A DNA stretch of 64,000 nt from Neelides folsomi (lineage: Eukaryota > Arthropoda > Collembola > Neelipleona > Neelidae): NCBI GenBank assembly GCA_034687125.1, contig JAQGBZ010000232.1, positions 1-64,000 on the forward strand. Reading direction: 5' to 3'. A program made the position numbers and the translations under genes. Under the pieces are notes generated by a model that did no database searches, had not been told where the DNA came from, and saw nothing but the letters and a program-made list of their open reading frames with translations. This document shows, one piece after another, positions 1 through 64,000 of this stretch (within the stretch, counting starts at the first letter, position 1; every line of letters begins with the position of its first letter).

Positions 1-665
1 GTGAAAGTTCTGCAATCTGAGAAGGGTGTTGTCGTTGCTACAAGTAAAAATGGATGGATGAATTCTGAGCTTGTTAAACGATGGCTTGATGACGCTTACG
101 GAAAAATGTGCTTTTCAAAACGCATGCTCGTTTGGGATAGCTACAAATGCCACATTGATCAAGATGTAAAAAAACACTTTAAACAGTTTAACAGCGTGAT
201 GATCACAATTCCAGGAGGTTGTACAAAGTACCTGCAACCGCCAGATGTTTCTTGGAACATGCCTTTCAAGAAGCATATAATGGAATCATATGATTCTTGG
301 ATGTCATTGGACGAAAATAAAACTTTTACTTCAGGAGGACGACTTAAGGCTCCTCCTCTCAAAATTCTTGTTAAATGGGTCAGAGACGCTTGGGAATCAA
401 TTTCGACTGAGATTATCACAAAGTCATTTAAAATCTGTGGAATCACAACTTCTGATGATGGGGCGGATGATCATTTAATCAACTGCTTCAAAGAAGGGCA
501 AAATGTTCTGGAGGCCTTGCTCTACTTGAAAAATTTCGTCATGAAGTTAATAATGAGCCTGTCACATTACAAGAAGAAGAGGATGTAGAAGAATTTCATG
601 AAAATGAAACCCTTATTTCAGAGAGCGAAGATGAGGAAACGGAGAGCTCTGATTCTAGCGATTGA
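1..665 (+). pseudogene. pogo/Tigger-type transposase, 3' half, frameshifted
   Basis: The reading frame enters from the left edge and shows the C-terminal half of a DDE_1 (pogo/Tigger, POGK-like) transposase. What is seen: a VWDSYKCH block carrying a catalytic Asp, an IPGGCTKYLQPPDVSWNMPFK-type block carrying the next Asp, then a W-rich helical region and SFKICGI. The first catalytic Asp would lie left of the window. At about 510-518 the frame changes: frame 1 stops at 588, but frame 3 from about 516 continues with an acidic tail (EEEDVEEFHE, then ESEDEETESSDSSD) and stops at 663-665. Acidic tails of this kind are usual in the family, so a frameshift near 515 is inferred and the copy is probably inactive. 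The family assignment is from recalled motifs. Confidence 0.8.
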
Positions 666-732
666 GATTGAATAAAAGCTTGCCTTATTTTGAATTAATA
701 CTTTATTATTTCTTGTTATTTCTCATTTATTT

Positions 733-793
733 AAAGAACGCCCATGCTCAAAAGAACGCCCAGGGTCGAACCAAATTTTTAAAAGAACGCCCA
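733..793 (+). repeat. three direct copies of AAAGAACGCCCA
   Basis: Copies lie at 733-744, 750-762 and 781-793, about 70 bp after the stop of the pogo-type transposase. The core is AAAGAACGCCCA, with an extra A in copies 2 and 3. Their place just outside the coding end suggests the subterminal or terminal part of the transposon, but the matching left end is outside the window. Confidence 0.6.
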
Positions 794-1243
794 GGCTATC
801 TTTTGAACAAAACCGGTATTCTGAAAGTATATTTATTATATTCTGATAATCCTCAAAAGTTTTAAAAATTATGTTTCTCAATTTTAAATTCTGAGAATCA
901 TTTAACAGTAACATGGCATAAAATGAATTACTAATGAGAAAACTTGTTTGAGACAATTTTATAATTAAATGCATGAAATGGAAATGTTCAGGTTTTAAAT
1001 TACAGTGTGACAATTTGTATGTATGTTTGTAAATGAAAATACAATTTTACTTTTTATTTGATCTTCGCTAGATATGAATACTTGTTATTTCAAGGTTAAA
1101 AGACCAACTTAAAATAGAAGAATTTCATTCCATTGATTTACTTTGTTTAACAATAAGTTTAAATACTAACAATAAGTTTTGTAAATTAAAATTTTATCAA
1201 GTGTAAGTGTAATATAGACTTATTTGGTATTTGATAATAAATA
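794..1243. other. intergenic, no gene recognised
   Basis: AT-rich DNA between the transposase remnant and the protease locus. A signal-peptide exon for the protease would be expected upstream of 1284, but no convincing one is visible here. Confidence 0.5.
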
Positions 1244-3258
1244 ATGGCAGTTCCATCATTATTCCAAAATAATAGTTTCTCAGTTCACATTGGGCGAGGG
1301 TTGATGGTCACTCCGCATGAGTTTCCCTTCATGGCCAATTTGAGAATGGTGGAAAATAATGTTCACTTTTGCGGCGGAACAATTATTTCCGCGATGCTCA
1401 TCATCACGGCAGCTCATTGTGTGGAAAATGAAAGTGAATATGAAAATGTTCGTGTCGTTGCCGGACAACACAATTTGAATATCGTTGATCCAAAAGTTGA
1501 GCAAAAGAGGAAAATCTCCAAAGTGTACATTCATCCAAATTACGTCCGTGGAAATAAAAATAATCCACCATATGACATTGCAGTGATTGTGTTAAACACG
1601 CCTTTTAAATTTAATAATAACGTCAATTGCTTGAATCCATTGACGACTGCTTTGAATGTCTCAGGTTATTTCAATGGAATATTCATATAATTTTACTATA
1701 ACATAAATTATAAATATAAAATTGATTTTGCATAACTGTAATATTGTATATTGTAAAATATATTAATAATGAATGCTACATGTGCTTGTAAAAGTAAATA
1801 TTTATTAAAGTATATATTTCATTTATTTATTTAATATTTTTAATGCAGGAAAAATTGGAAGAATTATTGGTTGGGGAAATGTTGGAATTCGTGAAACTTC
1901 GCCAATATTGAACAAAGCTTATATCGAACTTATGAATAGAAAAAAATGTGATTTGCTTCTTAATGAAATTCCTCAAAATGTTTTTCTAAACATTTATGAA
2001 AGCATAATTTGCAGTACGAAATCAGTGAAGTCAATTTGTTCAGGAGATTCTGGAGGTCCAATGATTTGTAAAAGTAAAGCAAAATACATTATAAACATAT
2101 ATAATTTTCATTTTTGATACATTATTAATGTCATTAAACTATCTGATTGATAGAGAAAACAATTTGTTTTTTTGTTCAAATGTTTGAGTAGATTTTTTAA
2201 CTCTTATTTAGACAATCGCGGTTTAGCTTCTTTGTGTGGAGTATCAGTATTTAGTCCTGATTCTTGTGGTGAAGGATTTGAAATCGAAAGTTATTTTACT
2301 TCGCTTCCATATTTTTATTCTTGGATCAAACATGGCCCTATGAAGTATGCAACATTATATATACTCTACATATTATGTATCGGTATTATGTAGTATTCAT
2401 TAAAATACATATATATATTGTATTTTACAAAAAATGAGTATTACACATATTTATATTATAAATTATTTTGTTTTTAATTGAAGAGATTCTTACGCCCTGG
2501 GAAAAAACATTTATAAAAATTATTCAACACTTTTTTGTGGAAACGAAGAATTTTTATGTAGAAAGGATAAAACAATTCCGTTGATTTTTCAATGCGACAA
2601 TGAAAATGATTGCGGGCGCGGAGAAGATGAAATCGGTTGTCTCCCTTGTAGTGAAAACGAATTTAAATGCAAAAATCAGAATTGCATAACGGAAGACAAA
2701 GTTTGCAATTCTCAAAATGATTGCAGTGATGGTTCGGATGAATTCGGTTGTGGAGAATTTTGCCATCCAAATTTCTTTTTATGTGCTTCTCAACATTATT
2801 GCTTGATCGGAGCTTTTGTTTGTGATGGCAATAACGATTGCCATGATGGATCCGATGAAGTAAATTGTGGAAATTGCAAATTGAATCAGTTTAGATGTAA
2901 AAACGGCAATTGCATACCTTTGTCCCATGTTTGTGATTACGAAAACGATTGTAAGGATGGGTCAGATGAGTTAAACTGCGAAAATTGCAAAAATGAGTTT
3001 AGATGCAAAAACGATCAATGCCTGAAGATTTCTTCATTTTGCAACGGGATTAAGGATTGTGAAGACGATTCTGACGAAATTGATTGTTCAAGGTTCGTAC
3101 TCGATTTTAACAATACAACACAATTGAAATTTAAACATCTTCAAATCACAACTTCAACGACCGAAGCACCATTTTTTGAAAATAACGGTAACATTTCAAA
3201 AATAATTTTGATTCAATCGCCATTGTGGCCCAATATATTTATATTTTGTAAATTTTAA
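1244..3258 (+). CDS. serine protease (S1) with five C-terminal LDLa repeats
   Basis: Exons 1244-1664, 1849-2073, 2212-2344 and 2484-3247 (or to the stop at 3256-3258 if unspliced). All have GT-AG borders and matching phases (1, 1, 2, then 1). Residues: CGGTIISA and TAAHC give His57; PYDIAVIVL gives Asp102; CSGDSGGP gives Ser195. The residue six before Ser195 is Ser, as in chymotrypsin rather than trypsin, and the S1-pocket SWG segment reads SVF. The mature N-terminus reads IGRG, not IVGG. Exon 4 carries five LDLa modules with six cysteines each and SDE- or DDE-type calcium acidic residues, then a Ser/Thr-rich stretch and a hydrophobic segment. The Met at 1244 gives no signal peptide. An acceptor (TTTCTCAG) at 1283 in phase 1, the usual entry phase of S1 domains, suggests a missing 5' exon. 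Likely secreted. The end of this gene is uncertain: the frame can splice at 3247 into the CRAL-TRIO exons. Confidence 0.85.
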
Positions 3259-3288
3259 TTTATCGTTTGTTTAATTATTTATTTGAAG

Positions 3289-4706
3289 ATGATTCTTTTG
3301 TTCATGATAATAACATGGATTTTACAAGTGATGAAATGGAACTTGTAAATCAAGTAAAATTTTTTAATATTAAAAATTAAATTACTTATAAATTAAATTC
3401 ATCAATTTTTTGTAACAATATCATATTTAATATTTTTCAGCTACGAGATGAGCTTACACAAATAAAGAATAACGAAAATTATGACTCTCACGAATATTTA
3501 CAAAATTGGCTTAATGACAATTCAAATCTGGTTTTGCTAAATTTTCTCAAATGTGAAATTAATTTAATTTCGTGAATATTCTTTAAATTACTTCTAAATA
3601 TATTTTAAAATCCATGATTAGTTTAATATTTTAAATTTACTTTTATTCGTAGATAACCAACATGATTTGGATAAGACAGAAAAGCATATAAAAAAGGTAT
3701 AAAGTATCTGTTTTTAATAAATTATTTTCAATTTTTAGAGCATAATAAAATTTTATTTAGGCAATGAAATGGAGACGTGAAAATGAAATTGAGAAAATAT
3801 TTGATTGGGAATATCCGCATGACTTTCCTGAAAGATATCCTTGGAGGATTACAGGATTTACCAAAGATAATAAACCAGGTTTTATTATAAATACCTTAAA
3901 ACGTTAAAATTGAATTGTAGAAAGTGGCATAGAAGTAAAATTAATTATTTAAAAATCTGTTTAGTTTTATATCAATCTGCTGGTCATTGGAATACAAAAA
4001 CCGCAGTTTATAAAGGGCAAGACAAAGATTTCATTAGATGGGTTATATTTATGTGCGAGACAGCCATGAAAGAAGCATCAAGAAGAATTGATCCTAAAAG
4101 TGGGCTCGGTGTTGGAAACATTTATCACATTGTTGATCTTCATCAATTCAATTGGGCCCTTGTTAACACATATAGATGTAATTAAACATTTTTTATAACA
4201 AAGGAATTACATTTAATTAAACTTGCCATCTGGAAATATTCTTGCTTGTTTTATTTTTAGCATTTCTAACCCGAATTTCAAACGCTCGTATTATGGATTT
4301 TATTTATCCTTTGTCTACAGTAAAAGTATTTATTATTCGAGGTAAAATTAAAAATTTAAATATTTCTTTGTAAAATACGCTACTTTATGAACTCAAAAAA
4401 CGTTATTTAAATGATTGCAATTTTATGCTCTTATGCATTTATGTATATAATGTCTTATGTACATATAAGTGTCATATTATTATGTTTAAATAGTATATTA
4501 TGTTTAATTTAATAAAGAAAATCATTTTTCCAACAGGCCCGAATTCTTTTTATCGAGCTTTCGAGAGATTAAAAGGATTTATTTCTGAGAAATCCCTTGA
4601 AAGATTCATTGTCGCAGATAGGTATGAAAATAATTGGAAGCCGCCTATTTACCAAAGAATTCCAATAGAAGCCATTCCAGTTGAACTCGGCGGAAAGAGC
4701 AATTAA
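3289..4706 (+). CDS. CRAL-TRIO (Sec14-like) lipid-binding domain protein
   Basis: Exons 3289-3353, 3441-3552, 3653-3696, 3761-3878, 3965-4177, 4261-4341 and 4537-4706; all phases agree and the stop is TAA. The product shows a CRAL-TRIO N-terminal helical region (LRDELTQIKNN, DLDKTEKHIKKAMKWR), then the Sec14 fold (WRITGFTKDNKP, SAGHWNTKTAVYKG, IYHIVDLHQFNW) and its C-terminal part (SFYRAFERLKGFISEKSL). Such domains bind small hydrophobic ligands such as phosphoinositides, tocopherols or retinoids in a closed pocket; the ligand cannot be told here. No GOLD domain follows. If independent, the first Met is at 3315 (MDFTSDEMELVNQ), only 57 bp after the LDLa stop. If the intron 3248-3288 is real, this is the C-terminal part of the protease-LDLa protein; the phase-1 junction fits exactly. 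Confidence 0.85.
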
Positions 4707-5102
4707 ATAAAAAAATTATTATTAAGTAATATTTTTACATTTTATTCAACAACCATCAATTTTGTCTCATCTCATATATATATAGTTATTTAACAATTAT
4801 AAAATATGTATCCTATGTGGGAAAGCCTTCATTTTCCTTATTAGGTTAGGTTAGCTCCTATCCCTTTGACTGGTAAATCGCTCATTCACCGGTGAAGCGA
4901 TCATTCACTGAAGAACTATAACTTGGCAATTGGGAACAGGGTAACATTCAGTTGTTTAATAAAAATATTATCATGGTGCCATTTTTTATCTATCGGATTT
5001 TAAACACATTTATTGGCACATACAAATTAATTTATTTATATTTTTTAAAAATGAGTTATATTAATTTTTAACGTAAATATATAACAATTAATTAATTACA
5101 TT
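4707..5102. other. intergenic DNA with a short TTAGG run
   Basis: Downstream of the CRAL-TRIO stop. AATAAA overlaps the stop codon at 4706-4711. Apart from the TTAGG run at 4841-4854, no gene is seen. Confidence 0.5.
4841..4854 (+). repeat. short TTAGG (arthropod telomere-type) run
   Basis: Reads TTAGGTTAGGTTAG, nearly three units of the ancestral arthropod telomere repeat, followed by CTCCTATCCC. A similar run in the opposite orientation lies at 9477-9494. Confidence 0.8.
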
Positions 5103-5150
5103 CCGATATGATTAACATATTAATTACAATTAATATGTTAATCATATCGG
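5103..5150. repeat. perfect 23-bp-arm palindrome at the Harbinger edge
   Basis: Arms 5103-5125 and 5128-5150 are exact reverse complements separated by 2 nt (AC). The outer sequence is CCGATATG...CATATCGG. The right arm overlaps the first two bases of the Harbinger left terminus and includes the presumed 3-bp target site. Confidence 0.9.
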
Positions 5151-5157
5151 CCCTAAT

Positions 5158-5238
5158 CAAAGTGGTTTTGGGTATAAGGGTGAATAAGGAGGTTTAGTTA
5201 TTCCGAGTTATTCCCGGAATATAATCCTAACCAAAGTG
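5158..5238. repeat. left subterminal CAAAGTG motifs of the Harbinger element
   Basis: CAAAGTG at 5158-5164 and CCAAAGTG at 5231-5238; the second is followed by TTTAATAGCG. Mirror copies occur near the right end. Such subterminal repeats are typical transposase-binding sites; that role is inferred here. Confidence 0.6.
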
Positions 5239-5647
5239 TTTAATAGCGCTATCCCCGAAAACCCCTGATAACTTTTTGATATCTTATTCCAGGTATAACT
5301 TTTACTAAGTATGCCGGTAAGTAGGAATTTCACCATATAATATTGCAAATGAAATTTAACAAAGGGATTTTAAATTATTTTGAAAATGTTTATTCTTGTA
5401 TATTTAATTTGATTGTACTTATAAATCTTTTTTAATTAACTTTAATTTTAAATGATAATTAATTAATTATTACGTTGTTATACGATTATATTTAATTATA
5501 TTTAATTCGACAAATATTAAGAATCTAGTTGAGTTAATTATTGAAAAATAAATATAGCTTTCACAGCAGTTTCATGAATTTTAGAAACCATTTAAGTTAT
5601 CATTTTAAATTAAAAGAGCTTTCACAGTAGGTAATTTCTTAAAATGT

Positions 5648-6468
5648 TTACAAATTTTTGCTTATTTTTTCTCTTTTGAGCTGGTTCCGTTCAATCATAC
5701 AATCTCGAATGTTTTCTAGAACAATTAGCTTTTTCTTTTTGACTTCTAAATGTTGTCTTGAAAGAGTTAATTGCTGTTCGTAATAATTTGGTGTGAACTT
5801 GAGTGTTTTACGAAATCTGAAGGTTGATGTGGAAGTCACTGTCCTTATGTTTGGAGTATGGATTTCGGCAAAGTTGCTTTCATTAGAACCCGAACTTGAA
5901 ATTGTAGATGCTTCTCGATCTTATACTTCGTCTTGCTCAAAGACAACTTTGTGGTTATCTAAATAAAAATAAATTTGGGAGAGTAAGTGAAAACTCCTTT
6001 TTAAGTGAAAACTTCTTACTTAAAATAAAAATTAATGTAACTTTTTACCTTTAATCAATTGATTTATTCCTTCGTCCGACATAAACCTTAGATCAATTTC
6101 TTCTTCGAATCCTGAAACAGAAGATTCTGGGATAGTCTCTCCGATTTCTTTACTCAATTGATCCAGTTCAAATAAGCGACATGCATCGCCTCCAGTCTTT
6201 TTCATTTCTCGTTGATTATGAGCAAGTTTATCTTTTACATCCTTTTTAAGAAACTTCCACTTTGCCTTTATTTGAGAACGACTTCTTATAATACCACTAA
6301 CTGCTTTACATTTACTAATAAAAATTCTAATGCCTCTAATGCTTTGACTTTGTTCACTCCTTCAATGACAAGTTTCTTTTTAGTATAAGCTTTGACTAAT
6401 ACCTCTATTTCTTCTTGACTAAAATTTTGACTTCCTACTTGCTTTGTTTTTTTGTTTTTAGAGCCCAT
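5648..6468 (-). pseudogene. Harbinger Myb/SANT-like DNA-binding protein, disrupted
   Basis: Starts at 6468 with a lysine-rich N-terminus followed by FSQEEIEVLVKAY, the first helix of a Myb/SANT-like domain. It continues, after a frame change near 6290, with SRSQIKAKWKFLKKDVKDKL and REMKKTGG, motifs typical of the second Harbinger protein. An intron of about 5962-6048 is plausible (GTAAAAAG to TTTAG). The C-terminal part (LKFTPNYYEQQLTLSRQHLE) forms a coiled coil ending at 5648. A TAA interrupts the frame shortly after the acceptor (EQDEV then stop). In active Harbingers this partner brings the transposase to the nucleus and to the element ends. Confidence 0.75.
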
Positions 6469-6609
6469 TTTCGAAAAGAACTAAAAGACAAAATTGAATA
6501 TGATTGATGTTATAACATATGTTTCTTGCGCACAGTTTAGGCTGCAACTAAAGTTATCATGGGAAAAAATCTCAGAGATGTCAGTTAATTTAAAATAATA
6601 ACTGGAGTT

Positions 6610-6753
6610 TTCATACTAACAATTAATAGAGTTTTCACATTATTGAATTTAAATTGTATTGGCAATTTGATCCCGAAATTGTCTACTTGTTCGAAAAGGC
6701 ATTTCATCATTTACATCAATGGGAATTCATACTAACAATTAATAGAGTCTTCA
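6610..6753. repeat. 28-bp direct repeat inside the Harbinger element
   Basis: The sequence beginning TTCATACTAACAATTAATAG occurs at 6610-6637 and again at 6726-6753 with one mismatch. The second copy interrupts the transposase C-terminal region, so it may be a small local duplication. Confidence 0.75.
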
Positions 6754-7786
6754 TACACATATGAATCCCTCCAGCTGCAAATACAATCTTTGAAACTTTC
6801 TTCGGACTGTAAAACAAAGTTCCTCCAGATCTATATTTTAAAAAATAGATTTAATTATTTATAAGGATTTATATAAGGCTATATAATAAAGAATATATTT
6901 AAAGCACTTGTCGAGGGAACGCCATCGTGATTTGTAAATTCCGATTGCCCTTTAAACCAAGCAACGTGTAGATATTAGAGCTTCATTGTATCTTTTTTTT
7001 AAAAATTTCATCGGGATTTTCTAAATACGGCGTCATTATCCAATTCTCTTGTGGATATCCAGAGTCACCTATAAAATTGCAAAATTAATCTGTGAAAACT
7101 CTGGATACATGAATACTCTAGAAATATATATTTACAATAATCTAATAAATACTCAAGATAAAAAAATACACATACCCAAAAACCAACCCTCGCCAAGTTG
7201 ACCTCTTCTCAAATCACTTTTTTATTTGAGATTGATTTCATATGAATGAATCATGAGATGATCCGGAATATTTGGCAACAATATCCGTAATTTGAAACGA
7301 CTTTTACATTTACCGAATAAAATTGTTTGCGACACCAATACAATTCTGGGTTATCTTTGGGAGCTTTTATTGCAATGTGTGTACCATCAACAATTTCAAG
7401 AACTTTCGGAAATGCTTTGTCAAAATACGTTGCTCTTCAGTGTGAGGAAAATGAATCCAATTTTTGGAAATTTTCATTATTTCATTGCAACCATCTTCAA
7501 TGATTTTTCCTGTATCTTGTTGTGAAATCCCTGTCGCACTCCCAGTCATCCATTGACAACTTCCAGATTTAAGAAACGCCAAAAACGCAAGTATTTTTGT
7601 TTCAGTGGAAATCGTTGAATTGTATTTTATTTGAAATTGTGATTCAAGAATCTCAATTAAATTTTCAATGGCACATTTGTTTAATCCAGAATGATGGATT
7701 ATTTCATTTTTAGAAAGATATTCTATTAATTTTCTTCTTCTGAATTTGTTATTCATTCTTGGTTCGAAAATAAATTGAATTTTCAT
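6649..7786 (-). pseudogene. HARBI1-like Harbinger transposase, disrupted
   Basis: Reads from 7786 (MKIQFIFEPRMNNKF). An N-terminal helical region leads to KVLEIVDGTHIAIKAP (first Asp), AKYSGSSHDSFI (second Asp), GQLGEGWFLG then, after an intron at about 7061-7157, GDSGYPQENWIMTPYL, and RYNEALISTR (third acidic residue, Glu). It ends near 6649 with FRTSRQFRDQIA. This is the DDE_Tnp_4/HARBI1 pattern. The frame must change near 7415 and again near 7270-7290, and a TAA replaces a sense codon just before RAIGIYKSRW, so the gene is broken although all three catalytic acidic residues are still visible. Confidence 0.85.
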
Positions 7787-7870
7787 TTCCTGGAGTTGTC
7801 ACGAGATTTCACAGGTCACAAGCTGTATAACTTTTGAGAAAAACTTCTCGATTTAAACCTTACTATTAAA

Positions 7871-8014
7871 CACTTTGGTTGGAAAACCTATATTACTCGT
7901 TAAACCCAAATCCTGACCAAAGTGCACCTGGAATAGTTATATCAATTTTCACTTTGGTCAGATTTTTAATAAGTTTTAATAGCGTTATTTAAACCTCGCT
8001 ATTCAATCACTTTG
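7871..8014. repeat. right subterminal CAAAGTG motifs of the Harbinger element
   Basis: CACTTTGG at 7871-7878 and 7950-7957, CCAAAGTG at 7917-7924 and CACTTTG at 8008-8014. Together with the left pair these make six copies crowded within about 150 bp of the two ends. Confidence 0.6.
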
Positions 8015-8026
8015 ATTAGGCCCATC

Positions 8027-9617
8027 ATGTATATTTTACATCTTATATTTTATCAATTTAATAATATGTATAAATATATATTAATATGATTATTTTATTA
8101 TGTAGCTGTTCTAGCGAGATTTGAAGTTTTAAATTTTAAATTTGTTAAGGATGAGTATTTGGGAAGAAGGTGCCATGATCCACAGAGGAGGATGGAGATA
8201 CGTGACGTAAGGTGTGAGTGTAAGGATGGGAAGTTATATCAACTCTTGTTTGAGTTTTACTCTCCTCACTTCCTCTAATCCGCATTCCGAGTTGGTTGTA
8301 TTTTGGGTTTCCCCTATTTGAATTAATAAAATATACTTATTGTTTGTTTTTATAAATCAATATCTTCCATTCGACATACAGTTTACATAAGACGTTTAGT
8401 CTTAATACTAAACATCTTAGCACTTTCACCCGTATTGATCATAATAATGCGTAATGATCTAACCTGGACCGAATCATAAACATCACAAACAAATAAACGC
8501 ATTATATATATATATTTAAGGAAATGTTGAACAAATATATAAATAAAATTTAGGTAAATATATTTTATATATAAATTGATTCTTAGGACAATTGGCCTTC
8601 TAATTTTATAAAGTTTAGCAATATAACAATACCATTTAATTTTCATCTGTATATTACAAATATGTAATGTTTCGATAGCATTTTAATATTCTTAAATCCC
8701 GACTTTATAAATGAGACTTATAAAATTATGTTGTGAAAGTCATTATTATTAGAAACCGATCAATTTCATAAAACAATTAAGCCATTAGATTACTCATAAG
8801 ATTTTATTTTCTAATACGATTTAAACCCTACTATGAAATTTAGACCTTATAAATGATGTACATAAAATTACCACCCCGTACACTATTTCAGCCTATCCTA
8901 ATACATTACATTTTAAAAATCTCGTTTTTCAGTGTTCCCCACTACTTTGGAACATGGGACTTGGCAAACATCTTTATACATTTTTCTAAACAATATGTAA
9001 AAGTATGGTTACGGGTAGTTCAATGAATTTTAAAATATGTATTAAAATACGGGTAAAGATTTTCAAAATATGCTCTTTTTAAACTTACATAAGTTTATTT
9101 ATTTATTGCTATTTATCCTATATTTGTTTCATATCTATAAGCATTTTCATTATGTATTTTACTTAATTTTACAAAATTATCTTATTAAAAAAATATTAGT
9201 TCGTTTATCTATATTCAATTAAATACACATTACAAGTAAAATGATCTTTAGTGAGTGATTATAAATGATTGTTTAAATTATATTGTCGACTCAATTTTAT
9301 ACATATTCACTTTTGAAATTCGCTTAAATAAAGAGATATAACAATGTCTTAGAGGCAAAATATTCACTCTTTCCCTAAAATGATTATTTTGAAAGAATAA
9401 TCCTTTAAGATAGGTAATGTTGAAGAGATACCTGGTATTTGGGATAGGAATAAAAGTTAGTGAACCCAGGAGTAATCCTAACCTAACCTAACCTGAAATA
9501 TCAGATAACAATACGATTTATAGTTCTGATATTCACCAATTCATCAGTAGTATCTGGCAGAAGTTTATTTAGTAAACATAATCGGTGCTTACTTATACCA
9601 CTTGTATGTACTCTACG
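8027..9617. other. intergenic AT-rich DNA
   Basis: No gene recognised. A less AT-rich stretch at about 8140-8340, ending in AATAAAATA, may be a degraded repeat; it is bounded loosely by TGT (8101) and ACA (about 8385), but no matching partner or target duplication is visible. Confidence 0.4.
9477..9494 (-). repeat. short CCTAA (arthropod telomere-type) run
   Basis: CCTAACCTAACCTAACC, the reverse of TTAGG, in the opposite orientation to the run at 4841-4854. A shorter CCTAACCTAA occurs near 41210, so the motif is recurrent in this genome. Confidence 0.8.
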
Positions 9618-10000
9618 TTAAATGGACTTAACTTTGATTTCAAACTTTATAATTTTAGCTTTAACTTTTGTCCTATTCCTAATATTGACATTTGCATTTC
9701 GATGTAGAAGAATTGCAACAATTTCTGTGTAGTTTGATTTTGCAGCAAGATGCAAAGGAGTTAATTGATTATCGCTATGTTTTGTATTTACGAATGGATT
9801 TTTTTAAAAATATTCAAATATCTTTTAGCTAATGAAAGATAAAGAGGACTCCGATTATGAGAATCTAACAAATCAACCTGACAGTTTTTTTTCACCAAGA
9901 ATTTCACAATTTCTTGGTACCCTTTGTCTATTGCGAAATATAATACAGAGCAATCATCGTTGTTCATTGCATCTATCTCAGCTCCATTTGAAAATTCCAA
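9618..10000 (-). pseudogene. ankyrin-repeat fragment
   Basis: Minus-strand reading from 10000 gives ankyrin repeats: NGAEIDAMNNDDCSVLYFAI, then GYQEIVKFLVKKNCQVDLLD and NRSPLYLSLAKRYLNIFKKI. After a frame change near 9785-9795 another repeat follows (NQLTPLHLAAKSNYTEIVAI), ending at a stop at 9618. The third repeat fits the consensus TPLHLAA well. No start codon or splice acceptor of its own is visible, and a TGA lies directly upstream in the same frame, so this is likely the remnant of a larger gene. It lies directly after a kinase-like exon in a different frame. Confidence 0.7.
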
Positions 10001-10007
10001 TCATAAC

Positions 10008-10205
10008 TTGAAATAAAATGATAATTAATATTTTCGTGTTTTCCAATTGTCGATATTATTTTTAATTCATCTAAAAGAGCTTTAGTTTGGACAAGTTCAA
10101 CACCAGATTTTACAACTTTAATTGCAACTTCAACATTTCCTTCTTCCCTCTTTACAAATCCACTAAAAAATATACAATAATTTTTACTTCCGAAAGCTTT
10201 TTTAT
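10008..10205 (-). pseudogene. protein-kinase N-lobe exon fragment
   Basis: The minus-strand exon opens after an acceptor (TTTATTTAG) at 10206. It shows the end of a glycine loop (KKAFGSKNYC), the VAIKVVKSG block with the ATP-binding lysine, an alphaC segment (KALLDELKIISTI, with the salt-bridge Glu) and GKHENIINY. This pattern matches receptor tyrosine kinases and related kinases. The exon could end at a GT donor at 10006-10007. No C-lobe (HRDL, DFG) was found nearby, so only a fragment of the kinase domain is present. It may belong with the ankyrin fragments on both sides or be a separate broken gene. Confidence 0.65.
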
Positions 10206-10454
10206 CTAAATAAAGAATTCAGTTAAATTTTAATTCTATTATTTATTCTTAAATATTACTCTGATTAAGTCATTGAATTATTCATCATGGAATAAAAGTT
10301 TAAATTTTCATATAAACTAATGTAATTTAAATAAAAAATTTTAATCCTGGAAAAATTAAAGATCTAAAAATATTCTTATTTAATGTTATAAAAAACGGTA
10401 ATAAAATTTTAACCAATTAAAAGTTCATCCTTTTTCACTTTATATTTATTCTTA
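10206..10454. other. AT-rich spacer
   Basis: No feature recognised between the kinase-like exon and the Tc1/mariner target site. Confidence 0.4.
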
Positions 10455-10456
10455 TA

Positions 10457-11964
10457 CAGGGTCATTATAATAAATTGGGGGGTATCGGTTCAATGACTTC
10501 TAGATTTCTCAGGAACATGAGACCTACCATTCGAAAGAGCACAAAAAACTTCATTAATAGGTATAATTTCATAATGATATGTCAAAGTTCAAATTTAATA
10601 AGTTCAAAATATTGCCTTATATAACAAAAGTCAATAATCGGTATTTCCTTTTTGCAATTTCAATTCTCTGGAAAAGAAATGAGAAGTGATTTGAACAAAT
10701 CGGTGTCACTTTTCATGTTTTGTAACACTGAAGAATTGATTTGAATGAATTGATCATTTGAAAAGTCATTGTTTGGGAAGTCCTCAATTAACTGTTTTTC
10801 AACTTTCTCCTTCAACAACGCACCCAAATGTTTTGCTGAATTCAAATCAGGAGAATTTCCTGGCCATTGGGAATTGTCAAAGAAGTCAATATTGTTTTCT
10901 CTCAACAGTGCTTGTGTGAGCAAAGCCTTCATGCAGGGTGCACGGTCATGGAGGAATGTTACCTCATTTGGATCAATCACGTTTTCTTTGTCTTTTAAGA
11001 AAGGAATCACATTTTTCTTAAGGATTTCATTACGGAAATAAGCCCCATCCCATGTTTGTCCTTTTTCTTTGATCACAAACATTAGTGACTTATTGTGAAA
11101 CATATGAAAACACCAACACAAGTAGGGTAACTTGGAAATTCCACAATTCTTTCCGAATCTTCAATTTCACAAATTGATTTTGCCCAAACCCTATCGTTTT
11201 GAAAGTTGGGCTTCCTTGTGTAATAAATAAAGAATTCATCACTTGGGGCCAAATGAATTGAGTCTTCTTCAGTCCAATTACGGAGATATTCGCAGAATCA
11301 TAATCTGTCTTCAATATTAATTTTAGTTTTTTGGGGTTTCTTAAGGACTTGAAATGGCTTAATCCTTTCTTTCATACGAAAATTTCTTCCAGTTGAACAA
11401 CACACGGTCTTGTTTCGTTTTAAGGCTATTTCCATTACCATGCTTGATAAACTTTTTTTTTCTTGACCCTTCCAAAATGATGTCTTTTGACTCCTGGCTC
11501 ATTTTTTCCGACCTGCCAATATTTGATGTGTTCATTTTACATGTAGCATAGGTTTTTTCCATGTTCTTCTAACCCAATTAACGCTCCTCTTCAAACGGTC
11601 AGAAACCCACTTTTGCGTTATGAACACTGCACCTTCTTCTCTTGCTTCTTTCCACGCTATAACTTTAATTCTATCAATATAACGATCTTCTTCTGAATCA
11701 TTAACAAGGCCCATTATGTAAATATCATCTAACTTTAATTGATTTTAAAATGATACCTCATTTCCCAATTTTCATTTTGTATTTTTATGCTCTTAATTGT
11801 AAAATTTCTCTTAATGCCCATTAAATTTGAACTTTGACATACCATTATGAAATTATACTTATTAATGCAGTTTTTTGTGCTCTTTCGAATGGTATAGGTC
11901 TCATGTTTCTGAGAAATCTAGAAGTCATTGAACCGATACCCCTCAAACTATTATAATGACCCTG
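10457..11964 (-). mobile_element. Tc1/mariner-type transposon with ~145-bp inverted repeats
   Basis: The element begins CAGGGTCATTATAATA and ends with its reverse complement. It is flanked by TA on both sides (10455-10456 and 11965-11966), the target duplication of the superfamily. The inverted repeats run 10457-10599 and 11820-11964 and differ by only a few substitutions and a 2-bp indel. The interior holds a decayed minus-strand transposase. Total length is 1508 bp. Confidence 0.93.
10660..11714 (-). pseudogene. Tc1/mariner-type transposase, frameshifted
   Basis: Starts near 11714 with a helix-turn-helix-like region (FITQKWVSDRLKRSVNWVRR). Frame changes follow near 11545, near 11290-11360 and near 11100. 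Recognisable blocks are PSDEFFIYYTRKPNFQNDRV (first Asp region plus the family NDRVWA signature), HDRAPCMKALLTQ (second Asp), and QWPGNSPDLNSAKHLGALLK. In the last block the position normally occupied by the third catalytic acid (SPDLNP-x-E in Tc1-like proteins) reads Lys. The gene ends at 10660. It is dead by several frameshifts, and probably also by loss of the third catalytic residue. Confidence 0.88.
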
Positions 11965-11966
11965 TA

Positions 11967-12485
11967 TTTAAAAACTTGAGCTCAATCATTTGCAATTGAA
12001 CAATAAATTTTGTCTCCGATGAATTCCTTAAATTCATCTTCATTTAAAAATCTTAAAATTCACAATCAATACGTTTGATAATGTTTTTTGGCTTAAGGGG
12101 AAACAAGAATTGTTTTTAAGACCAAACAATTTATCGGATTTAACTGATGAAGTTGGAGAATTTACTACTCAGGCAATTGAATTGTTTAGCTTCCCAAGAA
12201 GGCATTTGCAAGTTCTATTGAAAAAAGTACTAAAAACCACAAATATCAAAATATTTGAAGATCTCTAAGATGCTAAGATGTTTCCAAATCTTAGCTTCGA
12301 GAATTATCGCAAGAATGTTCTAGGAGTCAAATTATAAACTAATGCTTTATTATTCTTAAACTATATATAAATAAAACCTTTCATTGGAAATGAAAATGTA
12401 AATAAATAATTCATATAAAAATTAAATTGTATTTTTTCTGAAATTTAATATGGAATTGTGGACTTAAGTAATTTAAGTCATTGCA
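11967..12485. other. AT-rich spacer beyond the Tc1/mariner element
   Basis: About 50 plus-strand codons are open at roughly 12105-12265, but no family is recognised. Otherwise empty as far as can be seen. Confidence 0.35.
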
Positions 12486-12921
12486 TTATGGAATATATAT
12501 CCCATCATTGTTCGTTTCATCAACATTTGACCCGTTTTTTAAAAATGATTTACCAATGCTTTAGTGTCCCTCAGTTGCTGCATAATGCAACTCTGACTAA
12601 TTTCAATTTGCAAGAATGCCAAGATATGCCCCGTGTTTCAATTTCATACTCATCTTTTTTTGCCGCTTCAATTAATAGAGTGAAATGATTTTCTTTTTCT
12701 ATTCTATCATCTGTGAAGGAGAGGTTTAGTAGGAGAATAAGATCGGATGATAGGTTTGTAGGAGGAGATTGGCGACGAATCATGGGATTATTGTAATTCG
12801 GGGGTTTCTGATGGTTTGGGTTGACCCGGTTGTTGTTGCCTATTTAAGTGGATGTAATGCTATGTTACGGGATCGGAGGCTGCGGCCGCCGAGGAGAAGC
12901 CCTCCTCTGATGGACCGTCAT
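12486..12921 (-). pseudogene. N-terminal fragment of an ankyrin-repeat gene
   Basis: A minus-strand ATG at 12919-12921 opens a basic, proline-rich stretch (TVHQRRASPRRPQPPIP). In the same frame, after two TAA codons within eight codons, a reading frame runs through NHQKPPNYNNP and an acidic helix region (KENHFTLLIEAAKKDEYE). Another frame then shows a clear ankyrin unit (ELHYAATEGHTKALVNHFLK) and a third frame gives DETNNDGIYIP. The unit count is small and frames shift, so it is a broken gene. It lies upstream, in gene order, of the ankyrin and kinase fragments at 9618-10205, with the Tc1/mariner element between them, and may be part of the same gene. Confidence 0.55.
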
Positions 12922-14880
12922 GATATGATATGATTATGACGATAATAAAAACAGTTTTAATGGAAAATTGATTTATCTGAGAATAATTGTAACAACCTGA
13001 TGACAAAATTGCGAATTTTAAAAACAATTTCTTAATGAAAGAATATCCTAAAACTAAATGAAAAAATCTGAACTTCAACAATCGTAACAAGTTGAAATAT
13101 TGCTTATTTAAAATCTGGTTAATGTTTAACAATTACATTTTCAAAGTAGTTGACCCCGAGTAAACTACAATTATAAGATATAAATAAAGTAAATTGAATC
13201 AACAATGGAAATAATACAATTACGAATAATACAATAAATGAATAAAAATAAAAGCGCGTCGAGTTGTCTACTAATCTCTGAAGAATAATACACAATAATT
13301 AATTAACAAATACATCCAAGCGTCAGTTTATCATTAACATTTAAATATTAGTTTTTTTAATTAATTAACTTTCTGGTGACTTTCTTCGAGTTTGAAAACT
13401 CCCACCAATTCATTTAGGAGCCGACCATTAAAATATTTTTAACAATCATTTTTCCTCGCACTAAAAATATTAATTTGAATATACTTCTTACAATACAAAT
13501 CGATTTATAAAGGATTTCTTAGCTCTTTACAATTCTTAAATACACAAAGTCTCTAATACTTTTTTCACCCTTAACAAATACAAATTTTACATAGTTTGAT
13601 TTCACTCTAAATATTTAAATATTATTCTTAATTAATTGTAAATATTACAACAGTTGGCATCAAAAGAACCCAAAAACATTAAGCTTACAACGTTGGTTGC
13701 AAATCTTAACCAAGGAATTTCCTTAATTAAATCCAATGACATTTAAATACAAATATTTACTGTATTTAAATACTTAACATTATTATATTACAATAATCAA
13801 TACAATTAAGCCAAATGGCAATTAAATTTTGCTAATTTTAAAACAGAAATCGGAAAAATATGCACATAACGAAGATATTTAAACCTAATTAATAATTAAT
13901 CTAAACTACATTTATTATAATTAACAGTAAATGAACATAACATTAAAATTATCTTACTTTAATTAAATCTTACATTGAACGACACGTTTGTATGTTGTAT
14001 ATTAAAAAATGACATTTTGTTAAATCTCAATGATTGAAACACGCAAGAATTTCTCTCCTAACAATTTTTCTCCAAAATTTAACCTTTTGCCCCCAAATCC
14101 TCAACTGAATGAAAAAATTGTCAAAAGATCGCCCATGCGTTTATTTGAATATTTCTTAATTAAATCTTACAAATAGAAAATGTGCGTAAATTCGACTATC
14201 AGATTTATCTTTAAAGGAGTCTTCACACGAAAGAAATAAAATTCTTCCTTGAGGAACTTTATAACAATAAAATCCTATCTATTTTATTCCCAAATTTAAA
14301 ATACGATTCAATTCATTTATGTAGTATTTAATTTAAAAGTCATTTCACATTCCCAAAAGCCTCACTTTGCTTTTTCCCAGGTACTCGAATTTACTAATTC
14401 CAACTATTGGGGTTTAATTCAAATTCCTTCATTGTTCCTTTGTCTCTTGACTAGACTTTTTTTAACTTCAGCTGACATCTTCAAAATTTTGATCCTTTTT
14501 ATACAATTGCCTTAACTTGAAAATTATATTAATTTTATAAATACAAAATAACTATTTGCATTCAACATGCCAAAAACAAATATTATTTTAAGGGTAACAA
14601 TTGCTAAAAAAAATTCCGTTTCCAATTTGAACAGTTTTCCTAAGAGTAAATATACTCGTAGTTTACTAATTTAATTTAATTTACTAAATATGAAAAAGAA
14701 TTTAAATATAGTAAATATTTGAAACATTGAAGTTTAAACATTTATTTAAGTATTTCTTTAGCACATTAAAGGGAAGGAAAAATTGTAATTGAACACTACG
14801 AGAAGTTTAAATAGTCAATTTAATTAATTAGAGAGTAGTTGCAATAAGTTTTGGTTGTGCCGTGAAAAGTGTCAGGAAAT
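12922..14880. other. AT-rich region downstream of the RhoGEF2-like gene
   Basis: Probably holds the 3' untranslated region of the large minus-strand gene; no other gene is recognised. Confidence 0.45.
14741..14746 (-). terminator. candidate polyadenylation signal of the RhoGEF2-like gene
   Basis: The minus strand reads AATAAA 135 nt after the stop codon at 14881. Others occur further down in this AT-rich DNA, so the real site is not fixed. Confidence 0.3.
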
Positions 14881-17800
14881 TCAATTTTTCTTTTCTTCCA
14901 CATTGATGATTTTCTCTTCAGTGTTTCCTTCTTCAACAAGGGAAAGTTGTGGTTCAAAGTGGAGTCCTTTCAATCCTTCTTCGACCTCAGAGATGAGAAC
15001 CAACGAAGAATCCCCGTGACCATTTGACTTCTTCACTCCTTCTAAAATGATGATTGAGAGGTTTTTGGCCTCTGTGGGAGCACAAAGATCTTCCATCGCG
15101 TCAGCAAATTCCTTTAAATTAATCAATAATAAGTCAATAATTAATTAATTCATAAAAATAGTCATTAAATAATAATAATGGTTCATTTAAAACTCAAAGA
15201 AATCAAGAAACTGTTTAAAATCACTAAAATTTTCAATTATAAAATAATACAAAAAATTAATATTCGATGTTAAAACAAAAATAAAATTGACAATAGTCCA
15301 AAAATTTATTGACAATAGACGAATAAACTAAAATATAATTAGTAATTTAATTATTTGTATTAATTAAATAAATATTTAAAGCATTGTGAGCGTGGGTGTG
15401 TAATTAAATTAAAGACTCACTTCCTGTGCGAATTCGCATGCAGAGTCCTCAGCGTCTCCGGACGTGTAATTGGGCGGAGAGTGTTGGGAAGTGCAACTAC
15501 AAGTCGAGGTGTCTACAGGACCGGAATATATCCGCTTCGAGGGATTCCTCTTCGAACAACACTCTAAAGGGTGACACAGAAAAAACATGCGATTTGAACA
15601 AAGATTCAAAAAAGGAGGGAAAATTAAAAAAATGCTCCTCAACCAAATTGAAGAATTTCTATAAGTTTCTACAATGTAAATATGAAAACTTACAAGGAGA
15701 GAAGACACACGTTTTTTTTTAATTTTAATCAATCCAGAAGGGAAGGCAGAAAAAATTCATACAAAATTTGCCAATCAAACTCACAAGAATCAAAATTGAC
15801 AGACCAAACAGACACAACAACAAACACTCAACAGCTTTTAGATTTTCTATTGTAACTACTCTATTGCAATTACTCTATTGTAATTACTCTAATTGTAATT
15901 AATTACTTTAAACTAAACTACCTTCAAAATAGCATAAAAATTTAAAAATAGAAATTGCGAATCCAAAAAGTGTCATATACTATGCTAAGGATACATTAGC
16001 AACTTTTAATCTACTGATAAATAATCTAAATAATCTAAAACTAAATAGAAATAAACTGTAAGGATTAATTAATGAATTGACAGCATTGTGCAATTTCTTA
16101 TTCCTTACCAGGATCATCTTCATGGTGATCGGAGGAGGATGAGAGCGAAAGGAACGAATTTGGCCTCGAGTTGGTTGGAGATCCGGATGGGGAAATATTG
16201 GCAATCAGCGTTGTGGAACTCCCGGTTTTCTCATTCAACTCCTTTGGTGCTTGAAGTCTCTCGAGGTAACTGTGATTTTGTTCTCGTAGTCGATGAACCT
16301 CCGCTCGTCGAAGCTCCAAATCATCATAATTCCTCTGAATTTCTCCCTATAAAAAACAATAAAAATTGCAATTTATTAAAATTTGTAATTTTTAAATGAG
16401 ATATAAAATCATTGGAATCTATAAAAAATTGTTACAAACTTTATTAATTTATTTTTATTAAATAAAAAAGAATGGTATTTTTATAATTTCCCAATATTTA
16501 ACTATAATATTTAACTATCTAACATTTAGTATATCTAAAAGTTAAAGTTGAACTCTAAAAATAAAATGTAAACCAAATTGAAAAATAAAGGTGGGAAAAA
16601 TCTCATCAACCCATCAATCAATTTGAATGACAGAAAGCTGAGTTCAAAAACAACAAACTCATTTTGAAAAGTTAAACAAAAAACCTAACACCTCCGCATG
16701 ACTTCTTTCATAGTTTACATTGATAAATTCAAAGTTTTAAAAGTTAGTAAAGTTTATAGTATTTATAACTTTCCCAACATTTCTCTTTCCCATATGTCTC
16801 ATCCTTTAGAATTAATTAAGAACATAATTCTTATTAAGAGCCTTTAACCCTTTAACAACTTGTAAAAATAAAAGTATTAAGAGTAAAAGTAAGGAAATTA
16901 AGAGTATAGGAAAATTGTATAAACAAGTCAATGTAATTTTCTATGGTTCGGATTGAACCAGAAAAGGAAAGCGGAAAAAGCCAGATGGGCCGAGTCAACT
17001 TTCCAGTCCTTTGAGTCACTCAGGGGATTTGGGAAAGTTTGCGAGTAGCGCAGATGGCTAAAAGGATTTCAATTAAACAAAAACTTACCATTAATTGAGT
17101 GAAGATGAGAGCGAGGTTCTTTTGGATCGTACAACGATTCCGTTCAACTCCGGCACTTTCTGCCGTCACTTTCACCGAGCTCTGAAGCCGCTCAAGCTGG
17201 TCCACTAAAAATAAAATTAATTTAATAATAATAATTAATATAATGATTTAAATAATATGGTAATGATACTACTTTTTAATTTAGCCAATTAATAAAAATT
17301 ATATTTATTTAAAATTAACGTAAACATGAATTAGTTAATTAGATATGCGAAACTTGGAATATTAAATGATTTTTAATGTACCTTGGGTTAAACCGGCCAA
17401 AATGAGTTCTTTTGCATCTTTCGGTGTTTGTTCGAGTGGAAGGACTGAGATCTCACTCGACTCAGACGGAACTTCTTCATGAGGAATGTTGGCGATCTTC
17501 AAACCGATCTTAACTTTTTCCTCAAGCGCCCTGCTAATCGACGAATCCACTCGTTTCAACTCTTCTGCAATTAAAAAAACCTCTGTTTAATTAAATTTCT
17601 TAAATACCAATTAACATCTCTTCAAAAATAATAAATCCGTTTCACAAAGTTAAATTTAAATTCCAGGACAAACCACACAAACATTGCAATCAATTTCTTC
17701 AATAAAATTATCTATTTGTAAAACTATCTAATTGTAAACGCTTAAAGAACATTCCCTTATTATTTAATCATAAATGTAATAACACTAAGATCTCCTGAAG

Positions 17801-19249
17801 AAAAAAAACTGTAAAGCATTTCCTATCCTTAATACTTATAAAATTAAATAATAAATCAATTGTTCGGAGTCACTAAATAATTTAAGCTTTAAATGTCTTT
17901 AATCTTTAAACCTAATTCTCTAAAGTATACAACTAAATAAAATAATAATTGTAAACTATACAGATTAGTTAAAATGATTAAGAATAAGAAACCACACGTA
18001 TAGTGAAAGCGAAAAAAGAGAATTTAGCACAAGAAAGAAGGAAGAGATTTTTATTCTTACTCTGCATGGCTTCGCCGTCCCCAAGATCCTCCCCATCACT
18101 GCCGCGTTTCTGGCACGCAATGGAAGGGCGGGAGGTCGAAGAGGAAACAACTCGAGCTTTAACCAACCAACCACCAATAAATTATTTTTCACATATACAA
18201 AACACACTCAAAGTAAAACACCCACTACAATTAACACTACATTTAAAATTAACTACAATTAACCATTTAACTACCATCAACTATCCAACTTTAACTAACT
18301 ATTTAACTCCAATTAACTACACAACTTTTTCAAACTATTTAACAACCATTAACTATCCAATGTTAACTCTTCAGCTACAATTAACTAAACTACAATTCAC
18401 TATTCGGCTATATTTAACTAACTAAATACAATTAGTTAACAATAAGCATTTAAACTAAAATTATTAAAAAAGCAAAAGACAGAAATTTTAATTAAGAATC
18501 ACCATAAGGGGAGCGGACGGTTTGGGCAAAGTGGACATTGAATGCCTCGACAAGGACTTCGGTGGGTTCAACGAGCGGGGGAGTTTCGGTGACCCGGAGG
18601 AATTCCCCTTGTCTCCGATTCGGATTCGGCCCCTTCTTCCCTTCACCTGGTTTGAGAAAAGAGTTGTACTGGCATCAACCCAAAACTACACCCCAAGCAT
18701 TTAATTACTCCTTTTCCCAAATTCAATCAACCCAACAGATTCAGTCCAAAACTCCCACGAAACATCTCAAGGGACAATTTATTGACTTGGCAAAGGAACC
18801 AAAAAAACTCCGCCCCATACCCCCCCTTTACCTTCTCATTTACAACCAAATTCCCAAAGTGAAACATTTCTCAATTTCAATTCCACAAATTCAAACCAAC
18901 CATTCCCATTTTCCCATCAACCCAAGAATTTTACCTCGCCAAATTCTTTTTCTCCTTATATTTATTTACAATAATATGAAAAATTCCTTCTTTTACTTTT
19001 CTTATTTTCATTTCATTCCAATTCATTATAAATAATTCGTTATTAAATACTCTGGTTAAATACTCTAATTCTAAAATATAAAATAATTCTAACAATTTTC
19101 AAAATTATTTCTTACTTGAACTTCTTGGAGTGTCAGGTGAATTTGAGTCAGGGGTTGATTCCGGTGCTGGACTTGAGTCTTTTTGAGGTTCAGCCGAAGG
19201 ACTCGAACTTTCACCCAAATCACCGCCCTCACCTTCCCCATCTCCCTCA
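14881..19249 (-). CDS. RhoGEF2: RhoGEF2-like exons: C-terminal tail with coiled coil
   Basis: Exons 19116-19249, 18503-18646, 18061-18156, 17382-17564, 17089-17204, 16109-16346, 15421-15563 and 14881-15111. First an acidic Ser/Pro/Glu stretch (EGDGEGEGGDLGESSS), then FLRVTETPPLVEPTEVLVEA, then helical segments with heptad features (VDQLERLQSSVKVTAESAG and LELRRAEVHRLREQNHSYLE), a Ser-rich part (RPNSFLSLSSSSDHHEDD), a Cys-rich patch and a final acidic end (VEEGNTEEKIINVEEKKN). Vertebrate relatives use a C-terminal coiled coil to form homo- and hetero-oligomers that restrain activity; the same role is inferred here. Confidence 0.88.
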
Positions 19250-22200
19250 CTGTTAAAAATTATAATTATAATTTAAAATATTAAAAATTAGTTAAAGTTA
19301 AAAAAATTAGGAAAAATAAAAAATTAGTAAAAGATCATTAGAAAAAGGTCACTAGTGAGTCATCGGTTGTTCTTAGAGTCATTTCCATAGACATTTCCTT
19401 TTGTGTGTGTCCATAAAGAGTGATAAGTAAAATTAGCTCACTCTTTGTTTCTCTCGTCAGAGTCAGGAACTTGGGAGGGAATGTTTGTGTTGGGGAGGAG
19501 CTCCGACCGCCTGCTTTCCTGCTGCCGACTCTTAAAATCCTCCGCCGCCTTGCTGATGTGATGGAGCCATCTGAAAATATATGCAAAAATTTACCACACA
19601 TTCACACTTACATTACTTAAATCACGTAAATGGGAAATCAAAACCCGAAGAGACAAATGCCAAAATCCATCCCACTCCAACAATTCACTAAAATTTCCAT
19701 CAACAAACTCTTCCTTCATTTTAAAACATTTTCGAATATTTTTGTAAAGATAAAATATAAATTTATCTTTCCATATCCAATTCAACTATTTTTACATCTC
19801 TCTTTTTTATTAAGATTTGAAATATGAAAATTGTCACATCTGTATCTATGATTAAATTAAGGTTTTATAATGCTTAATATAATTTTAATTAAATAAAATA
19901 AATGTCAAAGATGATTTTTTCGCTTTCAGAACAATTTAACTATTTTTTCAAATATAATTATTTAACTAATTAATTTTAACTTAATAAAATAAGTTATTCA
20001 TAAATGTATGTATTTATAAGTTAAAAATGGTTGGTAGATTCCATGCGTGATAAGAAAATGAGATGAAATGAGGCTTTGAATGAAACCGATGGTTGGATTC
20101 AACTCAACCCATTTACCCATTAATTAAAACCTACGTTTTAATTAAATTTAAACGCCTCTTTAAAACTTTATATTTACATAAACGATACATCCAATTGCCA
20201 AATCCATCTCCTATTACTATTACTTTTATACCATAAAATAAATTATAACAATTAAAAAAACATTTGACAATTATTTAAAAGAGACTTATCTCAGTTATCT
20301 TGCAATTGTAAAAAAAAATTGTACACAAAGAATTTAAAAAGCTTGAGAACATTTTTGCCAAGCAAAAAATGTTAAAAAACTAAAAATGTTAATTGAAAAT
20401 TCTCTTGTCGGAAAGTGGCGAAATTTTTATTTTTACCTCGACGCCTGATTTTGCACTCCATTGAAAACATTTTTGAGCGGATTGTTGGACATGTCGAGTA
20501 AGTGGGATTTAAAGGAAATAAATAAACCGCCCTTTTTTGTTTCCCCAGATGGTCAAAGTTGAGTGAGTGTTGAGAAAGTCCTTGCCCCACTTTCACACAA
20601 CAAACTGAGTCTCATTAAAGATTCAAAGAATCTCACACAACTCCCAACTTCACTTTCATTCCCCTTCCAAAAAGTTTATCTAAACTTTAAACAATCCCGC
20701 GTGCCACTCAATGATTCAAATGAACAAACAAACTAATTAACACATCAACCATTCAAACTCCACAATCCCAAAACTCACAATATACTAATTTAAACCCAAA
20801 TTAACAATTGAACTCCAAATTAACGTTTAAACTCCCAATGAACATTTAAACTCCCAATTTAAATCTCAATTAATATTTTAAATCAAAATTGAATTTAAAT
20901 TAATCATTTAATTCTCAATTAAAATTAATAAAAATTTTTCTGGAGAGAATAACGAGAAAATGTTTAAAAGTAAAGGAGAGTGGATTTGATGTGCTGTAAG
21001 TGGATTTTAGTCTTCGTGTGTGGAGGAAGATTCCTCCCCACCCAAATCGGATATTCTTAGAGAGCCGGATTATTTTTAAGAATTTCCTCCTCCTTCGTCA
21101 TCTCCCCTCCAAAAAGAAATTCCCACATTGTGTCCCCCTTCTCCAATGGCTCGTAATGAAGGTCCGTAAAAAACCAAAGCTTGAGCCACAAACAACTCGG
21201 GTAAAAATTTTTTTAAAACGGCATCGAAAATCGTAAAGAATTCAACTTAAATTCCCACTAGCGGAGGAAGAAGAAAAAGAGGGCAAGTTCCAATAACATT
21301 AAATCTTTATGAGCTTATGAGAGACTTTTACTGGGAGTGAAGGAGAACATCTGGAAGAAACTTGGGTGAAATATGAAACTGGTAAATCACATTGTCCCTC
21401 AACAAAATCAATTGACAAAAATACCCAAACTCTAATTTCATCATTTAACCTCAATCCAACTAAATCCGTCTAAATCAAATTTACATAAAATTTATATTTA
21501 AGTAATATACTTATACAACTTTTTAAGTCTAAATAAGTAAATTCAATAAATTATGATCCTACACTCGGTAACGAATAACACCCAAAATGCCAAATTGAAT
21601 ATATTTGATTCCATTGTAAATATTTTTTAAGATTATTTTAAATTCAATTTTATGAAATAATTAATAGATTCATTTCATTTAAAAAGTGTATAATTCAATA
21701 TCCAGTTCGAATTACAATAAATATTAATAAATGAAATTGATTTAGACTTACATATTTCGCTCTTCTGGTGAGGAACAAACGAGCTCGTACATGTTGATCG
21801 TCGTAGGGAGAACAAGGAAAAACGCCTTACGATCTATTTAAAATAGTTAATTCAATTTATTAAATTGAATTCAAATTAATAGATACTTATACAACGCTTG
21901 AGTTATATGTGTTATTGATACATCGAAAATGTTAACACTTTTGGTTAATATAATCTAGCTAACAATACGAGTGTATAGTTAATGGTTAAAGGTTAAAGTT
22001 AATATAAATTTAATCTTATGAGTTAAAATTTAAAATTACCAGCAGCGACTTCTCTACACAGCAAGTTGTTCAATTTAATAATTGGTCTCTCAATATTTTT
22101 ATCATTTTTGAAAGAGACATGATGAGGTTTGAGAATGTAGCGTTCGCCCGCCTTCAGCAAAAGCACCACCATGTCGTGCAAAAGAACCGCGTGAACTTCA

Positions 22201-25200
22201 TGGGAATCCGACTTTTGCTTGTTTTTCGTCATTCGCCATAAAAGCGGACCTTCGAAAATCAATCGATGCTTCGTAAAGTCCAAATTCTGAAAATATCAAT
22301 TAATATTTTTAGCTTTAATGACAATTAATGAATACCATAAGTTGCGAGATGAATTTTTAACTATTTTATTATTTACGTTAACGGTTAATTTTAATTAAAT
22401 AATATTAAAATTAACGGCTTAATTCAATTTTAAATAATTGTAATAATTACAAAATTTTAATATTGAATCAATTAAAATTCAATTATTTAATTAGTATTAA
22501 TAATAATTAATTTTAATTTACCCTTAGTTCCACAAGTTCTGATTTTTCTTGGATTTTGTCTAATGACTGTTTGTCAAGTTTGCTCTGGATGTTGAAGAGT
22601 CTTTGATTGTCTTCTGCCTCTTTCTTGGCCTGATTCACCGTGTTGAGAATTTCCTTACTCATTTCCACAGCCCTTTGGATGTTTTTGTACTCGGGGGAAT
22701 CGCGTGCCGTGCAAGTCCAAAGGTTCTCAAACAACAGCGGATATTTGGTGAGCCTCTGCATTGCCATTGGAATCATATCACTGATTTGGAGTCGACGACA
22801 GACGCTTTCCGCCTCCGCCTCCACGAGGAATGCATGGAATTTTTGATCTTTTCGACGACGTTCTTTCAATGCCTCAAGGCCTATTTGTTGTCGGGAGCAA
22901 AATGTCGCTGCGGCTCTTTTGAAAGTTTCACCCTTTTCACCATCAAACTAAAATTAAAATTAAAATTTTATTATTGACAAAATCATTAACAAATTAACAG
23001 TTTGATTTCCGTTTTCGCTTAAAGTTAAAGCTTCTCATAACACTTTAATATTTAAGTATTTAATCATCATAATGTTAACTGATTTAATTTAAAATAATTA
23101 AATTAAGATTAAAATTGGTTAAATTAAGATTAAAATTGGTTATAAAGTAGAAGAGAATGTAAAAAATAAATTAAAACCACGTGTATGGATTTGAAAAGAA
23201 CATTGGTCCATAAAATGAAATTGGTTTATGGGGGTTTGTGTGAGGTGTTTGTATTGAATTTGGTGGTAATTGGGGAATTACCATTTCCAGGAGCACCGAT
23301 CCAATATCACCAACGAGGGGGCTTTCAGCCCTTTTCTTTTTCAGAGCCACATTGAATTGGGCGTGGATGTCGAGCATTTCCTCCAAATTGGCAAAGATGG
23401 TTTCAATGAGACTCTCCTGGAGAAGCTTTTGCTGTCGAATCCGGTGGTGAAACAAGTTATTGATGATCCGCAAATTCTTCACGTGGGACCGCTCCGTGTG
23501 GAAGAGTTCTGGTAAAAAAAGAAGATCCCATTAAATTCCCCATTTCTTTCCCTTTCCTAATAAAAATACTTTTTTTTCATCAATGGGATTATTATTATTA
23601 GCCCGGTAAATCAAATCAACAACCGCGAACTTCCTCCCCCGAACTAACCCGGAAAGAAAACATGATGAGATAAATGAGCAGACAAAAGTTCCGATTAGGA
23701 GGAAATGAGAAGGAAAAATGAAAAATGAGAAACAGACGCCTTCGAGCAAAATTCCAAAATCTCATTTATAAAATTGATAAGCCAAAATCTCAAATCCCAA
23801 TATTACTGCATGAATAAAAGCAATTGCAAAAATATTCAAATTAAATAATAATTGCAAAAATGTTGACATTAAATAAAAGTATTTGAAAATGTGTTCACAT
23901 TAAATAAAAAAGTAATTGAAAAAATAATCCAATGAAAGCCAGATAAAGAAAATTTAAATAAATATATTAAATATTAAAAAGAATTAACTTTCAATAGATT
24001 TGAACATTTCTCCCATGATTAATTTTCTATTACCTAAAAATAAGTAGGTAAGATATTAATTACCATTTAGAACTTCTTGTCTTTTCTTCTCAAGCCGATG
24101 AAGTGAGGCGAGAGTTTCCTCGGGGACATTTCTTGTCCAATCCGGTGGATCTTGCTCAATCTCAATATCACTGTCGCCGTCCCATCCAGCATAAGTGGCC
24201 CGAAAGGACTCTGACAATCCGCCCGCTCCGATTTCAGGAGTTTCTGAACTTCGTCCGGGGAGCGAAGAGGACGAATGGTTTGAAGGGACAACAAGCTCTT
24301 GAGATGTGCTTGGACTATCAACCATCCTATTAAAAAATAATTAAACATATTAAATACAATCTAAAATAATTAACTAAACAACTATTTAAATAACCCTACA
24401 ATTATTACTTCAATTTAATTCCATTGAAGCTTAAAATTAATTTAATGAATTATTAATATTGATAATAATCGATAAATTACCTTCCGGATAAGCTGGAATT
24501 GGACGAGCTTCCAGAATTATTTGCATCATTCAACCTGCGCTCGAGATCGACATCACTATAAACACGAAAAAATCAATAAAAACCCGATACTTCCAATTAA
24601 GCCCAATTACACCACGAATATCAATTCATATATGAAAATGCCAATTTAATTATACCCCTAATCCCAATCAAATGCATATCTTGAGTAATAAATGAAATTG
24701 GAACATGTTTGAAAATAATTGTTCATAACTACGCCGTAGAGGGAAATGTGGGTCGAAAATGAATCGTAATTTGAAGCCTAAAACAACAAAATGTCAATTT
24801 GTGATGGGATAAATTTTGTCCTCCCCAAACTCGGCGTGTCTCCTTTACATTATTTGCCATTTGTCAATATGAAACGGGTTCTTTTCATCCCGTTGATTTG
24901 GGAAAATGGGAAAATGAATATCATCGGACCCATCAAGTCTTATTACTTTCTCCCACCACACACGCGGAGTGGAAAACGGGAAAACAAAGGAAGTTGGTCA
25001 ACGACCGCCCCTATCTTTTCATCTCCCAAATGACCAGGAAAAAACCCGGGACTTTTCATTCCACCTTCTTTTTAACCATTTTACCACAGGAAAAAAACTC
25101 AGGAAAAAAACCCAGAAATAAAACCCAGGAAAAAAACCCATCAAGCCAATGAGAAATCCTGAAGAAAATGACGAAGAAACTTCAAAAAATCGTTTTTGAA

Positions 25201-28200
25201 CCAATTAGACCATTTTATATCCATTATCGCATTAATATATCAAACTATCATTATCATTATTCTTCATTATTAATATAACCTTTTATACAATATATAAACC
25301 TCTGTATATATAAATGATATATTTAAGAGTAATAAAGTTATCTGTAAATATAAGAAAAAATAATCGGGTCAACCCATCCCAGATGTCAGAAGGGGAAAAA
25401 GGCGTAAAAGGTAAAGAGTTTGAGCGACACTTTTGGCCATTATGATATTGAGAGTTTCATGAGAGGAATCATGACATCGGTAATATTTGAAATGGGGATA
25501 AAAGTGGAACAGCCGCCTTTAGGTCATTAAAAGCTAAGGAATCAATTCCATCAATTCCATTTCATGCTCCAAATCATCAACAAGGAACATTTGAAAGAAA
25601 ACTGAGGAAATGACACTTAAGGATTTCATAAAGATCTTTTTTATAATATTACTTAAAATCATTTCCTATACATTTCGTATATATCAATTTTCTTATTTCT
25701 ATCAATTTTTTCATTCCTATCAATTTCTTCATTTATATCATTTTCTTCATTTCTATCATTTTTTCACACCATTATAACTTTTATATTCATAATAATGATC
25801 AAAATGGCAAAGTTAAAATTCTCTCCGATTTTATTTATCGGAGCATAAAAAAAGTAAAGGATCAAAAAGACTATCACAATCCATCTCTTCCCATTTTTAT
25901 CATCCTATATTTATCTTTTCGGATTATTGTCAAATCTTTGGAGTCAACAACAAACTCAACAAATTGGCTTCACAATAGAAGAAGCAGGAAGGAAAAAATA
26001 TTTAAAAAAGCTCAGCCAGAAAATTCTAACAACTAATAGTAAATGGGGGAAAATTCCGAGAATCGATGAAAAATTAAAGGTTTGATGGCCATCAAAAGTG
26101 ATAAATTAAAGTTAAGTGAGGTGGAAGTTAAAAATGAGATTTAATGAGATGAAAAACTGTTACGAATTTTTTGGAACACAACTCATAGCAAAACACACAT
26201 ACATAATACATAGTATTAGTATCTTAAATTAAAAAAATTATAATTATATAAAAAGATCTCATATACCAAACGAAGATTTCATATACAAAAACATGTTTAA
26301 AATTGTTAAAAACCGTGAAATATCTCATGGAAAAGTTCCTATCAAATAACTAGATATTTGAAGATACGCTGTATTTAATATTTGTATTGAGTTGTGGGTC
26401 AAAAGGGTCGAATTGGTTTTGGATGTAAAGGATCAACAAACCATCCGTCAGGCTAATAATGTTGTATAAACACAACCCATTAAACAACCCATGATCATTC
26501 CTCACATTCGCTCCCACACTCTTCCCCATCACAAGATCTCTCAATAGATGATTTCTACATCATAGCAAAAGTCTCCATAGCCAAAATCTTCATAGCCAAA
26601 ATCTCCATAGCCAATCACCATACAAATCTCCGTAAAGATGTTCTCTAAAATTCCCTATCTTTTTCTTATTATCAAGATGGGTTGTGAGTCAAAAGCATAT
26701 TTCACTCTCTCCATTAGTTCATCCATTATAATCCATCCATCTACATAAATCAACCCTTTTACCTTTCCCACCACCAAACCTTAAAAACCATTAAGATACC
26801 ATTTTTAAACCATTTTCCCAGAAATCGATAAAAAAACTCGGTCGATTTTAAATTTAAAACTTCTATTATAAATTGTAATTCTTAGAAAATATACAGATCA
26901 TTCTCATAAAATTTTCTGAAATTCTTTAAATAAATAATTAAACGTAGTTTAAATTGATATTATTTAAATTATTTTTTAAATTAACACTGAAAATATCCCG
27001 GGAAATTTTTAATATTTTAATATATTATTAAAATATATGTTATACTATAAGAAAATTGAAGAAAAACTCCATTTAATGTCATATTTTTGTGAAGGGAGAT
27101 AAGAAAGTGAAAAGTATAGAAATTTTTGTGTAAATCCCTTGAGATTCGCATTATCTTCCTTTCATTTCCTTCCCCCTTCCTCTCCTTCTCCCCTAAAGCT
27201 ATTGAAATAGTAAAAGAGATAATTCCATAGCCAAAGCTTCTATTTCTAAAGCTCATGATTCAGTTGGGGGAGAAAGCGAAGAACAAAAAATGATCTTCTT
27301 AAAGACCCAAAAGGTGAGAAAGAGAATTGTAAAGAAAAGCTCTTTTTTTATTTCCCTTCTTCGCTTCCTCTGAAGGCGTAAAGCTTTGGTGTTGATGTGC
27401 GGGAGGATTAAGGAACCAACAGTCGACCTCCCATAAATCTCACCGATATATTCAAATATTCATTTCCCCCATCCTTCTCAAATTCACCAAATTCCTCTAC
27501 ACAATTCTTAACACCATCCTACTAATAATATTCTCAAGCCCATTTGAGATCCAAAGGAGATAAATACTTTCCAGTTACAAAACTTCGGAAATTCCAAAAC
27601 TTCTCCGAAGCTCTTTTTATGTTCTCAGAAGATCCGAATCATAAATTCGGATAAAATAAATCCTGCTTTGACTTCTCATTTCATTTCTCAAAAAACTTAA
27701 ATGATATTTTCCAAAATGTTCATTTTAATATCATAATCAAATTCCATTTCATTTCATAAATCTGAATATCAAACCAGAGACAACAATGCAGAGGAGTCTT
27801 GGGTGGATTCTAATAACTAAAAAACGTAATATTTTAATTATAAAATAATAATAAAATTATTAAAACGGAAAAAATAATTAAATTTTAATTAAAATATTAA
27901 AGGATAGGAAAATAGTGAAAATGAAAAAAAGTGAAAATAATTAAAGTATTTAAATTTAATTTAATAAATGATTATAATTTGTTTTGAGTGATTGTATATG
28001 AGTATTTTGTATTTAGTTGAGAGGTACATAATAAATCCATTTGGAGTGATTAAACCTCGTCTGTGACGATAAGAGAGACTGGAGCCGGTGAGATATATTT
28101 TTATAAGATGGAGATGAGCCAAGGCGCCACCGTCCTTCGCTGGCTTCAGCTCAGATAAGATGACTTATCTTCATCTTTGCATAATCCAACTCCTAATGCC

Positions 28201-31200
28201 CGGGGTCCTCACAAAACCAACCTCTACGTATTTGCGGACAAATCTCCATTTAAAAACTACACCTAACTTATTTCACTATTTCATATCCAATCGGGCCAAT
28301 CCCAATGTGTACTCATCTTATTCGTAAAAAAACTATAAAAATCTTATTCTATACCATATACTGTACTCTCCTTATTTATAAAAATCAAATCCTATCCAAT
28401 ATAAAAACCACATATACAAATTTAAATAAGAACTACATGTAAAAGAATTCATATAAAAGCCAAATCTTATAAAAGCTAATCTTATAAAGGCCAATCATAT
28501 AAAAACCAAAAATCTTAAAATCCAAAATCTTCAAAAATTCAAATCTCCACTTTTAACATTATGTAGAATGTAGAATCATAAACCTGTGCTAAATATTAAG
28601 TATAAGGGTTAAATATAAAGAAAAAGATATAAAAAGTTCATCAAGACATCGATTCTCGATTCACGGAAATGTCTTTAGAAGTTAATGAGGCGCGGGAATT
28701 TAAATTCAGATGCGAATCTTTAAAACATAACAAAAAGGTGACATTAAGACGCGAGAAGGTCAATAAAGGCCTTGTGGGATTTTGAAGAGTTGTTTAAAAT
28801 TGGAGCCCATTAAGGAATCCCCCTTAGGTAGGGGAAGATGAGAGAAAATGAGGGAAGATGAGCCATTAGGAGAAACAATGAAGATGAAACTTTTCCTCAG
28901 CTACTCCAAAACCATAAAACTCCTCGTTCTCTCCCATCATTAAAGGAATTCTCTCACAGCCGCCCAATCAGCCCAAATGAACAAAATGAACCTCCTTAAT
29001 TTCCCCATTAAACGCGATACCTAAAAATGATCTTTCACACTGTTACAAATTCAATTCGCACAAAGAAATGTGAAAAAAATGAAATTCATTTTAACAAACT
29101 TATTTTCAATTAAAATAATAATTTTTCATTATAAATAACTTTTTAACAAATATCAAAAACTTCAAATACATATATGCATTATTTTTCATGATATGACCAA
29201 ATTAATAGTATTTACAAAAAATTCAACAGTTAAAGTAAACTAAATTTTTATTTAATTAAATGTATTTTAAAATTCCAATTCGGCTTACAGAAAATTAATT
29301 TAAGGCTGATTCATTGTTAAATCAATATTGAAAGTTTAAAAAAGAGAATTGGACCAAAGTGAAAGCGATTCCTAGAAAATGCACCGAATGGTGAAAAATG
29401 ACAATTTCGCAAGTTGAGTAAATTAAAATAGAACTCCTCCATGGTGGAGGTTTAAGAAGTGAAAATGTCCGCCTCCGCTCTTTTCGCCTCCTGTTTCACA
29501 AAGTGCAAGATGTAGGAATGAATTGAAATGAATCCAGTGGAGCCAAAAGGGAAACTCAAATGGAAATGGATGCACATTATTCCCTATTCTATTTTTCTAA
29601 CTCCATATTATTACTTTTTCCATTCCTGTACATATCCTTAAGAATATCCAAAATCTTCAATACTTATAAAAACTTCTAATATACCTACAATACATAACTG
29701 TATATATTACTTACAAGATAGACGTTAGATGTACATAATGTAATAATAAGGTAAATAAGAAATGGCCATTATGATGTTCTCAATTATCCTTTGGCATAAC
29801 AAAGCCATTGGCATTAGGAGGAAAAAACTTCCCCGCACACGTTGGAAACATTGGGAAATGTAAAGTTGAATCGTGGAGGAACTGTCGAGAGAGAATTGGC
29901 GCTTCTGGGCGAGGAAGAAAAGGAAGAAAGAAGAAGCTGGAAGCGAAGTGTATTTCCGGACAGTAAGGAAATGTTAATGGGCCGACCCACACGCCCAAAA
30001 CACAATCCATAATAAATACAGATGGATTTCTTTGTCGCCCATTCCTCCATAATAAATACGCCAAGGTTAAGAATAACTTTTAGCATAAGCCAAAAACACA
30101 AAGAAAACCTTCATTACCCAAAACGCAATTTCAAAACTAAAAAACCCATTATTAAATTTTTAAGACTATTCTTAATCTTAAAATAAATTTAATAATAAAC
30201 TTAAGTAATTAATTGTAAGTTATGATAGCGTTTATTGATCTAACAATATTAAATTCATTAATTGTAATAATAAAATTTTAATTAAATAATGTAATCAAAG
30301 TTTAGCTTTTTAATAATTTTCTAATACTTTAAAGTTACTGTGAAATAACATTATTGTAAAATGTTTAAAAATGGAGTGAATGATGAAAAATGATGCTTTG
30401 TTCAAGTGGATTTAAATAAAGGATTGTCGTTTTTCGGTTGATGATAATAAATGGAAGTAATGACCTTTCCGAGAGACATCTAATTCTGTCGGAGGAGGAG
30501 ATGGCCTCATCTGCCTCACCGGTCGTATCCATCTTGGTCTGCAGAGCCATTCAACACCAAAACTCCTACACACTCCACGACAACTCCAATAGATCCAACC
30601 ACCACAACAAGGACAATCTTCACTCAACTCCAAAAAGTGTCTGATTTCCAAAACTCATTCCCAACATACGGAAATTCCGTCAAAATCCTTAATAATCCAA
30701 ATTCTCAATAATCCAAATCCCCAACGATCCAAACCCTCAATAATCCAAATCTCCAACGATCCAAATCCGCAACAATTAAAATCCTCCAAAATTAAACAAT
30801 CACAGAAAAATCAGCGTAAATTCTTTAACTGTAACTTTCCTGAACAAATTCCAAAAAATATCCAAGAGCCCAAAATCTCACAATTGGTCCAATTTTGAAT
30901 TTTTGCAATTTTTTTAAAATTTTGCACAATTTTTAGCAATTTGCACTTTAGCAAGTTTGTAATTTTGTGATTTAATGTTAATTAAGATTGTTAAAGGTAT
31001 GGGATTGGTTGAAAAGAATTTAGGGCGTGAGGTGACCGACGCGACTGGAACCAACGGAATGGGGAAAAGACAGAAGAAGAACAAATTTATATTTCTTTCT
31101 CCTCTGTGGTGTGGAGAGATTTTCGGGGTTCGCCCTCCCCTGGGTTTCATTTCCCTTTCGGTTCGGGGAAGTTCATTGAGAGATTCGCCATGTGCTGTTC

Positions 31201-34200
31201 TATTTCCCTCCACCACTCATCCATGGGAGTTGAGTAGGCGAATATTAAAAGGTGGGACGGCGCCATCGAAGCCCGCCACCTCCAACATATTCATTACATA
31301 ATCACGAGAAATGATATTGACTCTGCCATTAAAACACCAATTGGCCCTTGTGTAACTATTGGATCAAAAAATGTCTAATTTTATGCTCCTGTCTTTCGCC
31401 CGACTCCTACACCCAACAAAACATACCCGGGGAAAGAAACTCGGAGCCGTTCTCGTCGTCTCCTCGCTTTTTTAATAATAAAAACTAAATTTCCAGACAC
31501 GCCCACTTTTATATAAATACATAAATTCATATTCCCTTACAAACTTTAATATAAAATATATAATTTAAATAATCCCATACTTCATATATTACTTATACAT
31601 TACCATATAAATAAATATATACAGTATAATACAGTAATAGCTATACATAGTACAGTACGGTATTATTATTATAAGAAGAATTTCATTCCCAAATGTAAAG
31701 GTAAGAATTTTAATGCAAAAGAAAGATAATTCATAAATTCATATGATGCAAATGATTTTGAACAAAAATGATGAAAAAAGGGCGAAACATGAAAAAGAAG
31801 GAAATTGCAAATGGGAATGAAATTAGGAAAATCTCGCCCTTTTCCTTTTCTTTCCTTCCCTTTGGGGTATTTGACTCAAATGAGGCTTTGTGAAAGAAAT
31901 GAAATGAAGTTGATTGGAGAAACATCGGAAGTGAATTTGGATTTTTATGAAGAACAATAAAAAAAAGAACCAAGTTACGTTTTTTTCCCACAGGGAAGAT
32001 GTCTGCATAACTTTCTCCTTTCTCTTCGCCCACTCGGCATAATAATATTTATCACTCCCGAGAAATGTTCTTTAAGCCAAAGGTATTTAAGGAGGAAAGG
32101 TGAGTCACATCCGTGGGACAAAACTAATTTAATCCCAACTTTAATCCGAAAAAGAAGAGCACAACTTCCCAGAATTTCATCAACATTCTCCTTTTATCTC
32201 TTCATTCCCTTGATCCAACTCAATTTTTTACCATTCATACAATTCTTCAAATCAGACAATTTTTTTAACAATTGTATCCAATTTTATATTCAATTTATTC
32301 CCTATTCTAATAATTTTTATATCAAAAGATAAAATTCAAAGAAAACATTCGAAAAATACGAAAATAAAATGAATCAAAAATGATAAAAAATGAATCAGAA
32401 ATTTGTAAAAAAACAGATTGTAAAAAATACTTTCTTTAATAATAATAAACCGCTACGCAATAAGTTCGTGCCGTGAGGAATAATGAACTTAAGATGCTAA
32501 ATGGTGGTATTACAATTTTATAATTAGTTTAACTTTACGACTCATTATCTTGAGCTCAAAATGGACAATTTAGATTTTGAAAAACCATCATCAATTTGCG
32601 AATTGCCCTCATTCAGTTGAGAAGATCCGGACTTTCGATATCATATTTTCACTCACCACGGCACGAACTTATTGCGTAGCGATTTATGTAAATAAAGAAT
32701 TTCTTGCAAAAAATCAGAAAAAATCTCAAATGTGTGAAACATCCCTTAAATTGCATCAAACTTATAAATCAGAAAAAATACGCCAAATCAAATAAATAAA
32801 ATTTGTTAATATTTTAATCAAAATCAATATTACATTTAGAGTAGCTTTGAATGTTTTAAGAGATTTAAAAACCTCAACTATAAAATGAAAATGATTTATA
32901 AAAAGAGACAAATGAATATTGAGGATCTTCCTTTGACATTTGAGGGCAGGGGAAGATAATTCAAAAATTCCAATTGGCTTCACGTCCCTTCATATCACAA
33001 ATGGAATTTCGTCCATAAAATGGTTTTCATGGGAAAGAAGAAGGGAAGACCTGAAGGGAATTAATTCATCAGGACCTGCGTCGCGTCTCGAGACCTTTCA
33101 AAGTTCTTTTATAAAAGACCGGAGCCAGTTGATGATGTGGGAGAGCAGAAGGCCCCTGACAACCTGGCGCCGCCCGCCCCGAAAACCATCCAAAAGAAAT
33201 GAGCCATTGTGCACTTCGCGGCCTTTACAATCCTCCCATTAATTCTCATACAAATTCCCATACAAATACCCGGACAAATTCTCTTTACAGATTCTCTTTA
33301 CAAATATACCCGAACCAATTGGCATATAAATCCACTGGCAAATTCCCTCGGTCAATTCCGCTCGGTTCAATTCGATCCGCTAATTCGTTTATTTCACTAA
33401 TTACTCATCTCGTCTTCTCCTTCTATTTCAACCCAATTTCTCAAATTTCTTCACAGCCCTAATTGTTTCTTCTCAAAATTTTCATTAATACTGTCAAATC
33501 GAATTAAATCTTGTTAAATTCCAAAATTCCAACTTCATTTACAACATCAATTAATTTCCTCCAATTAAACTTTTCATTATTTTCCATTATTTTCCACAAG
33601 TTGAGAAGTTTGAGAAAATCCTCATACTCATATGTGTGGAACATTATTTGAAACATTTGAAACAAAGTGAAAAACAAAGTGAAACAAAGTCAAATAATTG
33701 CCAAATCAAAAGCAAAACTAAACAATTGATTGCAAAATTGTTTGAATAAGAAAACTCCTTTTGTCTCTTATATTATTATAAGTAAACTAAACTCTCAAAC
33801 TCTAAAATTCTCCGTAATTCAGCCAATTGAATTAATTACAAAAAGAAACTTCCCTTTAACATGGGAAATATATACAAAATGTACATATAAATGAATATGG
33901 AAAATTGTATGTTAATGCTTTTCTATTATTAAAATACTTTGTTCTCCAACATCATCACATCCTAATTAACGTCGAATTGAAATGGATGAAAATCCTTGAA
34001 GCTTTTCACATTTAAAATGTACAAATCTGTGAAGTGAAAATGAGTCTTTTGTGTCGCAATCCTTTATTGCTTTGTTAAATTACATTGCCCATCTTTTAAT
34101 TGAACTTCCGAGTCTCTTTAACATTCGGCATCGCCGCATCGTACATTCATTTCGTCTTATATTCATTTGGTTGCAACCAAGTTAAATTGCCAATTAGTCT

Positions 34201-37200
34201 TAATTAAGAAATAAGATGCAAAGATGCCGAGGAGATATTTCCCATTATCAATGACTTATTATTCCTTTTCTCTAAATATCTCTTTCTTATGACATTGGTT
34301 TAGATGCAATTGCAGGGCGCATATGAAAGTGTGCATTGGACAGAATTCCCATAATTCAAAATAATGGATAATTTACCTTGACTTAGAAGGTGGGAGATTT
34401 GGATCGCTGTGCTTTCTCCTCTCCTTTGGCTTCTGCTATAAAATTAAAAATATAAAATTAAAACTTGGACAAAACCACAAATAAAAATCCCCATTAAATT
34501 CCTAATAAAATTCACAATAAAATTCCTAATAAAATTCAACAAAAATCCTCTTGTTATAATCTTACATATTTAATATGATACAGAGCTGATCATTGTTAAT
34601 AATAAAATACTAATAATATAACATGTGCTCATTCTCAGTAAGTTCGTGGCCCTTTAAATCATCAATAAAAATTCAAACTTATTAAAAAGCTCATTCATAA
34701 AAAAGAATATATTTTAAAATTAAAATTGAACATGAGACAGAATGAGCAAGCTTTGAGTCAACATAAGTGAATAAGTGAAAAGAAGAGGTGTGTGAAGATT
34801 TCTAAGTTTGATTAAAACTCATTTCCTGTGTGAGAACAAGAAGCTCATTATGAAATGAAAATTTACCTTTTGACTCCCACCCTCTTTGCAGCTCTCAGAT
34901 CGACCCACGGGGTTCGAAGGTTTCAGCACACTAAAATTATTAAAAAAATAATAAAATTTCAATTATCAATTTAATATTAATTATTTTAATTAATTTAGAT
35001 AAATTTAATATTAATTAATTTATCTGACTATAATAGTAAATTAAAATCTCTGACTAATTTTGAATCTGAAACTGGATTTTGGATCTTTAGATCTTGACCT
35101 ATAATGTAATGAAGAGAGCAAACCACAGTCCAAATTATATCTTTTACACAAAGTGTGATGCTGACATGGAACTTTACCAACTCTGATGAGATCTCCTGTA
35201 GACCCAACATAGGATCGCCACATTCTCTGTCTCATTTAACAAACTTAGAATTTATTTATCCCCAGAAGGAAACAATTAGGGAAATGAAGGAGGAAACCTC
35301 AAAATATGGATAAAACCTTGTGACCGCTGGCTAAAGAAGGAAAATTAATAAATTTCATTCCCTTATTAAATTTCCCTTTATCATACTTCTAAATTCCAAT
35401 TACTCGGCTCACCAAATGGTATAATAAAATTAAATAGGCTAAACATCCAATTATTTCTCTTTCAGCTATTTCTTTATACAAATTCAATAAAGATCTGTAA
35501 ATTGACAATTGTAATTTTTAATCTATCAATATCAAATGCGCCTAGAAGACGAAATTATATGCGCCTAGAAGACGAAATTATTACACTAATAAAATTATTG
35601 TTTCAATTAAAAAGAAAGAAATTTTTAATTTATATTTTTGGCATTTCAGATTTATAAAATTTTAGCTACAAAATATTAAATACACAAGCTATTGCATATA
35701 CACTAACTACCTATCGCTTTTACAATATTTAACATACACATTATGTACATACAAGTACTACAAGACTGCACTTTAAGTATTAATAAAAATGATTTGTATA
35801 AATAATTGTTACGATCTTAAATTTTCAAATGTCATTAAAATTCTCATTCTACAATACAAGAGAAAAATGCTGATTCGTCATTTAGTTAAGAGATAAAAAG
35901 AAAAACGATAAAAAGTAATGAGGAATCTTCAAGTGTGAATCTTGTCGTTTTTCATTATCGGTGACTCGTCTTTGATCAAACAGTGACAGTTAAAGATGTT
36001 AAAGAGACGTTAAAGTTCATGACCTTCTTGATAAAATAAAATTTCAAATATCTCCAACACCAATAGGATTCTTTGAACTTTTACATCATGTAAATACATA
36101 CATTTACATATCATACAAATTACAAGTGCCATCCAATGTCATCGAATATGTTTCTAAATATTATCTTTATAATTATACACAGTAGTTATCTGTAGTTATG
36201 TACATGTACATATACATATTATACATATTTAATACACGAACCTTCCTAAAGCATTCCTCATCAATTCTTGACATTGTAAATAATGTTTGTTAATTGATGT
36301 AGGTTAATCATCCGCTTCTTGGAATAATAACAATATTAATTAACCCATCCCCCCTGAGACCTTTTGTCTCTCATGGGAAGTGAAGCATTTTCCCGTTATT
36401 AAATATATTCAAGTTAGTCGAAATAATACTCACGCCATTAGAAATAAAATGGATAATTTTCTTATTACTTCCCCCTTTACAATGTAAATGATATGTTGAC
36501 AAAATACAGTTTCATGAATAATGTAAACTTATCCATTGCCCTCAATCTCTATAAAATCAATATTATTAAGCTACTCCTACTCCTTATATTAATATAAGAA
36601 CAAGATAGCCTACAAATTACAGAAAGATATGAAAATATATGAATGCATACCGTTACATATATCCAAACTGACAACAGTCAAGGAATAAAGTTGAGAAGTT
36701 GGATATCAAAAAGTATGAGCAATTACTTTATAAATATTGTAATATACAGAAAGCTATACTTGCCAGTAATTATACTGGAGTGGATATATTGTAAAGTAAG
36801 CCAAAGTCATGTCTCAGTTTGTCTCTTATTAACTGATACATAAATAAATATTGTCTGAATGACAATCCTCCTGTCAGACAATTGATATTCCATACTTAAC
36901 TTTAAGTCTCATCAATTTTCACATAATCCTCCAATAGACAAAACAAATATAATATTATACACAATACACAGACAACTACAAAATGAGCAAATATGTAATA
37001 CAATACTTAAAGTAATTACTTTCATACATAAATAAATATTATAGTCGTATATTTTACTATCCTTGATACGTAGTGACTAAAATGTGTCCAAAATCTAGAC
37101 AAAATGGTACAATATGTTCCATGATACAATATGGCCATATTTCATATATTTTCATATATTTACTAAATACATATTATTGCCAATTTCTCCTCCTCTTACT

Positions 37201-40200
37201 CTTTTAGGAATTATAATGAAAGAGACACATGTCTGATTACGCCTGTCTTTCCCATTCAACTCGTAATTGATCAAAGGGAAAATTGAAATCCTTTCCCGAT
37301 CCTCGTCGAGCTTTCCCAGAACATGCCCTTTAAATTCAAAGGGGAACTTTTCCTTCTCAAAACTGCCCGCATTATTCATTACCATAGGGCATTCCGATTC
37401 CCGTGTATATTTAGTTTTAAATCACTATTGTACTTCATTAGCATCATTATCACAAAATTACTCACAATAAGAATTTCTAATGGACGAATCTATTTTTGCC
37501 TAATGTATTCCTTACAATAAGTATTAACATTCACCATATTTGATATTTTGGTATTTTCATATTTGAATTTAATTAGTTTCGTCCATCCAATTATTAAATC
37601 ATACAATAAAACTTATCTTGTCCAAGCCAATAAAGTCAGTATAAGCTCAATGCCAATTATCTGGGATTATTCTATTTTAAAAGAGAGCATGAAAAGTGTT
37701 TGTCATGAAAAAGGAAGGGAATTAAAAGGGGAATAAAATGGAAGGTCCGTTAGGACAAGTGAAGATCAAAGAGTTCATTAGGAGAACCTAAACGGATCTC
37801 AATCTCTTTTAGCAGAGAGAACAAAGAGAAGAAAGACAAGGATCTCTGGTTTCTTCAACTGTCCCTATAATTAAATACTCGCGACTTGAAAATTCAACGG
37901 CTAATTTCAATTCACATTAACACAATGACGTTACACTTGGCCTAAAACTTCAATACAAGGCTTATTACTTCCTTAACTTACAACTTCCTTCTACAATACA
38001 TCTCCTATAAATTTCCTATACATTTCCTATATATTATACATACATCTCCTATAAATTTCCTATACATTTCCTATATATTATACATACATCTCCTATCTTA
38101 TATACATCTGCTATGAATCTCCTACAAATATATCCATTATATATTTGCATATTTCCGAACACTCCTACAACCTTTTAACTCGTCTAATACTTCCTTAATT
38201 AGATTCCAAGTATTCTGAATGTAAATTGAACTCCTGGTGTTAAATGCGTAATGAAAGAGGAACTTACGCATCTTCTTCTTCCTCATTGTGAAGATGTTCC
38301 TCGACCGTGTCAGGACGAAGAGATTTTGAATTTCCACCAGAACCCGGCCGTTCACCTGAAAACAAAAAATCCGATTAAATATTTAATTAAACATTCAATT
38401 AAAACATTTTAACTAAAATTATTAGTTAATTTCCAACTCGAATTTTTTTAAAACAACATTTCACTTTATTACTTATTGAAACCAAAATAAAATAAATGCA
38501 TAAATAACATGTAATAATATCGAACCAAATCCAAGAAGAATCTTCATAAATCAAAGCTCATAATATTCATGTAAACAACATTCCAATTCAAATCTCCCTA
38601 CATTTCTCATGATTAAAATCTCACCGATCGAATAATCAATGATCTTCAAATAAACGAACCCTCAACTAATGGAAATAAAACTTATAACTCTATACCTTTA
38701 ATAACTTTAATATTTAATAGGATAACTTATGAAGATAACTTATGAAGAGAAACCAAGTTCTAAAGAATGCAACATGGAGCTAAAAAAAGTTTTTTATGCA
38801 AGAGATAAAGTTAGAGAAAGAGATTTAGTTGAGAAGATAATTTTGTTGAGTAGACACATAGGGATTCATCAGTCATTATTAGAACTCCCGAATGGTTTAC
38901 ATTTACAGATCTAAATGACATTCTTTGAGTCGCCGACGTTCGGCCACCTCCGACGCTTCCCAATTCCTATACACATTTTCTATTTCCTTTGTAAAGGAAA
39001 TGGTGAAAAGAAAAACTCAAATTCCTCAGGCTCTATAACTTGTAGAAAAAAATAAATTGTGTCTCAACTCTCCCATTATAGATATAATAATACACCGAAT
39101 ATATGAAATTGAAATATATCATACTGAGATATCTCTATATTAATGTACAAATACACATATTGGAATAGACAACTAGGACATAAGATATCTTATGAGATAT
39201 ATATGAGATATATTAAGAAGATAAAAAGGAGTCGGCAAAATGAGAAAAGCCATTTGAGTCGGACTTCATTTTACAACCTCATCCCACAGGTTTGTAAATG
39301 GGAAAAGAAAAGGCGAGTGATGCAAATCGGAGAAAAATTCCCCCATGTTGACAATTAGTACCAAGAGAATTAATTGTCCAATACCACTTTTACTAAATTC
39401 ACAATCTTCCGCCTTCACACTCTACAAATTCCAAATGAGACAAGCCCTATATACAATTGTACAATTTAAATACAATTCCCAATTCCCATTCACATCCCAT
39501 GCTCAATACCTTAATTGAAAGTAAGAGAACATTGTGAAAATTACAATTACAACCATTACATCCATTTGATATAAAAGGAATAATAAAAACATTCCCATTA
39601 AATTTGGACATTCAATCCGATGAATATAAAGCAATTGAAGTAATGTTAATGCAAGTAATGTAATTTAATCTAACCTGTAAGTTAATGTATAATAATAAAA
39701 TAAGATTATTTTCTCAATCCAATCATCCACCTTAACAAAAGAGTGAGAATGAAATAATACTATTTTATTAGGTAAGAGAATCAGAACACAAAGTGAAATA
39801 AAAGAGGCGAATTAAAAAAATAGACACAAAAGATCATTTAAATTAATTTAAATTCTCCTCAGGTTCCGCCAAATGCAATTCCTCACCCCCAGAACCCCCC
39901 AAAACCCCGCGTGTCCAAAATGGCTTTAAACGACTTCTGCCCACCTGCACAAAATTCACCTGAGCAGACAGAGTCAGACATCGAGTGTTAAAAATTCCTT
40001 ATAGCGGGTAAATAACAAGCACAAAAATGATCTGGTGCGAAAAAATAGAATCAATTTTCTGCTCCTTCCTATTTGATTCTAAAAGAATATAAAAAAACTG
40101 AGTTTGTTGCCCTTTTCTCTCACGGCCTCAACCCCCGTAAAAGATACCAAATGATGATTTTGATAAAAGGAGCAAACATCCAATGCAAAATTCACCTTAT

Positions 40201-43200
40201 ACAATTTAATACAATATATCAAATAAAATATACTGTATTATATCATATCAAAAATGTATCATATTATATTAAAAATGTATAGGGAGTTATATCAACCTAA
40301 TTTACTTAGTTATATAAAAATATAACTAACATTAAACAGATAACATTTTCATATCAAAATTGAAGGTGAGGATTTTGGACTGCCCAGCCGCAAAACTTCA
40401 CGCACGGGAACTTTCATTCTCCAGATGAACAGAGTTTGTGGAAATTCTTCATTCTTTTTTGATAGAGAAGAATTGAAGTGGCCGGGAGAGTTAAGAGATC
40501 GTAAATCTTATGAAATCCTGGGATCATGAACCCCTAATTTATTCTCTACACCTTACAAATCCACCAAGGGTTTCACATACAAAGCTGGGCATTTTATTCC
40601 CTTATGTCTAACGTAAGTAGTTAGAAGTCTTAAAAGTATACATACGTAGAAGTATACATTAGGAGAGATTTGTAGAAAACTCCTTGAATTATTAACAGAT
40701 TTACTAATGGGCTTAAAGGTGATCGCTCGCACAATCCTCTCGACCCTTTAAAAATGATCTTCATTGTGCGGTGAGGGCCATTATGCAATAAAGGGAAATT
40801 AATTGCTCAAACTCATGACTTTGGAATCTCGAATTGTGAGTTCTTCATTATGGAATATAAAAAAACATGATCAGAGATGTGAATGAAAGAAATCCTGCCC
40901 CACAATCCACCCCACATTATAAATTATCGAAAGAAAAGAGCTCACGTTCAGGAATCGCTTTATAAATGATTTCATCAGATAATAAAAAAAGAGACGGGAG
41001 AGGGATATGAAGGAAATCCAGTTATAATCGAGTTTAGATCATTTTAATCCGCTCCAATCTCACCCGATGAGTGGAGCAAATGGGGAGATAAAGTCAACTT
41101 CAAATGCCCCCTGCGACTTACCCAAAAACCAAAGCGGTAAAATCCATTAACAACTCCGCTCCGCCCTCGAAAAATGTGAAAGAGAAAAACCTATATGGAA
41201 CCTAATACTATACTAATAACCTAACCTAATAGAACCCAATAGAACTTAATATTATGTTATATCATTTACCTATAAAATAAGATAAGTATAGAAAATATAA
41301 AGAATAAAACGAGCAACAATTTTTAACCTAAATATATACAGGTAGATATATTATTTGTATACCTATATTAAATATGTATGATTGTTTAGATATAAAAAAT
41401 TGATCATTTTTTTGATCCTAATCAATTCCATTTACAAATCTATTTCTGTCTTGATGTAAATTCTGACAAATCCTTCACCAACAATGGAAGAAATTGAAAA
41501 TAAAGTTTCAACTTGTCGGAATCCATCTGGAATTCTTTTTCCAAAGCCCTTTGCAAATTCCCTTTCCAGATCAACCGTAAAAACCCCTTTTCAAACAACT
41601 TCCATGTGCTGACATATGGTTAGAGTTAAAGTGAAGAAAAATGTTATAGATCCACTTTTGGTATAATTTAAAAAACATTTGAAGGTGGCGAGGTGTACTT
41701 AAGAGATTGATGTGAGCTCCTTTGCCCACAGAGCCCAATCCATTATTGGATGATGGGAGTTTGGGTGAAGGTCCTGGGCGTTTGCCGACATAAAACTTCG
41801 ATTTTGACTTCCGAGATGAAGACAAAGGTGGTGGGTCGGAAATCCCTTCACTTCGATCCCACGAACGAGGGCGGACAAATCCAGACAAATAGGCCGGGAT
41901 TGTCGGATGACTCCCAATACCCGAACTAGTGCCGCCTGAAGAACTCCCGCTGCTACTTGAACTATTCCGATGAACTACAATCCCCTTCCCAACCCGAGAC
42001 TTTTTTGCAGGTAATTCAGGTGGTTTTAATTCGGTCGGTGTTTGCCCAACGGCAATGTTCGTAATCGGTCTCAGTTCAAATGGCGTTGAAGGGCCAAGAG
42101 CTACATTTAAAATCGGCGGGCCCACAAGGTTAAAAACCGAATTTAAATTTCTCCTTGCACTTTGAACACTTCCACTAGTATTGCCATTTGTTCCATTAGT
42201 CGAATTTAAATTATTTGTATTTGGCGAATTTTGCAAATTTTCCCTTGCTGGAATTGGCGGAAGGGGCGGGGAAGAAGAAACGGGGAATTTATGAGTTAGT
42301 TTTGTGCTTGTAGGGAATTCATAATAATCCTCTCTGGAGGCTGTCGAAGAAAGGGAGTTGATTGGCTCAGGAACTGGCGGGGAATTGACAGTGGCTCTTT
42401 TCGGTCCATACACGAAAGGGTTAAAGTTCACGAATTGAAATTCCCCATCGACGGATGCCGTGTGGGGATCGTCGGCCGACCGACCCTTTCGCCGTTTAAT
42501 CTTCGTTTTCAAGTTATGCATTCGGAAGGAATTTCGGTTCTTCATCACATGACGACATCATTATTTATTTAAGAAGATCGCACAAATCCTCTTGACCCAC
42601 TTTACCCAAAACTTACCCCATTCATCACAAACAATATTTTTTCCACTTTTTTATGTCCCAATTGGGCAAAACTTACATAAAACTTTTAATTGTCACTTTT
42701 TCCACAATAATAAATTAGCCAAAAATTTAATTAAATTCTTTAAATGAAAATTCCTTCAATAAATTTTCGAAGCTTCAGTAAATTGTTCTATCATTAATTA
42801 ATTTACAAATTAATTAATAATATAAATTATTATTTAAAAATTCAACAACTTTTAAAAATTTCAAGTCCAACACTTCACTTATATAATTGTAATTCAGCAA
42901 ACAATATTAAATTACTTTTAAACAAAGTTTGAGTTTAAACAAAGTATAAGCTTAAATGAAGTTAAATTAAATTAATCAAATCCAAAAACTTTAATGTTTG
43001 AGTTTGGATAGGAACGTTTTAGAGGTCTCATAATTCAAAGAATGTGTGTAGAGAAGCGAAGACAGGGAAGGAGTGAATGAGCCGATTCATCCTCGCAGAT
43101 CCAAAGACCCCTCAGGTAAAAACACTTTGCAAAAGTTTCCGCAAAGGCCAGGTGGGAGTGAAAAACATTACACATTTCATAAATGCCTCTTCACTGTCTT

Positions 43201-46200
43201 TACATTCTTCTCCCAATCCTCTCTTAATGTTCTCCCCTCATGTCTTCTTTAAACTCATCGTATTTGAATCAACTCTTTTAGCTCTTATTCTTCATTTAAA
43301 CTCTCCATTTAAACTCCTCGTTCAAACTCTTCATTTAACTCTTCGTTTATACTCTTGAATTTATAAGCTTTTCGTCTCAGAGCTTCAGAGCTTCGTTCTT
43401 ATAAGATCTTATGTATTAAAGAACTCTCTACTTTATTACTCTCCAATATTGACTCTCATCACTCTCTTGACTCAGCGTAAATTGAAGGGAAAAAGAATCT
43501 CTTGTGTAATGGAAGAGTAATAGCCAAGTAATAGTGAAGTAAAAGAGACGGAAAGATTAAACCAAAAAGTGAATCTCATTCACCTTCAGGCTTTAAAAAA
43601 ACTCAAAAAATTGTCCCAACTTTTCTCAACTCCCTCAAAAGTCTCCTCGAGGTTTCTTTTAACAATCAAACACGGCCTTCCATTAAAAATTAAAACTATG
43701 CACTTTCACTCCATAAAACTTGGTTTTTCCCTTTTAACAATTTCTTTACAATTCTTGACAATTCTTAACAATAATTTTTGATTTCTTTAAAATGTCTTTA
43801 ATTCTTTAAATGTCACTTCTTTAGTTTCTTTCAAATGTTTAACTTTGTGTTTGTATGTAGGGCAAAATGTCAAACGGAGTTTAAATTTTCAATTCTTTAG
43901 CCGATTCAAAACATGTGGGAAATTCACACAAAACCAAAAACAATCACCGGATAATATAAAATGAGGAAAAGTCGTCTATATAAATTAAATACATTTGTTT
44001 CATATATGATATTTCATATTTCATATACTTAATAATAATATATCAGTCACTATGTATAATATTTCATATCAGTTCTTGAAAATTTAAACGAATATCAAAT
44101 ATTGCGTACTGTATACATATAATATAGTGTATTTTATATCAAGTAATATTTCCTCTTAAAGACATTCACATTCGAAGCACAAGAATATTATTTAAATCCA
44201 ATGAACAAAAGGCCTCAGTTCCAACCGAGGAATTATCAAGAATTGTCTGAATGGTCTGAACAAAGTTTCCTCCTTTATTTTTCCTTCATTTCATTTCCGC
44301 CCTTATCATTTTGATGGTCCCTCCACATGTTTAATAAAAATAATATCCTTCCCTCATCCCCACACGGTCACAGGCATCTTGAACCATGGAGAGAAATATG
44401 AAATCCTTCACCAATCCTCACCACACGTTCAGTGGGAATCAAAACCCATCCAATCCCAAAACCGCAGTGAGAGGAAAATTGAAACCGAGCACTCAAAATA
44501 AAATTCGGATTGGGAGCTTATGTAAATAAACTCCTTTCGCTTCCTCCTTCACAGATTCAATCCTTGTCATTTATTCCACAAACTTTCTTATACACAGTTT
44601 TTAATATTCTCTATAGAACTTCCATTGTTATAATATATAAACTTCCATTGATATTATATATGAACTTTGATTGTTATGGTATAAACATATCCATTTTGAT
44701 ATTATTTATATAACTTTTCCATTGTAGTAAAAAAAATAACTTTATATCACTTCCACAATTGACGGAATTATATACCCGGGCTTTTGGCTATGACCCGGGT
44801 GAAATGTTGGGTAAAAAAGTGTTGCTCATGAATTGGAAGTACTTTTTCCCTCCAAAAAACCTTCTCAAATGTCTCTCTTCAAATTGAAGTGTTGTTTGGT
44901 GGTGGCGGAAAATGTTGTTGAGGAAGGAACAAATCCTGGTTTTGTTTTCCTCATCGATTCCTCTCGTGGGTTGACAAAGGGGCAGCTGTGGGAAGACTGC
45001 GGACCTTCGGCCCATCCAACCCCAAAGGGACCACCAAAGGGAGGAATAGGGAAAAATTCATGGGGAGGAGGAGAACTCTGAAAGATATCATGAAGGGGAT
45101 TCCTCTACAAATTCCCCCTATCCCTTCAACTACATCTTAAATACATAACTGCATACATACACTGTATTACATACAAATACTATATACTCTGGATACTCCA
45201 TATACATACATAAATATAAAATATAGGAGCAAATGTACCATACATTAGGTAAGTACATTAGATATATATTAGATATATAATTTGTATTTATAAGAGAATA
45301 AGAGCATAGATAAGAAAGTATCTTTTAATTCTCTTTGGATCTACTTAGAGACTTAAACATTTCTTATCAACTTTACGACTCGCACCCTTCTTACTCCCAA
45401 CTATCCAATACATGTAAATGTATATAATAAGGATAGGAAAGATCAGACCTCCAGTGCAGTAAAGTGAAGTGTCAAGTGTATCTACAAATGTATTAATGGG
45501 AAGAAGTTTAAATCCCTTTTACAGCCCCAAGTTCATAAAATCCCCCTAATTTGTTATTTAGCGAGGAGAGAGGGAAAAGATGGGCCATTCGGGAGCAAAA
45601 AGATTTAAAAGACTCCTTGAGAGACTTTTCATTAAGACTTAAACACTTCCAGGGAACTTCGACCCTTCAACTTTACGCGGAAATCTTTGTGACATCTGAG
45701 AAGGACGGAAGTCCAAAGAGGGGACCAAAAACTCCTTCACAAAATGTCAACCCCCACACTCTAATATAGCCAATATTAAAACCTTTTATCCTTAAACCTT
45801 ATGGAAAATATCCTTATGGAAATATCCTTATGGAAATTATGCTTATGGAAAAATAACATATTACTTTAAATGGAGATATTCCTCCACGTATAATAAGCAT
45901 GGGGAATGAGGAAAAAGTAAAACTGTACAGTTACTTTCCTCCTATACAAAACTACATACTTTAAATAAACAATTGTCCATTACACTCACTTATTATTATA
46001 CTGCTATTATAAATAATACGGCAAAGGACAACTCACCATCAGACATTCAAAATACATGGGAGTAAATGGGACATGAAATATTAGTTGGTTAATACATGGA
46101 GCAAATATGATGAGACATATAAATGAGATGAAGCTGTGAAATATTTTAACTACAGATTCAAACATCAGCTCTTAACATCAACTGTGACTGACTTGAGTGA

Positions 46201-49200
46201 CGTAAAAAGAATGTAAATACGTAAATAGTGATATAAACTAAAAAACATCGACTCAACATTCTGATCATATTCATCATATTTCCTTGTAGTTGAACCATGA
46301 CCATTAAAGCTAATATAAACGTATAATTAGCTAATAAAAGTATAATGGCTAATAATGGTCCGGAGCTTTTAAGACTAAACAAATAAATTTATGTGAAAGA
46401 TAATGAAGATTTGCATAAGGAGGTTTGACGCGGCGAGATTGGTCATGAATTGGGAAAAATCCCACCGCCTTTCCGGAATTCGCAACGGAAAGGGGAAGTT
46501 TCGTCGTGGAGCAAATACGGAATTAATGAGAAATTCCCCACATTCTCTCCCTCAATACATATTCATGACCAACAATAATTTAAACCAAATCCTTCAAAAG
46601 AACTTCTAAACGGCACAATGCGAAGCAAAATCCTTTTTTAAACATTATTAAAAACCGCTATAAATCTTTTTATAAGAAACCTCGAATTTTTCACGAATCT
46701 CGAACGACTCTTCACATAATTTTAAAATATTTATTATTTACTTGCTACTTACATACATAGTCAATAAGTACCATATACTTAGGTATTGTCTTTATTCTTT
46801 ATTCTTATAAAATATTAAACTTTGTTAAAATATCTAAAATGAACATCATCCATTTAATTAAATCTAAAAGTTTCATAATATTAAAATAAAACCTCAAAAA
46901 TATTAGAATTGTCGTTTGAGCATTGTATTTTAAAAATATATTTTCAAAATGTATTTCTTATACGATATCTTATATCTCGTATTTTATATTCTTTGAGATA
47001 TTTTTGTGTGTATGGACGAATGATTGTGAATCGTTTTGAAGGCTCGTGGAGCAAATCACAAAAAATGGCCTTCGGTTTGGAGTCCGAGTACCGGAGGAAA
47101 TCTCCAAGCACTCAGAGCCTGAGAGACTTTTCCTTGAGCCTGAAGGTAAAAGTGAAGTCGGTCGGAGTTTATGAATGTAGTTGCCCTCGAGGGCCCTTCA
47201 CCCCTCCCTCATCCCAAACACCATGTGAGCTCGAGGCTGACCAGAACGAAGAACCAGAAGAAGAAGAATCATCATTTGGCCCTATCAAAAACTCCGGCAG
47301 AAACTCTACTTGTACTTGGAGTCTTTTATAAAATAGAGAACCATTCCTCATTACATTCTGCCAAAACCAGGGTCCTGATGGAGATGGATAAATATGAGAA
47401 GGAAGATCAAGGCCGGAGCCAACTCCTCATCAAAACCTCCCCATTAACTCCTGCGTCACATTTTACTCCACATTTATTCAACAAATTGAAACAACCTATA
47501 AGAGCTAAGAATAGGAACATCCTCACAAAATAGAAAAAAATACAACCAATCCCATCCAATAACACAACAAAAACAAATCCAATGTAAAATCCTATACAAA
47601 TACAAACAAGATACAAAAAATATAAATTCGATCTTGACACAAAATCCTTTACAAATTTTGTCCAGATACAAAATAATATGAGTAAATAAACATATCTAAA
47701 CCTTGATATAAACATGAGCCTTATATAATATGAATTCATATCTACACGAATTATTGAAACAAAATCCTATACAAAACCTTATGATTTTCCAATATACATT
47801 TTCCTATTTCGTATACGAAAATTAATAAAGGAATGTAACAATGTAATGTTATATAAAAATTCTCATTAATGGACCCAATATCTTAAGTACAGAAAACAAA
47901 TCTTCAATTAGCCAAAAGCCAATTAAATGTAAGGTGCGTATTTGTAAGATATATTTTAATTAAATAGAAAGGTTCGTCTAATAGTAAATGGAAAGAAATT
48001 GGAAATATTTGGAACTTTCTAAATCCCACCAGATGAATTTTTCTATTAACTCTATAAAGAGGGGGAATCAAAAGTTGTTGTTTTTCCTCATTACCTGAAT
48101 TGGAGGATTTGAAGGGTTTTTTAAACAATTTCTTCAAGCTGCTGCTCCGCTTCAACGACCCAGACGCTCTTCCATCCTGTTGTTGTTCCATAGGAAAAAT
48201 CCTTCCCTTGTTCTTCATAAGGTACACATTTCCCCACTTGTCATTCCCCCCCCTCAGTTTAAAATCTCAATTTTTCGCAAAAAATTCGCAAATATTCAAT
48301 CAAATTATTGGCACTTAAAAATCGCACACTTCAACAAAAGTTCAATTCACATTATCGACCCTCCTGACCCCCATATTGACCTCAATCTGACCATGAAGGC
48401 CTATAAAGAATAAACTGTTCCGGCGTTCCCTTATGTTTCGTGTGGTATAAACCGAGTCAATAAATCAGGTAGAACATGCAATAAAGTGAATGGGTAATTA
48501 GCGGAAACACACGGCGGAGCCTCCGCCGTCGGGGAGTCGAAAGTGAGAGATGAATGGGGCGACAGGTCGGAAATATGTCTTATTAGATCAGTTCTTATAA
48601 ACCAACGGGGAAATAAATTTAGAACTCTCCCTCAATGAAAAAAAAAGAATCTTCGAGATTCGGCCCAAACACTCGTTGAAAGTTAACTCACAATTGGAGC
48701 TCGAGTTTTAAAATCTTGGCACACTTTGTTTTAACTCCCAAGGTGAAAAAGAGTTATATAGAGGAATAGAAGCAACCTAAAGGGACCAGATATGCAACTT
48801 TACATAATGATCAAAAATTCCACCCGTTTGTATTAAAATCCCTATGTAGTGTATTCTTCACAACTGACTCACTATTAAACTCACTTAACTCACTATATGT
48901 CACGATCAAATGTTATAAATTCAAATTAAGTTCTTCATACAACTGTACAAACAATTCAAAAAATATACTTTTAACAATTCACTCTAACTTTAAGTGTATA
49001 TTACAATATCAAACAAATCCAACAAAATCCAACATGAATCTATGTAAATAATTATACAATATAAAATACACTGTGATTCATTTTATATATAATAAATATA
49101 TACCATATACTTTTGTAATAGTAATACGTATAAAAACTATTATTTACACATTTGCTACAGATATTTGTTTATCTCAAGTTGAACGTGAAGAAAAGAATGA

Positions 49201-52200
49201 ATTAAAATAAATTAATTCTCCACCTCACTCCGTCTCCAAACTCTCCAATAATTTGTCCAATGAAGATGGAAAGTAAAGGTGATTGAATTGTTAATTCAGG
49301 ACTTTAATCCCAGTAATTCCCAAAAGTTGACATGGGGTGAGTGAAGGTGACAGTTTGAACCTCCCAATCTCAAACTTCACCACGAGAGAAAAGCGAGGTA
49401 AAGGCGAGAAAGTGGGAAAGTGCTTATAAGGGAAAAAACTGCCCGCCGCTGCCAGCCTGCCTGGCTTATATGCCAACCCAGTGAGGTTGGCTCGGGTCTC
49501 CCCTGGTCGGATCTCGAAACATCCGCAAGCGCCGGGTTCTCCCTTCGATCCATTATAGGCATTACAATGCATTACAATAGCCGGCAAATACCCGGCAAGT
49601 CCCGGCAAGTCAACCCTTACCCTACCTTAACAATAAGGGGGAGTTTCACCCTCGCCGTCTTTTCCCTTCATATCCTTTAAACATTTAAGACATGCAGGGA
49701 GAAAAATTCTTACAAATTTCCCCCTTACTTTCTTTATGTGTGGGGAAAATGTTCATCAACACTTTTTCAATCTCGAACAAAAACTTCCCCAATCTCATTA
49801 TTAATTTATTAATTTTCTTTAAAAACATTCCACATTTATTAAACCATAGCCGTTTTAATTCAATATTTATTTAATATCTTCATTTTTATCCAATTATGAA
49901 TTTAATATCGTAATTTTAATCCAATTATTAATTTATTAATCTCAGTTCAGAAAATTCAGATTTAATTAACTTATTCATTAATTCAATTAAAAATTTAATC
50001 ATTTACTTATTTATCACATTTTACAAAATGTATCGTATTTAATCATATTTGATCACATTTTATAAACTAATTCGTTATTTACAAATTGTTGAAGAAAGGA
50101 AAGAAAGAATATATTTGTATATAAACAACACAATTATCCGCCTCGATGGATGAAAACAACTCACTCAATTTGAATCTCATGTTTAGTCCCAGTTTCCCCG
50201 AAGGTTTAACTTTGGTTTAAAAAGGGAAGACTTATAAGGAAAATTGCAAAGCCGATGAAAGTTCCATTCCTAAAGCCTATATGTAGTAGAGCAATGTTCA
50301 ATTCCCTCTACAGCCCAATGCTTTACTTCCTCTCAAACACAATGGTTTGGAAATTGTAAAAAAGGGAAGCTATCGGCATTTGTGGATGGCTATTTGCTCA
50401 ATAAACCTCTTATGAATAAATAATCCTTTATTAAACCTTTCCACCCATTTAAATACAACTTCCGAGCTTCATCAAGTGACGTAAGAAATAACCTTCCACC
50501 AAAAAAGAAGAAAACATACAACATCCCTTCAATTCACTCAACAAAATATTCTGGACTTGTTAAGTCCAGAATATCCCAAATGTTCCCACCTGTCCTTTTT
50601 ACCAAATAACTCTTTTTTACACTTCCAATATCCAATATCAAAAATTCTACTCACATTCCAAATTCCCTACAGATAGTTTGCAAAATTCATAAATATCTAA
50701 ATCGAAAAATTCATTTTAAATCCCAATGCCGATTTTCTTTATTTCACAATGTTTCCCTTACTTTATCACATCAAACCATTAAAATTAAACAACTCTTTTA
50801 TTATTATTTAAATTAAATCAAAATCAAAAGTAAAAATTTCAAATACGAACCAGGAACCTTAATTTTATTATTTGATTGCTTTTAGTTATATCGATGTTTA
50901 AATATATAATATAACATATAGGATAACTAAATGTATGAAAATTATAACTATTAAATTTGTATTATAGTTTTGACATATATTATATGTATTTATGAAATTA
51001 TCCATTCTGAAATTTAAATTGTAAATTTCGTATCAAAATGGGAAATTTGGGTTGAAATCCCTCAAGCTCATTTTCCCCATTTGTGTGAGTTTATGAAGTT
51101 GTGGAAGGTTTAGATGGAAGTTTAAATTGTTATTAAAGGAATCAACGCCTCAAGTTTTTCCTTCCATCTCTCACACTCCAATGCTTTCCCGAAGACTCCG
51201 TTTCCAATAACAGGAATGAACCCATTGGGGATGGAGAGAGGTTGGGGAAATGAATCTCTCCCACAGAAAACCCAAAGTTTGTTGGAGAGAAAGGTCGTTG
51301 AAGTTGGAGGAATATAACGATCATCATCTTCCTCCCCATTTATTACTTTCTTCGTCTAGACAAATTTAAGATGATAAATAGGAATCAATGAAAGATATTC
51401 CCAAAACTTTCCCTTTCTTTCCACTCCATCTCTTTTCAAATAATCCGCCCTAAATGAATGAACCTCTTTATTTAAATGATTTAAATCAAATCATATTGAT
51501 CAACACATTCAATCATTCAATCCAAGGCAAAATGCGAAAACAAGTTCACAACTACCTAATAATAAAAAACTTTAAAATTGAAATTATTTAAAATAGTTAA
51601 TAAAATATAAACGACTTTAATTTAATAAAAATCAAAAAAAAATTATTAATGCAAATAGCAAAAGAAGTTATTCTTTATATTAAAAAAATTAAATTAAAAT
51701 TAAAAAAAGTCAGTTTTATGTTAATCATAATTTTCAATAAAAATCCTGTGTAGGATCTTTGTAGTGTCATTGGTATGTTTGTTTAAAGAAAGAGATTTTA
51801 GAATTGGGATAAGTACGTGTTGAATTAGCCAAAGGTTTGCTAATTAAAGTTGAGGAATTAAAAAGGTCGTGGTAGGGCGTTTTAAAATAAAAAGAGAAGA
51901 AGATGATAAAATGCCAAGGGCGTTGGAGAATAAGATGTAGAGAATGGAGAGTGACATGAGGACGGTGATGTCAAGCCAAGTGAATACACAACTCATAGCC
52001 CATAAAGATCACCATCTCCCAACCATTTCACCCAACATCTTTCCCAACCATCTCTTAAAGACCATCTCTTAAAGAACTCGGAAAAACTCTACAGGCAGAA
52101 GGGGAACATTAAAGGTATAACAGGCTCTGTGTTGAAGTGGGGAATTGGGACACCGCCAAGGAAAATGAAGTTCCTCATCAAATCAACCCGCCCCGATCTC

Positions 52201-55200
52201 CCTTCCTCAACTCCCGAATGAGAAAATTTGATCCCTACTATTGATCTTCATCAACCCGACCTTGCCCTCAAATTTCATATAAAAAATGAACCTTCATTTG
52301 AGTCCATCTTTTATCCCTCACCAGTAATTAATCCCACCATTTTGCCATTTTCTTTCTTCATTCTTTCTCCTATATTTATTTCTTCAGAAATGCGCAATTG
52401 GGAAATAAGGATAAAGTTCCACAAATGATTCTTGACATCTAATAAATACTTATTCCATATAGAAATACATACAGGATATATCCATACAGATCTCTCCATA
52501 TATGCACATTTCCGGGATTTTCATCTGTTCAATAAATCTGAAATATTTATTTAATAGGAAATTAATAAATATTTTATTCAGCGTGAACTTTTACATAATT
52601 TTAAATGTACTGTCTTATTTAATTTACACTTTTATTGGATTGGAATTATTTAATTTATTTATATTGGATTGAACATCAATTGAACAACAATGTTTAAATA
52701 AAAATGTGTTTTAACCCGAAAGGAACCTTGTGATTTCCAATACGCAGAAAAGTCCCCACATGGTTCCATGGGTGTTGTTTAATGTGATCCCCGTGTCAGT
52801 GTGTTTGGTTGTGGAAGTGTGTTAGGAAGCTTTTATCATTCAAAGTGGGCCAACTCTCTCCAACTCATGTTCTATTACTAAAAGTTAAAAGAAATGACCA
52901 TTTGCCATTTCCGAGAGATCCAAAAAACCCACATGGGAAGGAGAACCCAAATGGGGGAAAATTGAAGGAAGAGCAAATGGAAAGAGATACGGCCGAAATT
53001 GGTGGCCGGCCCTTGGAAAACCATAAGTTTTTCATCCACATAAAAACCATACGTTTTATTCTGTCCATAAGTTTTTCCTCCCCTTAGTCAGGGGGTTTGT
53101 TTTCACTATTAGCTTTGCAAATGATTTGTCCCTCTACTTAGAAAGAAGGGAAAAGGTGAAGATGATAAAAAAGCCCTCATTTCCAAATGTCCTAAATCTG
53201 GAAAGACCTACATTTATTATTATGAGACCACTTTGTATGCAGACGCCAAAACCACTCTGCACGTTTCATCTTCCTGGAGATTCGCTATATATGAGAGCTC
53301 TTTTGCATTTAGATATGATATATACACTGTAAAATAGTATATATATTTACCATATATCAACATTCCTCTTGGATGAATATTATGAGCTTCAATATGGTTC
53401 TGAATAGAAATAAGCAGAATTGTAATTTAAATTAAAAACTTACCTAATTCCAAGTCCCCGATTCCATGGCCAAAATTTGGTTTCGCAGATGCTACGAAAA
53501 AGTTAATATAAATTTAATTCTTTTAATTTGAATCGAAATTAACCTATTTTTGCAAAATTGTATAAGGGCAATATTCGAAATATACTGTGGAGAAATCATA
53601 ATATACAAAATACTTTATTTAATAAAACTTAAAATATTTTTTGAGTGGGAAATCAAATTAAGATATAAAATATAAATGTAATTTATTTTAATGACAGATG
53701 ATATTATTCATTTAATAAAAATGAAGTTTATAATGATAATAAATCCTTACGAGGCCAATTGGTAGAAGGAGGTCGCCAAAAGTAAGGAGTCTTTTTCTTC
53801 AGCCCCAAACAATTCTCTTGGATGTTGTTGATGCATTTTTGGTGAACGTTGACACTGCAATCTGGAAAAGGCAATTTAGCCAATTACTTTTCTCATTCTC
53901 CTCTTTCTATTTCCCCTCATTAAGAATGGATGGGTTGAATTTTAAATTCCAGGATTCCTTACCACTACATTGATAGCCTTGATGATTGATTCCCCAAAGG
54001 ATCTTGGAACAAACGGAGCAGATCGTGTAGGAGAAATACGTGTGGGGCCGGAAATGGTGTTCATTAAAATTGATAGAAGGAAACGACGGCTGGAAAACAG
54101 GAATATTAAGCGGGTGTATCAAAACCCATACACATTTATATTTCATTCATATTGTAAATGTATTTATATTGAAGCTTCAATACACAACTTCTCCATTAAT
54201 TCAAAATTCATCAAGGGGGAAATGTTTGAATAAATAAAGTTACCTTCGGCTTCTTGAGGAACTTTGCCCGCGGAGAATTCTTCGACGTGACATACAAAGG
54301 GATCTTGTCAAGGATTGGGGAATTGCTCGTGTTACGAAAGGAATAATGCTTTTGTAAAACTGTCGCCACTCCACTTGTTATTGCAAGGGCCCGATTCTCT
54401 TGGTATCTTTCAAAATCGTCACTGGAATCAGATACAAAATAGTTAAATAAAACAAATCATTTAACTCTTACATAACTTAAACAAATATAGTTCAATTAAC
54501 CACTAAATAAATAAACATAATTAAGTCGTTCAATTTAAAAAAACAGTTAAAATGTTAAATATGTTAGCCATATGTTAGTAAATAGTTAGATATATAATAG
54601 ATTGCTGAGATTGATTTTGAATAATTATTTTATTATTACCAAATTAAATATTATAATTTTCTGAATTTTTAGTAAAACTTACAATAAAGCTTCAAGTCTT
54701 GGTAAAAGATAAGTTTCCAAAATTCTATTTTCCTTCGTTTTGTCAGCAATGCATTCCTCAAGCTGCGTATCTGGTGGGCCAAACATTGAACCCAAACCAG
54801 CGATTCTCTTCGTATTAAATTCATCCAAATGTTTGTTGATTTCCTTCTTAGCTTCAAGTCGAGCTTTCCGAAAAACCTTCAAATCAAATTAAATTTTTAT
54901 TAATTATATTATTATTTAAATTTTTAGTGTTAAAAACATAGATTCTTAGTTCTTAATTTTTTTTAATTATATTGAATATTTAAATATACCCGAATGAGCA
55001 TTTCTTTAGTTGCATTCTTTTCCAATTCAATTGCCAACTGATCGTCAATTTCAGCTGCGAGTTTTTCATCAACATTCGGAACAAGCAACGGCTAAAAAGT
55101 TCAAATTCTCATTAATTGATCACTTTTAATAATATCCTAATTAACATTAATGAGTCATTTAAGTAGCAATATAATTGATGGATTGGAAGTTAAAATTTTA

Positions 55201-58200
55201 TCTTACAGCTCCAGGAGCAGTAAAAGAGGAATGAATCTCATAAGCCCATTTCTTCATTTCTTTCATGTTTCCTCCTTCCCCAATGTTATCCAAATTCGTG
55301 ATTAAATAAAAGAGCTGAATAAAAAGAAAAAAGTTTAAAATTCATTTTCCTCAATCTTCAGAATGTTCATATTAGAAAAGATTTGATGTAATAAATTGAA
55401 CCGGAAAATTGTTCCAAGTTTTAGTAAAAGTATAATCTTACCAAACTGCTTGGGTCTAAATTGTTATTAAGGACGTAGTTGAGGAATATTGCCAAGTGTG
55501 CTTTGTGCCGGGGTTCCAACAACCTTTGGAAACTGCTATAAGGACCATGATTCCCCTGGAATAAACAAATTGAACAAATTCTCAAAATCAGTTTTGGATT
55601 TCTTTCTAAATAGCAATAATACTCAAATTCATTGTCAGCTTAAATTAATCATTAAAATAAAATAAAATTCCATATAAATTTTTAAATTAAAGTCATAGTA
55701 TAAATTAATATAAAACGTTAATTATTAGCTAGCTTTAACATGTATGCCAAAGATTAATTGGTTAATTTTTAAATACCCCGATTTTTGAGGAATGATGTTC
55801 CGTCATCCCAAGGTTCGCTCCGTCATCTTCTTCCATGGACATGACATCGAGGCCAAGGGGCCTTGGGAGCAAATTCCCCACAAGAGTCTTGATGGGCGAG
55901 AAGGACTGTGAAGGAATATAAAAAAGGATATTAAAGGGAATGGATTTTGAGTGCATTGAAGTGCATACATTGTTGAAGAACGAGGGCTGGTCGATGAATA
56001 CGGGTTCCTCATTATCAGGCCTTTGGTGTTCGTAGGCGGGCGGAGGTGAGCCAGGAGGGCTGGGCCGTGACGAATCCACTGATTCCCATCCTGCTGGTTT
56101 ACCACTCAAGTCGCTCACAGAATCGGATCTCTTGGATGCTTCAAAAAATACATTTCATTAATTCAAAATTCAAATATTCAAAATAAAAATTCAACTTCAA
56201 AAACAGCTCCTTCAAAATAAAAATCCTTCAAACATATTTAACACAGCACTTAGAAAAATCCCATTTAAATAAAAACACCTTTATAAAAAATATATTTACT
56301 TTTTAATTTCAATTAAGTGCTTTTACATATTCAGTTTAATTCTAAATGTAAATGTCTTTATGTAAATTAATATAATGTTTATTAGATTTTAAATTATACG
56401 TCTAGCTTTTACATATTATTATGTTAAACCATTATTGTATATCATAATTATAATGATTAAATAATTCATTATAAAAATATTAAATTTTTAATTGCTGTTT
56501 AATAAAGCTAGTTGATAAAAAATAAAAATCAAAGTTAAAAAATGTAAAATGACTCTAATGCATAGCAATTTCGAGTGAGGAAATTAGAAGTTGAACTCGT
56601 CTCCTTGAACTCAAAGAGAAAGTTAAGGAGGTTGAAGAAATTAAATGTGAACCACATTGCTCTTACACTAATAAATCGAAGACCGTTGAACATATTACTA
56701 ATTCTTTTCGAATGTGACTGGGGAGCCAAAAATAAAAGCAACACAATGCATAAGCCCCATTAGACAAATAATTTGAAATCGTAAAACGGAGCACTCGGAA
56801 AGACATAAAAAATTCTCCATCACCTCTAAACAAAACTTCCCAAGGATTTTCTTCCCAACACCCCTTTAAAACCAATGGATTTTAAACCAATGGATTTTAA
56901 ACGTGGATTTTAAACGTGGATTTTAAACCTATGAATTTTAAACGTGGATTTTTAACCATAGGATTTCAAAACTATGCATTTTAAAACTATGAGTTAAAAA
57001 CATTAAAAAAGGGGGTAGTTAAAAACCACCAGGGTTCTTTTGTAAATAAAGAAAACAACACAATGAGCCGACAAATCTCTCCATCACGTAAACAACATTA
57101 ATTAAATCCGGAACAAATAAAAACCTATTTTAGATGTGGCTTAATTTAAGATCGTGGTTATAAAAGCTCCCATGAAAAATTAAACAAATAAAATGAAATA
57201 AAATCCAAGTCGATTAAAATAATTAAATAATTTCATTTTAATAAATAAACTTATCTAAAATTCATAGATTCTTCAGTGATCGAATTTAATCATAATTGAA
57301 AATTACCTTCAGCATTAAGGGCCTTCTCCATTGAAATCGGATCAGGACTCGACTTGGCTCGGTGGTGTGTTTGTTGAAGCTGATCTTTTGAATTCTTCCC
57401 TCCCTTTTTATCCAAAATCTGTTTAAAAATTAAAAATTAAATAAATTATAACAAATCCAATTAAATAATAAAACACAAATGAAAAAAGAGGAAAGGAAGA
57501 CATTAAAGACGATTAGTTAAAACAATTAGAAATTAGTTGACATAAAAAAAGTAAAAGGAAGACATTTTATATTAAAACTTACGTTGTTAGTTTTTGGATA
57601 TTTATGAGCAGAATGGTTATTAGAGTTATGAGAGTCATTTGGGAAGTATCCGGGCGGGAATTCGAAATTGGAGTTTGAACGGGGCGGCAACGGCGGCGGC
57701 GGGGATTCCTCTCCGGTGTTCCAATGGACCGGGACGGAGGCGTGTTTGCCTAGCGGGTTCCGATTCCGGTGAGAGTTGTGGAGCGGATTGAGCGGCGGAT
57801 AAGGCGGGTGGCCGGAAGAGTTCGGTTGGAACCAAACCGGCTGATGAATTTGCGGATAAGGGTTGTACGGAGTCGGCATATGAAGCTGTTAATAACATCC
57901 AACACCAAACCACGCAAATTAGTCACTCAATTAATATATGGAATTAATCTTTAATAAGAATTAAATAGAATTTTCAATTTAATTATTTTAGCATGATTTC
58001 AGTCAAAGATTGAAGAATAATAAAACGTGAAAATTTCGTTTGAAAGCATATTAATTTAATTGTTAAAAGTATTCAATAAATTTTTAAGGCTAAACATGGA
58101 ACAAATCAAACTAAATAGAATTTTAACATTAAATTGGCCAACACAAATGAAATTTATTTTTCTATCTCACCCAAACCTTCCGATCCATCTTCTCAAACTT

Positions 58201-61200
58201 TTCCTCTTTCTTCACACAAAATTAGCTCAAGTAATTAACTTGAATATCGAGTTATATTTAACTAGAGGGAAAATGAACGTTCTCACCTCCAAAACTTATT
58301 TAAACTTTCCATATAACTAATGTGACTATTATAAAATTCTCCCAAATTACTCAATCCAAATTCTCTCTTTAACTATCAGATTACTCAATGAGGTCTTAAA
58401 TGTCTTAAAAAGAAGTCTCAACCGCTCATTTAAATGATTATGATTTTCAATTACTCAATCCCTTCCCATTCCCTCCCCATTCCCTTCCTTCCTCACCAAT
58501 AACAAACAACTAAAACAATATGACCAATTAACTAATAAATATAAAGTAAATTAACTTAAAAATAAAGTAAATTAAACTCAACATAAAATCATTATCAATT
58601 TAATAAAATTGGCAAAATAACAAGACTTTTAAATAATTGTACTATTATAAATAACTTCCAATTTCCATTTAAAAAATTAAATTAAAAAAAATCGTTCGAT
58701 CTCTTTATTACATTTTCCCATATTAGGAAGATTAGGAACTTCCCAATGGGCGGACTGATCATCGTTCGGAAGTTAGGGCGTAAATGAAAATATTAGTTTT
58801 GGTTATGTAATAAATTCCGAGTTCCTCACTCCCTCCCAATTCATTCCTCATCATCTTCCTCATTCTTCCTCTCATTCGATCACGAAGCTCCCGATGATTC
58901 TCAACTTCAAAAGCCTTCCTAATATGGATGAATGGGTGAATGGGTCTGTTGTTACTGGGAATTGGAAATGAAGAGAAAAAAAGTACGTTGTTTATAACTT
59001 GTGGCCACAGCATGGAAATTAACAAATGTATGCAAAGAAGAGGAGAGAGATTTATGCGAGAGTCATTTCCCTCCAGGGCTTTGGAATATCTCCAGTTATT
59101 ACTCCATTATTGTTCAACAACATTGGGGAGGGGGGTTCTTTGAATACGAAGAACTCAAAGGAACGGATGCAAAATTATGCTCACGGCCTTTGAGCAAAAC
59201 CGGAGGTTCTTCATACATTTAATACATTACAGCTCCCATATAATACATTTAATGCATCGCTCATTGTCTTTTTCAATTCACTTTTAGTGAGTTGAAAAGG
59301 GTCGGGCTTTTCAAGTCCCACCAGGAGTCAAATTGATGCACCGGGTGAGGGAAAAAGAACAATCAAATCTCCCCTACTTCACCCGCTTCGTTTAAACATA
59401 ACTTAAACTCCTAAACTAATTCAAAGGACAACACTCGACCCATTCAATTCATTCCCATTGTCAATTATTTATCTCTTCAAACCACAACAAATCAAATCAG
59501 TTAACTTATCAAAAAAATTAGGGAAAATTCATCTCTGTTTTAAATCTATTGAATCATTTTTTAATTTAACATTTAAAAAATAAATTATTTGATTTTTACG
59601 AAATATATCTGAAATCACATCGAATTCATTTTGAGCATCGGATTCATTATTTAACAATTTTAAATATTTTTTATTTATTATTTGGATGTTATTTGTATAA
59701 GTGTAGAAAATTATTAATAATAAACTGGTTATGTAAATCTCTGCATGGTTTAATGATAATGGATGTTGTTCCATATGGGTTATGTATTTTTAAAAGTTGG
59801 ATGTTTTGTGGAGGACGTCGCCATCAAGGCACCTCCAACTTGGCCCAATAATCTCCGACACTGGCGACGGGACCATTCTGTTTCTCCCACCACTTCACTC
59901 CTTAATAAATGGAGTTGCCCATTGAGAGGACCCGGGTTTTGGCTCAAGTCGGGGTTTATCCAAGTCCCGGGTTTTGTCCTAAATGGAGTCCACTGGCTCC
60001 GATCAAAACCCCCACACACAAAATCTCCTTTCCAATTTAACCCACATTTGAATTTAATCCTTGGGAAATTCTTTTCATTTCATTCCTTATACACATTTTC
60101 CTATCTTCTCTCTTTATTTCTTTATTCATCTGCCATTAAAATCCTCCCAGTTTTATTTCTCCTTCAATTGATGAGCTCTCACTCTCAATGATGAAATGAA
60201 GAAATCTACGCCGAGTCGAACAGATTTAGAATCAAAACCATTTTCGAGTTTCTTCCTCATTCCATTCACATTTACATTTTACCCTTCCTTCCCCAATAAT
60301 AAACTTTTTTCCCGTGTCAATTCCATCATTTGACTCCATAAATTAAAATTCACTAAATCTGTAAATATCTCAAATTACGCAAAATTCTCCATACAATCTT
60401 ATATAAATCCATATAAAATATCTGATACAGAATGTTTATTCTAAAGTACAAAATCTTTTAATCCTAATGCTTCAATAATTTCCATTTAATTCACAAAGTT
60501 GCATTAAGGCCAAAGTATCTAAAATATTATCTACCAATGGATTTTTAAATAAATAAAAAAACAAAAAGTTGAACGGCACTTGAACTACAAACAAGTCATA
60601 CAATCACATCTTTCTTTCCCCTATTTAAAAATTCCCTTCAATAAGCAAAAGAAAATTCCTAATAAACATGAAGTTTAAATACCTAGAAGAATTTGTAAAT
60701 TCTTCACTATAAGTATAATACAGTTTCTAATTAAATTCTTCCAAGAAAATTATAATTATAGGTTAAAAACACAAATATTTACAGTGTATTATTTATGACG
60801 GTAAATGTAAAAATATCTTTGAGTTCGCGTTATTTAAGAAATTCCCATCTCACTCATCATACTTATTAGAAACAATAGCAGCCCTGTTCCAAGGAATTCC
60901 AAGAAAAAGATGGAATATTAATAGGAGGATTAAGGGAGGTTTGGGAGCCAATGCCCGGATTATGGAAACTTCTTTTTCCATCTATTCCAATGTGAATCCC
61001 ACATGTCGTGGTAGTAAACATTAATTGAATGTAAGAGAAGGAGTCTGGGCGAGATACATTGCCAAAATTATCTCCACTTCATCTTCCTAATCCTACTTTT
61101 TTCCACCTACGAACATAAACAGAGTTCTGGGAATGGAAAAACACAAACAGGAGAGAGAGGAAATACAAAGATTATCCCAACGGAGAAAAACCCTATACAA

Positions 61201-63192
61201 AAATCTTTTCAATCATATTCATTCCTTCGCAAATACTCACAGGGAATTTTCATATCTAACTCCATTAATTTTATCCTAAAGCTGTAATAAATAAAGTTCC
61301 TACATACCAACGTAGCTTAAATTTATAAAGTCCAATAAACCCTTTATTTATTTAAACCTACCAATATTAAACTATATTAATTGCTCTATATTACTCCATA
61401 TTATTTACTCTACATATATTCTATATTATTTACTCTATATTGCTTTATTTGAATAATAAATATTAATTATTTATTTAATCGTTAAAATTATTCAATAGCG
61501 AGTTTGTAAATTCAAAGCATAAAAACACTCCGTTAATAACACGCAAAAAACAAATTCTTTGAAGAAGGAAAAAAAGGAGAATTAAATAAGTGAAATAAAT
61601 CATAAGGCCAATTGATGAATTCCAATTCTTTTGTGAGAGTTCGCTCCTCGTTGTTATTTATTAAAGTGAAGGAGGAAGAAATGAAAAAGAAATATAAAAA
61701 ATGGTTTACTTGAAGGTTGGGTCGGCTCATTTGATTTTCAATTGCTTTCAGTTGTTGTTTGGCTTTCTCCAATTCCAGCTTGTCGTTATGATGTTTTGAC
61801 CCTTTATACTTTGAATGGAGTCGATTGACCTCCGCTGCCGCTTTGTCACGAAATTGCTCCAAAATTTCATATTTGTCTTTATCAACTTGTTGTTGAATTG
61901 CAGGCTGAAAAATAAAACCATAAAAAATCATTAAATCATTAAAAAATTCAATTTTATTCATAAATTCATAAATGCAATTACTTTAAAGTTTGATTAATTA
62001 ACACTAATCAAAATTAAATGTAATTTATGATTTAAGTACTAGGTATGTTAAGCGATGTGAAATTCCTAATTTTAATTCCAAAAATTTTTAATTTCATAAT
62101 TTAATTTTAAATATCCATTCGGAATTTCCACAATGATTCATTCGTGATAAATATTATAAAAATACATTTTTTGGTTTATTAATGGGGATTAACCTCATTA
62201 AAGGCCTTTAAATAAGAGAATGGTGAGGTCATGAATGTAAATCTCTGTGAACGTTGTTCAAGGCTCTCGTCCAGGAAAAACACGGAGTGAAGTGATGTGA
62301 ACCACTGAGATGGAGAAGACAACTTCTTCTCTCGCCCTACTTTCCCTTCACCCAAGCCAATTCCTCACAATGTTCATTTTCTCTCAATCATCTCCCCAAT
62401 TCATTTACTCCACTTCAGAGACAGGTTCATTTGGGATTCAATAAAACAATAACAACAAGAACCACAATATGGAATTTCATTTTAATCCCAAATGGAAATC
62501 TCTTTCATATCGCAATAATCTCAATATCTAACAAATCTTATGGAGGTTATGAAAATCTCAACATCATTCCTATGAAGTTTATCGCAAATACATTCCTGCA
62601 TATAATTCCTCTGCTTTCTTCTTTAATATCATTTAATATCATTTGATCCATTCTCATCTGAACATAAATTTCATTTCGGAATGAATTTTTATATTTTATA
62701 TCTTTCTTATTTCGTTCATTTGATTATTTATAAGATTTATAACAAATGCAATTTTCATGCATTTAAAATTGCCTTCATAAAATTCATTTAAAACGAACTT
62801 CAAAAAATCAAATATAAAACCTAATTAATAAAATAAAAAATTTGCACTTTCTTTAGTCTATGTGGCCTATTTAAATAAAATAACAATGTTACATTTTTCC
62901 ATTATATGCAGCAGTCTAAAGCTTTGAATGTCCCAATTGCAATTATTTAATTGTTCAAAGAATCTTGTTAAAATTGAATAAAAAGAGCAGAGAAGGGGTT
63001 AAGCAATAATTAGAAGAAAAGTTCATTTTGGTGGATTTGTTACCTCTACAGGAATGGGGGCGCTGACTCCCTCATGGGTATTTTGCAAATTCCCATGTGG
63101 CCGTGTGCCATTTCCTCCAATCATCCCAACCCCAGGCATTCCGGAATAATTATCCGATGGCTTCACTGTCAACGTCACATAAGCTCCAGCGG
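14881..63192 (-). CDS. RhoGEF2: RhoGEF2-like Rho guanine nucleotide exchange factor (5' end outside window)
   Basis: Thirty-two coding exons, high to low: 63044-63192, 61710-61904, 57583-57885, 57307-57418, 55969-56138, 55777-55905, 55442-55555, 55207-55314, 54990-55091, 54683-54876, 54244-54421, 53963-54089, 53751-53861, 53444-53491, 38268-38355, 34867-34930, 34377-34435, 24481-24555, 24064-24326, 23282-23508, 22522-22947, 22040-22286, 21752-21833, 19442-19570, 19116-19249, 18503-18646, 18061-18156, 17382-17564, 17089-17204, 16109-16346, 15421-15563, 14881-15111. All have GT-AG borders and matching phases, giving about 1,660 residues. Order: PDZ end, coiled coil, Pro-rich linker, RGS-like, C1, DH, PH, coiled-coil tail. 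This equals Drosophila RhoGEF2 and vertebrate ARHGEF11/12. In the family the RGS-like domain binds Galpha12/13 and DH-PH loads Rho with GTP to drive actomyosin contraction at the cell cortex. The start codon and most of the PDZ domain lie beyond 64000. Confidence 0.93.
18180..18430. repeat. degenerate ATTAACTA low-complexity repeat
   Basis: The intron segment is built of loosely repeated AATTAACTAC / ATTTAACTA units on the plus strand. Unit spacing varies, so it is a decayed simple repeat. Confidence 0.6.
19442..22286 (-). CDS. RhoGEF2: RhoGEF2-like exons: PH domain
   Basis: Exons 22040-22286, 21752-21833 and 19442-19570. Strands and loops LIFEGPLLWRM, HEVHAVLLHDMVVLLLKAGE, RPIIKLNNLLCREVAA, KAFFLVLPTTINMYELVCSS lead to the C-terminal helix WLHHISKAAEDFKSRQQESR, whose Trp is conserved in PH domains. 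It sits directly after DH, as in all Dbl-family exchange factors. In ARHGEF11/12 the PH domain also binds active RhoA through a hydrophobic patch. Confidence 0.92.
20437..20492 (-). CDS. possible short alternative first exon inside the PH region
   Basis: ATG at 20492 reads MSNNPLKNVFNGVQNQAS and reaches a donor (CGAG/GTAAAA) after 20437 in phase 2. This matches the acceptor at 19570, so splicing would give a short protein holding only the last PH helix and the C-terminal tail. No domain supports it, and the phase match has a one-in-three chance of being accidental. Confidence 0.25.
20770..20925. repeat. degenerate AACTCCCAATTTA repeat
   Basis: An intron stretch of about ten loose copies of a 14-16 bp unit containing TTTAAACTCCCAAT or AATTAACATT. 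Confidence 0.5.
22522..24555 (-). CDS. RhoGEF2: RhoGEF2-like exons: pre-DH linker and DH domain
   Basis: Exons 24481-24555, 24064-24326, 23282-23508 and 22522-22947. A Ser-rich linker leads to IEIEQDPPDWTRNVPEETL, the conserved Trp-containing segment just before the DH domain in ARHGEF11/12. The DH domain shows CR1 (EVLNGELFHTERSHVKNLRI), CR2-type helices (ANLEEMLDIHAQFNVALKK) and CR3 (MIPMAMQRLTKYPLLFENL). Glu of CR1 and the Lys/Leu of the QRLTKYPLL helix, which contact Rho switch regions, are present, so catalytic activity is expected. Confidence 0.93.
25678..25768. repeat. short minisatellite, ~17-bp unit
   Basis: About five copies of a unit like TTCATTTCTATCAATTTT with substitutions. Confidence 0.7.
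26560..26632. repeat. short tandem repeat, CATAGCCAAAATCTC unit
   Basis: Three to four copies of a 15-18 bp unit (TCCATAGCCAAAATCT). A related CCATAGCCAAAG occurs at about 27227. Confidence 0.7.
28153..28170. promoter_or_regulatory. palindromic GATA pair in an intron
   Basis: AGATAAG-ATGA-CTTATCT: two inverted GATAAG motifs, followed by an octamer-like TTTGCATAA at about 28177. It lies in a GC-richer island (about 28085-28210) of the 9.8-kb intron. An enhancer role is inferred from motif density only. Confidence 0.35.
30689..30785. repeat. minisatellite, ~15-bp AATCCAAATCCYCAA unit
   Basis: Six to seven imperfect copies of a unit like AATCCAAATCTCCAACG. Confidence 0.75.
32448..32684. mobile_element. 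small non-autonomous mariner-type element (MITE)
   Basis: The inverted ends contain CGCTACGCAATAAGTTCGTG on the plus strand at left (from 32451) and its exact complement at right (to 32681). The match extends to 28 bp with one difference. TA flanks both ends (32446-32447 and 32685-32686). An AATAAGTTCGTGCC core is typical of mariner inverted repeats. The 237-bp element is too short for a transposase; the interior is open for a few tens of codons without recognised similarity. Confidence 0.8.
34377..38355 (-). CDS. RhoGEF2: RhoGEF2-like exons: polar linker shared by all forms
   Basis: Exons 38268-38355, 34867-34930 and 34377-34435. They read ERPGSGGNSKSLRPDTVEEH, then an acidic NEEEEDA, VLKPSNPVGRSESCKEGGSQ and QKPKERRKHSDPNLPP. 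The last contains RKHSDPNL, a possible basophilic-kinase/14-3-3 site (inference). The acceptor at 38355 is the common entry point for the full-length transcript and both alternative first exons. Confidence 0.85.
35536..35581. repeat. exact 23-bp tandem duplication
   Basis: ATGCGCCTAGAAGACGAAAT plus TAT occurs twice in direct succession (35536-35558, 35559-35581). The perfect identity suggests a recent event. Confidence 0.9.
37997..38096. repeat. 44-bp tandem repeat, 2.3 copies
   Basis: The units 37997-38040 and 38041-38084 are identical, starting TACATCTCCTATAAATTTCC; a third partial copy runs to 38096. It lies in the 3.3-kb intron just below the exon at 38268. Confidence 0.9.
41699..42545 (-). 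CDS. RhoGEF2: candidate alternative first exon of the RhoGEF2-like gene (A)
   Basis: A long open exon from the ATG at 42545 (MKNRNSFRMHNLKTK) to a donor after 41699 (TTAA/GTACAC): 847 nt, 282 codons plus one base, phase 1, which fits the acceptor at 38355. The product is basic at the N-terminus (KIKRRKGRS) and then Ser/Pro/Asn-rich, with PPLPPIPAR and ELKPPELPAKKSR SH3-type motifs and a Ser-rich run. Its length and composition are unlike the surrounding AT-rich intron. It would replace PDZ-RGSL-C1 in a shorter isoform. Alternatively it is an internal cassette, but no acceptor is evident. Confidence 0.72.
48095..48218 (-). CDS. RhoGEF2: candidate alternative first exon of the RhoGEF2-like gene (B)
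   Basis: In-frame ATGs at 48218 (MKNKGRIFP...) and 48191 (MEQQQDGRASGS). The exon ends at a GT donor (CAG/GTAATG) after 48095 in phase 1, exactly the phase needed by the next acceptor at 38355. The peptide is basic and Ser-rich (LKRSSSLKKLFKKPFKSS), suited to membrane or 14-3-3 contact (inference). No polypyrimidine acceptor is visible directly upstream, so it is read as a first exon. The resulting protein would lack PDZ, RGSL and C1 but keep DH-PH and the tail. Confidence 0.6.
50546..50574. repeat. perfect 13-bp-arm hairpin
   Basis: ATATTCTGGACTT, loop GTT, AAGTCCAGAATAT. No poly-T run follows, so it is not read as a terminator. Confidence 0.9.
53444..53491 (-). CDS. RhoGEF2: RhoGEF2-like microexon after the C1 domain
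   Basis: 48 nt: PSAKPNFGHGIGDLEL, entering and leaving in phase 1. Because its length is a multiple of three and both flanks are phase 1, it could be skipped without a frameshift. It is followed by a 15-kb intron that holds the alternative first exons. Confidence 0.75.
   Translation of the reverse strand, partial: HLRNQILAMESGTWN
53751..54089 (-). CDS. RhoGEF2: RhoGEF2-like exons: C1 zinc finger
   Basis: Exons 53963-54089 and 53751-53861. Together they carry HHFRPHTYFSYTICSVCSKI, then WGINHQGYQC, joined to DCSVNVHQKCINNIQENC, giving the His and Cys ligands of a C1 domain (H-x12-C-x2-C...C-x2-C...H-x2-C...C). The fold binds two zinc ions and in some proteins binds diacylglycerol or membranes. 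Drosophila RhoGEF2 has a C1 domain at this place, whereas vertebrate ARHGEF11/12 lack a clear one; this favours the insect-type orthologue. Confidence 0.9.
54244..56138 (-). CDS. RhoGEF2: RhoGEF2-like exons: Ser/Pro linker and RGS-like (RGSL) domain
   Basis: Seven exons (55969-56138, 55777-55905, 55442-55555, 55207-55314, 54990-55091, 54683-54876, 54244-54421). The first is a Ser/Pro-rich linker (PSPPGSPPPAYEHQ). From 55905 come acidic residues (MSMEEDDGANLG), which in this family lie just N-terminal of the RGSL fold and take part in contact with Galpha. The helical RGSL domain follows: RHKAHLAIFLNYVLNNN, LFYLITNLD, FTAPGAPLLVPNVDEKLAAE, KEINKHLDEFNTKR, GLGSMFGPP. It ends in a basic stretch (NSPRAKFLKKPK) like that of vertebrate ARHGEF12. 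Expected role: binding of Galpha12/13-class (concertina-type) subunits. Confidence 0.88.
56866..56996. repeat. minisatellite, GGATTTTAAACGT unit
   Basis: About eight imperfect 13-16 bp copies (ACCAATGGATTTTAA, ACGTGGATTTTAA and variants) in the intron below the exon at 57307. Confidence 0.8.
57307..57885 (-). CDS. RhoGEF2: RhoGEF2-like exons: proline-rich linker
   Basis: Exons 57583-57885 (101 codons) and 57307-57418. The first is rich in Pro, Asn, His and Tyr, with PPPPLPPR, a class II-like SH3-binding pattern. The second is basic and polar (KKGGKNSKDQLQQTHHRAKS) and ends ISMEKALNAE. Low-complexity linker between the coiled coil and the RGS-like domain. Confidence 0.85.
57886..61709. other. 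3.8-kb intron of the RhoGEF2-like gene
   Basis: AT-rich; a GC-richer island lies near 59810-60000, and a short hairpin (TTTTCAATTCACT ... AGTGAGTTGAAAA) near 59270-59300. No exon is needed here, since the flanking exons join in phase 0. Confidence 0.55.
61710..61904 (-). CDS. RhoGEF2: RhoGEF2-like exon: coiled coil after the PDZ domain
   Basis: 65 codons, phase 0 on both sides. The sequence is highly charged and helical (DKDKYEILEQFRDKAAAEVN, then HHNDKLELEKAKQQLKAIEN), with heptad-like Leu/Ile spacing. A coiled coil right after the PDZ domain also occurs in vertebrate ARHGEF11/12. Confidence 0.85.
63044..63192 (-). CDS. RhoGEF2: RhoGEF2-like exon: C-terminal end of the PDZ domain
   Basis: 149 nt entering with two bases of a split codon. 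It begins AAGAYVTLTVKP, the last beta strand of a PDZ domain as in ARHGEF11/12 (a SGSYVALTV-like ending), followed by a Gly-rich linker. In the family this PDZ binds C-terminal motifs of membrane receptors such as plexin-B. The ligand-binding GLGF-type loop is off the window. Confidence 0.8.
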
Positions 63193-64000
63193 CTGAAATT
63201 AATATAAATCATTAGTTAATTATCATCATTATCATAAATTAAGTAAAATTACAAATAAACCAAATGCAATATCAATATCAATATCATATAAAATAAAATA
63301 AAATACTAACATTGAATTAACTTTAATTAAATTCTAAAATTCATCATTCAAATTAAATAATTATTTTCATTATATTAAAAATTGTCCAAATAAAATATAT
63401 CAGGATATTTTAATCAAAGTCCGAAAATAAATAACGATTAAAAATAAATATATAAGACACGATTCTGTTAAATGAACGAAGAATATTTGATTATTTGAAA
63501 TGAATGTTTGATGTTTGGTTTATTAAATTGATATTTCCTATTTGGTTCCATCATCATTTGGAGATCTGAAATTGATATTCAATTCAGCTCGTCAGGATGA
63601 ATAAAAAATTGAAGCTGAGTGAAGGAGTTTCAACTCCTTAAGAAAAACACCCTGTCCCTTATTTGGAATCTCTTTATTGGAATCTTCTAAAATAGAAAAT
63701 CCCCCCACCGTTCTTCTTCTCAACTCTTTTCAAAATCTTAGTCAGAATTAAACTCCTTCGCCCTTTCAAAATACATAGAGGATTTAATTATTCAAGACAT
63801 TTCCCTTTCCGTGTGCATCACTCAATTTCAAACTCAACCTACTCAATACACTAATAAGATTTGGCATACAAAATCCAATACAATTTGAATCATCAGTCAG
63901 ATATAAACATAACTATGCATAATGTATCTGTATATTAAATATTACCTAAATACATACAATATAACCAAAATCTTCAAATATAATGTAGAAGTTCATATCT
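63193..64000. other. intron upstream of the PDZ-end exon
   Basis: AT-rich DNA running off the window. The exons for the rest of the PDZ domain and the start codon must lie beyond 64000. Confidence 0.5.

Follow-up and report, generated by a model that had tools for sequence, protein, structure and literature searches.

A putative family of fused serine protease, LDLa and CRAL-TRIO genes in the springtail Neelides folsomi

The window analyzed here, a stretch of 64,000 nucleotides from contig JAQGBZ010000232.1 (C232) of the Neelides folsomi assembly, very probably carries at positions 1244-4706 one fused gene, which in this animal has at least four relatives of the same make-up. The predicted product would consist of an S1 protease domain, five LDLa repeats, an unconserved linker and a SEC14-like CRAL-TRIO domain. 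The initial annotation had proposed a single chimeric S1-LDLa-CRAL-TRIO gene at this place, a proposal that is backed by four more loci elsewhere in this genome, at which order, strand, frame and intron phases match.

Eleven exons with GT-AG introns on the plus strand join into a single open frame (Table 1). The phases of the ten introns are 1,1,2,1,0,1,0,1,1,1, and the stop codon (4704-4706) is found immediately past the CRAL-TRIO domain. The frame as originally drawn was borne out: with a donor at 3248 it encodes 781 aa plus the stop, and the remaining introns are 64-195 nt. Exon 1 encodes two residues of the catalytic triad, His 58 (in TAAHC) and Asp 111 (in YDIAVI). If exon 4 is left unspliced, it runs into a stop TAA at 3256-3258; an alternative end of this exon is at 3247. 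This stop and an in-frame ATG at 3315 are both present as claimed earlier, and their spacing is indeed short, with 56 bases counted instead of the 57 given before.

Table 1. Predicted exons and junction intron of the fused gene (positions in the window)
Feature	Position	Strand	Content
Exon 1	1244..1664	+	First part of S1 domain, opening with a conserved ATG (MAVP..)
Exon 2	1849..2073	+	S1 domain with GDSGG; catalytic Ser is residue 208
Exon 3	2212..2344	+	C-terminus of S1 (..YFYSWIKHGPM)
Exon 4	2484..3187	+	Five LDLa repeats, then start of linker; ends at preferred donor 3188
Junction intron	3188..3288	+	101 nt, phase 1
Exon 5	3289..3353	+	Linker, then start of CRAL-TRIO N-terminal part (DDSFVHDNNMDFTSDEMELVNQ); holds ATG 3315
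Exon 6	3441..3552	+	CRAL-TRIO module, N-terminal part
Exon 7	3653..3696	+	CRAL-TRIO module, N-terminal part
Exon 8	3761..3878	+	MKWRRENEIEKIFDW.., runs into CRAL-TRIO domain
Exon 9	3965..4177	+	Core of CRAL-TRIO
Exon 10	4261..4341	+	Core of CRAL-TRIO
Exon 11	4537..4706	+	CRAL-TRIO C-terminus (..PVELGGKSN), then stop TAA

Pfam searches of the window protein returned Trypsin (2.5e-42), five LDLa stretches (1.3e-46) and CRAL_TRIO (4.9e-17). In the 761-aa form of the protein, PF00089 (S1) scored 144.5 bits against a curated cut-off of 20.6, and PF00650 (CRAL-TRIO) 60.3 bits against 22.6. All three domains were matched in each of the five fused proteins: PF00089 was above its cut-off in all four of the others (in C623 by the C-terminal part only), five stretches per protein were above the curated cut-off of PF00057 (LDLa), and PF00650 was above cut-off throughout. 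No Pfam domain besides CRAL_TRIO was detected in the C-terminal part, and a GOLD domain was not found there. The His/Asp/Ser triad is complete in the window gene (TAAHC, YDIAVI, GDSGG) and in C254. C623 keeps the catalytic Ser, and its His/Asp region lies beyond the contig end. The catalytic Ser is absent from C709 (NQLGG) and C171 (DDVGW), in which the S1 domain is otherwise conserved. The residue ahead of what we take to be the usual activation Ile of the fold is His, Gln or Leu, not Arg or Lys.

The paralogues were found by searching the genome separately with the S1-LDLa part and the CRAL-TRIO part. S1, five LDLa repeats and CRAL-TRIO occur in the same order and on one strand at C709, C254, C171 and C623, and in splice-aware alignment the 761-aa protein passes through all four loci without a frameshift (the C623 alignment begins at about query residue 192, at its contig end inside S1). 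The final models encode 770 aa (C254), 810 aa (C171), 743 aa (C709) and 565 aa (C623, partial). C254 and C171 have the same ten intron phases as the window gene, C623 has that series minus the missing first intron, and in C709 only the junction intron is lacking from the series, the LDLa exon of this locus reading directly into TDEMILIKN/FRDRL. An open frame thus crosses the junction at all four paralogous loci; the junction intron has the same phase, and the same rank among the introns, in three of them (C254, C171 and C623) and is absent from the fourth. Over S1, the three complete fused paralogues show 55-70% protein identity to the window gene; over the CRAL part, all four show 41-50%. DNA matches to the window gene cover exons, and some of them extend across a short intron. 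At all four loci the match in LDLa ends at 3088-3091 of the window. Judged by these comparisons, the fused paralogues are old copies. Three of the fused proteins were aligned and used to scan IMG/VR, which gave 54 pattern matches and no relative.

The contig of the window gene is part of a 75.1-Mb genome in 840 contigs. In its mitochondrial contig (C742), trnL(UUR) is located between COX1 and COX2, and the remaining gene order is that of the pancrustacean ground pattern, which makes a crustacean or hexapod the most likely source. ARAGORN in mitochondrial mode reported 22 tRNAs on this contig, one of them without assignment; trnN was not found. The 18S start was matched at two contig ends only, and a search for intradiol dioxygenase, taken as a spider-mite marker, gave no match.

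Two donors can join the LDLa exon to the same acceptor at 3288. Donor 3188 (ACG/GTAACA) is in phase 1 and gives a 101-nt intron and a 761-aa protein; donor 3248 gives an intron of 41 nt (3248-3288) and 781 aa. We scored both on a splice matrix for which the four paralogous loci (C709, C254, C171 and C623) supplied 38 introns. The scores are supportive and not independent, the underlying gene models having been partly picked by splice rules. Donor 3188 reached 4.2 bits, with 5 of the 38 family donors lower, and donor 3248 reached -0.7 bits, with none lower (family minimum 2.2). The junction acceptor scored 7.8 bits against a family median of 6.9. When one locus at a time was left out of the matrix, donor 3188 scored 1.1, 4.6, 4.0 and 4.4 bits and donor 3248 -0.3, -3.8, -0.8 and -0.4 bits; the fall of donor 3188 to 1.1 bits came with the removal of C709. 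The shortest of the 38 paralogue introns is 60 nt. Donor 3248 was ranked behind 3188 for its lower splice score and for an intron below this family minimum, and 3188 is the likelier donor of the junction. The phase-1 joining to acceptor 3288 proposed at the outset was retained, and the donor proposed with it (3247/3248) gave way to the better-scoring 3188. Since two of the four GTs between 3096 and 3257 are in phase 1, in-frame joining at the window gene says little when taken alone; the comparison of five loci indicates that it is more than chance.

The ratio dN/dS was estimated by Nei-Gojobori counting for all 10 pairwise comparisons among the five fused genes; the values are rough, as most pairs have a dS close to 1 or higher. 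It was 0.08-0.34 for S1 (10 pairs, those with C623 on 70 codons only), 0.09-0.25 for LDLa (nine of 10 pairs, one being saturated), 0.10-0.43 for the CRAL N-terminal part (10 pairs) and 0.18-0.67 for CRAL-TRIO (nine of 10 pairs, one saturated). For the linker, the eight pairs with finite values gave 0.66-2.09. By this measure S1, LDLa and CRAL-TRIO look to be under purifying selection and the linker does not. The low ratios in the domains and the high ratio in the linker point to two halves that are maintained as protein and a linker that is free to drift.

The stop at 3256-3258 and the ATG at 3315 would also fit two adjacent genes, S1-LDLa to 3258 and a 258-aa CRAL-TRIO protein from Met 3315, duplicated as a pair. 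The exon-5 counterpart of C171 has Mets as well, so that at these two loci, each taken alone, a separate start before the CRAL domain is possible, and stand-alone CRAL-TRIO genes do occur in the genome. The other loci argue against such a pair. In C254 and C623, the exon-5 counterpart is without an ATG and has an in-frame stop upstream, and in C709 the LDLa frame continues through this counterpart. We listed the ATG frames between the modules wherever phase-0 splicing into the next exon was possible. Those of the window gene, C171 and C709 (MILIKN, within its own LDLa frame) end at the exon-5 position, whereas the two of C254 (MILLKL and MYPITIYPM) and the one of C623 (MVIFNIFTIFNIW) end elsewhere and are unlike exon 5. 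Moreover, the phases of the junction intron agree among the paralogues, the window gene leaves only 56 bases between stop and Met, and a start at 3315 would be without the leader-like peptide seen in three stand-alone relatives. With all of this considered, we regard two adjacent genes as highly improbable.

It is also very improbable that both products are made, that is, the fusion together with a shorter CRAL-TRIO protein starting at Met 3315 or from a leader-bearing start at 3289. The latter opens another frame (MILLFMIITWILQ) that encodes a hydrophobic peptide (2.87) and ends at a phase-0 donor into exon 6; with 4.6 bits on the family matrix, this donor (3328) is on a par with 3188. A hydrophobic ATG frame is present in C623 too (MVIFNIFTIFNIW, 2.38), as is one of six residues in C254 (MILLKL), but both are at other positions and are not similar to the 3289 frame. 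No frame of this type was found in C709, and the candidates in C171 are less hydrophobic (at most 1.61). The start at 3289 would also lose the conserved TSDEMELVNQ portion of exon 5. Because the hydrophobic ATG frames are scattered and dissimilar, chance in AT-rich DNA can explain the 3289 frame.

Among the stand-alone CRAL-TRIO genes found, the closest is C411, with 38-47% identity to the fused domains. The fused CRAL part shares the intron phases of this gene (0,1,0,1,1,1). Exon 1 of C411 codes for a leader-like peptide (MFKLCIVAAIVFLGQKAQG..), and the phase-0 boundary at its end is also that of the fused genes. No S1-LDLa match was detected in the 7 kb examined around C411. Leader-like N-termini were seen in three stand-alone genes (maximum hydropathy 3.39 in C411, 3.20 in C609 and 2.29 in C493), and the earlier description of the fold as normally cytosolic does not fit the CRAL-TRIO subfamily found here. 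No leader was seen in C623b, C19, C448 and C326, whose first exons are unresolved in the alignments. A low cysteine content of the CRAL part had been considered as a sign of an oxidizing compartment and was dropped: the CRAL match L001 also has no cysteine, and several other stretches counted in this comparison contained stops, hence were off the frame of the match.

In the CRAL tree, made from 10 rows, a branch separates the fused domains from the others (support 75/87, present in 78% of 200 bootstraps). The S1 tree does not unite the fused genes: C148 and C579 fall among them, so that two changes are needed. No CRAL match was found at C148 and C579 within the 6.5 kb examined, and their placement requires a loss or a more complex history. 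An S1-LDLa gene may have been joined to a CRAL-TRIO gene resembling C411; in the fused genes the leader part would be gone and the remainder of a C411-type exon 1 would be spliced from the LDLa exon. One fusion that swapped the leader for splicing from the LDLa exon, followed by duplications, is the simplest reading, with moderate support.

The initial annotation called the product a secreted protease, a description for which the N-terminus offers no support. No signal peptide was found on the conserved S1 start of the window gene, in which the maximal 10-residue hydropathy is 0.94 (first 25 aa), compared with 2.92 for C106, an ordinary trypsin. Starts were scored for five loci (window gene, C254, C709, C171 and C148), and no hydrophobic one was found among them; the S1 of C579, the sixth locus, is 89% identical to that of C148. 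Two further S1-LDLa genes, C332 and C377, seem to have a leaderless start, as judged on 360 bases upstream. A leaderless start fits poorly with the disulfide-rich domains of the fused protein.

An upstream leader exon may have been missed, in which case the protein would be ordinarily secreted and MAVP.. would not be its sole start; we consider this unlikely, though a serious alternative. S1 and LDLa domains are normally extracellular, and the leader exon of trypsin C106 is followed by a phase-1 donor. We scanned for leader-like frames with phase-1 donors up to about 1.2 kb upstream, and the C106 control was recovered. The scan gave one such frame each at C254, C148 and C579, where shuffled sequences would be expected to yield 0.2-0.4 each. 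The frames in C148 and C579 are alike and about 420 bases upstream (that of C254 is at -741), and the upstream DNA of these two loci is 78% alike over 576 bp, which makes an overlooked leader exon possible. However, no such frame was found within this distance of the starts of the window gene, C709 and C171; a leader exon could lie farther out. The start M-[AS]-[VI]-[PS] (ATG plus three codons) is kept in all six loci compared, with changes at third positions, whereas a collinear upstream match reaching the ATG occurs in only two of 15 pairs (C148-C579 and C148-C709).

Each part of the fused protein has well-known relatives. The best solved relative of the C-terminal 258 aa is SEC14-like protein 2 (PDB 4omj; residues 41-256, 6e-18). 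The window protein keeps the GG end, but its CRAL-TRIO domain is the tail of a protease-LDLa protein, and Pfam gave no sign behind it of the GOLD domain that follows CRAL-TRIO in SEC14-like proteins 2-4. Like trypsin and chymotrypsin, the window protein has a full-length Trypsin match and the triad (best solved match 1ym0, 2.5e-21); it differs in that no signal peptide was found, and in C709 and C171 the Ser has been lost. LDLa and S1 are combined in corin, enteropeptidase, matriptase and the insect proteins ModSP and Nudel. In most of these LDLa precedes S1, whereas here S1 comes first, and none of them is known to carry CRAL-TRIO. The Ser loss in C709 and C171 resembles arthropod serine protease homologues, which are catalytically dead S1 proteins. 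Known examples bear clip domains, in place of which the fused proteins have LDLa and CRAL-TRIO. The S1-LDLa-CRAL-TRIO order was not found described in open-licence PMC text. It would be a new architecture made from known families, may be undescribed, and is known here from one genome.

The fused protein might, much like arthropod serine protease homologues, function beyond the cytosol, the cysteine-rich LDLa array acting as spacer or adaptor between a protease or pseudoprotease head and a lipid-loaded CRAL-TRIO tail. That such a head and a lipid-binding tail, with LDLa as the spacer, make up an extracellular or lysis-released protein is a tentative proposal. Given the negative search for a signal peptide, the protein would leave the cell by a non-classical route, upon lysis, or by way of an undetected leader exon. 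More speculatively, the family could represent a lineage-specific class in which a lipid-transfer fold outside the cytosol is fused to a protease or pseudoprotease and LDLa repeats, couples lipid binding to proteolytic or protease-like recognition and is exported without a classical signal peptide.

The family raises the question of what role a CRAL-TRIO domain would have outside the cytosol, and by which route disulfide-rich domains would be exported without a recognizable leader. In two of its five members, C709 and C171, the catalytic Ser is gone. With a stand-alone relative that has matching intron phases and a leader-like exon, and with five fused genes to compare, the locus offers a readable case of gene fusion.

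Not all copies of the gene that joins a trypsin-like S1 domain, five LDLa repeats and a CRAL-TRIO domain in one frame have kept the catalytic serine of the protease. In two fused paralogues this residue has been replaced, the motif reading NQLGG on contig C709 (sequence stretch L033) and DDVGW on C171 (L035), and their products are likely to be pseudoproteases. The intron separating the S1 and LDLa exons was 1,990 nt long in the fused locus of C254 (L034), compared with 65–139 nt in the other fused loci. On C365 (L037:2441-3203) a broken S1 start is followed shortly by a CRAL-TRIO C-terminus resembling that of C709, and this locus is apparently a decayed copy. A second, more distant CRAL-TRIO gene was observed in tandem downstream of the fused gene on C623 (L036, reverse strand). 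Other features of the window and of related loci are collected in the table. The best solved matches to the RhoGEF exon of the window were Rho guanine nucleotide exchange factors 12, 1, and 11.

Features of the window and of related contigs in the same genome
Feature	Location	Strand
DDE_1 transposase-like open frame, extending to the first base of the window	window 1-585	
Perfect inverted repeat, 23 nt, 2-nt loop, a short way downstream of the fused gene	window 5103-5150	
Inverted copies, 148 bp, 94% identity	window 10454-10599 and 11820-11967	
DDE_3 transposase match, weak, under the curated cut-off	window 10663-11160	-
Exon with RhoGEF domain	window 22516-22947	-
Stand-alone CRAL-TRIO gene, hydrophobic leader-like N-terminus	L038:3288-3392 (C411)	
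Stand-alone CRAL-TRIO gene, hydrophobic leader-like N-terminus	L041 (C609)	reverse
Stand-alone CRAL-TRIO gene, hydrophobic leader-like N-terminus	L042 (C493)	reverse
Additional S1-LDLa gene, apparent start without signal peptide	L052 (C332)	reverse
Additional S1-LDLa gene, apparent start without signal peptide	L053 (C377)	

Leader-like frames were also found at other positions. In the S1-LDLa loci of C148 (L039) and C579 (L040), mutually similar ones precede the S1 start by ∼420 bases; they could represent a missed leader exon, or else shared chance. In the window, MILLFMIITWILQ at 3289-3327 overlaps exon 5 of the fused gene in another frame, is leader-like and ends at a fair donor at 3328; its occurrence is possibly due to chance. 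For the stand-alone CRAL-TRIO genes of C411, C609, and C493, the hydrophobic, leader-like character of the predicted N-termini suggests a CRAL-TRIO subfamily with secretion.
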